Shown one piece after another: positions 1 through 64,000 of a stretch of 64,000 nt of DNA (the first letter of the stretch is position 1; the number at the start of each line of letters is the position of its first letter). The translations under genes and the position numbers were made by a program. The stretch spans positions 30,843,440 to 30,907,439 of the forward strand of contig NC_134841.1 in the NCBI RefSeq assembly GCF_965363235.1, read 5' to 3'. The notes beneath the pieces are model-generated. The model was not told the origin of the DNA and ran no database searches. It was given only the letters and a program-made list of their open reading frames with translations. This DNA comes from Mytilus galloprovincialis. Taxonomy: Eukaryota; Mollusca; Bivalvia; Mytilida; Mytilidae.

Positions 1-2735
1 TTCAGTTTCGGATTCTGTTTTGCATTTGATAAAACAGGGTCAATTAAATGTTTGTAGGACGAACGGACTAGGTGAATACAATATAACTAACTTTTTTTAG
101 AGTGGGATTATATAAACATGAGTTTTACTTAATGCGTGAAATTCAAAATGTTACATTTTGTTTTCTATTGAGCAACACGATCCCTACCAAACTTTGTGTG
201 ATCTCAGGTGCTTCGAAATGATAAGGATATCATACTTCATATGTGTCAACCGTTGTGTTATCCATGTTAGCACTTACCGTGGATACATTATTATTCGTTG
301 TATACCGATTTTCGTAGGTTTCGTGGGTGCAGGTGAACCAGGAAATCAAATGTTCAACGAAAAACATATTTTTAATAGGCTTCGTAAACAGAGATTGTCA
401 AAACCACTAAGTCAAATATCCACGAATATGCAAGTTTTCAGCAATTCACGAAAATTGATACCCACGAAAATAAATGAATCCACAGTATTCGGTCTATTTG
501 GTAGGCTACATTCAAGGAAAACAAGACGGGATTTTTGTTACGACAATTGAAACATATGTGTCGTCATTTGTAAATAAGATATTCCATAATAAAAATCAAA
601 TTCATTGACTATGGTATGGATTATGACTCTTTTTGAATGATCTTGATGATTTTAAATTACACTCATATGTATAATGATCTGACGAATGCTGCTTAAATAT
701 TTCTTGATATTGATCAATTATCTGCTTATTTAAAGATATACGTTTCAATACGTCGGTAGCCCCAGCGTTATTGTATGATTTTACCCTCTATACCTTTTTT
801 TCATAAAAATTGCACCCTTGTGATGTTATGTCAGCTTATTTGTTTTTCAATATCAGGTTGTTTAGATATCTTATAAACTGAAAATGAATTTCTATAATTT
901 AAGTCAAAGATCAAATAATTTGTGTATTTATTGCGACCCCAATCATCCTTTTCCACAGATTCACCTGATAGTTACCTGTCCATTTAAACTTTTGACAGTT
1001 TTATTGTTGAACAAACACAACATGTATTGATCTCTGTAGATTATTCACTGGGACCTTTAAATTTCTTTTAAGAGAAATCAATCACTCATTGATTAATCTA
1101 CCCGAGTAAAAAATGTATCTTCTAAATTGATAGAAATAACATGTCTAACCTTAAAAACTGCATACAGAGAACAATACCTGTTGTATTTGTTCAATGGGAC
1201 AAATGAACTGCCAAAAGTTTAGATTGACAGGTAAAAAAGTAAATATTATTAATTGCCTTTAAATCAATAATAAAGTTGACATTTTGTGCGAAAATGGCAG
1301 ACATTTTAAATTTATGTTATTTCAATATTTTTCCAATTGCATAAAAAGTCAAGACAATTTGGAAAGTTCTGTGCTTAAGTTGTGTCACAACACAACAAAC
1401 AAAATTGTAACGAAGGCATTTGTGTGTTGTTAGAACCGATAGCGCTAAGAACTGTTTTTTTTCCCTTAAACATTTGTATTGATCATTCTTCCATGTTTTA
1501 GTCTCCTTGTTTCCACTGAAGACGAACACTGCAACAGAGCATGCAAACCTCATCTTTCAAACATTTGATTTCCAATAATTAATTTCGTGATAATAGCTCT
1601 TTTTGGTGAAACCATGATTGCAAAAATATCCATTTATTTTCTACGAATATTTCAATAAGGGGAGGGTTAAATGATACTTGCGATTATCTGAAGGAGAAAG
1701 AGAATTTTCTTAAACATTTAACAAATAACAAAAACAGCAGGAAAATAGCTTAGTCCACAAGTCTCGATAATGTGACAAAATTCTTCAACCAAATTCCATA
1801 TAAGCATGTGGTCAACCCCATTATTTGCCACCTTTCTGTGAAGTTTTAGGGATCTTTACTGATAAAAGTAAAGGTTTAACACTGTTACTCTTACAAATTG
1901 TGATGAAATTGTTTTAATGTCTGAAAAAAATGAGAAAAATAATTCAACATACTCTAATGTAAATGCAATTTTCTTGTGACATTTCACGGATATCGGTTAA
2001 AGTTAATTACATGAATTAGGTTCCAAAAGCCCCCCCCCCCCTTTTCTGGAAGCAGAGGAGCACCGAAAAGCAGACTTGATTCATATTGAAAATTCGAAAC
2101 ATTTTGAAAATAGCCTACCTTTAACAATTGTTAGTCACCAGAACTTTACTCTAAGACACAGAATCCTAAAACAGCAAATGAAATATAACACAATAAACTC
2201 CCTTTTTCATCAGATCATTGGCAAATACACTTCAGCCTAGACTGACATCACACTGTGATAGTAGTGTCAGTTTATACTTACTGCTTCTGTAACTTGCTTG
2301 TGAGTTTAAATTATTAATATAGTGGGGAACGAAACGAAGTTATTATTTTGTTTCATTGTTATACCAGTAAATACACATTTCATGACCGCATGATATCTGC
2401 ATTAGGGATGTGGTAGGGTTGTCAATGACAATCCTTCCCATCCTACATAATGACGTGAGTGTAAACAACTACAAATGACATCTAATTAGCAGGAAATAAC
2501 AAATACATTGCAGTTTTACCTATTATTAACAAATTTTTCGTGTTTGTTAAGTAATTCAATATATCTCATTCTAGTAAATATTTTGTTTGTTAATTTCATG
2601 TTTACCTGAAATAAGTGTATTATTTTGCATTATTTTGTAATATTGTGTCATTGATAATTACAACATGTACAAGACAACAAGTTATTCATCTCTATTCATG
2701 ATGTAAGATAAATATATAAATATTTATCGTGTGTT
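1..2735. other. AT-rich intergenic DNA, no gene seen
   Basis: No coding region, RNA gene or clear repeat is recognised here. A 130-codon open frame at 158-550 begins with TTG, resembles no family I know and lacks a convincing coding pattern. A 12-nt C run lies at 2030-2041. There is no sign of exons with good splice sites, but a small exon could be missed without a transcript. Confidence 0.5.
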
Positions 2736-3105
2736 TTTCTATGTTGTGATGTTATGCTATTGTTTCAGAAAAAGGGAGAAGGTTTGGTACCATTAAAACG
2801 TTTAATCCCGCTGCATGTGTTTGCACCTGTCCTAAGTCAGGAATCTGATGTACAGTAGTTGTTGTTTGTTTATGTAATTTATACGTGTTTCTTGTTTTTC
2901 GTTTTTTATATAGATTAGACCGTTGGTTTTCCCGTTTGAATGGTTTTACACTAGTAATGTTGGGGCCCTTTATAGCTTGTTGTTCGGTGTGAGCCAAAGC
3001 TATATGTTAATGGCCGTACATTTACATATAATGGTTTACTTTTATGAATTGTTATTTTGATGGAGAGTTGTCTCATTGGCACTCACACCACATGAATGTT
3101 TTTGC
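2736..3105 (+). repeat. Dispersed mussel-type repeat, family A (copy 1)
   Basis: This block matches 12190-12510 over its length: CACCTGTCCTAAGTCAG, then a TATATAGATTAGA segment, then TTCGGTGTGAG, and finally GGAGAGTTGTCTCATTGGCA near the 3' end. The 3' end alone recurs at 24690-24785 (+), and in reverse at 12977-13010, 48312-48350 and 53725-53760. No protein is encoded. The class is unknown; the frequent solo 3' ends would fit a 5'-truncating retroelement tail. Confidence 0.6.
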
Positions 3106-4280
3106 CGATTTCATGTGCTTTCTAAAAAAATATCTATTTGAAAAATATCAATTGATAACATTTCAGGTAAAACGGGAATTTATTGAGTAGCATATGCAAA
3201 CTATAATAGAAAAAACAACGCAACTATGTTGTTTAATCATTCAAACGCAGACGTGAGGCTTGGAAGATAGTGTACAGCTATCAAGCCAGTGACATAATGG
3301 TTTTGATTGCACATCATGCAACTTTACCCCAAAAATGTATTAAAAAATAAATAAAAACTAAGTAAAAGAATATATCAGCATTAGCAGTTGAGTCAATACC
3401 TTCTGATACCCGAATAGTCGTCTAATCCGTAATTGTAACGATTATATCGTATTCCCGATTACGTCATTTTATCAAATTTGATCACAAACATATTGTGTTA
3501 TTATGATAAACAAAAGCACAGCCTATACAAACTCTCTCCACATTAAAATGTGCAACGTATACATCATATATATCAACATCATTTATTATCCATAAAAAAT
3601 GTGAAAATAAAAACGTTTTTGCTTAGTGTGGATTTGTATAGCGTGTTGGTCATGCAAATTAGGGACGGTGCAATATTTATCAAGCAGGGGGGACCGGTGC
3701 AAATCGCAAAACCTGTTTGGAAAAAAGTATTGTCCCATGCTGATGTGATAGGAAAAAAAGTTATGTCCCATGACCTCTATTCATTAAAAATATATGTGTC
3801 CCATGAATATCATGGATATATTGAGTGAATAAAAACACAATCTGTACAATCTGTACAATCTGTACCTTAAATAATGTAAAGCAACAATATGTATTGTGAT
3901 ATAAATGTTTTTGACAATAATTTTAACATTTTCATTCATTCATGCAGTCACAGACATATTATTAAAGGCATAAAATGCACTATTTACGATCACACAGATT
4001 TATGTAACAATAAGAAAAAATCATTGTTACACATTAAATGTAAGAAAAACTTTTTGTTACACAAACTAGAGGCTCCCAGGTGAATAAATGATCACTTAGG
4101 CAAAATTGGCAAATGAGAAACATTTTAAATGACAAAATTTTCATAATAGCTACATCAATTTTTACAAAATTTCATATGCAGCAAGTAAAGATCTTCAGTA
4201 TTACTGGTTTTGATTTTTACAATAATTAAATTGTTTTGAAAACATACTATCTCAAAATTGAAAATGAAAAAAACAAGTGA
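3106..4280. other. AT-rich intergenic DNA, no gene seen
   Basis: Nothing is recognised. Short open frames at 3550-3828 and 3889-4083 have low-complexity composition and match no family I know. A small direct triplication of an 11-bp CTGTACAAT-type word lies at 3840-3864. Confidence 0.45.
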
Positions 4281-4305
4281 AACTGCGAGCTACTGCTCAC
4301 TGATG

Positions 4306-5500
4306 ATACCCCCGCCGCAAGTGGATAATATTAATAGTGTAAAAATATGCAAGTGTTCGGTAAACAGGAAGTTGTCAAGTGATGAATCTGAAAACGCATC
4401 ACACGGTATAGCTGACATATATAAATCCTGAAACCAAATTTCAGAAATCCTTGTATTGTAGTTCCTGAGAAAAATGTGACGAAAATTTTCAACTTGGCTA
4501 TCATGTGTAAAATCATACAAGTGTTCGGTAAACAGGAAGTTGTCGAGTGATGAATCTGAAAACGCATCACACGGTATAGCTGACTTATATAAATCCTGAA
4601 ACCAAATTTCAGAAATCCTTGTATTGTAGTTGCTGAGAAAAATGTGACGAAAACTTTCAACTTGGCTATCATGTGTAAAATCATACAAGTGTTCGGTAAA
4701 CAGGAAGTTGTCAAGTGATGAATCTGAAAACACACACAGGAAGTTGTCAAGTGATGAATCTGAAAACGCATCACACGGTATGGCTAACATATATAAATGT
4801 TGATACCAAATTACAGAAAGGGTGGATGTGTAGTTCCTGAGAAAAATGTGACGAAAATTTTCAACTTGGCTATTATGTGTAAAATCATACAAGTGTTCGG
4901 TAAACAGGAAGTTGTCAAGTGATGAATCTGAAAACGCATCACACGGTATGGCTAACATATATAAATGTTGATACCAAATTACAGAAAGGGTGGATGTGTA
5001 GTTCCTGAGAAAAATGTGACGAAAGTTTCATGGGACGGACTGACTGACGGACGGACTGACGGACGGACTGACGGACGGACTGACGGACTGACGGACGGAC
5101 TGACGGACTGACGGACGGACTGACGGACGGACAGACAGAGGTAAAACAGTATACCCCCCCTTTTTTAAAGCGGGGGTATAAAAATGTGACGAAAATTTTC
5201 AACTTGGCTATTATGTGTAAAATCATACAAGTGTTCGGTAAACAGGAAGTTGTCAAGTGATGAATCTGAAAACGCATCACACGGTATGGCTAACATATAT
5301 AAATGTTGATACCAAATTACAGAAAGGGTGGATGTGTAGTTCCTGAGAAAAATGTGACGAAAGTTTCATGGGACGGACTGACTGACGGACGGACTGACGG
5401 ACGGACTGACGGACGGACTGACGGACGGACTGACGGACTGACGGACGGACAGACAGAGGTAAAACAGTATACCCCCCCTTTTTTTAAAGCGGGGGTATAA
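4306..5500 (+). mobile_element. Hairpin-ended tandem-repeat element, ATACCCCCGC family
   Basis: The 5' end reads ATACCCCCGC (4306-4315) and the 3' end is its complement GCGGGGGTAT (5489-5498). The core is a tandem repeat of about 168 bp, with starts near 4351, 4519, 4687, 4891 and 5231. A GACGGACGGACT minisatellite (5034-5137 and 5370-5455) sits just before the 3' hairpin. The hairpin end occurs twice (about 5150-5180 and 5470-5500), so the 3' half has itself been duplicated together with one core unit. The architecture resembles the pearl/Helentron-like tandem-repeat elements described in bivalves. That assignment is inference; no transposase is encoded. Confidence 0.7.
5034..5137. repeat. 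GACGGACGGACT minisatellite
   Basis: Units of 8 and 12 bp made of GACG and GACT words, repeated about ten times. A second block lies at 5370-5455. Translation gives Ser-Val-Pro-Arg low-complexity frames that are not genes. Confidence 0.85.
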
Positions 5501-6383
5501 AAATGACATTTCAGCATGTTCAAACGACCAAAACATCAAACTATCAAAGATAAAAAATCATGGTAATTAGCAAAATAAACATGATTGATAATCTTTACTC
5601 ATACATATGAAACCTTGTAAAAATTAAAGTACCTATTACATGAAAATATTCAGAGTCTTTGCCGTCACCGTTAAATATGACAGAATATTCCACTACTATA
5701 ATTGAAAAAGTATTAAGTCTATGTGTGGTCTAACACTGTTTTTTTAAAACGTTTTAATGAGTGACTTCTAGTATTATTAGATGGTGCTAAAGTAAATAGG
5801 CTCATCCAGTCGATGTCATCTATACCATGCAACGCTTTGTAGACTTGTATCATATAATTCCTATCCCTACGATATTCAAAATACAAACATTATTTTTTTA
5901 TCACTATAAATTTATCCACAATTTTGGGTATACCTGTAAAAATAAATGGGGATAATACCCATTTATGAGGATTTCCCCCAACCTGCTGTTTTTTATGTCA
6001 ATAGTTCAAGGTTTACAAAATGTCATTGTAAATATTGCAGATTCCCAAATCTATGCAAATAGCTGTATGGGCACAAATTTTATTAAGAACACTTCAAGAA
6101 GAAAATAAGGTTATACCTCACTTGGTCTATCTCAATATAGCTCAAATAGTTAATCATACATAATTGAGTATAATGCACCATTATAATATAGATGGTTATT
6201 TTCTGTCTGACTTTTTTTTACCAGTGGCAGTGGTGGGGAAACGAAAAATAGAAAATTCTTGCCCCCAGCCATATGATTTGAGCAAAATATGCTAAATTTT
6301 CAGGGACAAGGTTAGAAAATAAAGCTAACAAAATGACATAGTTAAACAAACATGCCCTCATACCCTTTCTAAATCTATACAAT
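5501..6383. other. AT-rich intergenic DNA, no gene seen
   Basis: No coding region, RNA gene or repeat structure is recognised between the tandem-repeat element and the foldback element. Confidence 0.45.
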
Positions 6384-7099
6384 CCATTTTACACAGGCAC
6401 TTGTTTCTATCCATTGGAAGACCCACTATCAAAGTATATTTACGAGAAGGTACCCAACTACTTTTTTCACCTCTCCGCTTAAAACCCTTATTTCTCTGTC
6501 AATTCAGTCTCAAATTTTTTGTTCCATACACCATTCGATTCATGAAAAGTTTATCTTTCAGATAATATGCATTGTATTTACCCTTAGAGTACCCCTTACT
6601 CCCAGTACACAAGATTTGTCAATAAATTTTCATGTGATCGTTTTTAGTCCTCCTACAAAATACAACTACTTCCGTTTTAGATATTTTGCATAAAACAGTG
6701 AAGGATAAGTCTAAAGAGTGACAAATGATTAATGTAAAGTCTAGAGAGTAAATGACCCTATGAACTATGAACCGACCAATCACAAGCTTTGAATTTTTCT
6801 GCTTTAAACCGGTTGTTGTTGTATTTTGTAGGAGGACTAAAACGATAACATGAAAATTTATTGACAAATCTTGTGTACTGGGAGTAAGGGGTACTCTAAG
6901 GGTAAATACAATGCATATCATCTGAAAGATAAACTTTTCATGAATCGAATGGTGTATGGAACAAAAAATTTGAGACTGAATTGACAGAGAAATAAGGGTT
7001 TTAAGCGGAGAGGTGAAAAAAGTAGTTGGGTACCTTCTCGTAAATATACGTTGATAGTGGGTCTTCCAATGGATAGAAACAAGTGCCTGTGCCATTTTA
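6384..7099. mobile_element. 700-bp foldback element with 8-bp target duplication
   Basis: Two arms of about 280 bp (6392-6672 and 6812-7091) are near-perfect inverted copies around a spacer of about 140 bp. The element begins CACAGGCACTTGT and ends with the complement. It is flanked by a perfect 8-bp direct repeat, CCATTTTA, at 6384-6391 and 7092-7099. An 8-bp duplication is typical of the hAT superfamily, so a non-autonomous hAT-like foldback is the best guess. No transposase is present. The 158-codon minus-strand frame over it is a translation of the arms. Confidence 0.88.
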
Positions 7100-7965
7100 G
7101 TTTGTTTTGATTTTGTTGATCACCCGCCGAATTGTCTAAATGCAGAGTCAAGCTGGTAAAATTCCGTCCATGAAATATATCTTAAACCCATTTATAAAAT
7201 ATAAAATAATGAAAGCCAACGGCCCGAAATGTTTGAGTTGTCTTTTTACATAAACTAAAACAGAGCTAGTCTTCTGGTTTACATTTTATACTATTTTGAA
7301 TTTAAAACTTAATTATGTTTTTTTAAATAGAAAATGTTATCTTTTAACAATCTGTGTAATGAATTTCTTAACCAATCTGTGGTGTTCTATAAATGGGAAG
7401 ACAAAAGAGTAACTTTAATAGTATAATAATATTAGAATAGAAAATAAATGGAAATTTGGGAATAAGTTTGTTTTTAAGAAAAGTTTTGAAAAGTTAATAG
7501 AGACTCAGCTATGTGCAATGGAATTTGTTTGTATCACACTTTCAATTACTTTTTAAATTGTTATTAAACCATGTTTATTGTTGTTTACATTTTACTGAGT
7601 TACCTTTCCATGTTCATTTACATGTAAATTACATTTTATGATGTTTCATTATTTTAAATATGTTTTTAGTATATGTTTTTGTTGGTATTTTCTGAGTCGC
7701 CTGAAATTAAAATATTTATATCATTTCATAAGTCAAATTTGGTGAACATGTCATGCATTTTGTGACATTTGATTTGTATAATTAAAATTAAGTACATGCT
7801 CAATTCAAGCTGCTCAAGTGTTACTCATGTTACCAGTATTATTTTTTTTTAGATCTAGTCATGTCTTATTTTGTAATTATTGTTATCTTTTACATATTTT
7901 ATACTAAAAATTGTTTTAATATATATATTCTACTTAGAGTTTTTGTTTATTCATAAATATATTAT
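7100..7965. other. AT-rich intergenic DNA, no gene seen
   Basis: Very AT-rich sequence. No coding frame, repeat copy or RNA gene is recognised. Confidence 0.45.
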
Positions 7966-8060
7966 GTTATTACCACAGGCACTTGTCTCAGAAAAAAAAA
8001 TCCTATATACCTTATTATATAGGAATTTTTTTTTCTGAGACAAGTGCCTGTGGTTATTAC
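7966..8060. mobile_element. 79-bp mini-foldback with 8-bp target duplication
   Basis: An almost perfect palindrome occupies 7974-8052. It starts CACAGGCACTTGT, the same terminus as the 700-bp foldback 0.9 kb upstream. It is flanked by an exact 8-bp direct repeat GTTATTAC (7966-7973 and 8053-8060). The arms are about 36 bp with almost no loop. This looks like the smallest member of the same transposon family, reduced to the termini alone. Confidence 0.9.
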
Positions 8061-8399
8061 ACCTCTAATTGATTTTGTTATTTAAGATTCACATTGTTTA
8101 TCATATTCTGTTTCTGTTTTAATGTTTCTTGTGTGTATTTTTGGGCTAATTAAAATAAAATGTCCCCGAGGGTATCACCAGCCCAGTAGTCAACACTTCG
8201 GCGTTGACATGAATATCAATAATGTGGTCATTTTTATAAATTTCCTGTTTACCAAACTTTGAAATTTTTGAAAAACTAAGGATTTTCTTATTCCAGGCAT
8301 AGATTACCTTAGCCGTATTTGGCACAACTTTTTGGAATTTTGGATCCTCAATGCTCTTCAACTTTGTACTTGTTTGGCTTTATAAATATTTTGATATGA

Positions 8400-8443
8400 G
8401 CGTCACTGATGAGTCTTATGTAGACGAAACGCGCGTCTGGCGT
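8400..8443 (+). ncRNA. Hammerhead ribozyme 1 (type I)
   Basis: The core boxes CTGATGA and GAAA and the cleavage triplet GTC are all present. Stem I: GCGUCA with UGGCGU (six pairs including wobbles). Stem II: GUC/GAC around a 7-nt loop. Stem III: only A-U and C-G capped by GCGC, a minimal form typical of animal retroelement hammerheads that may act as a dimer. Predicted cleavage is after 8437. Confidence 0.92.
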
Positions 8444-8711
8444 ACTTAATTATAATCTTGGTACCTTTGATAACTATTTACATCACTGGGTCGATGACAC
8501 TGCAGGTGGACGTTTCGTCCCCGAGAGAATCACCAGCCCAGTAGTCAACACTTCGGTGTTGACATGAATATCAATAATGTGGTCATTTTTATAAATTTCT
8601 TATTCCAGGCATAGATTACCTTAGCCGTATTTGGCACAACTTTTTGGAATTTTGGATCCTCAATGCTCTTCAACTTTGTACTTGTTTGGCTTTATAAATA
8701 TTTTGATATGA

Positions 8712-8755
8712 GCGTCACTGATGAGTCTTATGTAGACGAAACGCGCGTCTGGCGT
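8712..8755 (+). ncRNA. Hammerhead ribozyme 2 (type I)
   Basis: Identical core and stems to the copy at 8400. It closes a short (312-bp) monomer. Confidence 0.92.
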
Positions 8756-8796
8756 ACTTAATTATAATCCTGGTACCTTTGATAACTATTTACACC

Positions 8797-8875
8797 ACTG
8801 GGTCGATGCCACTGCTGGTGGACGTTTCGTCCCCGAGGGTATCACCAGCCCAGTAGTCAACACTTCGGTGTTGAC
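8797..8875 (+). ncRNA. Retrozyme folded domain outside the ribozyme
   Basis: Four helices can be drawn here. P1: ACTGGG (8797-8802) with CCCAGT (8849-8854). P2: GCTGGTG (8814-8820) with CACCAGC (8843-8849). P3: GGACG/CGTCC around TTT (8820-8832). P4: an 8-bp stem GTCAACAC/GTGTTGAC capped by TTCG (8856-8875). P1/P2 and P2/P3 share a boundary base, so they would stack or trade one pair. The same helices with different sequences occur in the other retrozyme class at 61087-61168 (minus strand). Copies recur in every complete monomer of the array. Confidence 0.72.
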
Positions 8876-9066
8876 ATGAATATCAATAATGTGGTCATTT
8901 TTATAAATTTCCTGTTTACCAAACTTTGAAATTTTTGAAAAACTAAGGATTTTCTTATTCCAGGCATAGATTACCTTAGCCGTATTTAGCACAACCTTTT
9001 GGAATTGTGGATCCTCAATGCTCTTTAACTTTGTACTTGTTTGGCTTTATAAATATTTTGATATGA

Positions 9067-9110
9067 GCGTCACTGATGAGTCTTATGTAGACGAAACGCG
9101 CGTCTGGCGT
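9067..9110 (+). ncRNA. Hammerhead ribozyme 3 (type I)
   Basis: Same 44-nt motif with intact core and all three stems. It closes a long (355-bp) monomer. Confidence 0.92.
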
Positions 9111-9421
9111 ACTTAATTATAATCCTGGTACCTTTGATAACTATTAACACCACTGGGTTGATGCCACTGCTGGTGGACGTTTCGTCCCCGAGGGTATCAC
9201 CAGCCCAGTAGTCAACACTTCGGTGTTGACATGAATATCAATAATGTGGTCATTTTTATAAATTTCCTGTTTACCAAACTTTGAAATTTTTGAAAAACTA
9301 AGGATTTTCTTATTCCAGGCATAGATTACCTTAGCCGTATTTTGCACAACTTTTTGGAATTTTGGATCCTCAATGCTCTTAAACTTTGTACTTGTTTGGC
9401 TTTATAAATATTTTGATATGA

Positions 9422-9465
9422 GCGTCACTGATGAGTCTTATGTAGACGAAACGCGCGTCTGGCGT
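9422..9465 (+). ncRNA. Hammerhead ribozyme 4 (type I)
   Basis: Same 44-nt motif with intact core and all three stems. It closes a long monomer. Confidence 0.92.
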
Positions 9466-9733
9466 ACTTAATTATAATCCTGGTACCTTTGATAACTATT
9501 TACACCACTGGGTCGATGCCACTGCTGGTGGACGTTTCGTCCCCGAGGGAATCACCAGCCCAGTAGTCAACACTTCGGTGTTGACATGAATATCAATAAT
9601 GTGGTCATTTTTATAAATTTCTTATTCCAGGCATAGATTACCTTAGCCGTATTTGGCACAACTTTTTGGAATTTTGGATCCTCAATGCTCTTCAACTTTG
9701 TACTTGTTTGGCTTTATAAATATTTTGATATGA

Positions 9734-9777
9734 GCGTCACTGATGAGTCTTATGTAGACGAAACACGCGTCTGGCGT
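9734..9777 (+). ncRNA. Hammerhead ribozyme 5 (type I, stem III loop variant)
   Basis: Core intact. The stem III loop reads ACGC instead of GCGC, while the two closing pairs are kept, so it should still fold. It closes a short monomer. Confidence 0.9.
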
Positions 9778-10044
9778 ACTTAATTATAATCCTGGTACCT
9801 TTGATAACTATTTACACCACTGGGTCGATGCCACTGCTGGTGGACGTTTCGTCCTCGAGGTATCACCAGCCCAGTAGTCAACACTTCGGTGTTGACATGA
9901 ATATCAATAATGTGGTCATTTTTATAAATTTCTTATTCCAGGCATAGATTACCTTAGCCGTATTTGGTACAACTTTTTGGAATTTTGGATCCTCAATGCT
10001 CTTCAACTTTGTACTTGTTTGGCTTTATAAATATTTTGATATGA

Positions 10045-10088
10045 GCGTCACTGATGAGTCTTATGTAGACGAAACACGCGTCTGGCGT
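10045..10088 (+). ncRNA. Hammerhead ribozyme 6 (type I, stem III loop variant)
   Basis: Carries the same ACGC loop variant as the copy at 9734. The two therefore share a recent ancestor, probably by local duplication of short monomers. Confidence 0.9.
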
Positions 10089-10398
10089 ACTTAATTATAT
10101 TCCTGGTACCTTTGATAACTATTTACACCACTGGGTCGATGCCACTGCTGGTGGACGTTTCATCCCCGAGGGTATCACAAGCCCAGTAGTCAACACTTCG
10201 GTGTTGACATGAATATCAATAATGTGGTCATTTTTATAAATTTCCTGTTTACCAAACTTTGAAATTTCGAAAAACTAAGGATTTTCTTATTCCAGGCAAA
10301 GATTACCTTAGCCGTATTTGGCACAACTTTTTGGAATTTTGGATCCTCAATGCTCTTCAACTTTGTACTTGTTTGGCTTTATAAATATTTTGATATGA

Positions 10399-10442
10399 GC
10401 GTCACTGATGAGTCTTATGTAGACGAAACGCGCGTCTGGCGT
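10399..10442 (+). ncRNA. Hammerhead ribozyme 7 (type I)
   Basis: Intact core with the GCGC loop. It is the last ribozyme of the array; the following monomer decays after about 105 bp. Confidence 0.92.
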
Positions 10443-10816
10443 ACTTAATTATAATCCTGGTACCTTTGATAACTATTAACACCACTGGGTCGATGCCACT
10501 GCTGGTGGACGTTTCGTCCCCGAGGGTATCACCAGCTCAGTAGTCAACACTTCGTTGTTGACATGAATATCAATTATATGGTCATTTTTACAAATTTCCT
10601 GTTTACTAAACTTTATATATACTGGCAATAGTATAAAACAGTTGAACTATACCCAGTACACAAGTATTTCCTATTCTAAACCTTCAAACTTGTTAAAAGA
10701 ATAAGTTAAGGACTTGTTGTCTTCATATTTTCTTGGCCATATTGTCTCTTTAATTTTGATTTGACAATTGTTATTCATTTTGTGCAGTTCACAAGACTGT
10801 GTTTTCATAGCTTTAT

Positions 10817-11887
10817 AGCTCACCTGGCCCGAAGGGCCAAGTGAGCTTTTCTCATCATTGGCGTCCGTCATCCGTCGTCGTTAACTTTTACAAAAATCTT
10901 CTCCTCTAAAACAATTGGGCCAAATTTAACCAAACTTGGCCACAATCATCATTGGGATATTTACCTATAACAAATGTGTCCAATGACCCGGCAAACTAAC
11001 CAAGATGGCCACCATGGCTAAAAATAGAACATAGGGGTAAAATGTAGATTTTGGCTTATATCTCTGATACCAAAGCATTTAGAGCAAATCTGACAGGATT
11101 AAAATTGTTTATCAAGACAAGTTCTATCTGCCCTGAAATTTTCAGATGAATCGGACAACTCGTTATGAGGTTGCTGCCCTTGAATTGTAATTTTAAGAAA
11201 AAATTTGCCGTTTTTTGGTAATTGACTTGACTATCATTATAGATAAGAGATAAACTGTAAACAGTATTTATGTTCAGCAAATATTTACAAATAAGTCATA
11301 ATGACCAAAATAGTCAGTTGACCCCTTAAGGATTATTGCCCTTTATAGCAAATTTTTAACAATTTTTCGTAAATTTTTGTAATCTTCTCTGAAATTACTC
11401 TGACAAATTTAACCAAAATTGTCCAAAATCATCATTTGGGTATTTAGTTTTTTAAATTGTGTCCGATGACCCCACCCACGAATCAAGATGGCCGACATTG
11501 CTAAAAATAGTACATAGGGTAAAATGCCGTTTTTGGCTCATATCTCGAAAAACAAAAAATTTAGAGCAAAATTGACGATGAAAAATTGTTCAGTAGGTTT
11601 CAAAATGGTCAGTTCTCCCCTTAAGGAGTTATTGCCCTTTATATTCAACTTTTTAACCATTTTTATAAATTTTGTAAATTTTTAAAAATTATTTTCCACT
11701 GTAACTACTCACTGGGACAAGTTCATCATAGATAAAGATAATTGTAAGCAGCAAGAATGTTTATTAAAGTAAGATCTACATACACATCACCATCACCAAA
11801 ACACAATTTTGTCATGAATCCATCCAGGTCCTTTGTTTAATATGCACAGAGACCAAGGTGAGCGATACAGGCTCTTTAGAGCCTCTA
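10817..11887 (-). mobile_element. Hairpin-ended tandem-repeat element, GCTCACC family (copy 1)
   Basis: Read on the minus strand, the element starts AACTAGAGGCTCT with a small AGGCTCT/AGAGCCT hairpin (11869-11884) and continues into GCTCACCTTGG. It ends in the hairpin at 10817-10847, whose arms are AGCTCACCTGGCCC and GGGCCAAGTGAGCT. CGTCGT-rich sequence (10863-10881) lies just inside that hairpin. Phrases such as CCTTAAGG-ATTGCCCTTTATA repeat inside. No protein is encoded. Other copies lie at 14605, 20761 and 55061. Confidence 0.78.
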
Positions 11888-12189
11888 GTTATGTAGTTTT
11901 CAGACTTTACCACTTTATTTTTTTTATAGGGGCACCCTGACCCTCTGGCAACAGACATTGGATGTCACTTAAAAAATTCATACTTCCGAACAACAAAATC
12001 AATTATTATATCTAATTTTACCTGTAAACTGTTTTATTAAACGCCATTTTATATTATTATAGATCAAACTAACTCGTTCAGTGTTCGTTGAACTTTTTTT
12101 GTTGATACGTCATTTTGATCGCATAGAGCTACTTCAAATGATATTATATAGTGTCTTTATATTATGTAATTTTACACTACTATTTCATG
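11888..12189. other. AT-rich spacer, no gene seen
   Basis: Nothing is recognised between the tandem-repeat element and the next dispersed repeat. Confidence 0.4.
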
Positions 12190-12510
12190 ATAAGGCGAAG
12201 GTTGGCACCTCTTAAAACGATTAACGAGCTGATTTGCATGCACCTGTCCTAAGTCAGAGCTTGTTGTTTAATAGTTGTCGTTTGTTTTTTGTGGTTCATA
12301 AGTGTTTGTCGTATTGTATATAGATTAGATCGTTAGTTTTCATGTTTAAATTGTCTTACACTAGTCATTTAGGGGTCCTTTGAACCTTGCTGTTCGGTGT
12401 GAGTGAAAGGATTTGTGTTGAAAGTCGTACTGTTACCTATAATTGTTAACTTTTGTGACTTGGATGGAGAGTTGTCTTCATGGCACTCATACTACATGTT
12501 TGTTTTTGTT
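12190..12510 (+). repeat. Dispersed mussel-type repeat, family A (copy 2)
   Basis: Collinear with 2736-3105, including CACCTGTCCTAAGTCAG, TTCGGTGTGAG and the GGAGAGTTGTCT end. The copies differ at many positions, so the family is old. Confidence 0.6.
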
Positions 12511-12559
12511 TTGGTAAAAACTTTTTGCGACTGTCATACAATTGAGAATTTTGGCTAAA

Positions 12560-12690
12560 GGTTTAATCTCAACATAAGTTGTTATTCATTTGTTTGATGT
12601 GTTTGAGCTTTTGATTTTGCCATTTCAAGGGACTTTCCTATTTGAATTTTCCTTGGAGTTTTGTATTTTTGTGATTTTACTTTTGACATC
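12560..12690 (+). repeat. Dispersed repeat, family B
   Basis: The phrase TTTGAGCTTTTGATTTTGCC followed by a GGACTTTCC block and GTGATTTTACTTTT recurs at 16695-16830, 18977-19118, 27350-27460 and 50470-50600, all in plus orientation. Several copies are preceded by CTGTACCAAGTCAGGAATAT. No coding capacity. The copy at 18977-19118 is absent from the paralogous site near 53395, so it behaves as a mobile or retroposed tail. Confidence 0.6.
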
Positions 12691-13026
12691 TTACGTAGTT
12701 GACATTACAACACCATAATTTTGATTTGAATATTCTTGTTGGATTTATTAAGGTAATTTAGTTCAAAATACCAAATTTGCCTTTGTCATCACTTAGAGTT
12801 CACACCGAACATATAAATCTGGAAAGAACTAACACATTAGACCGTTAACGATGCAGTTGTGACTTGTCCATATGATTAATGGTTCGGGGGGGGGGGGGGG
12901 GCAATAATTGTGGTTTATTATTTTATCTTCAATAATTTTTCATTAAGGTTCTTTTAATAAAGGTTATATAGATATAGGAAGATGTGGTATGAGTGCCAAT
13001 GAGATAACCCTGTATCAAAGTCACAA

Positions 13027-13401
13027 TTTATAAATAAAGGCAACAGTAGTATACCGCTGTTCAAACTCATAAATCCATGGACAAAAAACAAAATCGGGTT
13101 TTCAAACTAAAACTGAGGGAAACGCATTAAATATAAGAGGAGAACAACGACACAACACTACAATGTAACACACACAGAAACGGACCAAGCATCAGACAAA
13201 ATCCCACGAGAATAACAAATATAACAAATATAACATCAAAACCAAATATATGAATTTGGGATAGACAAGTACCGTGACACGTCTTATCGCAATGTGAATT
13301 TACACTCAAAAATAAGAGAAAACAAACGACGCAACGTTAAAATGTAACACACACAGAAACGACCTATAATATAACAATGGCCATATTCCTGACTTTATAA
13401 A
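13027..13401 (-). mobile_element. 359-bp insertion with TTTATAAA target duplication
   Basis: TTTATAAA occurs at 13027-13034 and 13394-13401. The paralogous site has it once (48362-48369) with the intervening 359 bp absent. On the minus strand the element starts GTCAGGAATATGG and ends GTTGCCTTTA. A second full copy lies at 59056-59404 (+) and a diverged relative at 26945-27180 (-). It has no protein frame of note. A SINE-like or PLE-tail retroposon is my best guess. Confidence 0.8.
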
Positions 13402-13911
13402 AAAGTAAAATTAAACCTGTATAGGTCAAGATACGGTCTCCATAACGGAGCCTAGGCTCATGCAGGTGTTAAGAGTTTGTCTTTAACTTTCTGTTCTCTG
13501 TTTTACCCCCAACTCAGAGAGTAAACAATTATTCATAGGTATCTGTTAATGATTTTTTACTTTTAATTGTATTGTAATCGCTGTGGCTTACTTATGTGGT
13601 GTTTTTGTAACATTTGAGTTCAGACTGTGAAAACATTTTATATACTGTGAAAACTTTTTTCATACTGTGAAAACATTTTTCATAAAGTTGTAGTTTCATT
13701 TGAGTTTTTAACCATATTTGTGTTATAATTCTTTTTCTTATATATATATATGGTTTGTTATAGTTTATCTTCTAGAATAGTTCTTTTTATCATAGTACAT
13801 GTATATACAAATCTACCGCATCAAGAATTTCTTTCGTCTGTTCATTGTTATAATTTTTCATTTATAAATACCGTTTAAACGAAACTAAAGATTGTTTACA
13901 TCACTCAGTCT

Positions 13912-14050
13912 AACATGGTTGTGCTACTTTGTGGTGGTCAGTTTCGTTGAGCAGGAGTGCCCGGAGAGATAGTCTTACAGATAGCTATCAAAGATGGGTT
14001 GTAGCATGAATTTTTAAATCAAATTGATACAATTTGTCATATTTAACTTA
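13912..14050 (+). pseudogene. Broken copy of a small conserved open frame
   Basis: This aligns with the 78-codon frame at 48935-49171. The match starts at an ATG and reads VVLLCGGQF, but here a TGA follows two codons later and a second stop comes further on. I do not recognise the peptide. Because the longer copy is also unproven, this may simply be non-coding duplicated DNA. Confidence 0.25.
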
Positions 14051-14604
14051 AAACAGTATAAATACAGCAACTGTTATAGTGATTAGGTTTCCTATTAATG
14101 GAAGCTGATTTGTATAGATAACTTTCAAAAGTAAATTCTAAATTTTGAAAGTCTAGTCTAAGTAAATATAAAACAAAACTTTTACAACAAATGAGATTCA
14201 TTTAAAAAAAAGCCAAGTGGATTATTTTCCACTATCAATATAACATAATAAAAATACTGATCCTAATGGACAGTCTAATGCAGTATAGTCACAACATATC
14301 TGCTAATGTGCTTAAAAATAAATCATCATAAAACATCAAATTGGTATACACTTGAAACACAATAGCCATTTCAAGTTAAAAAATACTTAAAAACCTGAAA
14401 TTTAGTATATGTTGTATAAGTATAATATCATATTATATGTGCAGTATATACAGCTGATACTCGTATTGGATGAGTGACGAAATCATGTATTAATGTGTCT
14501 ATTTGTAAATTAAAAGTAAAAAGTGAAAAATTCAACTGCATTCTTCAAAATTATTTTTTTGTGTAAATGCAATTAAAAACTCATTATTGCACTGTAAATA
14601 TATA

Positions 14605-16370
14605 GACTATAGGCTCTCAAGAGCCTGTATCGCTCACTTGATTCTACTTGGGGTTTTGAAATCATATAAAAAAAATATATTTGGCTAAAAGTAACAACAA
14701 TTGGCCAGCACCTCATAAGAAAAGGAACATTCATGCTATATTTGATTTCATTCAATTCAGTGGTTCTTTAGAAGAAGACTTTTGTATGCATTTTCCATAG
14801 GGTCCTATGTTAAACTAAATCCCCCCACTGGCGGCCATCTTGGACGTTGGAATGGCGACAAAGTAACAACACTTGGTCTGAACCTCATAAGGAACATTCA
14901 TGCCATGTTTGGTTTCATTCCATTAAGTGGTTCACTAAAAGAAGACATTTGTATGTATTTCCTATAGGGTCCTATGTTAAACTAAGTCTCCCGCTGGCGA
15001 CCATCTTGGATGATGGATCGACTACAAAGTAACAACACTTGGTCAGCACCTCATGAGGAACATTCATGCCATGTTTGGTTTCATTCCATTCAGGGGTTCT
15101 CTAAAAGAAGACATTTGTATATATTTCCCATAGGGTCCTATGTGAAACTAAGTCCACCGCTGGCAGCCATCTTGGATGATGGATCGGCTACAAATTAACA
15201 ACACTTGGTCAGCATCTCATAAGGAACATTTATGCTATGTTTGGTTTCATTCCATTCAGTGGTTCTCTATAAGAGGAAACTTGTATGTATTTCCCATAGG
15301 ATCCTATGTTAAACTAAGTCCCCCACTGGCGGTCATTTTCGACGTTGGAATGGCGACAAAGTAACAACACTTGGCCAGAACCTCATAAGGAACATTCATG
15401 CCATGTTTGGTTTCATTCCATTCAGTGGTTCACTAAAAGAAGACATTTGTATGTTTTTCCTATAGGGTCCTTTGTTAAACTAAGTCCACCGCTGGCGGCC
15501 ATCTTGGATGATGAATCGACTACAAAGTAACAACACTTGGTCAGGACCTCATGAGGAACATTCATGCCATGTTTGGTTTCATTCCATACAGTGGTTCTCT
15601 AAAAGAAGAAATTTGTATATATTTCCCATAGGGTCCTATGTGAAACTAAGTCCACCGCTGGCAGCCATCTTGGATGATGGATCGGCTACAAATTAACAAC
15701 ACTTGGTCAGCACCTCATAAGTAACATTCATGGCATGTTTGGTTTCTTTCCATTTTGTGGTTCTCTAAAAGAAGTCATTTGTAAGCATTTCCCCATAGGG
15801 TCTTATGTTAAACTAAGTCCCCCGCTGGCGGCCATCTTGGATAATGGATCGGCTACAAAGTAACAACACTCGGTCAGCACATCATAAGGAACATGCCATG
15901 TTTGGTTTCATTCCATTCAGTGGTTCTCTAAAAGAAGTCATTTGTATGCATTTCCCATAGGGTCCTATGTTAAACTAAGTCCCCCGCTGGCGGCCATCTT
16001 GGATGATGGATCGGTCACAAAGTAACAACACTTGGTCAGCTCCTCATAAGGAACATTCATGCCATGTTTGGTTTCATTCCATTCAGTGGTTCTCTTAAAG
16101 AAGTCATTTGTATGCATTTCCCATAGGGTCCTATGTTTAACTAAGTCCCCCGCTGGCAGCCATCTTGGATGATGGATCGGCTACAAAGTAACAACACTTG
16201 GTCAGCACCTCATAAGGAACATTCATGCCATATTTGGTTTCATTCCATTCAGTGGTTCTCTAGAAGAATTTCAAAATGTAAAAACTTAACGACGACGACG
16301 ACGACGGACGACGACGGACGCCAAGTGATGAGAAAAGCTCACTTGGCCCTTCGGGCCAGGTGAGCTAAAA
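14605..16370 (+). mobile_element. Hairpin-ended tandem-repeat element, GCTCACC family (copy 2)
   Basis: The 5' end carries AGGCTCTCAAGAGCCT and then CGCTCACTTG. The core is nine to ten tandem units of about 166 bp, with a TAGGGTCCTATG landmark near 14797, 14966, 15131, 15297, 15464, 15628, 15797, 15957 and 16125. A GACGACGG run (about 16288-16320) is followed by the terminal hairpin at 16336-16366. The paralogous site near 50131-50155 lacks the whole element. The short open frames across it are translations of the tandem unit. Confidence 0.85.
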
Positions 16371-17454
16371 ATGATATATAACACTAAATATAATAACTAA
16401 TTGCCATTAAAATAATTAATCATTAGCATGCATTTTATATATCAAAGTTTATATAAAATTTAACGTGTAATTGAGAAACTAAAACAAATCCTGAAAAAGG
16501 TCAGACACAAATATTTTAGATTCTAGATTTAGTTGACTATGAAGATAAGGTCTAACTTAATGTCAAGAACCAAACTTACATAGGTTCCTTTCACTTCATG
16601 TAAACCTGGTTCTATCATGCATATATCCTTTCAGAAGGTTTTTTTTTCATGTACGTAGTGGTTTGATTTTTCTTCTTCTATTGCATAGTATCTTTAAGCC
16701 TGTACCAAGTCATGAATATGGTAGTTGTTATCCATTTGTTTGAATTGTTTGAGCTTTTGATTTTGATATTTGTTTGGTGACTTTCCATTTTGAGTTTTCC
16801 TCAGAGTTCGTTTTTTAGGTTAATTTACTTTTTTTTTCGTGTAAACTTTACTTGTGTAAGGTATTAATCAGTCTCTTACATAAGACAGAGATTCAAGCAT
16901 ATATTGTGATATACATTTAAATGATTAAATACCAAGTAATATTTTAATATTTAAATAGTAATAGGACTTTCAATAGAAGAATGGCATCTCTAGGTGTTTT
17001 AATTCTAATTCTACAGCTTAGAGTTATCAAAAATAAGTGAATTATCAATAATAAAACTATGTTAATTTCAACTTTCACATTTCGATAACTGAAATGTCTT
17101 CATTGGAATAAGATTATGATTTATGTCTTTAGAAAAGATATATGGTATTTCTCGATGAACTGAACTAATTTTTGAGGTATTCCCAATTGAAATAATGTTT
17201 ATGGTATCTCTCACTGAAATAATATTAGTTCAATTCATATTTCAAGTATTTTAAGGTGTTTCTCTAGAATAAGGTTGATGGTGTTTCTTACTGAGGTTTA
17301 TAATTACCCTGACTGCTAATTCTAATTGCATTTAGTGCTTATTTTCACTTTAAATTCTTTGAAACGCTACAGTGTTTTATAACAAAGTGATTTCTTATTT
17401 ACATTATCAAATACAACAGCTACATTTTAACAATGCAGATGTTCATGTTGTATC
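16371..17454. other. Duplicated non-coding flank 3' of the gene
   Basis: Non-coding sequence collinear with about 50160-51219, including a family B repeat copy at 16695-16830. It would include the 3' untranslated region of the minus-strand gene. No polyadenylation site is assigned because AATAAA-like words are frequent in AT-rich DNA. Confidence 0.5.
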
Positions 17455-18158
17455 TCACTGTTTAGTGACACTCTCATAAGAAGGTGGAGGGTCTGAACAA
17501 AGCCCTGTTGGTCCTGATGGGTATGAAGTTTCTGGTTGTGGATAAGGTCCAGGAAACTGCTGCTCAGATTGAGGGATACCTGGTCCAGTAGGATAACCTG
17601 TTGCTGGACCAATTGGATCACCTGAAGTTGGAACCATTTGATAGCCTGTTGTTGGACCCATTGTAAAACCTGTGGCTGAACCCATTGGATAGCCTGCAGC
17701 AGGACCCATGGGGAAACCAGGATTAGTTACCATTGGATATGTAGATCCAGCATAAGGGCTTGTTCCAATATGAGCACCAGGATAGTTTTGACCAGCTATA
17801 TGTCCACCTTGTCCTTGAGCTGCCATTTGTTGCATTAACATCTGCGTCATTATGACTCGGTTGTTCCGTGCCATTTGTTGAGTGGTCATTTTACCCATAC
17901 AAAAGTTTACACCAAATTTACTTTGATTTGAGGATAGATAAAAAAAGTATAAATGTTCAAAACTGCACAAAGAATCAAAAGAATCAATATAGGTACAGCA
18001 ACACTTCTATACTTTCCTATATTAGAATCACATGCTATGTCTGAATCTGAGAACCAGCTTATATCACAACTTGAATATACTCCCGAGACAGATGAAAGGA
18101 CAATACCAATTAGACAGGCCACGAAACCAATTATGATTATAGCTGCACTACAAGATAA
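17455..18158 (-). pseudogene. Four-span PPxY-tail protein, last exon, frameshifted (copy 1)
   Basis: The exon follows a TTTTTTTCAG acceptor and encodes membrane span 3, a loop with two cysteines (SSCD..IACDSN), span 4 (VPILILLILCAV), then a cytosolic tail rich in G-Y/F-x-M-G-P repeats ending PPPSYESVTKQ with a PPxY motif. Against the copy at 51220-51948 it lacks one base in the A run at 17940-17946 (a T run in the coding sense) just after span 4. The membrane part therefore runs into a stop about 15 codons later, and the tail continues in another frame. This is either a pseudogene or a homopolymer sequencing error. The layout (spans, short loops, Pro-rich tail) resembles MS4A/CD20-like proteins; that is inference. 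Confidence 0.72.
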
Positions 18159-18610
18159 CTGAAAAAAACCAGATAAAACGCTTGTACATCAACCATTGAA
18201 AAAACTGTTTTAACAGAAAATGTTCTTCAGTTTTATGTTCATCATTACCTCTTAATAAACCATTGACATTTACTACATGTATCTTTCACTCATATGACAA
18301 ACAAATAAGAATCACTAAATAAGAAATATGAAGTCATATGATTAAACGAAGTAATTAAAAATTTGCTGTTAAAAAGCTAAAATCTTATAAATAATAAACA
18401 GCTAAATGCTTTCTCTTAAAATGTGCTATGAAGCAGAAACTTAAATTCTATCAGGTGTTGTCCTTGTCTTAGTTTTAATAACAATTATATGGGTAGTCAA
18501 ATGCTCATTTATAGGCTAAACCACTGTTTTCAATGTTTTATGGACTCAAAAAAGTTGAGCGCAAAACACTGCGTTCTGTCTCACTTTTAAACCATAAGTA
18601 TATTACATAC
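18159..18610 (-). other. Intron of copy 1 gene
   Basis: Bounded in coding sense by CAATTG|GTATG (donor) and TTTTTTTCAG (acceptor). The matching intron in copy 2 lies at 51949-52380. No other feature is seen. Confidence 0.75.
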
Positions 18611-18685
18611 CAATTGAGATAGAGCTGTTGAACCTGATGTTCCTTTCTTGTATAAGTTAATGAAAAAGATTCCTTTCAGAAGAAA
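18611..18685 (-). CDS. Four-span PPxY-tail protein, internal exon (copy 1)
   Basis: A 75-nt, phase 0 exon with a TTTTATTTTCAG acceptor and a GTATGT donor. It encodes FLLKGIFFINLYKKGTSGST then ALSQL, completing span 2 and the cytosolic or luminal loop before span 3. The copy 2 exon (52381-52455) has the same length and splice sites with a few amino-acid changes, which supports its being real coding sequence. Confidence 0.78.
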
Positions 18686-19319
18686 CTGAAAATAAAACAA
18701 AAATCGTTTTGCCCTTTAGAAACTGAAATCAAAGCAACAGAACTGTATTGCCAGTACATAATGTATTTTTAGAGTTTCAATTGACTTGCTTTACACAGAG
18801 ACAATTTTTTATATATATGATTGGCAACTATGCAAAATCTCGTTACATTTTGATTTAGACCCTCAATGGCAATGCGTACAAATATAAAAAAAAAAATCAC
18901 AAAAAAACTAATAAAAAACCATTTAACAACTAAATGGTTGATGAAAAAACATGTATACTTTCACCACACACATTGTCAATGCCTGTACCAAGTCAGGAAT
19001 ATGACAGTTCTTGCCCATTCGTTGTTTTTGTGTTTTGTCATTTGATTTTGCCATGTGATTATGGACTTTCCGATTGTATTTTCCTCTGAGTTCGGTATTT
19101 TTGTGATTTTACTTTTTCCTGATATGTTTAAAAATTGGACCATGTGTGTTTAGAGGAATAGAACCTTAAGAAAGAGGAAGATAACGGTATGTTTTATTCC
19201 ATTTAGCCTTATAATTTTAGAGCAGATTCTTTTTTTTAGACAAGTGATTATTAAACATTGGCCTCTTTTAAAGTGTATCTTCTTTTCATCGTTTTTCAAA
19301 TATTTGAGAAAACGCTTCT

Positions 19320-20180
19320 ACTACGACAATATCACGTTAATGCTGCGCTGTTCAAGACCAACGTACGATTTAACCACGATCATGCCATCCTTATCACGCT
19401 CGTCTTACGACCTGACGATGTTCAAAATACGACAATTTAGAGTTCTAGTCATGCTCATTGTGACATAAAATATATAAAAGCTCTAAAGGTTTTGTTTGTA
19501 TTTATGTTATTTTGACTTCATGTCTCTAAATTCCGACAACTCAACAATGCTTGACACATCTGTATCATTCTCACTATTGCTCATTTGATCTTGATGGATC
19601 AGCAATACGTTGTAATTCAGGTGGGATTGGTTGATCCGACAACTCTACTGGATCAGAATACGTATCAAGGACCCACTGACTATACATCTACCCTACCACA
19701 AAACCCACGAGTTCTGGTAGATTTTGGTGGCATGTCTGTGTTGTTTTCGAGAATTTTATGTATAAATGACAATGAGAATGAATGGAAAAGTACTTACATG
19801 GAACATGATGTTGAGGTTATTGCTGAGAGCGTATAGTTAGATCACTATATTAACATGGTAAGATCGTAGACTGATCTTGGTAAGAGCGTGCTATAATTGA
19901 GGAAGAAGCGTGGTAAGATCGTGTTGCTATCGGATAAATAGTGATATGGTGGTAGTGAGAACCTGATGATCGTAGTTAGATCGTGATAATCGTAGTGAGG
20001 TCGTAGAATAATCGTGGAGAAAACGTGGTATAATCGAAACGGGACCGTTGTAGAAGTATAATACGGACGTAAAGCATCGTGAAAACATCGAAAATCTTCA
20101 TACAGCGACCTCACCACGATCTGAATTTATTTCGGAGCGCTGTGAGCATGTTACGATCGTGGTCGTGTGACTGGGGCCTA
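19320..20180. repeat. GATCGTGG-rich degenerate repeat
   Basis: The words GTAAGATCGTG, GATCGTGGT and ATCGTGGTAA recur densely at 19855-20060 and 20100-20175; inverted forms such as ACCACGATCATG lie at 19370-19400. A shorter relative is at 54115-54310. The right edge reads ATCGTGGTCGTGTGACTGGG, which looks like a transposon end, but I could not pair it with a left end. Confidence 0.45.
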
Positions 20181-20610
20181 AGAGCTCAATTTAAAAAAAC
20201 CCAATAACTAATAAGAAATGGCAGGCCAAAATTCCTCTATCACCAAATTAAGGATATTTTACTAATCAAAGAGCTGAAAGCTCTGAAGAAAAATGACGCC
20301 ACTGTCTCTAATATTGGGATATTTTTTATGCAAGTCTTGATTTTTACATATCGTAATTAGTTTAACAATGCAACATGTCTCGTAAGCATTTAATTGATAT
20401 TTGTATACATGTATGTGTGTGTGTGAAGTGAAGATGACAAATGAATAGGTCAAGACTACCTGACTTGTACAAATAAATACCATAGAAAGATTTGTATATG
20501 TTGTATATTTCTCACTGGTACATAGTCCGAATACCATTCTCGCACAAAATTTTAGGGAAATAATCTTTTTGTTACTGTTATCAAAGTTCTAATGAAACTC
20601 AGGTAATTTC

Positions 20611-22570
20611 AAAGAATTCTAGTCAAACCGGCACCTGGTCAAATCGGCATCCGGTATAGTAAAATCGACACCTGGTTAATTCGACACCTGATAAAGTCAA
20701 TTCGTCGCCCATGTTAAATATTTATTTTTAACAGTATTCTAAGCAAAAAGAGTAAAAATAAACTAGACACTCTAAACAGCCTGTGTCGCTCACCTTGGTC
20801 TATGTGAATATTAAACAAAGGAAGCAGATGGATTCATGACAAAATTGGGTTTTGGTGATGGTGATGTGTTTGTACGTCTTACTTTACTGAACATTCTTGC
20901 TGCTTACAGTTATTTCTATCTATAATTAACTTGGCCCAGTAGTTTCAGTGGAAAATGTTAGTAAAAATTTACAAATTTTATAAAAATTGTTAAAAATTGA
21001 CTATAAAGGACAATAACTCCTTTGGAGGTCAATTGACCATTTCAGTCATGTTGACTTATTTGTAAATCTTACTTTGCTGTACATTATTGCTGTTTAAAGT
21101 TTATCTCTATCTATAATAATATTCAAGATAATAACCAAAAACAGTAAAATTTCCTTAAAATTACCAATTTAGGGGCAGCAACCCAACAACAGATTGTCCG
21201 ATTTATCTGAAAATTTCAGGGCAGATAGATTTTGACCTGATAAACAATTTACCCATTGTCAGATTTGCTCTAAATGCTTTGGTTTTTGAGTTATAAGCCA
21301 AAAACAGCATTTTACCCATATGTTCTATTTTAGCCATGGCGGCCATCTTGGTTAGATGGCCGGGTCATAGGACATATTTTCTAAACTAGATACCCCAAAG
21401 GTGATTGTGGCCAAGTTTGGATTAATTTGGCCTAGTAGATTCAGAGGAGAAGATTTTTGTAAAAGATTACAAAGATTTACGAAAAATGGTTAAAAATTGA
21501 CTATAAAGGGCAATAACTCCTAAAGGGGTCAACTGACCATTTCGGTCGTGTTTACTTATTTGTAAATCTTACTTTTCTGAACATTATTGCTGTTTACAGT
21601 TTATCTCTATCTATAATAATATTCAAGATAATAACCAAAAACAGTAAAATTTCCTTAAAATTACCAATTTAGGGGCAGCAACCCAACAACGGGTTGTCCG
21701 ATTCATCTAAAAATTACAGGGCAGATAGATCTTGACCTGATAAACAATTTTTCCCCCATGTCATATTTGCTCTAAATGCTTTGGTTTTTGAGTTATAAGC
21801 CAAAAACTGCATTTTACCCCTATGTTCTATTTTTAGCCATGGCGGCCATCTTGGTTGGTTGGGCGGGTCACCGGACACATTTTTTAAACTAGATACCCCA
21901 ATGATGATTTTGGACAAGTTTGGTTTAATTTGGCCCAGCAGTTTCAGAGGAGAAGATTTTTGTAAAAGTTAACGACGACGGACGACGACGACGGACGCCG
22001 GACGCAAAGTGATGGGAAAAGCTCACTTGGCCCTTTGGGCTAGGTGAGCTAAAAAGGGGTTGCCAGAATTTTTTTTCAGCATTTAAGCAAAAAGAGTTAA
22101 ATACCTAAGGAAGGGGGTTCATGTACATTTTGTATATATTTATTTTTCTCAACTTAATGTGTATTTATAAGGTATATTTAGGAATTAAAGGTATTGGATA
22201 TTTTTTTATGCATTTTTTAACCAGTTGAGCATTTTACAGGATTGTTGGTTTAATGCTGTTTAAACTTTCCTAAAAAAAAAACCCACCTTAAATTTGCTAA
22301 TTATTTTGCATGAGAAAGTTTTATTTATGGAAAGGGGCTCATAGTTTTCCATTTTATTTTTCTAATTGTCTCATTGTTAAAACAACAGCTTGGGTAAGGG
22401 CTTCGTTGTTTACCCTTATACACAAACAACATATTAACTATGTACTTGGTAAAAGTTATTAATTAATATAAAATATTATTACAAATATTATTGGATGCCG
22501 AATTTACTTCAAATAGGTGCCGATTTGACTACAGTAGATGCCGATTTAACCAGGTGCCGAGTTGACTTGT
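20611..22570. mobile_element. Element with inverted iteron-like ends (GGCACCTGG type)
   Basis: The left end (20611-20712) starts AAAGAATTCTAGTCAA and then repeats a motif of about 16 bp, close to TCAAATCGGCACCTGG, four to five times. The right end (22495-22570) has the same motif four times in inverted orientation. No transposase was recognised between them. A GCTCACC-family element (20761-22052) is nested inside. The repeated motifs look like transposase-binding sites; this is inference. Confidence 0.65.
20761..22052 (+). mobile_element. Hairpin-ended tandem-repeat element, GCTCACC family (copy 3)
   Basis: It begins AACTAGACACTCTAAACAGCC and GTCGCTCACCTTGG, has a core period of about 500 bp (GACTATAAAGG at 20999 and 21499), a GACGACGG run (about 21972-22000), and the terminal hairpin at 22020-22050. 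The core matches the copy at 55061-57337. No protein is encoded. Confidence 0.78.
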
Positions 22571-23529
22571 ACATTTCAAATCCTCTGCGATCGTTTGCGG
22601 TATTTTCTTGAGAAACCCTGTTTTCGATCATCAAAAAGAAGTAGAAACTGCTTGAAAATGATTCTAGAACGCTTCATGATTGTTAAAATAAGTTTAATTC
22701 ACTTACAAAACAATTTTGAAACTTGCGATGTTTCAACAGGAAGTTTAAAAAGCACGCGTAAAGAAGAAACTAACCGGTGAGAGTCGAAATCCGTACATGA
22801 CAGATTTCACTTTGAAAATGAAACAGTTCCTTCCTTTTGTAGAACAGTCTTTAATATACCTATCACATTAATGTTTGAAGGGTCTTAAGCTTATACAAAC
22901 CATTTAAGTCGGCATGAAACACCAAAACGGAATGAACAATAACCGATTACGTTTTGTAGTTTACAAATTCTAAATGCATTGAAAAGAAACGAGAAATTTT
23001 GTAACGAAAGGTTTAGTTTTATATTTATCACTTTTAATTTGATATTAAATAGAAATAACTTATTAATATGGATGAGTTAAAATTATTAGTTTGAAAAATG
23101 ATGAAAGTGCCCTCTACAATATCAATAACAAAGATGGCGGAACGTAAACAAACCACCTCGCCGCGAATATTGAACTTGTTCTCTTATTTCTTGCTTATTG
23201 TACTCTATAGTCCGCACTCCTACTGGAAGGTCCAATTTTGGAGAATAAAACCGCGGACTATACAAGCCTTTCTATGGACAGGTCAACATTTTTGTTGTAA
23301 ATAAAATAAAGTATGTAAACTGGTTCCCGTCCGACTACAACACTTTGTTCGAGTGTATCGATATACAAGCAGATACCAGTTAGTTGGTAAAATAGTAAAT
23401 ATGAAACCGAGTGCGGTAGGCGGAGGCAATAATCGACTTCCTGTTGTTCTGGTCAATGGTATTGGAACAATGTCGCTGACCCGTTATTTTCCAAAAAATC
23501 AAATAGGATATTTTTTAAAAAGTACTTAC

Positions 23530-23687
23530 ATAGACACCTGTAATAAATGATCCAGAATAATATGGAACCCCAAAATATCCTCCATATACAACACCTACTA
23601 TTCCACAAATCAGTAAGGAACTGCCAAATATCATTTCTAAAATACCAATTATCTTAAACCTCTGAAATACTTCCTTGCTATCTGAAC
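23530..23687 (-). CDS. Four-span PPxY-tail protein, upstream exon (copy 1)
   Basis: A 158-nt exon with a TGTCTTTCAG acceptor and a GTAAGT donor. It begins in phase 1 (one base from an earlier exon) and ends on a codon boundary, joining in frame to the 75-nt exon at 18611-18685. It encodes SDSKEVFQRFKIIGILEMIF, a hydrophobic span (SSLLICGIVGVVYG), then a Gly/Tyr-rich loop and the start of span 2 (SGSFITGVY). A charged lead followed by K-I-I-G-I-L is typical of MS4A-like first spans. The exon with the start codon was not found upstream. Confidence 0.72.
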
Positions 23688-23918
23688 CTGAAAGACAAAA
23701 ATAAAAGCTACATTGACCTGACATTGTTTGCTGAAATTATCTAATTACTTGAAATACCTATTTTAATAACAAATCACTTTTGAGTTTTTGAGAAATTATC
23801 ATGTACATGTATACAATTATCATGAATTTTCAACTGATTCATTACGAATAAATGAGATTTCTATTCATGCCGTGTCAATGACAAAGTTAACAAGTTCGGT
23901 GTGAGCCAAGGCTCCGTT

Positions 23919-24023
23919 ATAGTTATTCCATGAGAACGCGGTGTGTCAGTGTAAGATCACCCCGATGGCCGGCGGACAGAGGGTGATCTAACTCTGACAC
24001 ACCAAGTCCGAATATGATAACTA
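23919..24023. repeat. Long hairpin with 23-bp arms
   Basis: The arms at 23940-23962 and 23981-24003 start GGTGTGTCAG and end CTGACACACC with few mismatches, around an 18-nt GC-rich loop. The weaker outer ends TAGTTAT (23919) and its complement also match. It is probably a small foldback element; no target duplication was found. It overlaps the place where the first exon of the gene might be expected. Confidence 0.6.
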
Positions 24024-24174
24024 TTTTACATTCCAGCTGTTTTGGATTAGACGAAAAACCATTTACAATTTATAAAATCTAGTTTAGAATGCCACACAGC
24101 CATTATAGTATACATTATATATTACTATATAATATATACCCTTTATGACCCCAAACACGATCTTTAAATATCAA

Positions 24175-24385
24175 ACTATGTCAACTCGCCCCACTGGCCA
24201 ATCGACACCAAATCGCCACATTCTAAAAACCGGCCCACTCGTGTTTACCAACTCGTCCCACTTATGAAAAAGGGTAAATTCCCATTGAACCATCAGTCTG
24301 ACAACTCGCCTTATTTATGAAAAGCGTTAAAATCCCACTGGATAAAGTCTGCCAACTCGCCCCACTTAGGAAAATATCTTGCTTC
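24175..24385. repeat. AACTCGCCCCACT-motif repeat cluster
   Basis: The motif AACTCGCCCCACT and close variants recur about seven times (for example near 24183, 24250, 24303 and 24353). It resembles the end regions of the elements at 20611 and 30099 in style but not in exact sequence. No inverted partner was seen in the window. Confidence 0.45.
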
Positions 24386-25545
24386 CTTTCAATATGTTAA
24401 ATTACTGACAGTTGGTACCCAGTCGTCCTGGTTAAGGGGAATGTGTCGTGGGTTGATATGCTAAAGGACTTGAGTTCGAATCCCAGCATAAACAATGGAA
24501 TTTTTCTACATAAATTTTGAAAGTGTGTCTTTTCTCAATAAATAATTCAAAGTTTTTAGGCATTCCCGCCAAAATGTTTCAAAACAACGGAAAGCATGCA
24601 AAAACAAAGAACCCAAGCTGGGGTGATCTGTTAGGGATGATCCGGCTCAGATCGCCCCTGGTAAAACAAAGGAGCTGGGATGTAAGTGTTGAAGGCCGTT
24701 CCTTGACCTATAATGGTTTACTTTTATCAATTATTACTTGGATGGAGAGTTGTCTCATTGGCACTCATACCACATCTTCCTATATCTAAGAATGTTTATG
24801 ATGATCAGCAAAGCATATCCCCACTCGTAAATTGACTTTTCGAAACATAAAGGACTATTGGTAATCTCTTTGTTTGAACATCAAAACAAAATTAATGTAT
24901 TGGCATTGTTTGAATTTCCATTGTTTATAACTTTTTAAACCAATCCCAACGTTTGGTGTACCGTTATGAAATTTTACGCAGAATCATTAGATTCTGAAAC
25001 GGCGAATTCAATGTATAAGTTACATTGAGTAGCCATCTGACAACTTCTTGTTATTGAGCTGCTGACCAAATACAAAGTCATTTTTGTTTAGAACCTTCTG
25101 AGATATAATTTTTTTAACATATTGAAAACTGAAAGTATCAGCAAATAGGAAGTTGGCAGATCCCAAAAGAGCTACATGTAACAACTCATGACTGTCAAAC
25201 AACAGACCCAATATAGAGTCATTTTTTTGTATATAAGTATAACGTGCATTTACAATTGCATTTTGTAAAAATCATATACATGTAATACACGAATTGTATT
25301 TGACCCTTGGTGTTTTTTTAATTTGTTTTGTGTATGTTATTTGTTTGTATTCACATATCACAGGCTGCTAATTTATGTACCTTCAATTCCTAAAATTTGC
25401 TGTTTTTGATGTGGATCCCAAACGGTTGATAACACTATAATTTTGGTAAAATACAAGCTCTAAATGGGTGAAATAGTTATGATAATATTAGATATTAGGT
25501 TTCATGATCAATCCACGAGACAGATCTTCTTTGTATATTGTTGAT
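24386..25545. other. Intergenic DNA with a family A tail
   Basis: Contains a family A 3' end at 24690-24785 (GGAGAGTTGTCTCATTGGCA) and a tRNA-like B-box word GAGTTCGAATCCC at about 24470. No gene is recognised. The open frame at 24517-24789 runs through the repeat and is not convincing. Confidence 0.45.
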
Positions 25546-25547
25546 AT

Positions 25548-25800
25548 GAGGTGCCTCGGTGGACTTCTGCTACTACAATCTCTAGCCAGTCAACACTGAG
25601 GTTGTGAGTTTGAACCCGGCTCGTGTGGGTGCACTCAACTCTAATCTTAATTGACTAGGATTGTCAGTTTATATATCGAAGTTCAGTGGGTTTTTTTTTG
25701 GCACTCCGGCTCCCTTCACCAATGAAAATTGCCGCCACGAAGTAGTCCAAATGGCACTTAAAAGTGGCGTTTAAGCACTAACAATCAATTAATCAATATT
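25548..25800 (+). mobile_element. tRNA-derived SINE, degenerate
   Basis: The head has an A-box-like GGTGCCTCGGTGGAC and a B-box-like GAGTTTGAACCC about 55 nt later, as in RNA polymerase III promoters from tRNA. The 3' end finishes in ATCAATTAATCAATA-type short repeats. The head resembles the better-preserved one at 53985-54076 (-). It is diverged from a functional promoter. Confidence 0.6.
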
Positions 25801-28700
25801 GTTGATATGTTTATCTCATTCTAAATTGAACAGAAGAGTAACCAAGGCTTTAATATTGAGGAAAGGAACTCATCCTGAAAAGTTTACCAACAATGTATCC
25901 ATCTAAGAAATGGGTTCAAGATCGGGTGACTATATCTGACTGTCAAGGTCTATTATAAACATTCTCCATACAGGTTATATTTTATCCCCTAGAAAATCAG
26001 ATGAAATTTAGAAATGACATTCAGGTTGCTTTTATAAAAAAATAGCACAGCTGTGGCTGTCTGTGAAAAAAATATTTGGATACTTAATAGTACTTACCCT
26101 CTTGGGTGGAACTGTCTGCCATTTTAACCAAATCAGCTTATATATGTTTTTCAATATCAACTTGTGTAATATTCAGTTATCTTTTATACTGAAAAATGAA
26201 ATTCTGTTATGTAATTCCCAGCACTGGTGTCTCATCTTAGATCATCTTATATAGAAAAAAATCATATATATTCAGAAAAATAGTTCTATGCAGCATTTTA
26301 AAATGTTATAAATTACTTTAAGTTCATCATTACAAATAGACAAAAATGGCTATATGTGTTACATCTGAAAACTACTGTGAGTAAAGACTTACCTATCCAG
26401 TTTGAAACGTTTTAATGTCTGGCATCAACTAGATATTACATAAACGTTAAATGCAATTTATATTTTAAAATGACAAAATCTTTCTTGAATTTTAATTGGC
26501 ATTTATTTTCGATCCTGCTGAAGGTGTAAAAATGAATTAATTTTGGTACAACTTTGAGATGTTCCCTCTCAGGTAACAACTGTTTTGTATTGTATTGATT
26601 GTACTTGATTGGCATGGACAATAGACAGACAATAGATATCTACACAGCTATAAGTGAGCTAAAGGGTATAACTGAGTGGACAGTATCAAATGCAATTCAG
26701 GTGTTTGTTTAATTTTACACCTTCTGCAGGAACAGAAAAAATGAATGCCCATTCAAATCCACAAAACACTTTATCTTTCTGAAATGCAAAATGTGTTTAA
26801 CTTCTATAAATATATCTAGTGGATGCCAGGGTCTTAAAACTTTCCAAACTGCACAGGTAAGTCTGTACACGAGTAGTCTTTGAGGCATAAATATAGCTAT
26901 ATTTGTCCATTTGTTAAATGAACCTTATTTCCTGTCAAAGAACATGTAAATAAAGTAAACAGTATTATACTGCTGTTCAAAATTCATAAATCAATTGAGA
27001 GAAAAACAAACCCAGGTTACAAACTGAAACCAAGTGAAACACATCAACTATAAGAGAAAAACAACAGAAACAAAAGAAATACTGAAGTGCAACAAAATAA
27101 ACGACAATGCAACATACAAAAAGAAATTATTACATGTAGGTAACATCTGTCATATTCCTGATTGGGTACAAAACATTTGAAGAACAATGATGGGTTGAAC
27201 CAGGTTTTGAGGCTAGCCAAACCTCACACTTTTGAAAGACAAGAATAGAAATAAAGTAAAACACTTGCATACAAATATAATGTAGGTCTTACGATACATC
27301 ACACTTAAACAATATGAAAATAAATACTTTCAAAGCTATTTGAAGCAATGATGCTGTCCATTCGTTTTATGTGTTTGAGCTTTTGATTTTGCCATTCAAT
27401 TTGGGACTTTCCGTTATGAATTTTCCTTTGATTTAAGTATTATTGTGATTTTACTTTTTATAATACGTACACATGCATATAATTATCAGAAAACAAAACT
27501 AGCTTAACTTTTTTATCAGTTGGAAATCTATAATGAAATGCACATTTGGTCACTTATATAACTGTTATATAAATATAAACATTTCGGTTTTCCTGTTGTT
27601 TCATTGTTCTCTTATAGTTGATGGGTTTCCCTCGGTTTTTGTTTGTAACCCGGATTTGTTTTCTTTCAATCGATTTATGACTTTCAAAATCAAATGAGTT
27701 ATTTTTAATGCAAATTTTTCAAGAACTTGCGTGACTTTATGCAATGGCAAACAAATTTTCATTCAAGTGTAAACATATCTGTTGCAAAATAAATTCCACA
27801 ATCAGAAATATACACTGGGACCTAAAATGTAACTCTACTAAATGTTAAACTTTTATTTCTATTTCTCAAAAATTCCTGCTGGCTGCAATATTTAAACCTC
27901 TTGTTTATAAAATTTAAAACAGCATGTAGGACCATGTTTCTTGATAAAAACATTGCATTCCTTGAATCATTGTACATGTACCTTGATGTTTAAATGGCCA
28001 AATCATTTAATTTGTATTATTTTTCTTCAATTGGTGCCCACAGCAATGTCATTAGAGGTGTGACGTCAATTGTCAAGTGATGTCATTGTTGAACATCAAA
28101 AACTTAAAGCTGTTGTATTTTGTGGCATACAAATGCAACGATATAAAATTATCAGCAGTAAGATGGTTAAGAATGAACCCATTTCCACTTTTGATATTTA
28201 GCTATATTCTTCCCATAATGACCCTTGATTTTTCTCCAATTACCTCCTGGTGTCAGGGCAACTTGTGTGGTTTAAAATATTGGCCCACATATTTGCATAC
28301 AAGTGTAAATACTTCTAAAGTTATAGTCAGTGAATGACCAAATCAAAACATTGAGAGATTGAAACACAGAAGGGAATCAGAGATCTATTTTGATATTGAT
28401 AATTTTTTTACATAATGAAATGTTTCCTTGTTTGAACTCATCTAAATGTTATAACGTCTTAATCCCTGCAACAGAGAATTTGCAGATCTACGCAATACTG
28501 CTACTGGTAACAGGGTAGACAAAAGGTAAAAGTAGAGGACTTACTATGGTTATATACTATTAACATTTGTTCCTGACTTCCTGTTACCAATAAACTAAAG
28601 ACAAAAGTAAACGAACTACAATGTACCCAGGGAATTACTTGATGTCAGCTTTAGTCTTTATTAGAAAGAAAGAAAAATGCTAAATATCATGAATTGCTAT
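25801..28700. other. Intergenic DNA with diverged repeat copies
   Basis: A diverged relative of the 359-bp element lies at about 26945-27180 (-), a family B copy at 27350-27460, and a fragment matching 59300-59370 at about 27605-27690. Otherwise no gene, RNA or structured repeat is recognised. Confidence 0.45.
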
Positions 28701-28704
28701 CTAA

Positions 28705-28790
28705 TACCCCGTTCACACTATGCCCTTTTAAACCGGAATCGACCCGAATTAATTAATGCGGGTTAAATTTAGGTAGTGTGAACGCCTTAA
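28705..28790. repeat. Short inverted repeat CGTTCACACTA
   Basis: CGTTCACACTA near 28707 faces its complement TAGTGTGAACG near 28774. GTGTGAAC/GTTCACAC termini are common in small DNA transposons, but I saw no target duplication and the right boundary is uncertain. Confidence 0.35.
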
Positions 28791-30098
28791 CCCGGATCTA
28801 AATTACCCCTCATTTAAGGTGGAGTAAATTTGGGGTGAACCTGGGTTAACTACCTCACTTCTAAATGTGAACGCAAAATGAAGTTAATGTGAGGATGTTG
28901 CTATAGTGACGTCTGCTTAAATACGCCTTCAATGTGACGTAATTATTTCGTGACGTCATATATCGAATGACCTCATATTTTGACAGACGTCCAGTTATCG
29001 TATTTACTAGGTCACGAATTATATAAACAATATAAGTGTATAAATCTTTGTTAAAAAAACTGCATGTTGACTAACGATGAAACCTATATCATCTTTTCTA
29101 AGTCTATCGCTTTTTTGTGTAAAAATGGGTTCGATTTGGATAATGTGACGATATTCGAAAACACGGAAAGTGGTTGATGGATTTTGATGGTGATCGAACT
29201 CCCCAAAGCGGCCAGGAGTGCAGCAAAAAAAAAAGCTTTAAATTTTATCAAAATACATGACATTATCAAGATTGCAACTTTAAATATATCTTCTATATTT
29301 TTCTCTATAAGTACTGTTTGTTTTGATTTGCTTATGACAAATGCATGAGCAGGGTTATTTGAATTCATCATAATTTTACAATTTCCAAATAAGACAGTTT
29401 TTGAAATTGACCCAAATATAAACTATGGGCAATTTTAAGGGAGGACATTTAGTCCGAATACTTATGATTTCTTTAAAGGCTTTTATTATTATAATAATAG
29501 CCTTTAAAGACGTCATAATTATTTGAACAAAATAACACATGTAATAATAGCCTTCAAGACATCATAATTATTTTATCTGGAGGACCTTATGCTTCTTTTT
29601 TTTATACACCTTATTGCTATAAGAGACATATAATACATGTATTATATGTCTCTGTTGCTATTTATCAACCATTACTGGACATCACAAATATGACAAAGGT
29701 TACCATCAAATTTTGACGTCATAATACAAATCTGAAGCCACACTGGAAAAGTGATTGTTGTATGACGTCAATAGTTCATGCGGAACAAATTCTCAGATTT
29801 CCAAATAGTGATAAGGTGTATTGTCAGGTGTGTTCTAATCTACTACTGCATTGGTTATGATATATGTGTGCTTTAATATTTTAACTGTTTAACTCTTTTG
29901 AATGCCTGTTTAAATCAAGGTTTTAAGTTAATAGTACTACGGCTTGTTTAGTGGGTTGTACGAGGATAGTGACCGTCATTGAGAATAAAACCTCATCGGA
30001 CCCACAAAACAAACCCTGTGATGCCATGGGGGATAACCCCCTAAATAGGGATTAGCAGGTGACGGGCCACGTCTGAGACTGAGGATCCAATAATATAT
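28791..30098. other. Intergenic DNA with two palindromes
   Basis: No gene. A 41-nt near-palindrome lies at 29470-29510 (TCTTTAAAGGC ends) and a perfect 32-nt palindrome at 29622-29653 (AGAGACATATAATACA and its complement). The 95-codon minus frame at 29084-29371 is not recognised. Confidence 0.45.
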
Positions 30099-30912
30099 AA
30101 AGAATTCTAGTCAATTCATTCCAAGTCCGATTCGTTCCAAACCAGTTCATTCCAGATTTGGACAATTCGTACCACCTGATTTGGTTTATTATTAATCAGA
30201 CTTAACAATTTGTTCCAACTGATTTAGTTCATTATTAATCAGACTCATTCAACAATTTTTTCCAACTTTTTTTAAATGTATATGTCGGTAAATCACAGTA
30301 TTTGTGTAAATCAACCCACAGTGCACGGCAAGAATCATCAATTTCATGTAATTTTTTATGTATATTTCATTTAAAAGATCGTTTTTCCATCAGACTTAAC
30401 AATTTGTTCCAACTTTCTTATACTGTATATGTCCGTATATCACTGTATTTGTGTAAATCGACCTACAGTGCACGGCAAAAATCATCAATTTCTTGTAAAC
30501 GTTTTTCAGTAATATCTTTGAAGATCTTTGTAGAAATGTTACTCTTGTAATATAATATAACATGATATTGGTTTCATAATCAATTGAATGCATGCAAAAT
30601 GTGCTAAATACTTTTAGCTGGTTATACTGACATATGACTGAGATATGGGGTCTTTCGGTTATCACATAAAATTGTATTATAAAATCATGCTTCTAAGATT
30701 TTTTTTTAATGTATTTATGTACATTATATATATAAGTACAGCATTATATATTAAAATAATAAGGCCATTTAAATGGTTAATATTGTTTAATACTGTTCTT
30801 GAATAAGTTGGAACGACTGACCAGTTTTTGAAAAAGTTGGAACGAACTGTCCAAGCAACTTGGGACGAATTTGTATAGACGAATCGGAGTTGGATCGAAT
30901 TATCTAGCAAAT
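30099..30912. mobile_element. Element with inverted iteron-like ends (ATTCGTTCCAA type)
   Basis: The left end starts AAAGAATTCTAGTCAA (30099-30114), identical to the left end of the element at 20611. It is followed by repeats of ATTCGTTCCAA-like motifs to about 30270. The right end (about 30795-30907) carries the same motifs inverted and closes in CTAG (30904-30907). An internal direct repeat of about 110 bp lies at 30270-30375 and 30412-30500. There is no transposase. It is likely a non-autonomous DNA transposon. Confidence 0.65.
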
Positions 30913-32400
30913 TTACCTGACCATATCGGGAAATGGGTATTCAGTCGGATCTTAACACGTACTTGTGATTTGTTTAAAACCGGTTTTGATAAAAAAAATA
31001 AACGAAGAAATTAATGTCGAAATGTTCAGGAATTAATTAAATCCGTATTTCGGTAAGATGGTGCAAGCATACGATTTTTATTGCGCCTTTCACTTTGAGA
31101 AGCCAATAATATTTAACTACTTTATTCAAATTATATTGTGTAAAAACGTTAATTATGAGCTATGAAAGTCAAGTGGCTCGAGCATTTTTCTAAGGAAGTT
31201 TTAAAAAATTGCAATGAAATATTTTAACAGTGGGTTAGCTTTCACTAGTCTTCAATATCTATAGATTAACAACTTTTGGTTATATTTATAATTTAGAATC
31301 ATCATTAAAGGTGGAGCACGATTGCACAGTTAATTAATTATATTGATGTGCCATTTGTATGCAAGAGTGACATTCCGTTGTATTATGTGCCAATTCGAAA
31401 AAGTTATGCGAGTATTGTCCCCCTTTAAAAGGTTCATTATTTTATAATTAAATTTAGGTTTCTGATATAATTTTGAATAATTACAAAATGTATCAATTCA
31501 ATATATTTCAGTTTTTTGTTATTGGTGTATCAAAAACATTGATGTACGAATATAATTTCATAAATTTGAAACGTTTAAAATGATTACATACCAATATACA
31601 GAAACGTTCATCATCTTTGAAAAACACTATGATTGAAAATCGAATTATTTATCTTCCCTTGGTGATAGATTGATTGGGAAATGAACCAGAGTTATCTCAT
31701 GGTAATAGGGATTAGCAAGCAATTTTAAATTGTAGCTTATTCAACGTTAAAACAATTTTCCACTATAGACGAATGTAACTTAATACAAATATAAGGACTT
31801 TGTTAGCTAAATCTACACATTTTATTAGATATTATGATTTTTTATTGCAATAGATTAATTTGCTAAATCATCCAGATACCTATATAAACAAACTTACTTC
31901 ACAAATAAATTTCATTCTAGTCTAAAATCTCACTGTTAGTAAAGACTCGATGTCTACTAACTTCTTCTTTTACTTATTCTATCGGGTTACAAGAGCGCAA
32001 TTATTTGTTTAAATTTTACCGGCAAGTTTTTTTACCCCAAGATGGTACTCAGAATAGAATCCTATACGGCTTCTGATTGGTTGATACAGGATTGGAATTA
32101 TATTTAATCGAAAGCTTATCCAATTAGGTTTAAAAATTGCCGAAAATCATATTTACATTTTACGAAGTATAGAAAATATCTTCAGTTTCTGCACGTCGGA
32201 GCCATTAAAAATATGCCTGTTTCATTAAGCGAAAAAAGTAGACGATTTTTTTCAACTGCATTTTAAGTCAATTTGAGCCGCATTACGAATAATTGCGCTC
32301 TTGTAACCATCGGTGTGCGTATTCAATAACAGGATACAAATAAACAGTTGATAAATGTAAACAAACTATTACCTGATTACTATTTCCGAAGTTAGATTAT
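30913..32400. other. AT-rich intergenic DNA, no gene seen
   Basis: No coding region, RNA gene or repeat structure is recognised. Confidence 0.45.
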
Positions 32401-32403
32401 TTG

Positions 32404-33775
32404 GGTCTCACTAATTAGCGACAACAAGCGTCAAGAAGCGACAACAAGCGTCAACAAGGGACAAGAAGCGACAACAAAAACTATTTTAGCGACAACAAGC
32501 GACAAGAAGACTACTTAGCGACAAGAAAACATTTTTTTTTATTAGATATAAAGAAATTTGTATTTAATGTTTTTATTTTAAATATACGAGCAGATATATC
32601 TAATTAAAATGTTTTATTATATAGATAGACGAAGAAATGAAACATTTGTGAGAAAGAAAGAGATTGTGAAGTTTATATTAGTATATTGGTAGATGAAGAA
32701 ATTTAACATTTGTGAAAAAGAAAGAGATTGAGCTTCTTTTTTTTATTTTTAAATATGAAGAATATATATAAGATAATGTATGCATCTGTTTTCATCAAAG
32801 TCAAAGTATGAATAAACGAATGGAGATATATATGGAGCAGGCATAATGGAATATAATATTTTGATTCATTTGCTTAATACTATGCTCTAAGTGTACTCTT
32901 GTTATGTCAATTCGATGCTTTATTTGTAGAACTTTCAGCCACGCTTTGCCATCTTTATTATTTAAGCGTGTTTCCAGACCCCACGACCGTGACGAGGACG
33001 TCGGGTTCTACCTTGGGGTCCATATACAGATCACGTGCTTTTGCGAAAAAAAAAAAAACAAAAAAAAAGGTCAACTTTCCTTTGAAGGATTTATTGAAAC
33101 AAAAACATGAAATATTATTTCCTTTCTAACAGTATAATTCATTGTTCTTGATAGGAACAACATTAGATGTGGCTTCACCCTAAGGTAATAACAGTACACA
33201 CAATGTGGAACATCAAATGAGATTAACGAGTCGCGTGTCCCTTGTTTTATTGCTACAATAACATCCAATTAACACCTTCAACTTTGTACACGCGTCAGAC
33301 TATACAATTACACGCGCCAGAATATACAATCATTGTAAATAGTGAACACCTGTTGAAAACTCAAGATTGACATTAATTTCCTTTCATCTTCAATCAATAT
33401 GCATAAACATGATAAATATCGTTTAATGAAGCAATAAACAAATAAAAAGATGAAAACATTCACATTTCAATTGTCTTTTCCTTCTGTTTGGTTTCAGTTC
33501 TTTGTATTTCACAATTTGTGTCAAGATTTTCAGGACAATGATGCACAAGTAATATGTTCTAAAACACAAGGAAAAGTAATCTCATAATACAATAATTAAA
33601 CGTAATACTGGCTGTTATTCATAATAGATGATAAAATATTATGTAAATAATGTTTCATTTTTTTCTATCAATTTTAACTTTCTTGTCGCTAAAATTATTT
33701 TCTATTGCATATTCTTTTAAAATTTATTGCAATAATTAATTTTTAAAAAAATGTTTTCTTGTCGCTAAATAGTTT
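32404..33775. mobile_element. Element bounded by inverted TTAGCGACAAGAAAACA repeats
   Basis: Inverted repeats of 28 bp at 32511-32538 and 33744-33771 differ at one base. AGCGACAA and GCGTCAA words repeat outward of the left arm (32416-32510), and another inverted word lies at 33675-33695. The interior is AT-rich and holds a duplicated GAAAGAAAGAGATTG block near 32655 and 32720. No transposase. The short frames at 32899-33129 look incidental. Confidence 0.6.
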
Positions 33776-34029
33776 TGGTAGTGGGGAGTGAAACGATGTG
33801 TTATGGTTCATTCATATGCTTGTCATTATATATTTAGGAGCACCGCACTATCAATATAAAAAGTATATGAAGATGTAACCTTAAAAACACATATTTCATT
33901 TGTCTAAATATTCTTATCAATTATGGACTTTTGACGAGGTCAATACGTTATATACGGAACTGTAAATAGATTATATTAACAGAGGATGAAGTGGATGGAT
34001 GTGATTGCAAAGTAGTCTCCTCCCAGCAG

Positions 34030-34440
34030 GCACAGCAACGTTGATTCATTATTGAATAAACGTAAGATTTCAACGTTGAATCAATGTTGAAAAGTAGTGT
34101 TGGATTGAAAATTGATATGACGTTGAAAATATAACGTTTATTCAACGTCAGCGTCCAACGTTGAAATTAGGTTGAATTTTGGTCTAAATTTGGTCGATGT
34201 ATGTTGAAAACAAGTCGATTGCTGGTTGAAATGTGGTCAATATAAGTTGAAAACAAGTCGAATGTTGGTTGACTTGTGGTTGTTGCATGTTAAAATCAGG
34301 TCGAATGTTGGTTGAACTGTGGTCAGTATATGTTAAAAATAGGTGGAAATTGTGGCCAAGTAGACTGTTAATGAGGTAAATGTTAAGAATAGGATGTTGA
34401 ACATTGGTTGAATTGAGGTTTGTTAACAACTGAAATCATT
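34030..34440. repeat. Degenerate tandem repeat with AACGTTGA palindromes
   Basis: CAACGTTGA and ATTCAACG words open the block. A loose repeat of about 47 bp then follows (GTTGAAA-AAGTCGAATG-TTGGTTGA-TGTGGTC) four to five times, decaying toward 34430. Non-coding. Confidence 0.55.
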
Positions 34441-36060
34441 ACCCTTTATCATATCCATAAATGCCATTTAATGTGTAATAAAAGTTCCGCAAAAACTATA
34501 TTTTCTATTTAGTGGGATAGTCATGTGTTTGTGGTTGGTGTACATGTAGTATGTTGTTCATTTAGCATACATTTTTGTGCCTTCATTTTTATTGATGGAA
34601 GTTGTACATGTTGTACCTAAGTCCCTCATCTATTCTGTTCACACTCAAAAATTGTTTGTGACATAAAGCAGTAATTATACAACAAGTTGCCTACATATGC
34701 ATCTCACAATTACAAACAAACACAATCTGAATACTTAATTTAAAAAAAATTAGTCCTTCTGCTACGTACATTCCCAGGTATGTCAGGGGCATATTCTAGG
34801 CATCTTGCACTGTTGTTCGATCCATATTGTGGTCTCCATTGTACATTCAAAACTTGTAACTACAGCATCTACAACAGAAAAAAACATATTGTAAAAATTT
34901 ACATAACTTGGATAATTTTGTAAAGAACACTAGTGTCATATGTGAACAAATAATCACTGAGCAATGCTTTATTTTTTCTTTAAATATCTATTGAGAGGTA
35001 CCATGTATTTTTTTAACATGAGGTCAGATAGAAAATAATTTATAATTTTAATTTTAAAAAAACTATAGATTTTAGTAGACAAAGATGCTAGAGCACATTT
35101 AAAAGAAATTGTGACAAAATCTCGCACACTTTTAATGTGGAAAAACAATGATATGTATTTTAATACTCACCTCTAATTATTTCAATCAAGTTGGAATCAC
35201 GAATAGTCGATTTGTAAAACAATCGTTGAGATTGTGGTAAAAGCATCAAACTTTGCAGAGTGTTAGTTGAGGTCATAACTAACATTTATAGCTATGGACC
35301 TAATTCAGAAAATCAAAATGGCGGCTCTGGGCGGCCATTTTGAAATCATCTCCAAAACATTAATAAAAATTATTAAAAAAAATATGAAAAATATATTACC
35401 TTACTAATTTTGATAACCTTTCGTATATTTTAATAAGAAAGACTGTCAACTTAGGACAATTGAAGTATTAGTGGCCATCTTGGATAGTAGCGATTTTGAA
35501 AATGTAATTTTTCAATATAGCATTATTCGCTATCCTAAATTGTTATTTGAATTTCCACTAAGTTTTTTTTTATGCATTTACAACTAGTTTTGCTAATCAT
35601 TTAATTATGACTGTTGCTACATGTATTCATAAAGGATATGTTCACCAAGTGCTCAAATAAGGCATGCATATGTTGGCAAAACAAATGTATGCAAAGAAAT
35701 ACATAAATTCTTTTACTTGTAGTTTGGCATGTAAGGCTAAGTTACTTTTTACCACAAAAAAAAAGAATGCGTATATACAATATGAGTTATGACCACTCTA
35801 TGTCGAAAAGGAAAAATAGGTAGATATTGAAATCACTGGAGCTGAAAAACCCTACAAACAAATAGACTGGAAAGAATTCCGAAACGCCAAGAGAGGACAC
35901 GTGAGGATTTGCAATTCAAAGCAAATACAAAAAGAGCAGACGTAGACATTTGAGATGGTAATCAGTCATTTTTTGTAAGCATACAACTATTCCAAGTTGA
36001 TGAAGGCCATGTAATGGTAGAAACACTCCATAATCATAAGGCAAAAGGTACTAATCCTGT
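34441..36060. other. AT-rich intergenic DNA, no gene seen
   Basis: No gene or defined repeat is recognised. Two GGCGGCCATTTTGAAA-like stretches near 35320 resemble phrases common in mussel repeats but have no visible element around them. Confidence 0.4.
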
Positions 36061-36062
36061 TA

Positions 36063-36340
36063 AATAAAATTGAGAATGGAAATGGGGAATGTGCCATAGA
36101 GACAACAACCCGACCATAGAAAAAAACAACAGCAGAAGGTCATCAACAGGTCTTCAATGTAGCGAGAAATTCCCGCACCCGGAGGCGTCCTTCAACTGGC
36201 CCCTAAACAAATATATACTAGTTCAGTGATAATGAACGCCATACTAATTTCCAAATTGTACACAAGAAACTAAAATTAAAATAATACAAGACTAACAAAG
36301 GCCAGAGGCTCCTGACTTGGGACAGGCGCAAAAATGCGGC
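36063..36340 (+). repeat. Dispersed repeat, family C (copy 1)
   Basis: The first 118 bp (GAGAATGGAAATGGGGAATG to CGAGAAATTCCCGCACCCG) match 46566-46681 almost exactly. The rest, through GGAGGCGTCCTTC and GCCAGAGGCTCC, is present only here. It looks like a retroelement tail of which two copies were truncated differently. Non-coding. Confidence 0.65.
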
Positions 36341-36589
36341 GCAAATATTCAGATCAAAATATATTTTGTCAGGAAAAAACAAAAAAGTCTAAGATGAGTC
36401 ACTGATTGAAAATACCAGTAAAACAACCAGACACAGTTGTGATGAATCAAATATTGCAGGGAATTTTTTTTCTTCTTTGTTGCGATGAGGTATCTGACTA
36501 TCATCACGAAGAATCGATAATTATGCTCGACAATAGAGTACGTGACTGTCACTTGAACTACTAACCATTGTTCTTTTAGCCAGACTCAG

Positions 36590-37186
36590 TGCTGGAGATT
36601 AATATTTCAGGAGCAGATGTCATGCTAAATGTTTGTTAAAACTGCACAACAAGGCAATTAGAAAAAATTCAAAGAGACAGAAGGAAAGTCAGGAATCCGT
36701 TATCCCTGAAATGGGGCTTTCCAAAATGATAGAAAACAGTGATGGCTCACAGTCTGGAACATATATTGTTTTAATATATGACATTGCTGATATCCGTAAA
36801 TTGTACAGTAAACGTTCTTAGAAAATATTAGTTGTCATGGAAGGAATGATTTTAATACAACACTTATGAAAAATTCAATACTAGCTGCCATAGATGATAT
36901 GCAAGCACAAATGAAAGGTTGCGTCTTTCTCCTGATTTTCAGTAAAATTGTTGAGGTAGTTCAAAAACAGGCCATGTCGTATAGTCGTGATGGTGAAGGC
37001 CTCATCATAGTCAAAGTAACTAGGATGATTTCAAGAGTTAGGCTTGCTACTATAAAAAGGTTTACAGGAACATTCAATGTAGGCTTTCAAAATGAATCAG
37101 TTCAACAAATATTGAGACATGCTACTCTCTATTTAAAGACTGATAAGTTGCAGTTGTATCCTTTCGACGGCGAGTTGCACAATTGA
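36590..37186 (+). pseudogene. Fragment of an unnamed invertebrate multi-copy protein family (plus copy)
   Basis: Frames in succession read a SGADVMLN segment, then KLHNKAIRKNSKRQ, then YDIADIRKLYSKR, and after a stop the 36866-37186 frame with MKNSILAAIDDMQAQMKG, LLIFSKIVEVV and FTGTFNVGFQNESV. From memory, these match in order a conserved domain of proteins present in many copies in marine invertebrate genomes (a Ser/Gly-Gly-Asp segment, a Cys-Leu..Leu-Tyr-Asn segment, a phi-Ala-Asp-Leu..Leu-Tyr segment, then a Phe-x-Gly-Ser/Thr-Phe..Gln..Ser-Val segment). Stops and frame changes make it non-functional. The function of the family is unknown to me. A second, overlapping part lies in opposite orientation at 41813-42490. 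Confidence 0.5.
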
Positions 37187-37398
37187 ACTATCATATTTGA
37201 GAAATGATAAGTGTTGTCTGCCAATCCACGATGATACTGGACTGTCTCGATGTTGGGTCATCCTGCATCATTCTTACTTAGGAAACTTATGTCTGTTGAA
37301 CTGATTCATGTTAACAGCTGTGATTGATTGTTCCTTTAAAGCTATTCTTAGTATCAAGCATATATGTTTTACCTGCTTTGGCTATGCCGATGCCTTCA

Positions 37399-37565
37399 TT
37401 TTAATTTCATAAATTAAAAACCTACCTGACATATGTCCGTTAGGATTTCTTTCTCTCGTTGGCATTTAACTCGCTCCCACCGTAAAGTTAAAAACTAGTA
37501 CTCAGGTGTACTGTTCTGGTCCAGGTAAACGAGATCATTTTTCTTTCTCGGCGCTTGAAAGACGG
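37399..37565 (+). repeat. DIRS left inverted terminal repeat
   Basis: Complement of the right repeat at about 41534-41718. Matched words include GACATATGTCCGTTAGGATT, TTAACTCGCTCC, AACTAGTACTCAGGTGTACT and CCAGGTAAACGAGATCA. A TATA-like word (TATATAAAACTTATATA, 37583-37599) lies just inside it and may serve the gag promoter. Confidence 0.85.
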
Positions 37566-37613
37566 TCGTGTTTTTCAGCGTGGTATATAAAACTTATATA
37601 TACTGTAGTTATA

Positions 37614-38339
37614 ATGAATAGCGACAGTACTAGTGAGCATGTGGATGAACCACGAGATGAGAGCAGTGTTAATGGCGCGGGAACCGCCATTGGCATTAGA
37701 AAAACCAGTTCTTCAAGTTCAAAGACGAAGAAAAAGCGGAGAAGTTTATATGACATTCTAGAAGAAAAAATGAACAGTAAGTTGGACAATGTTATTGATA
37801 AATTTGATACTTTAATCACATTGTTTCAAGCCAGGTATTGTGCCGAAAATGGCGACAAAAATTCTGAGGGAAAAGGTTTGTCACAAAGACAACCTGAAGG
37901 TCGTGAGCAAACACAAAGTTTGCGCCGGGAATTGTCAGAAAACGAAAATTCTGATGACAATGTTTCAATCAGACTAAGGGACGATGAAATATTAGGTAAA
38001 AGTGACAATGAGTGGGACACAAACTCCTCTGATGACGAACACTTGTCCGTAGAGACAAAAAAGTGTTTGTTTGATCTCTTTGGGGATGATGCCTTGACAA
38101 AAATGTCTGAAAAGAAAATGGGCATTGAAATTGACGAGGCACAAAAGCAGGTATTGTTAAATAGTTGGAGAGCTGAACATCCTCATTTAGTCTCTGCTTT
38201 TGCTGAAGAAAGCAAAGATGATTTTCCAGTACATGAAGATACTGAATTTTTTTTACTGGTTCCTACTATTGATGATTTGATAAGTAGATGTTTGATTAAA
38301 AAAACATGGCAAGAAAGCTTCAGTTACAAAAGGTGGTAA
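37614..38339 (+). pseudogene. DIRS gag-like protein, first part
   Basis: The open frame is taken from the ATG at 37614 (MNSDSTSEHVDEP), just after the left repeat and a TATA-like word. The longer frame from 37506 lies inside the terminal repeat. The protein is acidic and Ser-rich. It has a Lys/Arg block (KTKKKRRS) that could be a nuclear signal, then a short helix (DILEEKMNSKLDNVIDKFDT) that may be a coiled coil. After about 240 codons the reading shifts: the frame ends at GGTGGTAA, while the family-like continuation resumes in the frame opened at 38365. One base has probably been lost or gained near 38330-38340. Confidence 0.7.
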
Positions 38340-38344
38340 ATGTT

Positions 38345-39015
38345 TATTCAGCCAACCAAGTAAAATGATTGAACAAATAGCTTACAGAGGTCAACAAGCT
38401 GCCTCCATGGGTATTGTTATGCATATGTACATGCAACAAGGTTTGGGTGCGCTAATGCAAACCTTACAGTCAGACAACGTAGATTCTGATAAAGCAATAC
38501 AACAGGTTAGAGATGTATTTGCCATGTCCACTAAAAACTTAGATCAAGTGGGGCGTACAGGTACTTTTCATCACATTGTACGAAGGCAAGTAGCTATGAC
38601 TGATACAGGTTTATATGAAATTGATGAGGCTGGAGACTTGTCTGATTTACCATTATCAGCCGATGGTGTGTTTGGATCTGACTTTGAAAAATTTCTCAAG
38701 ACTCGTAAAGAGAAAAATGAAGCGCTGGACGACTTACTACCAGACATTAGTGGTAAAAAGTCCTATTTGGGTAAGAGAAAGACTGTGTCTTCTTCAGAAG
38801 CCTCTGGTTTTAAGAAACCTTATATGGTAAAGGACAAAACAGAGTCATCAGCTCGTTCTGGTTATTCAAATAAGCCAAATTTTAATTGTAGACAATTTGA
38901 GAAAAAAGTTGGGCATAGTGAGACTAAAAATGAAGTTCCACATTTTCGGATCCCTAAGTTTAAAAGAGGGGCTAATAACAGTAGAGGAGGAAAAACCTCA
39001 GGACACTTTAGATGA
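38345..39015 (+). pseudogene. DIRS gag-like protein, second part
   Basis: It continues the gag-like protein in another frame after the shift near 38335. Translation from 38365 begins MIEQIAYRGQQAASMG and runs through a helical stretch (residues 1-60), an acidic linker (DEAGDLSDLP) and a Lys/Arg/Ser-rich basic tail ending SRGGKTSGHFR. A basic tail in this position is a likely nucleic-acid-binding region, as in other DIRS gag-like proteins, and no zinc knuckle is visible. The downstream RT frame starts about 70 bp on. Confidence 0.65.
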
Positions 39016-39084
39016 CAAGGTGAGAAAAGTGAAGTTTCCGAAGATACAAATACCGGTCGGGGGCGGTTAACACATTTTACATAT

Positions 39085-39351
39085 ATGGGAGCAGATAACT
39101 CAGGATCAGTGGGTTCTGTCAATAATCAAAGACGGTTACAAACTGGAGTTTCTGCAAAAACCTCCTTTCCAGGGAATAAAAAAGAGAGTAGTCAGTACAA
39201 AAAATTTGGATATTTTAAATTTAGAAATAAATTCTCTTTTGGAAAAAGGGCTATAGAAAAAGTACCAGTCAACGAAAGAATGACAGGTTTTTACAGTACA
39301 TTATTTCTAGTTCCAAAAAAGAATGGACAAATGAGACCGGTTATAACATGA
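39085..39351 (+). pseudogene. DIRS reverse transcriptase, N-terminal remnant
   Basis: The last 30 codons (VNERMTGFYSTLFLVPKKNG then QMRPVI) are the characteristic start of a DIRS/Ty3-like reverse transcriptase, where LVPKKNG-x-R-P-V-I leads into the first catalytic block. The frame then stops at 39349, and the next recognisable block, 25 bp later, is already RNase H. All catalytic blocks, including the Y-x-D-D region, are therefore deleted. Confidence 0.82.
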
Positions 39352-39371
39352 ACAATCCAACAGCTTAGGGT

Positions 39372-40097
39372 CTTTGGACAGAGGAGCAAAAACTGTTACA
39401 TATAAACAATCTAAAATTGGAAGCAGTTTTTCTGACTGTACAGAAATTTCAGAAATTTTTGAAAAACAAACTAGTTTTGATTCGGTCAAACAATGTTACG
39501 GTAGTCCAATACATAAACAAGCAAGGAGGGACTCAGTCACTTCAGCTATGTCAAAGGACTTGGGATTTATGGATGTTTGCCCTAGAAAACAAAATTTATC
39601 TGAAAGCAGCACACATTGCGGGAGTAAACAATGTGTTAGCAGATCAATTGAGTCGGATAAAAATTCAGGCAACAGAGTGGGAATTAGACAATTCAAATAC
39701 ATCAAATTTTTCAAAATTGGGGGCATCTAACAATCGATCTTTTTGCGACAAACGAAAACAAAAAACCAGTTGTGTTTTGCTCATGGATGAATCACCCACA
39801 AGCATTAGTAGTGGATGCTCTGTCCATAGAATAGAACAACATGTTTGCCTATGCATTTCTTTTGCACTAATTCCAAAAATTTTACAGCAGATGCAAAAAT
39901 TTCAGTGCGAGATAATACTGATAGCTCCACATTGGCCAAGACAACATTGGTATCCCCAGTTGTTACAACTACTAGTAGCTTGTCCTCTGAAACTTCAACT
40001 AGTAGAAAATCTGCTGGTTCAGGGCAAGAGAAAAGTGGCACATCCGAAACCAGAAGTGTTTCAATTAACTGCATGGCTACTATCGACCAGCAGCTGA
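39372..40097 (+). pseudogene. DIRS RNase H-like domain
   Basis: The frame reads LLHINNLKLEAVFLTVQKF, then VLIRSNNVTVVQYINKQGGT, then KAAHIAGVNNVLADQLSR. These are the expected RNase H blocks: I-N-x-L-E/K-x-x-A, the D-N-x-x-x-V-x-Y-I-N-K-Q-G-G block, and H-I-x-G-x-x-N-x-x-A-D-x-L-S-R. The usual Asp-Asn of the second block is Asn-Asn here, so an acidic active-site residue appears lost. The C-terminal part (LIAPHWPRQHWYPQL) is the usual tail between RNase H and recombinase. It overlaps the recombinase frame by about 250 bp. Confidence 0.8.
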
Positions 40098-41065
40098 AAA
40101 CAAAAGTTTTTTTTTCGGAAAACGCTAGGAAACTCTTGTCAGCATCTTGGCGGGCAGGTACTCAAAAGGATTACAAAGCTGAATTTAGAAAATACAATAG
40201 CTGGTGTTTTGAACGGGATATCGATCCCTTTACAGCTTCTTTAAAAAATTGTGCATATTTTTTAACACATTTATTTGACAAAAGTTTACTGTATAGGACA
40301 ATTGCAGGTTACAGGTCTATGCTGTCTTTAGTATTATCTCCTATTGAAAAAATCCCTGTTGGTCAGCACCCTTACATTATAAGATTACTGAAAGGGGTTT
40401 TTAATACGAGACCGCCTAAACGAAAACTTGTACCCGAGTGGGATTTACCTTTAGTCTTAGACTTACTAAAGAAAGAACCTTATGAACCAATGAAAAAAGC
40501 TAGTTTAAAATATATAACTTGGAAAACAATTTTTCTTATTGCAATTACTACTTTTAGAAGATGTGGGAATTTGCAATCTTTGAGAATTGGTGAAGGTTCA
40601 GTTAATGTTCAGAAAAAAGGGGTAACTTTTTTACGTCATGGTTTGTCAAAACAAGATAGAATTTCTCATCAAAGTCCAACTATTTGTGTTCCAGCTTTTG
40701 AGAACAACAGATTATTAGATCCTAAGAGGGCTTTGACACATTATTTGAGGAATACAAAGGATTTAAGAGAAAAGAATGGCAAAGATGAACTGAATTTGTT
40801 TTTAACTGTAAATAAACCACATAGATCCATGTCTTCACAAACTATTTCAAGTTGGTTAGTTAAGGTGATTAAGCATGCATATAAGAAACAGAAGAAAGAT
40901 ATTCCTTCAGTGAAAGGACATTCTACTAGGTCAGTTGGACCTTCCTGGGCTCTTTTCAAAGGAGCAAAAATGAAAGACATTTTAGATAGTGCAGATCGGA
41001 GTCAAGCCAACACTTTTGTGAATTTTTACTTAAAAGATGTACAGGTGGATTTTGTAAACATTTGA
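39845..41065 (+). CDS. DIRS tyrosine recombinase
   Basis: Integrates the extrachromosomal DNA copy of a DIRS element by site-specific strand exchange. The open frame is continuous for 406 codons. The core starts near residue 78 (MATIDQQL; ATG at 40073), followed by an N-terminal helical domain (WRAGTQKDYKAEFRKYNSWC). The catalytic domain shows the first arginine in TTFRRCGNLQSL, then GHSTRSVGPSWALFKGAKMK with His and the second Arg in H-S-T-R, and the nucleophile region NTFVNFYLKDVQVDF with a conserved Tyr. In many relatives the H-S-T-R block is followed by A-S-S rather than G-P-S. All catalytic residues seem present, so this is the only domain of the element that may still be functional. The right terminal repeat starts about 470 bp downstream. 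Confidence 0.85.
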   Translation: MPMHFFCTNSKNFTADAKISVRDNTDSSTLAKTTLVSPVVTTTSSLSSETSTSRKSAGSGQEKSGTSETRSVSINCMATIDQQLKTKVFFSENARKLLSASWRAGTQKDYKAEFRKYNSWCFERDIDPFTASLKNCAYFLTHLFDKSLLYRTIAGYRSMLSLVLSPIEKIPVGQHPYIIRLLKGVFNTRPPKRKLVPEWDLPLVLDLLKKEPYEPMKKASLKYITWKTIFLIAITTFRRCGNLQSLRIGEGSVNVQKKGVTFLRHGLSKQDRISHQSPTICVPAFENNRLLDPKRALTHYLRNTKDLREKNGKDELNLFLTVNKPHRSMSSQTISSWLVKVIKHAYKKQKKDIPSVKGHSTRSVGPSWALFKGAKMKDILDSADRSQANTFVNFYLKDVQVDFVNI

Positions 41066-41365
41066 ATACTTTCCCGACGAGTTTGGTGGAGAGAATGTTT
41101 TAGTTTTGATTGTAAATATTAACAGTGGTATATTTTAACTGTATATAGAAAATACTTATAACATGAAGTTGTGGGAGACATTTTTATAAAAAAAATGCAG
41201 AAAAATATTTAAAAAAAATAAATCATAAAACTTTAAAAACTACAAAAAGATGTTTGTACATATATATAAAATGAACTGATGTGAAGAAGAGGAAATTTTT
41301 TCCAAAATATCTATAGAAGCAAACTTCTATTTACTCACATCCAGAAAGGAATTGCTTCGGAATCA

Positions 41366-41475
41366 GAGATAATCCTAACGGACATATGTCAGATAGGTTT
41401 TTAATTTATGAAATTAAAATTCAAAAATTTGTAAACAAGTTAAAATTTTATGAATAATTATACCTACCTGACATA
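41366..41475 (+). repeat. DIRS internal complementary region
   Basis: Positions about 41366-41412 are the complement of the first 48 bp of the element. They are followed without a gap by the complement of the last 55-60 bp (41408-41475). Both ends therefore share ATTTT at the predicted circle junction (37398-37402 and 41714-41718). In the DIRS replication model this region bridges the two ends during circle formation. Confidence 0.85.
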
Positions 41476-41533
41476 TGTTAGACCACCCTACCTCCCCGTA
41501 AATGAGAAGTTTGATACGCGGTGTCTTTCAAGC

Positions 41534-41718
41534 GCCGTGTGAAAACTGATCTCGTTTACCTGGACCGGAAGTCATAACAGTACACCTGAGTACTAGTTTT
41601 TAACTTCCGGTGGGGAGCGAGTTAAATACCAACGAGATAAATAAATCCTAACGGACATATGTCGGGTAGGTATAATTTATTCATAAAATTTTAACTTGTT
41701 TACAAATTTTTGAATTTT
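41534..41718 (-). repeat. DIRS right inverted terminal repeat
   Basis: Complement of the left repeat, with extra outer sequence (AACTTGTTTACAAATTTTTG) that is not in the left copy but is represented in the internal complementary region, as is usual for DIRS elements. Confidence 0.85.
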
Positions 41719-41812
41719 CAACCTTTTATTACATGGTTTGTTTCAGAGCTTCACGAATACCTTCGTTGAAAATCAAGAGAACTAATTTACCTTGCTTGTA
41801 TGCTTGCAGATA

Positions 41813-42490
41813 CTATGGTAGATACATTCCAATTTTGTGAGATGCTTGTATCAGTTCTTCCTTCCATGAAAACTCCATGTTGTCCAAGGCGTTAACTGTA
41901 CAATTTTGCGTGACCGCCAAGCTTGGAGATTGGTACAATATCTCTTCCAGACCGTCTGCCGTCAATGATTTTGATTCTTTTGGAAAGCACAACTCCAAGG
42001 ATAAAAGATTCCTGGTTTTCTTTTTGTATCTTTCATCCTGCCTATTTGCTATGTTGTCAAGTTTTATCACTCATTAAGCAAAATATTTGTGTTTTAACTT
42101 CTCCAGCACTAACTTTGGATAAGAGAACATTGTCTTTTAGTACAGGTGCACAGGCATGCCCTATATAAAAATGTTGATGCATCATGGAGATCTTCAGATA
42201 CAGATACATCAACACAGAAAAAAAATACACTGCAGTCATAGTTTTGTTGATCCAGTACCACTTTACAGTGTCTGGTTGCTTATTGTTTTCTTTCAATTGG
42301 CAACTTATTCTCAACATCAGATGTCTGTTTTCACTTTTACTGATGAAAAATTTTGAGATCTGAAAATTTGTTTGACAGGATTTGTGCCATTTTGCCTTGT
42401 GATTCTGGAATGCTTCTGCAGTTCCATAGCCTTCATTTAACTGTTTCAAATTGAGCGAAAGGAAAACCAATACAAGCCCCAACATCTTTG
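41813..42490 (-). pseudogene. Fragment of an unnamed invertebrate multi-copy protein family (minus copy)
   Basis: Minus-strand frames read LNLKQLNEGYGTAEAFQNHK and AKWHKSCQTNF, then in a shifted frame EDLHDASTF, then VLLSKVSAGEVKTQ, and finally NRQDERYKKKTRNLLSLEL. The Lys-Trp-His-x-x-Cys segment, the Leu-His-x-Ala-Ser-Thr-Phe segment and the Leu-x-K-x-Ser-Ala-Gly-Glu/Asp-Val segment appear in the same order as in the family that I also see, further C-terminal, at 36590-37186 (+). At least two frame changes and several stops show it is dead. It may come from a domesticated or transposon-linked gene; I cannot name it. Confidence 0.5.
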
Positions 42491-44674
42491 TATGCTTGCA
42501 TCAAAGGAGTGATTGCCAGCTCAAATGTCTATGTCTGTTCTATGTGTATCTGCTTGGCCTTGCAAACCCCCACATGTCCTCTCTTGCCGTTTCACACATT
42601 CCTTCTAGTCTATTCGTCAATGAGGTTCTTCTGATATCTGATATATCTATCTGGCTCCAGTGTTTTCGAAATCTACAATTTTGTTCCTTTCCAACAACAA
42701 CTTTCGGTTATATATTAAATCATATATATATGTAATTTCTGTTTTAAAAAGTTACTTAGGCAAACGAGTAAGTAACAGAAATTCTGATACTGATATCTTT
42801 ATTTCGTCAACATGTGCATGCCTTATCTGACCACTATGTGAATATCCAAAATATTGGAAATTCATGTTTTCAAAATGTTCATCATTCAAGATGGCTCCCA
42901 AATCTGACGTCCTCAGATGACAGTCCTTGTCATCTGTGATGAATATACCATATGACTATATAGGAACCTTCCTGCAGTAAGCTCTTACCTAATTAGTCAG
43001 AGTGAACACGGTTACCAAGGAAATGCAAATGAGTTAAAGCAGTATTAAGTTGTACTTCTCTGTGTAAATGTGGAGGACAATGTGATAGAATATGATAGAC
43101 AGATATAGCTATTGTGTGGTTTTACAATACATGTACAACTCATTTGTTGTGAGATATTTTAACGTCAATTGAGATCATTTGAGCAGTTGATTTTCTTATA
43201 ACATTACTTGTATGATATGAAACTCATTATGTCTGCAATCATGTTTTTTGAAAGTTGTTTCAAATGAACAATATTAACAAAACGAATTATCATGTAATCA
43301 GCCATTTTTTTGTTGCTTTATTTGTACTTGTAAACTAAATTCTCCTGTCATTCTATGTTGAACAAGCGGTAGTATGAATATTATTTTTAGCCTAAAAATT
43401 CATTTTAGGATCCTTTTGGTGGTCCGCATTGTAACTATGTCGATTACTTTTGAACATTAGAGACAATGATTCAGATTTTAACAACTGCAGTTTCAAGTGT
43501 TGGATGTGAACTTCTAGATAAAAACAATAATGTTCATTGTCCAAAAATATAAAGTAGGTTGTACCCGCTACAAAACAGGAGAAAAAGCACGGAAAATGGG
43601 GGTGGGGTCGGTTCTCTCGCTTTTTGTTCTGCTTATATAGCTCATAAAGATACTGTTGGAAATCACGCACAGAAGAGAACGTTAGCGTAACGCGGCATTA
43701 TTGTATATCCAACGTCGTTTACTTATGACGTTATCTTGTACTTCAGTCATCAATACAAATTCATACAGTTTAGACGTCTTTCTTATTACATATGCAGTTT
43801 TAGTAAAACCACTTTATTTGTATATTTTCAACAATGTACATATAATGTAGATATATTTTTTTTTTTATCGAATTATGACTTAAGAGCTCTGCCTATTTGC
43901 CTTAAAAATTTCAAGATTTTTCAAGATGGCCGCCATTCAATATGGGTAACATTTTCAAACATTTTGTTCAACAAGGCAATTGGAATCAGTACTGTTATTC
44001 TATTTATTAGGTTTCATGTCAATATCTTCTCTAATATCATTTTCATGATTTTTTTTTTATTTATCGAGATCAAACGTCCGCCATTTAAAAAATAGCCGCT
44101 CCTTCCGCCATTTCGACTTTCAAAGTGGGTTCATAGCTTAAAATGTTGTCCATGACATATACGACTAGTATGCCAAATTTCAAGCTTTTACCACAATCTG
44201 AGCAATTTTGTCAAAAAACTGCACAAATCGACTGGACTAATATTAACAGATACTTACACATAGTTATGTTACATATAAATAGTTCAATGTAACATTATAA
44301 AAAATAAAACTGCTATAGAAGTACATGTTGACAAAAAAGTTTGATATGCAAATTTAAATAATCAGAAACAAGTAGTTATATCTGTCATAGTTGTTCATAA
44401 ACCGATACAAGATTATTTTGGTTTTGAGGTGGCATTTATAGATAGGTCTGTATTCAAAAGGGGCGAAAGATACCAGAGGGACAGTCAAACTCATAGATCG
44501 AAAATAAACTGACAACGCCATGGCCTAAAAAATAATAGTACACAAGACACAATATATAAAAGAATATGAATAGAATTTCATGCACGTGTAGTTTGGTAGT
44601 AATGCAAGTCATGAAAAACATTGCAGTCAAAACATTTTTCATGGAGATAACCAGATGCTCCGCAGGTGGCAGCT
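42491..44674. other. AT-rich intergenic DNA, no gene seen
   Basis: No gene is supported. Frames at 42451-42735 and 43736-44095 are hydrophobic low-complexity translations of AT-rich DNA. GATGGCCGCCATTC-like words at 43925 occur in many mussel repeats. Confidence 0.4.
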
Positions 44675-46180
44675 TTATACGACCGCCGAGGTCGAACCCT
44701 GAACGGTTGGGGCTAGTATGGACACAACATTCAAACTGGATACAGCTCTGAATTTGGATTGTGATTAAATAGTTGACACTGCATAGGTTTCTGACACAGA
44801 ATGAATGTGGTCTAATGTTTTTTTTTTTGCTTTTGAGCAATTCACTATGCTGTTGAATATTAATCCTTTGATATTTGAAGAAATTTTCTTTTTCATTTCT
44901 GAAACCTGAAATAAGAAAAATTGAACCCCACCATTTTTTTTTCATCTCCCCCTTTCCCTTATTCCAAAAATGATCTCAATTCAAATTTCTAATGGAGTTT
45001 TCAACAATAACTACTCATTTAAATACATCATAAAATATAAAATGTCATACAGTCATGATTTAAGTTGATTTGACTACTATTCTGGACAAAGAAAGATAAC
45101 TCCAATGCAAAATTTTATATTGGCAAATTTCCAATGAAGTTCATTAAAATAAAGTTTTTGGCAAATTTCCAATATACATAATTTAAGAGCAGTTTAGGTG
45201 AGCTATTAAAATGAGTTTCAATTACCAACCTTACACTGCTTTTAAATTATGTTTGTACTTGTAGTTGTCCATTAACCTGGATACCCTTTTCCCCCCCTTT
45301 TTCACCTTATTCTTTAACGGTTTCAGCCATAACTCCCAAAGACAATTCTTACCATCCCTTTGTGGTATTCCAATATCCAAAATCCAAATACATGGTTAGA
45401 TTCATCATATCTAAGAACCCCAAGAATTCATTTTTTTTATGAAATTAGATAAAGTTCAATTTTGGATTCTTTAGACCTCAATGTGGACCAATTTGATAAC
45501 CGGTCCTAAATATTAAAAATCTAAATACATGGTTAGATTCAGCATATTGAAGAACCCCATATATTGAATTTTTGTTGAAATCAAACAAAGTTTAATTTTG
45601 GACTATAAAAAAAAAAAAAAACTAAGTCCATGTTTAGATTCAGCATATCAAAGAACCCCAAGAATTCAAATTTTGTTAAAATTGAACTAAGTTTAATTTT
45701 GGACCCTTTGGACCTTAATGTAGACCAATTTGAAAACAGGACCAAAAATTAAAAATCTAATTACACGGTTAGATTCGGTATATCAAAGAACCCCAATAAT
45801 TCAATTTTTGACCCTTTTGGCCCCTAATTCGTTGGGACCAAAACTCCCAAAGTCAATCCAAACCTTCCTTTTGTGGTCATAAACCTTGTGTTAAAATTTC
45901 ATAGATTCCTATTAACTTATACTAAAGTTATTGTGCAAAAACCAAGAAAAATGCTTATTTCGGGACCTGCTTTTGGCCCCTAATTCCATAACTGTTGGGA
46001 CTTAAACTCCCAAAATCAATCCCAATCTTTCTTTTGTGGTCATAGACCTTATGTTAAAATTTCATAGATTTCTATTTACTTATTCTAAAGTTATTGTGCG
46101 AAAACCAAGAAAAATGCTTAGTTGGGCCAACGTGATACCAATATACGACCAAAATATTTTCAATTTTTGCGGTCGTATAA
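44675..46180 (+). mobile_element. Hairpin-ended element, TTATACGACCGC family
   Basis: The termini TTATACGACCGC (44675-44686) and GCGGTCGTATAA (46169-46180) are perfect 12-bp inverted repeats. A second copy of the 5' word, TATACGACC (46142-46150), makes a hairpin with the 3' end. The core has loosely repeated segments (ATGGTTAGATTCAGCATAT near 45400, 45530 and 45630; GTGGTCATA...CTTATG near 45870 and 46035). No transposase is encoded. The minus-strand frame at 44454-44945 crosses the element edge and is incidental. Confidence 0.8.
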
Positions 46181-46924
46181 AAAGAATTCGTGTACTTATT
46201 ATCTGAATAAAATAGTACTTATCTTTTGCAAGTGGCTACTCCCATTTTATGATTTGAGTGTTGTATTATATTGATTATTGCTTTATGTTGATTTGCGTGT
46301 ACCAATAAACACATAAGGAGTTTAAGAAACGATTTCTTGAACAGCTCAGCTTTTATCTAAGGAACTATCAATTTTCAATATAATCAATATTTCCAAAGGA
46401 CATAATTTTTATTAATAATTGGTCGTCACTGATTTACAATTTTGTAACAGATACTACTGATTTAATCTATGATAGAAGTTTTGAAAATATCTGGAAAGAA
46501 TCGAACACATGAGAGCGCTACAAATACATTTTTTATATATAACTATTGTTTCAAAAGGACATAATAAAATTGAGAATGGAAATGGGGAATGTGCCAAAGA
46601 GACAACAACCCGACCATAGAAAAAAACAACAGCAGAAGGTCACCAACAGGTCTTCAATGTAGCGAGAAATTCCCGCACCCGAACTCTTTCTAAATTAATT
46701 GATCAGATTGATTTTCAAACTAGTCAAAGACATCACTAATATAAACCTATCGAATGAGTTTCATAAACATCTGGCAAAAATTGAACAAATGAAAGCGATA
46801 ACGATGCAATTTCCCAATATAATAAATGTTTCGAAGGGGCTTAACTCTTTTAAAAATAATTGATCGAAATTTGTTTTTTGACTTGAGATACTGCTAATTT
46901 AAACCTGATAGAAGTTTCATAAAA
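46181..46924. other. Spacer with family C repeat and phrase repeats
   Basis: Contains family C copy 2 (46566-46681). It also has three loose repeats of a TCTGGMAARAATTGAACA phrase near 46490, 46770 and 46930; the last one is the left edge of the segmental duplication. No gene is seen. Confidence 0.5.
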
Positions 46925-47436
46925 AAAATCTGGAAAGAATTGAACACATTAAAGCGTTTTAAAACGATGCCGTTGTGACTAGTCCATATAATTAAACGGA
47001 TAGTAGCTACGATTTTCATTAAAATTACTTTTTTAACCTATATTCCGGATTTTGTACAAAAAGTAAAATAAGTATGATTAAAACAATTACTGGTTACTTT
47101 CCATTTAGCAATTAGAAGCTTTTTAACGTTTAACACCTACATGTATTTATTGTCTATAGATAATAGTTCGATGTTAAGCCCAACCCTTATTCATATGACC
47201 TATGTTGACCATTACTCGTCAGTTCCCAATGGGCAATCGCACATTGTGCCTCAAAGGGAAAATGGTCGAACAAGGGAATGTTATCGCAGAAATGGTACGT
47301 AAATTTACATTTTCTGTGAGAAAAGAAACAAAAAAGAGGTGCAGACAAGTTATGGTAAATTAAAAATAAAAAACGTCGATGAGATCGGTCATTAAAATCA
47401 CTCAAAATAGTTATCAAAGGTACCAGGATTATGATT

Positions 47437-47476
47437 TAGTACGCCAGACGCGAGTTTCGTCTACATAACACCTGCG
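47437..47476 (-). ncRNA. Truncated hammerhead relict
   Basis: On the minus strand this reads TTATGTAGACGAAACTCGCG then TCTGGCGTAC, the 3' half of the hammerhead, followed by the usual AATCCTGGTACCTTTGATAA flank. The CTGATGA box is absent, so it cannot cleave. Confidence 0.7.
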
Positions 47477-47864
47477 ACGCAGGCATAGTCAAACATAAAT
47501 AGCCGACGGTTTGCGTAATATTTACATTTCTTAAATATTCAAGATCACATGAAAATAAATCGCAACGTGTTCATTATTGTCAAAAATATATTTATAAATT
47601 TACGGGCAGTGATCTCCCACCGTAGAAGAAATTAGAAATCAACTTCCTACAATTTAGTTTATTCTTCAAGTGTATCCTTCATGGATCGAGGTCCCGATTT
47701 AACACACAAACACGTGTATACATTATCGCCATTGTTGGAGAATCTTGGGCTGGAATAATATTCTGGTTTTTGTTATATTTTTTATCTACATAATTTGATA
47801 AATGGCGTCAAATGGCTCTTCAACTTCGTACTTTATTTGGCCTTTTTAACTTTTTTGGATTCGA

Positions 47865-47908
47865 GCGTCACTGATGAGTCTTTTGTAGACGAAACGCGCG
47901 TCTGACGT
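47865..47908 (+). ncRNA. Solo hammerhead ribozyme (type I)
   Basis: CTGATGA, GAAA and the GTC cleavage triplet are present. Stem I GCGUCA/UGACGU has Watson-Crick pairs at the position that is G-U in the array copies. Stem II GUC/GAC has a UUUUGUA loop and stem III has the GCGC loop. Flanks are shared with the copy at 52858 but not with the hairpin domain, so this is a partial retrozyme. Confidence 0.9.
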
Positions 47909-48934
47909 ATATACTAAATTTAGTGGTATCTGTGATGAGTTTATTATGTACATTTATTAAAGTAATTATCAAATACGTAAGAAAACAAAAAAGCACGTGT
48001 TCATATCTATTATATATCGGTGAAGTTCGGGAAGTAAACCTGATGCATAATTAATGAGATGAATAGGCACACAACACGATATGAATTATCAATTATTACC
48101 ACTTCTGTAGGTTATGAAAACATTCTAGCGATCTTATTGCTTCTTTTTAGTACATATCTTTTAATTTAGCAGCTTAAAAACTTGTTCATAATTTTGTCAA
48201 AATCGTAGCTACTATCCCTTTAATGTTTCGGGGTGACAATAATTGTGGTGTATTATTATATCTTCAATTATTTCTCATTAAGGTTCTTTAAATAAAGGTT
48301 ATATAGATATAGGAAGATGTGGTATGAGTGCCAATGAGACAACTCTCCATCCAAGTCCCAATTTATAAAAGTAAACCATTATAGGTCAAGGTACGGTCTC
48401 CAACAAGGAGTCTAGGCTCATGCTAAGAGTTTGTCTTTAACTCTCTGTTCTCTGGTTTTTTCTCCAACTCAGAGAGTAAACAATTATTCATAGGTATCTT
48501 ATTTTTTTACTTTTAATTGTATTGTTATCACTGTGGCTAACTAATGTGGTGTTTTTTGTAACATTTGGGTGCAGACTGTGAAAACATTCTATTTACTGTA
48601 AAAACATTTTTCATACTGTAAAAACATTTTTCATACTGTAAAAACATTTTTCATACTGTCAAAAAACATTTTTCATAAAGTTGTAGGTTCATTTGAGTCT
48701 TTGACCGTATTTGTGTTATAATGCTTTTTTATATATTTATGATTTGTTGTAGTTTATCTTCTGGAATAGTTCTTGTTTTCATAGTACATGTATATATAAC
48801 ATGTACTAATTGGGTAATAAATTCATACAAATGTACCGCATAAAGAATTTCTATCGTCTGTTCATTGTTATAATTTTTCATTAATAAATACTGTTTAAAC
48901 GAAACTCAAATTTTTTTACACCACTCAGTCTACC

Positions 48935-49171
48935 ATGATTGTGCTACTTTGTGGTGGTCAGTTTAGTGGAGCTGGAGTGACCGGAAAGATAGTCCTACAG
49001 ATGGCTATCAAAGATGGATTGAAACATGATTTTTTAAATCAAACTGATACAATTTATTATATTAAGCTCAAAACAGTAACTGTTAAAGTGATAAGGTTTC
49101 CTGCAAATGTAAGCTGTATAGATACATGTATCTTTCAAAAGTATATTCTAAATTTTGAAAGTCTAGTATAA
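48935..49171 (+). CDS. Small open frame conserved in the duplication, unproven
   Basis: A 78-codon frame starting MIVLLCGGQFSGAGVTGKIV. I do not recognise it. The paralogous sequence at 13912-14050 is similar but has two stops. The first 38 codons have a plausible coding composition and the rest is AT-rich filler, so it might be an exon with a downstream donor or nothing at all. No promoter or partner exon was identified. Confidence 0.2.
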   Translation: MIVLLCGGQFSGAGVTGKIVLQMAIKDGLKHDFLNQTDTIYYIKLKTVTVKVIRFPANVSCIDTCIFQKYILNFESLV

Positions 49172-51219
49172 GTAAATATAAATAACATTTTTTTTTACAA
49201 CAAATGAGATTCATTTAAAACAAAAAGCCAAGTGAACTATTTTCCACTTTAAATATAACAAAATAAAAAAATACGGATCATAATTGAAAGTCTAATGCAG
49301 TAAAATCACAACATATCTGTAAATGTGCTTAAAAATAAACTATCATAAAACATCGAATTCGTATGTACTTGAATCACATTTGTATGTTTATACAGATCAA
49401 ACATATAGCCATTTCAACTAAAAGAAAAACAATTTAAAACCAGATTAAGTGTCCTCATATTATAGCAACTGCATATTTTGGTTAAAGCCGTATTTTTTGA
49501 TATCTATTAAAGTTATATGCGCTACCAGTAATTGAAAATGATATCCTGGATCCATCATGCTTAGCCTTAAAATAACCGATATATATGCTCTCAGGGTAGT
49601 TTCTAGAACAGCATTTACAAAGCTGTTAGTTGATATGGCCATCACTACATGATTCACTATTTTTTCAGAAATATTTGTGAGCATTTATTATTGCAATGGT
49701 CAAATAATGGACAAATTGGGCAATAAATTGATGATTTCAGGAACAGTTACAAACAAATAATGTTATCGAAGTTTTTATTTTCCCGATAATAAAAACATAT
49801 CTTAAATGTCTGGAGCTATTTAGGTACATGAAACCAAATAAACATAAAATAACCATACATTGTCTCCAAATATAAATTCTACTTGCACAAAGCTTAGAAA
49901 GTGGTAGAAAGCAATGCTGTTTTGGAGCAGTAATGCTTATAATATAGTATATGCAGAATAAGTATATAATATATGCAGTATATATATAGCTGACACATTT
50001 ATTTGATGAGTGACGAAATCATGTATTAATGTGTATATTAAAAGTAAAAAGTGAAAAATTCAACTGCATTCTGCAAATATTTTTTTTGTTGTATGTAAAT
50101 GCAACTTAAAACTCATTATTGCACTGTTAATATATAAATGTTATGAGATATATAAAAAAAAAAAAGTTATAACACTAAATATAATAAATAATTGCAATTA
50201 AAATATTTCATCATTAGCATGCATTTTATATATCAAAGTTTATATAAAATTTAACATCTTATTGAGAAACCCCAAAAAATATCCTGAAAACATCAGACAC
50301 AAATATTTTATATTCTAGATTTAGGTCCATCTTATTGTCAAGAACCAAACTAACATAGATTCCTTTCATTTAATGTAAAACTGGTTCTTACATGAACATA
50401 TCCTTTTAAAAGTGTTTTTTTCATGTACATAGTGGTTTGATTTTTTCTTCTATTGCATAGTATTTAAAGTCTGCACCAAGTCGGGAATATGGTAGTTATT
50501 ATCCATTCGTTTGATGTCACGGTATTTGAGCTTTTGAATTTGCCATTTGTCTGGGGACTTTCCTCATAGTTCGGTATGTTTGCTATTTTACTTTTCCTTT
50601 GTCAACTTTACTTGTGTAGGGTATATAAAATTAGCCTTTCATATAAGACATAGATTCAAGCATATTTTGTGACAGACATACAGGTATTAAAAATGATTAA
50701 TTATCAAGTAATATGATTCGTTATTTATCTTGAAGTCAGGACTTTCAACAGAAGGATGGCAAGTCTAGGTGTTCTAACTCTACAGTTTATACGTATAAAA
50801 AATGTGGATAAATAATAATCAACCTATGTTAATTTTCAACTTTCACTTTTCGATAAATAAAAATGTTTTCATTGGAATAAGATAATGATATATCTCATTA
50901 GAATGATTAATGGTATTTCTCACTGAACTTATGTTTGGGGTATTCCCAATTGAATTAATGTAGATAGTATCTCTCACTGAAATAATATTAGGTTAATTGT
51001 CATTCATACTTCAAGTATTTTAGCTGTAGCTCTAGAATAAGGTTCATGGTGTTTCTTACTGAGGTTTATAATACTCCAAACTGCTTATTGTAAATGCCTC
51101 TTATGTCAGTGAATTTCCTTGAAACGCTTCAATGATTTATAACAAAGTGATTCTAATAAGTATTATCAAATACAACAGTTAGGTTTTTTTTAAAACAGTG
51201 TAAATGTTCATGTTGTGTC
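49172..51219. other. Duplicated non-coding flank 3' of the copy 2 gene
   Basis: Collinear with 14140-14604 and 16371-17454. The site near 50131-50155 is the empty counterpart of the 14605-16370 insertion. A family B repeat lies at 50470-50600. No other gene is seen. Confidence 0.55.
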
Positions 51220-51948
51220 TCACTGTTTAGTGACACTATCATAAGATGGTGGAGGAGCAGATGGTTGTTCTGGTGGCTGATTTAAATCAATTTTAACATC
51301 TGATGATAGTCCAGTTGGTCCTGATGGGTATGAAGCTTCTGGCTGTGGATACGGTCCAGGAAACTGCTGCTCGGGAGGAGGAAGACCTGGTCCCATTGGA
51401 TAACCTGCTGTCGGACCCATAGAATAACCTGTTGGGCCCATTTGATAGCCTGTTGTTGGACCCATTTGATAGCCTGTTGTTGGACCCATAGTAAAACCTG
51501 CAGCTGAACCCATAGGATAGCCTGCAGCAGGACCCATGGGGTAACCAGGATTAGTTCCCATTGGATAAGCAGATCCAGCTATATGTCCACCTTGCCCTTG
51601 AGCTGCCATTTGTTGCATTAACACCTGGTTTTGCATCATTATGACTTGGTTGTTCAGTGCCATTTGTTGAGTGGTCATTCTACCCATACGAAAGTTTACA
51701 CCAAATTTACTTTGATTTGAGCATAGATAAAATAGTGTATAAATGTTCAAAACTGCACAAAGAATCACAAGAATCAATATAGGTATAGCAACACTTTTAT
51801 ACTTTCCTATATTAGAATCACATGCTATGCTTGAATCTGGGAACCAGCTTCTATCGCAACTTGAATATACTCCCGAGATAGATGAAAAGACAATCCCCAT
51901 AATACAGGCCATGAAACCAAACATGATTATAGCTGTACTACAAGATAA
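51220..51948 (-). CDS. Four-span PPxY-tail membrane protein, last exon (copy 2)
   Basis: Intact last exon of 729 nt including the stop, after a TTTTTTTCAG acceptor. It encodes LSCSTAIIMFGFMACIMGIV (span 3), a loop with two cysteines (SSCDRSW...IACDSN), span 4 (KSVAIPILILVILCAVLNIY), a short basic stretch, a Gln/Met-rich segment (TTQQMALNNQVIMMQNQVLM), about eight G-Y/F-x-M-G-P repeats, and the end PPPSYDSVTKQ. PPxY motifs recruit WW-domain proteins such as NEDD4-type ligases. The four-span layout with short loops suggests an MS4A/CD20-like protein at the plasma or endosomal membrane; this is inference. It differs from copy 1 by an extra KIDLNQPPEQPSA segment and by lacking the frameshift. Confidence 0.82.
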   Translation of the reverse strand, partial: LSCSTAIIMFGFMACIMGIVFSSISGVYSSCDRSWFPDSSIACDSNIGKYKSVAIPILILVILCAVLNIYTLFYLCSNQSKFGVNFRMGRMTTQQMALNNQVIMMQNQVLMQQMAAQGQGGHIAGSAYPMGTNPGYPMGPAAGYPMGSAAGFTMGPTTGYQMGPTTGYQMGPTGYSMGPTAGYPMGPGLPPPEQQFPGPYPQPEASYPSGPTGLSSDVKIDLNQPPEQPSAPPPSYDSVTKQ

Positions 51949-52380
51949 CTGAAAAAAAACAGGAAAAAAAAAGAAAATTATGTCTTCAGTTTTATGTTCA
52001 TCATTACCTCTTAATAAACCATTGACATTTACTACATGTATCTTTACTGATCACTCATATGACAAACAAATAAGAATCACTAAAATAAGAAATATGAAGT
52101 CATATGATTAAACGAGGTTCATGTAATTAATTTGCTGTTAAAAAGTTAAAATCTTATAAATAATAAACAGCTAAAGCTTTCTCTTAAAATGTTCTTATAT
52201 GCAGAAACTTGAAATTCTATCAGGTGTTGTCTTTGCTTTAGTTTTAATTACAATTATATGGTCAGTCAAATGCTTCATTTATAGGCTAAATCATTGTTTT
52301 CAATGTTTTATGGACGCAAATAAATAGAGAGCAAAAAGATGCTTTTTGTTTCACTTTTAAACTATAAGAATAGTTCATAC

Positions 52381-52455
52381 CAATTGAGCTAGAGCCGCTG
52401 AACCTGATGTTCCTTTCTTGTATAAGTTAATGAAATACATTCCTTTCAGTAGAAA
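52381..52455 (-). CDS. Four-span PPxY-tail membrane protein, internal exon (copy 2)
   Basis: A 75-nt phase 0 exon encoding FLLKGMYFINLYKKGTSGSA then ALAQL, with a TTTTATTTTCAG acceptor and a GTATGAAC donor. It joins in frame to the exon at 51220-51948 across a 432-bp intron. The upstream 158-nt exon expected from copy 1 was not found up to 64000, so copy 2 either starts beyond the window or has lost it. Confidence 0.78.
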
Positions 52456-52699
52456 CTGAAAATAAAACAAAAATCGTTTTGTCCTTGTGAAACTGAAATC
52501 AAAGCAACAGAACTGCATTGCCAGTACATAATGTATCAAATAGAGTTTCAATTAAATTGCTTTACACAGAGACAATATTTTATAAATGTGATTGGCAACT
52601 ATGCAAAATATCGTTACATTTAATTAAGCCCCCATGTTTTCATTGGCAATGCTTCAGTATAAATGAAAAAAAAATTATTTCCTCAAAAAAACTAATAAA

Positions 52700-53338
52700 C
52701 AAGAATGTGTCCATAGTACACGGATGCCCCATTCGCACTATCATTTTCACAGGCATAGATTACCTTAGCTGAATTTGGCAAAACTTTTAGGAATTTTGGT
52801 CCTCAATGCTCTTCAACTTCGTACTTTATTTTGCCTTTTAAACTTTTTTGGATTCGAGCGTCACTGATGAGTCTTTTGTAGACGAAACGCGCGTCTGGCG
52901 TATATACAAAATTTAGTCGTGGTATCTATATGAGTTTATTTCCATGTTCAATGGAACGTGAAATTGGGTAAAAAAATCAAATTTGGTATAAAAAATTGGA
53001 AAGACCATACCATAGGGAACATGTGTACTAAGTTTCAAGTTGATTGGACTTCAACTTCAAAAACTACCTTGACCGAAAACTTTAACCTGAAACTTGCACT
53101 TCCATTTTCTATGTTCAGTGGACAGTGAAATTGGGGTCAAACGTCTAATTTGGTTATGAAATTAGAAAGATCATATCATAAGGAACATGTGTACGAAGTT
53201 TCAAGTCGACTGGACTTCAACTTCATCAAAAATTACCAGGACAAAAAACTTTAACCTGAAGCGGGACGGACGGACGAACAGACGGACGCACAGAACAGAA
53301 AACATAATGCCCCACTACTATCGAAAGTGGGGCATAAA
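52700..53338 (+). mobile_element. Hairpin-ended element, ATGCCCCA family, with nested retrozyme
   Basis: The 5' word ATGCCCCA (52724-52731) faces TGGGGCAT at the 3' end (53328-53335). The 3' end is a hairpin (53307-53335) preceded by a GACGGACGAACAGACGGACG run. Two loose internal repeats (TCTATGTTCAGTGG and TTCAAGTYGAYTGGACTTCA) recur about 180 bp apart. The paralogous site near 18915 lacks the element. A retrozyme fragment (about 52752-52945) interrupts the first internal repeat. Confidence 0.78.
52858..52901 (+). ncRNA. Solo hammerhead ribozyme (type I), nested
   Basis: Core boxes and all stems as in the array copies, with the TTTTGTA stem II loop seen also at 47865. The surrounding retrozyme fragment starts near ACAGGCATAGATTACC (52752) and ends near ATGAGTTTATT (52945), inside another repeat, so it arrived as a separate insertion. 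Confidence 0.9.
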
Positions 53339-53984
53339 AATTCATTCACATCTTAATTGTTGATGAAATAACATGTATACAATCACCACACACATCTTCA
53401 TTCCTTATATGTTTAAAGATTGGACCAGTGTGTTTAGAGTATTAGAAACTTAATTAAAAGGAAGATTGCGGTTGTGTTTTGTTCCAATTAGCCTAATATA
53501 ATTTTAGCGCAGTATCTTTTTTAAAAAAGTTAACAGGCAAAGGACAAGTGATGATTAAACTTCTATTCATCGTTCTTTAAATATTTGAGAAAACTTGAAC
53601 ATGACAAGGGATTGGAGCGATAACGTCCCGAGGTATAATCTTAAAAAGCTACATTATTAACATCATGTCGTTATCTTTGAGTAAAAATATAAGAGTGATG
53701 ATTTCAATACTGGGAAAGATTTACGAAGATGTGGTATGAGTGCCAATGAGAAAATTCTCCATCCAAGTCAGAATTTGTAAAAGTAAACCATTATAGGTCA
53801 ATTAATATATAATAAGTATATAACAGGTTCATTGATTTAATGGCATGCTAATGTCACCTTAGTATATTTTGCCTCTTTTAAGATAATTTTTATACCCTAT
53901 TAAGTCACAAAAGTTTGTTTTTTTTAAATGAATCACTTATCGTAGTCCCCTGTCAAAGGAACACATCAGGTAAATGAATGGTTT

Positions 53985-54076
53985 GATTTGAGCGGGGTTC
54001 GAACTCACAACATTAGTGTTGATTGGCTTGTGATTACGGTAGAAACTACTTAGACCACTCGGCCACCGAGACGATA
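53985..54076 (-). mobile_element. tRNA-derived SINE head
   Basis: On the minus strand TGGCCGAGTGGTCTAAG (A box, tRNA-Ser/Leu-like) is followed by GTGAGTTCGAACCCC (B box). This is a good RNA polymerase III internal promoter. The body probably continues to about 53890. It is too irregular in the acceptor and anticodon arms to be a tRNA gene. A degraded relative lies at 25548-25800. Confidence 0.7.
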
Positions 54077-54099
54077 TGAATGGTTAGAAATCCTAATCA

Positions 54100-55060
54100 G
54101 TACACAATGTAAGTTTCAACAAGCTTAGTTTTATGATGTAAAGGTCGTGGTGAAATCAGTTCGTAGTAAGAGGAGGATGAGAGTGCAGTAAGCTCGTGGT
54201 AAGATCGCAAAGGTAGCTGTATCATCATAGCGAGAGCGTACAGAAAGCGCCGTTCTATAAGAAGAGACTGTGCTTCGATCTCACAGCGACGTAACTACGA
54301 CCATCATGTTGTCTATTCTGTTACGCCGTTCCTCAATTTATATAGTTCGTTTCATTATATTCTTAATCTATTTATGTGTTCCAGTTTGGGATGATTATTC
54401 ATCTTTAACCTTATTAAAACGTTAAAACATCGTATCATCGATACCTTCCCTCTCTCACACGTATCCGTTACAGGAAAACTGCAAGGTCATTACGATCACG
54501 AGGAACATTTCGTCGAGACGTCATCTTGGACACAATTCGTGGCTAACCACAGAGTGAGTTAATTATATAACATTGTATTTAAAGCCTTCAAATTGCCTTT
54601 CGTATAAGGCAACAACCATTTTCTTATCTGGGGGGGGGGGGGGGGGCCTGGGATTTTTATTGTGTTCATAATTTTTTTTTCAGAACCTTCCTCTGACAAA
54701 ATATTTTTTTCTTATGAGAAGGAAAGCAAAATTTTTTTTTCCTATAATGTGGAACAGAAATACAATTTTTTTTCTCACAAAACTATAAAATTAACATAAA
54801 ATTCATTTTAATTTTTTAATTGATGTAAAATGTAAAGTGCATGGCTCTGTCTATATCCTGGCATTGGCTGTTGTCTCAGTCGTTTTTTTTTTTAGCCCAC
54901 TTTCTACATTATGATATTCTCGGAGTCCGTCATACAGGTATCCTTAAATTTTAATACTGCAATTGAAGTGGCCACCATTGCCATATGTAATGGCAAATAG
55001 TGAGTAGCTCCAACTTATAAAACCCACTGTTTCTAACTATGATAATTGACATTCCATTGA
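54100..55060. other. Spacer with GATCGTGG words and a G-run repeat
   Basis: GATCGTGG-like words (54115-54310) resemble 19855-20175. At 54595-54790 a repeat with a 17-nt G run (54630-54646) is the inverted counterpart of 59700-59870. No gene is recognised. Confidence 0.5.
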
Positions 55061-57337
55061 AACTAGAGGCTCTAAAGAGCCTGTGTCGCTCACCTTGGTC
55101 TATGTGCATATTAAACAAAAGACACAAATGGATTCATGACAAAATAGTATTTTGGTGATGGTGATGTGTTTGAAGTTCTTACTTTACTGAACGATTTTGC
55201 TTCTTACAATTATATCTATCATGAACTTTGCCCATTAGTAACAGAGAACTATATTTGGTAAAAATTTACATAAATTTACCAAATTAATGAAAATTGTTAA
55301 AAATTGACTATAAAGGGCAATAACTCCTTAAGGGGTCAATTGACCATTTAGGTCATGTTGACTTATTTGTAGATCTTACTTTGCTGAACATTATTGCTGT
55401 TTACAGTTTATCGCTATCTATAATAGTATTCAAGATAACCAAAAACGGCAAAACTTCTTTAAAAATTACCAATTGGAGGGCAGCAACCCAACAACCAGTT
55501 GTCCAATTCATCTGAAAAATTCAGGGCAGATAGATATTGACTTGATTAACAATTTAACAATTGTAAGATCTGCTCTAGATGCTTTGGTTTCATAGTTATA
55601 AGCAAAAAACTGCATTTTACCCCTATGTTCTATTTTTAGCCGTGGCGGCCATCTTGGTTGAATGGCCAGGTTATCGGACACATTTTTCAAACTAGATACC
55701 CCAAAGATGATTGTGGCCTAGTAGTTTCAGTGGAGATTTTGTAAAAGATTACTTAGATTTATGAAAAATGGTTAAAGATTGACTATAAAGGGCAATAACT
55801 CCTAAAGGGGTCAACTGACCATTTTGGTCATGTTGACTTATTTGTAGATCTTACTTTGCTGAACATTATTGCTGTTTACAATTTATCTCTATCTATAATA
55901 ATATTCAAGATAATAACCAAAAACAGCAAAATTTCCTCAAAATTACCAATTCAGGGGCAGCAACCCAACAACCGATTGACCGATTCATCTGAAAATTTCA
56001 GGGCAGATAGTTCTTGACCTGATAAACATTTTTATCCCATGTCAGATTTCCTCAAAATGCTTTGGTTTTTGAGTTATAAGCCAAAAACTGCATTTTACCC
56101 CTATGTTCTATTTTTAGCCGTGGCGGCCATCTTGGTTGGTTGACCAGGTCACACCACACATTTTTTAAACTAGATACCCCAAAGATGATTGTGGCCAAGT
56201 TTGGATTAATTTGGCCAAGTAGTTTCAGAGGAGAAGATTTTTGTAAAAGATTACTTTAATTTACGAAAAATGGTTAAAAATTGACTATAAAGGGCAATAA
56301 CTCCTAAACGGGTCAACTGACCATTTTGGTCATGTTGACTTATTTGTAGATCTTACTTTGCTGAACATTATTGCTGTTAACAGTTTATCTCTATCTATAA
56401 TAATATTCAAGATAATAACCAAAAACAGCAAAATTTCCTCAAAATTACCAATTCAGGGGCAGCAACCCAACAACCGATTGACCGATTCATCTGAAAATTT
56501 TAGGGCAGATAGATCTTGACCTGATAAACATTTTTATCCCATGTCAGATTTCCTCAAAATGCTTTGGTTTTTGAGTTATAAGCCAAAAACTGCATTTTAC
56601 CCCTTTGTTCTATTTTTAGCCATGGCGGCCATCTTGGTTGGTTGACCAGGTCACGCCACAATTTTTTTAAACTAGATACCCCAAAGATGATTGTGGCCAA
56701 GTTTGGATTAATTTGGCCAAGTAGTTTCAGAGGAGAAGATTTTTGTAAAAGATTACTTTAATTAACGAAAAATGGTTAAAAATTGACTATAAAGGGCAAT
56801 AACTCCTAAACGGGTCAACTGACCATTTTGGTCATGTTGACTTATTTGTAGATCTTACTTTGCTGAACATTATTGCTGTTTACAGTTTATCTCTAACTAT
56901 AATAATATTCAAGATAATAACCAAAAACAGCAAAATTTCTTCAAAATTACCAATTCAGGGGCAGCAACCCAACAACCGATTGACTGATTCATCTGAAAAT
57001 TTCAGGGCAGATAGATCTTGACCTGATAAACATTTTTACCCCCATGTCAGATTTGCTCTAAATGCTTTGGTTTTTGAGTTATAAGCCAAAAACTGCATTT
57101 TACCCCTATGTTCTATTTTTAGCCGTGGCGGCCATCTTGGTTGGTTGACCGGGTCACGCCACACATTTTTTAAACTAGATACCCCAATGATGATTGTGGC
57201 CAAGTTTGGTTTGATTTGGCCCAGTAGTTTCAGAGGAGAAGATTTTTGTAAAAGTTAACGACGACGGACGACGACGGACGACGGACGCCAAGTGATGAGA
57301 AAAGCTCACTTGGCCCTTCGGGCCAGGTGAGCTAAAA
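55061..57337 (+). mobile_element. Hairpin-ended tandem-repeat element, GCTCACC family (copy 4)
   Basis: It starts AACTAGAGGCTCTAAAGAGCC and GTCGCTCACCTTGG. The core repeats four times (GACTATAAAGGGCAATAACT at 55306, 55781, 56283 and 56785; periods 475, 502 and 502). A GACGACGGACG run (57259-57290) precedes the terminal hairpin at 57303-57333. It is the longest copy in the window and shows expansion of the 500-bp core compared with the copy at 20761. Non-coding. Confidence 0.82.
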
Positions 57338-57340
57338 AGT

Positions 57341-57944
57341 GGTATAAAGAATGATACAAACGGAAAATACTACCAGTATACAAGTCTGTGTCATACACAA
57401 TCAGGGCTATCTTAATTGTTTTTGTACTCGTAAAAAGCACCTTGCGAAATTCTTTAATTTTACTTTCCGATATATTGATGATGTTCTATCATTGAATAAC
57501 CCATATTTCAGCCAATACTTACATCTCATATATCCAAGTGAACTTGAAATTAAGGATACCACTGATACTAGAAGGACTGCTTCATACCTTGATCTTTTCC
57601 TCAATATTGACGTAGATGGACGACTTCACACGAAAATCTATGATAAACGGGACGATTTCAACTTCCCAATTATCAATTTCCCATTTCTCAGCAGTAACAT
57701 ACCCTCTGCCCCTTCGTATGGTGTTTACATATCACAATTGATACGTTATTCACGTGCTTGTTCACACTATACGGACTTCATATACAGGAGTGTGCTCCTT
57801 ACGCAGAAACTGCTCCAACAAAGTTATGAGGAGGACAGATTAAAATTGACACTCCGTAAATTTTATGGACACCATCACGATTTGGTGGATCCATACGATG
57901 TTTCGTTGACCAAACTAGCTAAGGACATTTTTACCACATGGTAG
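57341..57944 (+). pseudogene. Penelope-like reverse transcriptase, C-terminal part
   Basis: The open frame 57351-57944 contains the catalytic YIDD (residues 41-44) within FNFTFRYIDDVLSLNN, followed by ASYLDLFLNIDVDGRL, KRDDFNFPIINFPFLSSN, YGVYISQLIRYSRAC and LRKFYGHHHDLVDPY. I recall these blocks from the RT of a bivalve-abundant PLE type that carries its GIY-YIG endonuclease at the N terminus (Naiad-like). Everything upstream of YIDD is missing, and the first 28 residues look unrelated, so this is a 5'-truncated insertion next to the hairpin-ended element. It cannot be active. The endonuclease array at 60-64 kb appears to come from the N-terminal half of the same kind of protein. Confidence 0.82.
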
Positions 57945-59040
57945 ATTGTGTTTTGTCATAATGTCGTCTAATCTTTTAATTACCAAACGTGACTTATTCC
58001 CGATTGTGACTGTTTTGCCGAGTGTGAACTCGCATTACTATAAGACGTGGTACGGTACTTATACATCCCAAATTCATGTATTTAGTTTAAATGTTTAATG
58101 TTATATTTGTAATTCTCATCGGATTTTGTCAAATGTGTTGACGTCTTTTCTATTATATTTATGTGTTATGGTAAAGAAAATTAATCACCGCCTTCATTTA
58201 TCAGATTTGATTTCGTTCAAAGTAATCAGTATGATATTTTACGTTTGAAGTTAGATTCATAACAAACCTGACATAGTTTTATAATATAGTTAATTGCTAC
58301 CTCAGTTTTATATTAATAAGAATTAAAATGTGCTTTGTTATTAAATGCAATATCAGTATTTAGTTCAAATACATAATCTTAAATTAATCCTAATTCTATC
58401 TTATTCATTCTTATGTGACGTCATTTTTCATTTTTTGATGCTCTGTTTTACTAATTCAAATGACGTCATTTTTTCGTCATTTTTCAGTTTCAAATAGGAC
58501 GTCACTTGGCGTAGAGGTTTAAACGTATTCGGATGTGTCTACTTTTGTGTTTCAAATGTCTGGTTATGTAAATGTATTTCAGTTGTTTCCTGTAATTAGT
58601 TAATACTTCAGCTTTATCATGTACATCTTTTGAATATTCATTTTATTAAATTTACTGTTTGCAAAAGTATAAATTACTCTAAATTATAGGGATTTTCTGG
58701 TAACTTAACAGAAAACCCTTGCCGTTTTTGGCACAACCTTTTTGATCTTTTGGTCCTCGATGCTGTTCAACTTTGTACTCGTTTCGGCTTTCAAACTTTT
58801 GTATCTGTGCGTCACACATAGGTCTTGTGTGGACAAAATACACTTCTGGCGTATTAAAATTTTGAACTTGTTGCCTTTTGTTGGCTGTTGTTCGTGTGAT
58901 TCTTTGTCAATTGTGTTCTCCAATTTATTTATATTGTAGTCCTGTGTTGTCATTTTGATGTTATATTTCACATGGCCATAAAAGTGCGAGGTTTGGCATG
59001 CCACAAAACCAGGTTCAACCCACCATTTTTTCCTTTAAAA
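57945..59040 (+). other. PLE 3' untranslated region and downstream repeat
   Basis: AT-rich sequence after the RT stop, with TTCATAACAAACCTGACAT near 58258. Then comes a segment related to the retrozymes (TTTTTGGCACAACCTTTTTG at 58724, GATGCTGTTCAACTTTGTAC at 58759). No other gene is seen. The frame at 58705-59004 (-) is antisense to this. Confidence 0.55.
58806..58852 (+). ncRNA. Relict hammerhead downstream of the PLE RT
   Basis: It aligns with the active motif at both ends (TGCGTCAC... and ...CTTCTGGCGTA), but CTGATGA has become CACATAG-like and GAAA is disrupted, so it is inactive. Its flank (GCACAACCTTTTTGATCTTT, CTTCAACTTTGTACTCGTTT-like) is that of the retrozymes. Confidence 0.6.
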
Positions 59041-59055
59041 ATGCCCTGTACCAAG

Positions 59056-59404
59056 TCAGGAATATGGTCATTGTTATATTATAGTTCGTTTCTGTGTGTA
59101 TTACATTATAACGTTGTGTCGTTTGTTTTCTCTTATTTTTGAGTGTAAATTCACATTGCGATAAGACGTGTCACGGTACTTGTCTATCCCAAATTCATGT
59201 ATTTGGTTTTGATGTTATATATATATGTTATATTTGTTATTCTCGTGGGATTTTGTCTATATGTGTTACATTTTAGTGTTATGTCGTTGTTCTCCTCTTA
59301 TATTTAATGCGTTTCCCTCGGTTTTAGTTTGTTATCCCGATTTTGTTTTTTGTCCATGGATTTATGAGTTTTGAACAGCGGTATACTACTGTTGCCTTTA
59401 TTTA
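59056..59404 (+). mobile_element. Second copy of the 359-bp retroposon-like element
   Basis: Matches the insertion at 13035-13393 in opposite orientation, from GTCAGGAATATGG to GTTGCCTTTA. The copies are collinear with an extra TATATATATG expansion here. No target duplication was recognised at this copy. Confidence 0.75.
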
Positions 59405-59939
59405 AAAGACTGCTTATGATACCATATCTATTCCTGTTATAAAATGACCATTTCATGTTTATAATAGTTGCAGTTTTAAGTATGGTCTCACAGTAGTAAC
59501 ATATATATGCGGGAGATTTGGAATTCTTATAAATATTTCTGGATCAAACACTATTATAGGAACATACAAAAAGTGATAAGGTATAAGGATCTATAAATAG
59601 AAATCTTAGCTTAATCTGTATACTAGACAGATGTTTATAATCTGCTGTTTCACTGTCTCGTCTGTTGTTAGTTTCACCATTCTCAAATTCAGCAGTGCGA
59701 AAAAAAAAATTTCAAGCAGGTGACAGCATAAAATTTTTTTCAGCTTCAGTGCAAAAAATAATTTTTTTTTCGGTCAGCTAGGCCATCAAAATATTTTTTT
59801 CAAAAAAATCCCAGGCCCCCCCCCCCCCCCCCCCCCCCCAGATAAGAAAATGGTTGTTGCCTAATTGAACGTTTTCTCCGTGAAATACTGGAAATGTAAC
59901 CGTTCTTGAAAGTACAACAATTGTTTTTTAACTTTTTAC
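59405..59939. other. Spacer with a 24-nt C run repeat
   Basis: 59700-59870 is the inverted relative of 54595-54790. It has A/T-run-rich text, AAAATCCCAGG, a C run at 59816-59839, then AGATAAGAAAATGGTTGTTGCC. No gene is recognised. Confidence 0.5.
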
Positions 59940-60799
59940 CATTTGTTAGATTGGTTTGAGAATAAATTGTCAGCACCTGATATTCTTATTGCTTGAGCCC
60001 AATCGTCGGTTATACTTAACGGTCAGGCCATTACATAATCATTGCGAACCAACCACGCTATTTAGAAGAGGCCTGTCGCCTGGTCGTAAACTTGCCATCA
60101 CTTTCAATGTCGTCTGCGGATTAGAGTGTAACCTTTGCGCATATGTATACGTCTGTGAAACGAAAGGAAGGATAAACAAACGTATGTGCGGTCATAGATC
60201 AGACATTAACCTCAATGCAAACGACATTCTTTACCAGCATTTTAATCAGCCAGATCATTCCATCGTTTCTATGACAGTTCGCATTATCGAAAAAAAAATA
60301 TACCACAGCACTAACAATCCTCATCTTGCAACGCCTCTCCGTAGACAAAAGGAGGACTACTGGATTAGACAACTGGGACCTTCGTGTAGCTCGGTGAATG
60401 TGATGAATATTTTCAACTCTACTCCTCGACGTAGACGCAGTCATGGTCATCGTCATTATACATCACCTTCTCTGCATGATGTCTCTATTAATGACTTGCT
60501 GCCATTTATACAAAAGCCGTTAGGTATTCATCACATTCACACGAAACTTTATTCATAACTCCTTTCAAAACTTCATTCTCTGTTCAATTTATGTTTGGAA
60601 ACCACGGTTACAAACCCTCATTCAAACCAATACAAACTTACAGCCAGCATTTCGGATATAGCAAGTCACAGACTTTTAAAACCAGTCCGAATGGGAAAAG
60701 ATGAAAAAGAGAAGAGATCTTTTCTTAATCTTTCCTTTGCCAACAAAGGTCTCGATGACGTCAACTTAAGCATTTTCCTTCATCAGATACTCTATTTAG
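59940..60799 (+). pseudogene. PLE GIY-YIG endonuclease, array unit 1
   Basis: The open frame 59956-60558 encodes LSPGRKLAITFNVVCGLECN, then LCAYVYVCETKGRINKRMCG and HRSDI, YQHFNQPDHSI, RRQKEDYWIRQLG, and a basic RRRRSHGHRH region. The C-x2-C pair before YVxVxET, the Arg/His after it and the Glu in K-E-D-Y-W-I match the PLE endonuclease, which nicks target DNA for retrotransposition. A TAA after LYS (60556-60558) interrupts it. The reading continues from 60595 as SDIASHRLLKPVRMGKDEKE, a segment N-terminal to the RT in full elements. It is the first unit of an array with a period of about 735 bp and cannot be active without RT. Confidence 0.8.
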
Positions 60800-60848
60800 A
60801 AGAGGCCTGTCGCCTGGTCGTAATAAAATTTACGGTACCAATTTTCTT

Positions 60849-60892
60849 GCACCAGATGCGCATTTCGACAATACATGTCTCTTCAGTGATGC
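60849..60892 (-). ncRNA. Hammerhead ribozyme (type I), second class, copy 1
   Basis: The minus strand reads GCATCA then CTGAAGA (fits CUGANGA), stem II GACA/UGUC with a UGUAU-type loop, GAAA, stem III A-U and U-A around GCGC, the triplet ATC, then TGGTGC closing stem I (GCAUCA/UGGUGC, six pairs). Every helix is changed in sequence yet paired, compared with the array class. Confidence 0.88.
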
Positions 60893-61086
60893 TCGTGGCC
60901 AAAATATTAGAAATCCAAAGCTTATATAAATGATGAAGAGCTATAATCCAAAAGGTCCAAAAAGTAAAGCCAAATCCGTGAAAGGAATCAGAGCTTTGCA
61001 TGAGGGAGATACATTCCTTAGTTTATAATAATTTCTTAAATTTCGTAACAGCAAATTTAAATAACACAAAAAATCCGTATGTTCAT

Positions 61087-61168
61087 GCCAGTACCGAAGT
61101 ACTGGCTACTGGGCTGGTGATACCCTCGGGGACTAATAGTCCACCAGCAGAGGCATCGACCCAGTGAT
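61087..61168 (-). ncRNA. Retrozyme folded domain, second class
   Basis: Minus strand: ACTGGG with CCCAGT, GCTGGTG with CACCAGC, GGACT-ATT-AGTCC (61130-61142), and GCCAGTAC-TTCG-GTACTGGC (61087-61106). It is the counterpart of 8797-8875, with compensated base changes in the last two helices. Confidence 0.75.
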
Positions 61169-61198
61169 AGTAATAAAATTTACGGTACCAATTTTCTT

Positions 61199-61242
61199 GC
61201 ACCAGATGCGCATTTCGACAATACATGTCTCTTCAGTGATGC
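61199..61242 (-). ncRNA. Hammerhead ribozyme (type I), second class, copy 2
   Basis: Identical to the copy at 60849-60892. The two copies lie exactly 350 bp apart and would release one 350-nt RNA by self-cleavage. Confidence 0.88.
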
Positions 61243-62000
61243 TCGTGGCCAAAATATTAGAAATCCAAAGCTTATATAAATGATGAAGAGCTATAATCCA
61301 TCACTTTCAATGTCGTCTACGGATAAGAGTGTAACCTTTGCGGATATGTAGACGTCTGTGAAACGAAAGGAAGGCTAAACAAACGTATGTGCGGTCATAG
61401 ATCAGACATTAACCTCAATGCAAACGACATTCTTTACCAGCATTTTAATCAGCCAGATCATTCCATCGTTTCTATGACAGTTCGCATTATCGAAAAAATA
61501 TATACCACAGCACTAACAATCCTCATCTTGCAACGCCTCTCCGTAGACAAAAAGAGGACTACTGGATTAGACAACTGGGACCTTCGTGTAGCTCGGTGAA
61601 TGTGATGAATATTTTCAACTCTACTCCTCGACGTAGACGCAGTCATGGTCATCGTCATCATACATCACCTACTCTGCATGATGTCTCTATTAATGACTTG
61701 CTGTCATTTATACAAAAGCCGTTAGGTATTCATCACATTCACACGAAACTTTATTCATTACCCTTTTCAAAACTTCATTCTCTGTTCAATTTATGTTTGG
61801 AAACCACTGTTACAAACCCTCATTCAAACCAATACAAACTTACAGCTATCATTTCGGATATAGCAAGTCACAGACTTTTCAAACCAGTCCGCATTGGAAA
61901 AGATGAAAAGAGAAGAGATCTTTTCTTAATCTTTCCTTTGCCAACAAAGGTATCGATGACGTCAACTTAGGCATTATCCTTCATCAGATACTCTTTTTAG

Positions 62001-62730
62001 AAGATGCCTGTCGCCTGGTCGTAATCTTGCCATCACTTTCAATGTCGTCTACGGATTAGAGTGTAACCTTTGCGGATATGTAGACGTCTGTAAAACGAAA
62101 GGAAGGCTAAACAAACGTATGTGCGGTCATAGATCAGACATTAACCTCAATGCAAACGACATTCTTTACCAGCATTTTAATCAGCCAAATCATTCCATCG
62201 TTTCTATGACAGTTCGCATTATCGAAAAAATATACCACAGCACTAACAATCCTCATCTTGCAACGCCTCTCCGTAGACAAAAAGAGGACTACTGGATTAG
62301 ACAACTGGGACCTTCGTGTAGCTCGGTGAATGTGATGAATATTTTCAACTCTACTCCTCGATGTAGACGCAGTCATGGTCATCGTCATTATACATCACCT
62401 ACTCTGCATGATGTCTCTATTAATGACTTGCTGCCATTTATACAAAAGCCGTTAGGTATTCATCACATTCACAAGAAACTTTATTCATTACCCCTTTCAA
62501 AACTTCATTATCTGTTCAATTTATGTTTGGAATCCACTGTTACAAACCCTCATTCAAACCAATGCAAACTTACAGCTATCATTTCCGATATAGCAAGTCA
62601 CAGACTTTTCAAACCAGTCCGCATTGGAAAAGATGAAAAGAGAAGAGATCTTTTCTTAATCTTTCCTTTGCCAACAAAGGTATCGATGACGTCAACTAAG
62701 GCATTATCCTTCATCAGATACTCTATTTAG
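62001..62730 (+). pseudogene. PLE endonuclease array unit 3
   Basis: The open frame 62119-62730 is the longest in the array: MCGHRSDINLNANDILYQHF, KEDYWIRQLG, an SVNVMNIF-STPRC block, HDVSINDLLPFIQKPLGIHH and SDIASHRLFKPVRIGKDEKR. The frame then shifts because GATGAAAAGAG has one A fewer than units 1 and 4. The CNLCGYVDVC region lies just upstream (62060-62095). The unit lacks the TAA that follows LYS in units 1 and 4. Confidence 0.8.
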
Positions 62731-63468
62731 AAGAGGCCTGTCGCCTGGTCGTAAACTTGCCATCACTTTCAATGTCGTCTACGGATTAGAGTGTAACCTT
62801 TGCGGACATGTAGACGTCTGTGAAACGAAAGGAAGGCTAAACAAACGTATGTGCGGTCATAGATCAGACATTAACCTCAATGCAAACGACATTCTTTACC
62901 AGCATTTTAATCAGCCAGATCATTCCATCGTTTCTATGACAGTTCGTATTATCGAAAAAAAAAATATACCACAGCACTAACAATCCTCATCTTGCAACGC
63001 CTCTCCGTAGTAAACAAAAGGAGGACTACTGGATTAGACAACTGGGACCTTCGTGTAGCTCGGTGAATGTGATGAATATTTTCAACTCTACTCCTCGACG
63101 TAGACGCAGTCATGGTCATCGTCATTATACATCACCTTCTCTGCATGATGTCTCTATTAATGACTTGCTGCCATTTATACAAAAGCCGTTAGGTATTCAT
63201 CACATTCACACGAAACTTTATTCATAACCCCTTTCAAAACTTCATTCTCTGTTCAATTTATGTTTGGAAACCACGGTTACAAACCCTCATTCAAACCAAT
63301 ACAAAATTACAGCCAGCATTTCGGATATAGCAAGTCCCAGACTTTTAAAACCAGTCCGCATGGGAAAAGATGAAAAAGAGAAGAGATCTTTTCTTAATCT
63401 TTCCTTTGCAAACAAAGGTCTCGATGACGTCAACTTAAGCATTTTCCTTCATCAGATACTCTATTTAG
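62731..63468 (+). pseudogene. PLE endonuclease array unit 4
   Basis: Same domain order, with an A-run expansion (63950-63965 region of the consensus; here 62953-62963) and an extra base near GTAGTAAACAAAAG (63007-63020), both frameshifting. It shares with unit 1 the ACCTTCTCTGC, TTCATAAC and GATGAAAAAGAG variants. The part from 63264 is open (SDIASPRLLKPVRMGKDEKE...). Confidence 0.78.
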
Positions 63469-64000
63469 AAGAGGCCTGTCGCTTGGTCGTAAACTTGCCA
63501 TCACTTTCAATGTCGTCTACGGATTAGAGTGTAACCTTTGCGGATATGTAGACGTCTGTGAAACGAAAGGAAGGCTAAACAAACGTATGTGCGGTCATAG
63601 ATCAGACATTAACCTCAATGCAAACGACATTCTTTACCAGCATTTTAATCAGCCAGATCATTCCATCGTTTCTATGACAGTTCGCATTATCGAAAAAAAA
63701 ATATACCACAGCACTAACAATCCTCATCTTGCAACGCCTCGCCGTAGACAAAAAGAGGACTACTGGATTAGACAACTGGGACCTTCGTGTAGCTGGGTGA
63801 ATGTGATGAATATTTTCAACTCTACTCCTCGACGTAGACGCAGTCATGGTCATCGTCATCATACATCACCTACTCTGCATGATGTCTCTATTAATGACTT
63901 GCTGTCATTTATACAAAAGCCGTTAGGTATTCATCACATTCACACGAAACTTTATTCATTACCCTTTTCAAAACTTCATTCTCTGTTCAATTTATGTTTG
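63469..64000 (+). pseudogene. PLE endonuclease array unit 5, cut by window end
   Basis: Continues past the window. It shares CATCATACATC, TTGCTGTCATTT and CATTACCCTTTTC with unit 2. No retrozyme lies at its junction with unit 4. An A-run change near 63690-63700 frameshifts the endonuclease region. Confidence 0.78.

Follow-up and report, generated by a model that had tools for sequence, protein, structure and literature searches.

A conserved RNA domain in mussel retrozymes, located just 3′ of a fixed insertion end

Mussel retrozymes and the window

Retrozymes of the mussel Mytilus galloprovincialis have been described as tandem repeats of ∼350 to 390 bp that carry a type I hammerhead ribozyme, occur in thousands of copies, and give rise to circular RNAs (text of PMC7229834). 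How such circles are primed, and by which enzyme, is left open in the text of that paper and of PMC7761336, the latter also stating that metazoan retrozymes have no conserved motif that would indicate their partner. The LTR retrozymes of plants, as presented in the same text (PMC7761336), are likewise non-autonomous elements with a hammerhead and circular RNA; an LTR, a PBS, and Gypsy-type mobilization are described for these plant elements. An internal start of reverse transcription is known from the Penelope-like element PAc of Anolis: in vitro, its reverse transcriptase (RT) starts in an AC-rich stem loop, 111 to 118 nt into the open reading frame (ORF), of which it requires the first 172 nt, and the genomic ends of PAc coincide with the RT start sites (PMC11167929).

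This work concerns a second conserved RNA domain in mussel retrozymes. The domain was analyzed in a window of 64,000 nt (the whole stretch of DNA under study) and by genome searches that covered the 1.385-Gb assembly containing it. Like the metazoan non-LTR retrozymes of PMC7229834 (text), the elements found here have tandem units on the ∼350-bp scale and many copies; a type I hammerhead is a candidate further feature of the units. The monomers of four classes measure 355, 350, 364, and 351 bp, within the ∼150 to 400 bp by which tandem retrozyme units are recognized, and are present in many dispersed copies. The text of PMC7229834 names neither a second conserved domain nor a fixed insertion end, both of which are seen here, and neither feature of retrozymes is described in the text (figures and supplements aside) of PMC7761336, PMC11167929, or PMC2837043. 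The circle drawing in Figure 3D of PMC7229834 may depict the same hairpins unnamed.

The features of the window are listed in Table 1. In the window, covariance model R1, built from three domain copies (one each from classes 1, 2, and 3), retrieves eight full copies as well as a truncated one, which lies at the array's left end; two of the source copies lie in the window, and the R1 matches to both are by construction. In both window classes, the domain spans ∼84 nt and lies ∼40 nt 3′ of the hammerhead match. Cleavage by the hammerhead at 8712..8755 (+) is expected after GTC, between 8749 and 8750. All seven RF00163 matches in the class-1 array (five at 33 bits, two at 29.3) fall under the gathering score of 34, of which the class-3 hammerhead is also just short, at 32.5 bits. 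The Rfam hammerhead was not matched at E values up to 10 in class 2 (locus L010) or class 4 (L094 and L095); the core letters of the class-2 hammerhead in L010 are recognizable by eye only, and the class-4 hammerhead, also judged by eye, is irregular beside stem II.

Table 1. Retrozyme features of the 64,000-nt window
Feature	Position	Strand	Basis or remarks
Class-1 retrozyme array	8162..10614	+	Units of ∼312 and ∼355 bp; left edge inside P3 of a truncated unit
Second RNA domain, copy of the original prediction (P1-Pa-P3 rod and P4 hairpin)	8795..8881	+	Model R1, 114.8 bits; folding
P1 ACTGGG/CCCAGT, enclosing Pa GATGCC/GGTATC and P3 GGACG-TTT-CGTCC	8797..8854	+	Folding, class comparison
P4, 8-bp hairpin with TTCG loop	8856..8875	+	Sequence match, class comparison
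Putative reverse-transcription start site (..AACTATT, then TACACC..)	8784..8796	+	Insertion-end mapping, genome-wide 19-mer counts
Type I hammerhead ribozyme in the unit of the 8795..8881 domain	8712..8755	+	RF00163, 33 bits (gathering 34), E 9.3e-06
Class-1 domain copy	8483..8569	+	Model R1
Class-1 domain copy	9150..9236	+	Model R1
Class-1 domain copy	9505..9591	+	Model R1
Class-1 domain copy	9817..9902	+	Model R1
Class-1 domain copy	10128..10214	+	Model R1
Class-1 domain copy	10482..10568	+	Model R1
Class-2 retrozyme insertion, ∼1.4 circles	60815..61300	-	Insertion mapping
Class-2 domain copy	61081..61167	-	Model R1, 113.2 bits; z -5.1 versus shuffles
Class-3 insertion without domain copy	47815..47945 (approximate)	+	3′ end at start site (..GAGTTTATT)
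Class-3 insertion without domain copy	52740..52934 (approximate)	+	3′ end at start site
Class-1 hammerhead fragment, 67 nt	47405..47471 (approximate)	-	3′ end at start site (..AACTATTT)

Several other features were noted in the window and at one other locus. A tandem array of ∼730-bp units at 59950-64000 (+) is interrupted by the class-2 retrozyme; by eye, its open frames resemble the end of a GIY-YIG endonuclease (CETKGRLNKRMCGHRSD...), and a Pfam scan of the frame at 61960-62727 gave no family at E values up to 0.001. To the left of the class-1 array lies a near-perfect inverted repeat (7973-8053, ∼35 nt per arm, CCACAGGCACTTGTCTCAGAAAAAAAAATCC...) that is MITE-like by eye, and the stretch 14683-16268 is a tandem array of 9.5 copies of a 166-bp unit with 88% matches. 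A SECIS_1-like match at L031:3988-4052 scores 28.8 bits (gathering 35).

Predicted fold, classes, and covariation

The original prediction drew one set of nested helices for the two retrozyme classes of the window. The domain is indeed present in both and is not confined to two classes, being carried by classes 3 and 4 as well. The stems proposed for P4 exist (GTCAACAC-TTCG-GTGTTGAC in six array copies and GCCAGTAC-TTCG-GTACTGGC at 61087 on the minus strand), as do the small hairpins (GGACGTTTCGTCC in six copies and GGACTATTAGTCC at 61130 on the minus strand). In the predicted fold, P1, Pa, two short helices, and P3 make up an imperfect rod, and the P4 hairpin follows it. Compared with dinucleotide shuffles, the domain has z scores of -4.4 (class 1) and -5.1 (class 2), none of 200 shuffles being equally stable in either case, and whole-circle folding of monomers from the four classes gave the rod and the P4 hairpin in all of them, with P4 interrupted in class 3.

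One of the proposed nested helices, GCTGGTG/CACCAGC (Pb), was rejected as a nested helix on account of its pairing probability and weak covariation. All seven of its pairs have a predicted probability of 0.00 in both classes, Pa (GATGCC/GGTATC) replaces it in the predicted ensemble with pair probabilities of 0.96 to 1.00, and the nested fold, as redrawn here, lies 11 kcal/mol above the optimum. Because Pa and Pb cross, the two could coexist only as a pseudoknot. Covariation support for such a pseudoknot is weak: in 77 distinct copies, Pb pairing is 95.0% versus 94.5% in shuffles (29/500 as high), its covariation score is 0.067 versus 0.058 (24/500 as high), and one both-sided cell was counted, with shuffles as high in 154/500.

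Across the assembly, a pattern with a free P4 stem gave 8,483 matches and the reversed pattern gave 0; in one array, 43 domain-pattern matches are spaced 350 bp apart. Class 3 was found via its hammerhead alone (2,364 exact genome matches). At class-3 locus L074, the same core is accompanied by P3 GGAGA-TTTA-TTTCC and P4 GTCAGCAC-TTTTT-G(T/C)GCTGAC. Class 4, found by freeing Pa in the pattern, is represented by 411 exact copies of a 35-mer and has Pa GATACC/GGTATC, P1 ACTGGG/CTCAGT, and P4 GTCAGTGC/GTACTGAC. Between the four classes, the domain core (52 columns) is 90 to 100% identical and the two hairpins are 61 to 87% identical; since class-1 and class-2 loci were picked by a pattern fixing part of the 3′ strands of P1 and Pb plus the TTCG loop, and class-4 domain rows by a pattern fixing the 5′ strands of Pa and Pb plus P3, the invariance of the fixed letters in these rows is partly a product of that picking, and class 3, picked by its hammerhead alone, carries the same core. 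Outside the domain, the monomers are 78% identical for classes 1 and 3 and 56 to 57% identical for every other class pair.

Variant searches retrieved 155 places with a changed Pb, 122 with a changed P3, and 21 with a changed Pa, which, among the matches listed, are by eye mostly single changes or decayed copies. The changed-Pa search led to class 4, and the changed-P3 search led to further P3 forms (e.g., GG.(A/G)TTTTAATTCC at C3:29803235 and C12:36937688; four such copies were examined), whose sequences suggest that the domain has additional subclasses. Compared with the Rfam covariance models, the domain matches no family at E values up to 10. In viral contigs, one pattern gave 0 matches and another gave 12; the domain model confirmed none of these 12, its best E value being 0.99.

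Covariation was assessed by class comparison, RNAalifold, and shuffled-pair counts. Between the window classes, three pairs had been reported as changed on both sides; the real count is four, of which P4 has three and P3 has one. When the same 11 differences were placed randomly, four or more compensated pairs arose in 1 of 200,000 trials. The reported conservation of ACTGGG/CCCAGT (P1) holds for the window classes but not for class 4, whose P1 is ACTGGG/CTCAGT and, in 2 of the 22 copies examined (one of the 22 starts inside P1), has the both-sided change ACTGAG/CTCAGT. For five class representatives, RNAalifold recovered the rod together with P4 (-40.0 kcal/mol); both-sided changes affect 5 of the 30 pairs and lie in P1, P3, and P4. 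Alignments A3 and A5 lean towards the model structure, to which they were fitted.

A larger count employed 77 distinct copies, taken from 91 model matches at E values up to 1e-12 in 70 sources. Standard pairs occupy 95.0% of the pair cells versus 90.8% in shuffles, both-sided cells number 101 versus a shuffled mean of 33 (0/500 as high), and the covariation score is 0.189 versus 0.116 (0/500 as high), with the proviso that cell counts score inherited changes many times; counted by pair, 6 of 25 have both-sided changes, which is no excess (200/500 shuffles as high). When partners are slid by one to three columns, pairing falls to 28 to 45%. A preceding count, which used 74 distinct copies, had given 8 of 25 pairs (39/500), one Pa pair contributing two both-sided cells; in the 77-copy count, Pa varies one-sidedly (in class 4, from G-U to A-U), and a single compensated pair lies in P1. 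Most of the covariation signal sits in P3 and P4. At the level of sequence comparison, selection on the RNA structure of the domain, which the original prediction had put forward, is thus supported by compensatory pairs in P1, P3, and P4 and by a core that is far more conserved than the rest.

Insertion ends

Insertions were mapped in 40 loci picked by the domain, in 20 picked by the class-3 hammerhead, and in the window; those of at least 80 nt were counted once per unique 3′ flank. The picked loci all lie on contig C1 and were the first among the matches listed (within the first 10.7 Mb for classes 1 and 2 and at 2.8 to 36.5 Mb for class 3). The 3′ end lies 4 to 10 nt ahead of the first base of P1, with a mode of 7, in 56 of the 72 unique insertions (class 1, 30/40; class 2, 8/11; class 3, 18/21). 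This place is referred to here as the start site. The other 16 ends have offsets of -36, -30, -21, -19, -17, -14, -12, -3 (three times), -2, 0, +98, +103, +130, and -165. The 5′ ends are scattered: 0 of 68 fall 4 to 10 nt ahead of P1, and no 7-nt stretch contains more than 5 of them. In a preceding count that drew on a smaller set of loci, 35 of 46 3′ ends had been at the start site.

At the site ahead of the 8795..8881 domain, the last copied base would be ∼8790, 7 nt ahead of the first base of P1; in class-1 unit numbering, where the hammerhead cut precedes position 1, the last copied base is 41 and P1 begins at 48. The 3′ end of the class-2 insertion at 60815..61300 (-) lies at ∼60815-60822, smeared by a chance target match, and with its aligned end at offset 0 this insertion was scored as a miss. 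The class-1 array of the window is an exception, its 3′ end (10614, plus strand) lying 130 nt past P1.

Class 4 was used as a test of prediction. By eye, 8 of 10 fetched 71-nt pieces end at the matching place, in ..TATTT or ..CATTTTTT plus up to three extra bases; of the two other pieces, one runs on into a further copy, and the other has unrelated sequence at that place. Across the genome, the class-1 start-site 19-mer is followed in 1,316 cases by a flank mismatching P1 at each of its six positions, versus 33 cases for a control 19-mer 3′ of P4 (most of which, among the matches listed, look like small indels); these are the only genome-wide end counts, and they depend also on the copy number of each exact 19-mer. 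Because 100 listed flanks of the 1,316 contain, by eye, three duplicated pairs, the cases appear to be mostly separate insertions.

In the four classes, whose flanks differ, 5 to 7 nt separate P1 from the last copied base, and the intervening bases (about TACACC, ACTACC, TACAACC, and TACATC) are AC-rich by eye. Insertion lengths range from 0.2 to 6.9 circles, with whole circles not clearly preferred. Among the 70 insertions with both ends in view, 19 are free of the domain, and 17 of these end at the start site too, which suggests that the end is set by the template, in which the domain would lie just 3′ of the start, rather than by the DNA that was inserted. Target-site duplications are not seen beyond chance (2 of 52 junctions share at least 6 nt, with 1.1 expected), and there is no poly(A) run at the 52 junctions, where A is present in 14 to 24 of the 52 flanks at every position from 1 to 14.

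A candidate start element and its possible partner enzyme

From the fixed 3′ end seen in genomic DNA we infer an internal start of reverse transcription. With moderate confidence, we read the domain as the recognition and start element for the RT that spreads retrozymes, most likely a Penelope-like one, which would start inside circular or multimeric RNA. RT recognition, circularization, and circle stability had all been suggested as roles; it is RT recognition that gains evidence, from 3′ ends ∼6 nt 5′ of the domain, the link being positional. The hammerhead would cut multimeric transcripts, the products of which would be closed into circles, as has been reported in print for a mussel retrozyme. 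A borrowed RT would bind the P1-Pa-P3 rod and the P4 hairpin and begin copying within the RNA at the U/A-rich site ∼6 nt 5′ of P1, with no need for an RNA 3′ end. It would proceed 5′-ward past the hammerhead junction, whether ligated or uncut, and follow the circle or the multimer for 0.2 to several laps, stopping at no fixed place. A fixed start with an unfixed stop would yield 3′ ends at one place and ragged 5′ ends, as well as tandem copies and domain-free insertions. On a cut linear monomer, an RT starting ∼41 nt from the cut would copy only ∼41 nt; insertions run through the junction and span 0.2 to 6.9 units, so the template was presumably a circle or an uncut multimer, and passage beyond the hammerhead cut likewise suggests a template that was uncut, religated, or multimeric.

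By analogy, the RT partner is likely Penelope-like, as such an enzyme starts internally and has its needed RNA 3′ of the start. Retrozymes resemble PAc (PMC11167929) in this arrangement, in genomic ends at the start site, and in a nearby hammerhead. Unlike the noncoding ∼350-nt unit described here, PAc encodes a protein and has its start within the ORF, and the likeness is one of arrangement. That the domain lets a Penelope-like RT start inside a closed circular RNA and roll for anything from a fraction of a lap to many, with retrozymes as parasites of that enzyme, is a more specific possibility, which we hold tentatively.

Units of 350 to 364 bp are too short for an ORF encoding an RT and an endonuclease. 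Three loci, examined from at least 147 GIY-YIG matches listed (150 of 1,001 candidates were scored), carry frames 784, 791, and 908 aa long, with matches to RVT_1 (28.0, 27.9, and 39.2 bits, respectively; cut-off, 29.6) and to GIY-YIG. The domain is absent from these loci at E values up to 0.01; with filters off and E values up to 10, domain-model scores there are only 9 bits or less, and no Rfam hammerhead was found at E values up to 1. As such, the search of these three RT-plus-GIY-YIG loci gave no autonomous element with the domain. Core-bearing elements without P4 were rejected as an autonomous partner, the 27 places being by eye small deletions or truncations. As a separate observation, GIY-YIG matches often occur in pairs, one on each strand and no more than 2 kb apart, an arrangement like that of inverted Penelope-like copies (e.g., C12:53730884/53732559 and C8:85318445/85320220), and several frames measure 780 to 911 aa.

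LINEs, too, are copied from a set position at the 3′ side and are truncated on the 5′ side, and the domain could be the start element for an RT that is not Penelope-like, such as that of a LINE whose RNA has a functional equivalent of the domain. We regard this as unlikely, even though no Penelope-like partner with the domain was present among the three loci examined. Target-site duplications and poly(A) are usual for L1-type LINEs, and the 52 junctions display neither duplication beyond chance nor a poly(A) run. R2-type LINE RTs recognize a structured 3′ UTR, which sets the start, so there too an RNA structure read by the RT fixes the start; the RNA that R2 requires is this copied 3′ UTR, 5′ of the start, whereas the retrozyme domain lies 3′ of the start and would be copied only on a further lap. 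A start at a preformed RNA end, with the domain directing 3′-end formation through a second ribozyme or nuclease site ∼6 nt before P1, would yield identical fixed insertion ends, and HDV-type ribozymes, whose cleavage site borders the first helix on its 5′ side, are a precedent for such a cut. This account is nonetheless improbable: the site here is ∼6 nt off the helix rather than at its edge, the hammerhead is the sole Rfam ribozyme family matched (E values up to 10), and published mussel retrozyme RNAs are mostly circular (text of PMC7229834).

Prediction of the domain in whole-circle folds of all four classes (P4 interrupted in class 3) would also suit a role in some other step, such as circle stability, ligation, hammerhead control, or packaging, its closeness to the start being coincidental; with the 5- to 7-nt spacing to P1 kept in four classes despite differing flanks, we consider such a coincidence quite improbable. 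Finally, GGGTCGATGCC resembles a B box, differing by eye in one letter from the consensus, and the conserved stretch could in principle be an internal Pol III promoter. This Pol III or SINE reading has next to no probability and was rejected, since G[AT]TC[AG]A..C is unmatched in the four monomers and T runs of at least five in each of them would terminate transcripts before a full unit; the paired changes in P3 and P4 and the fixed 3′ ends would also be left unexplained.

If the favored reading is true and the domain is what a retrozyme-spreading RT recognizes, one RNA domain would explain short, domain-free dispersed insertions and satellite-like arrays alike. Given the conserved domain and a fixed start site ∼6 nt ahead of it, a single RNA and a single purified enzyme would suffice to test how the circles are primed. 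In addition, the domain may serve as a marker for the autonomous partner, as well as for retrozymes whose hammerheads are missed by Rfam, as at the class-2 and class-4 loci tested.
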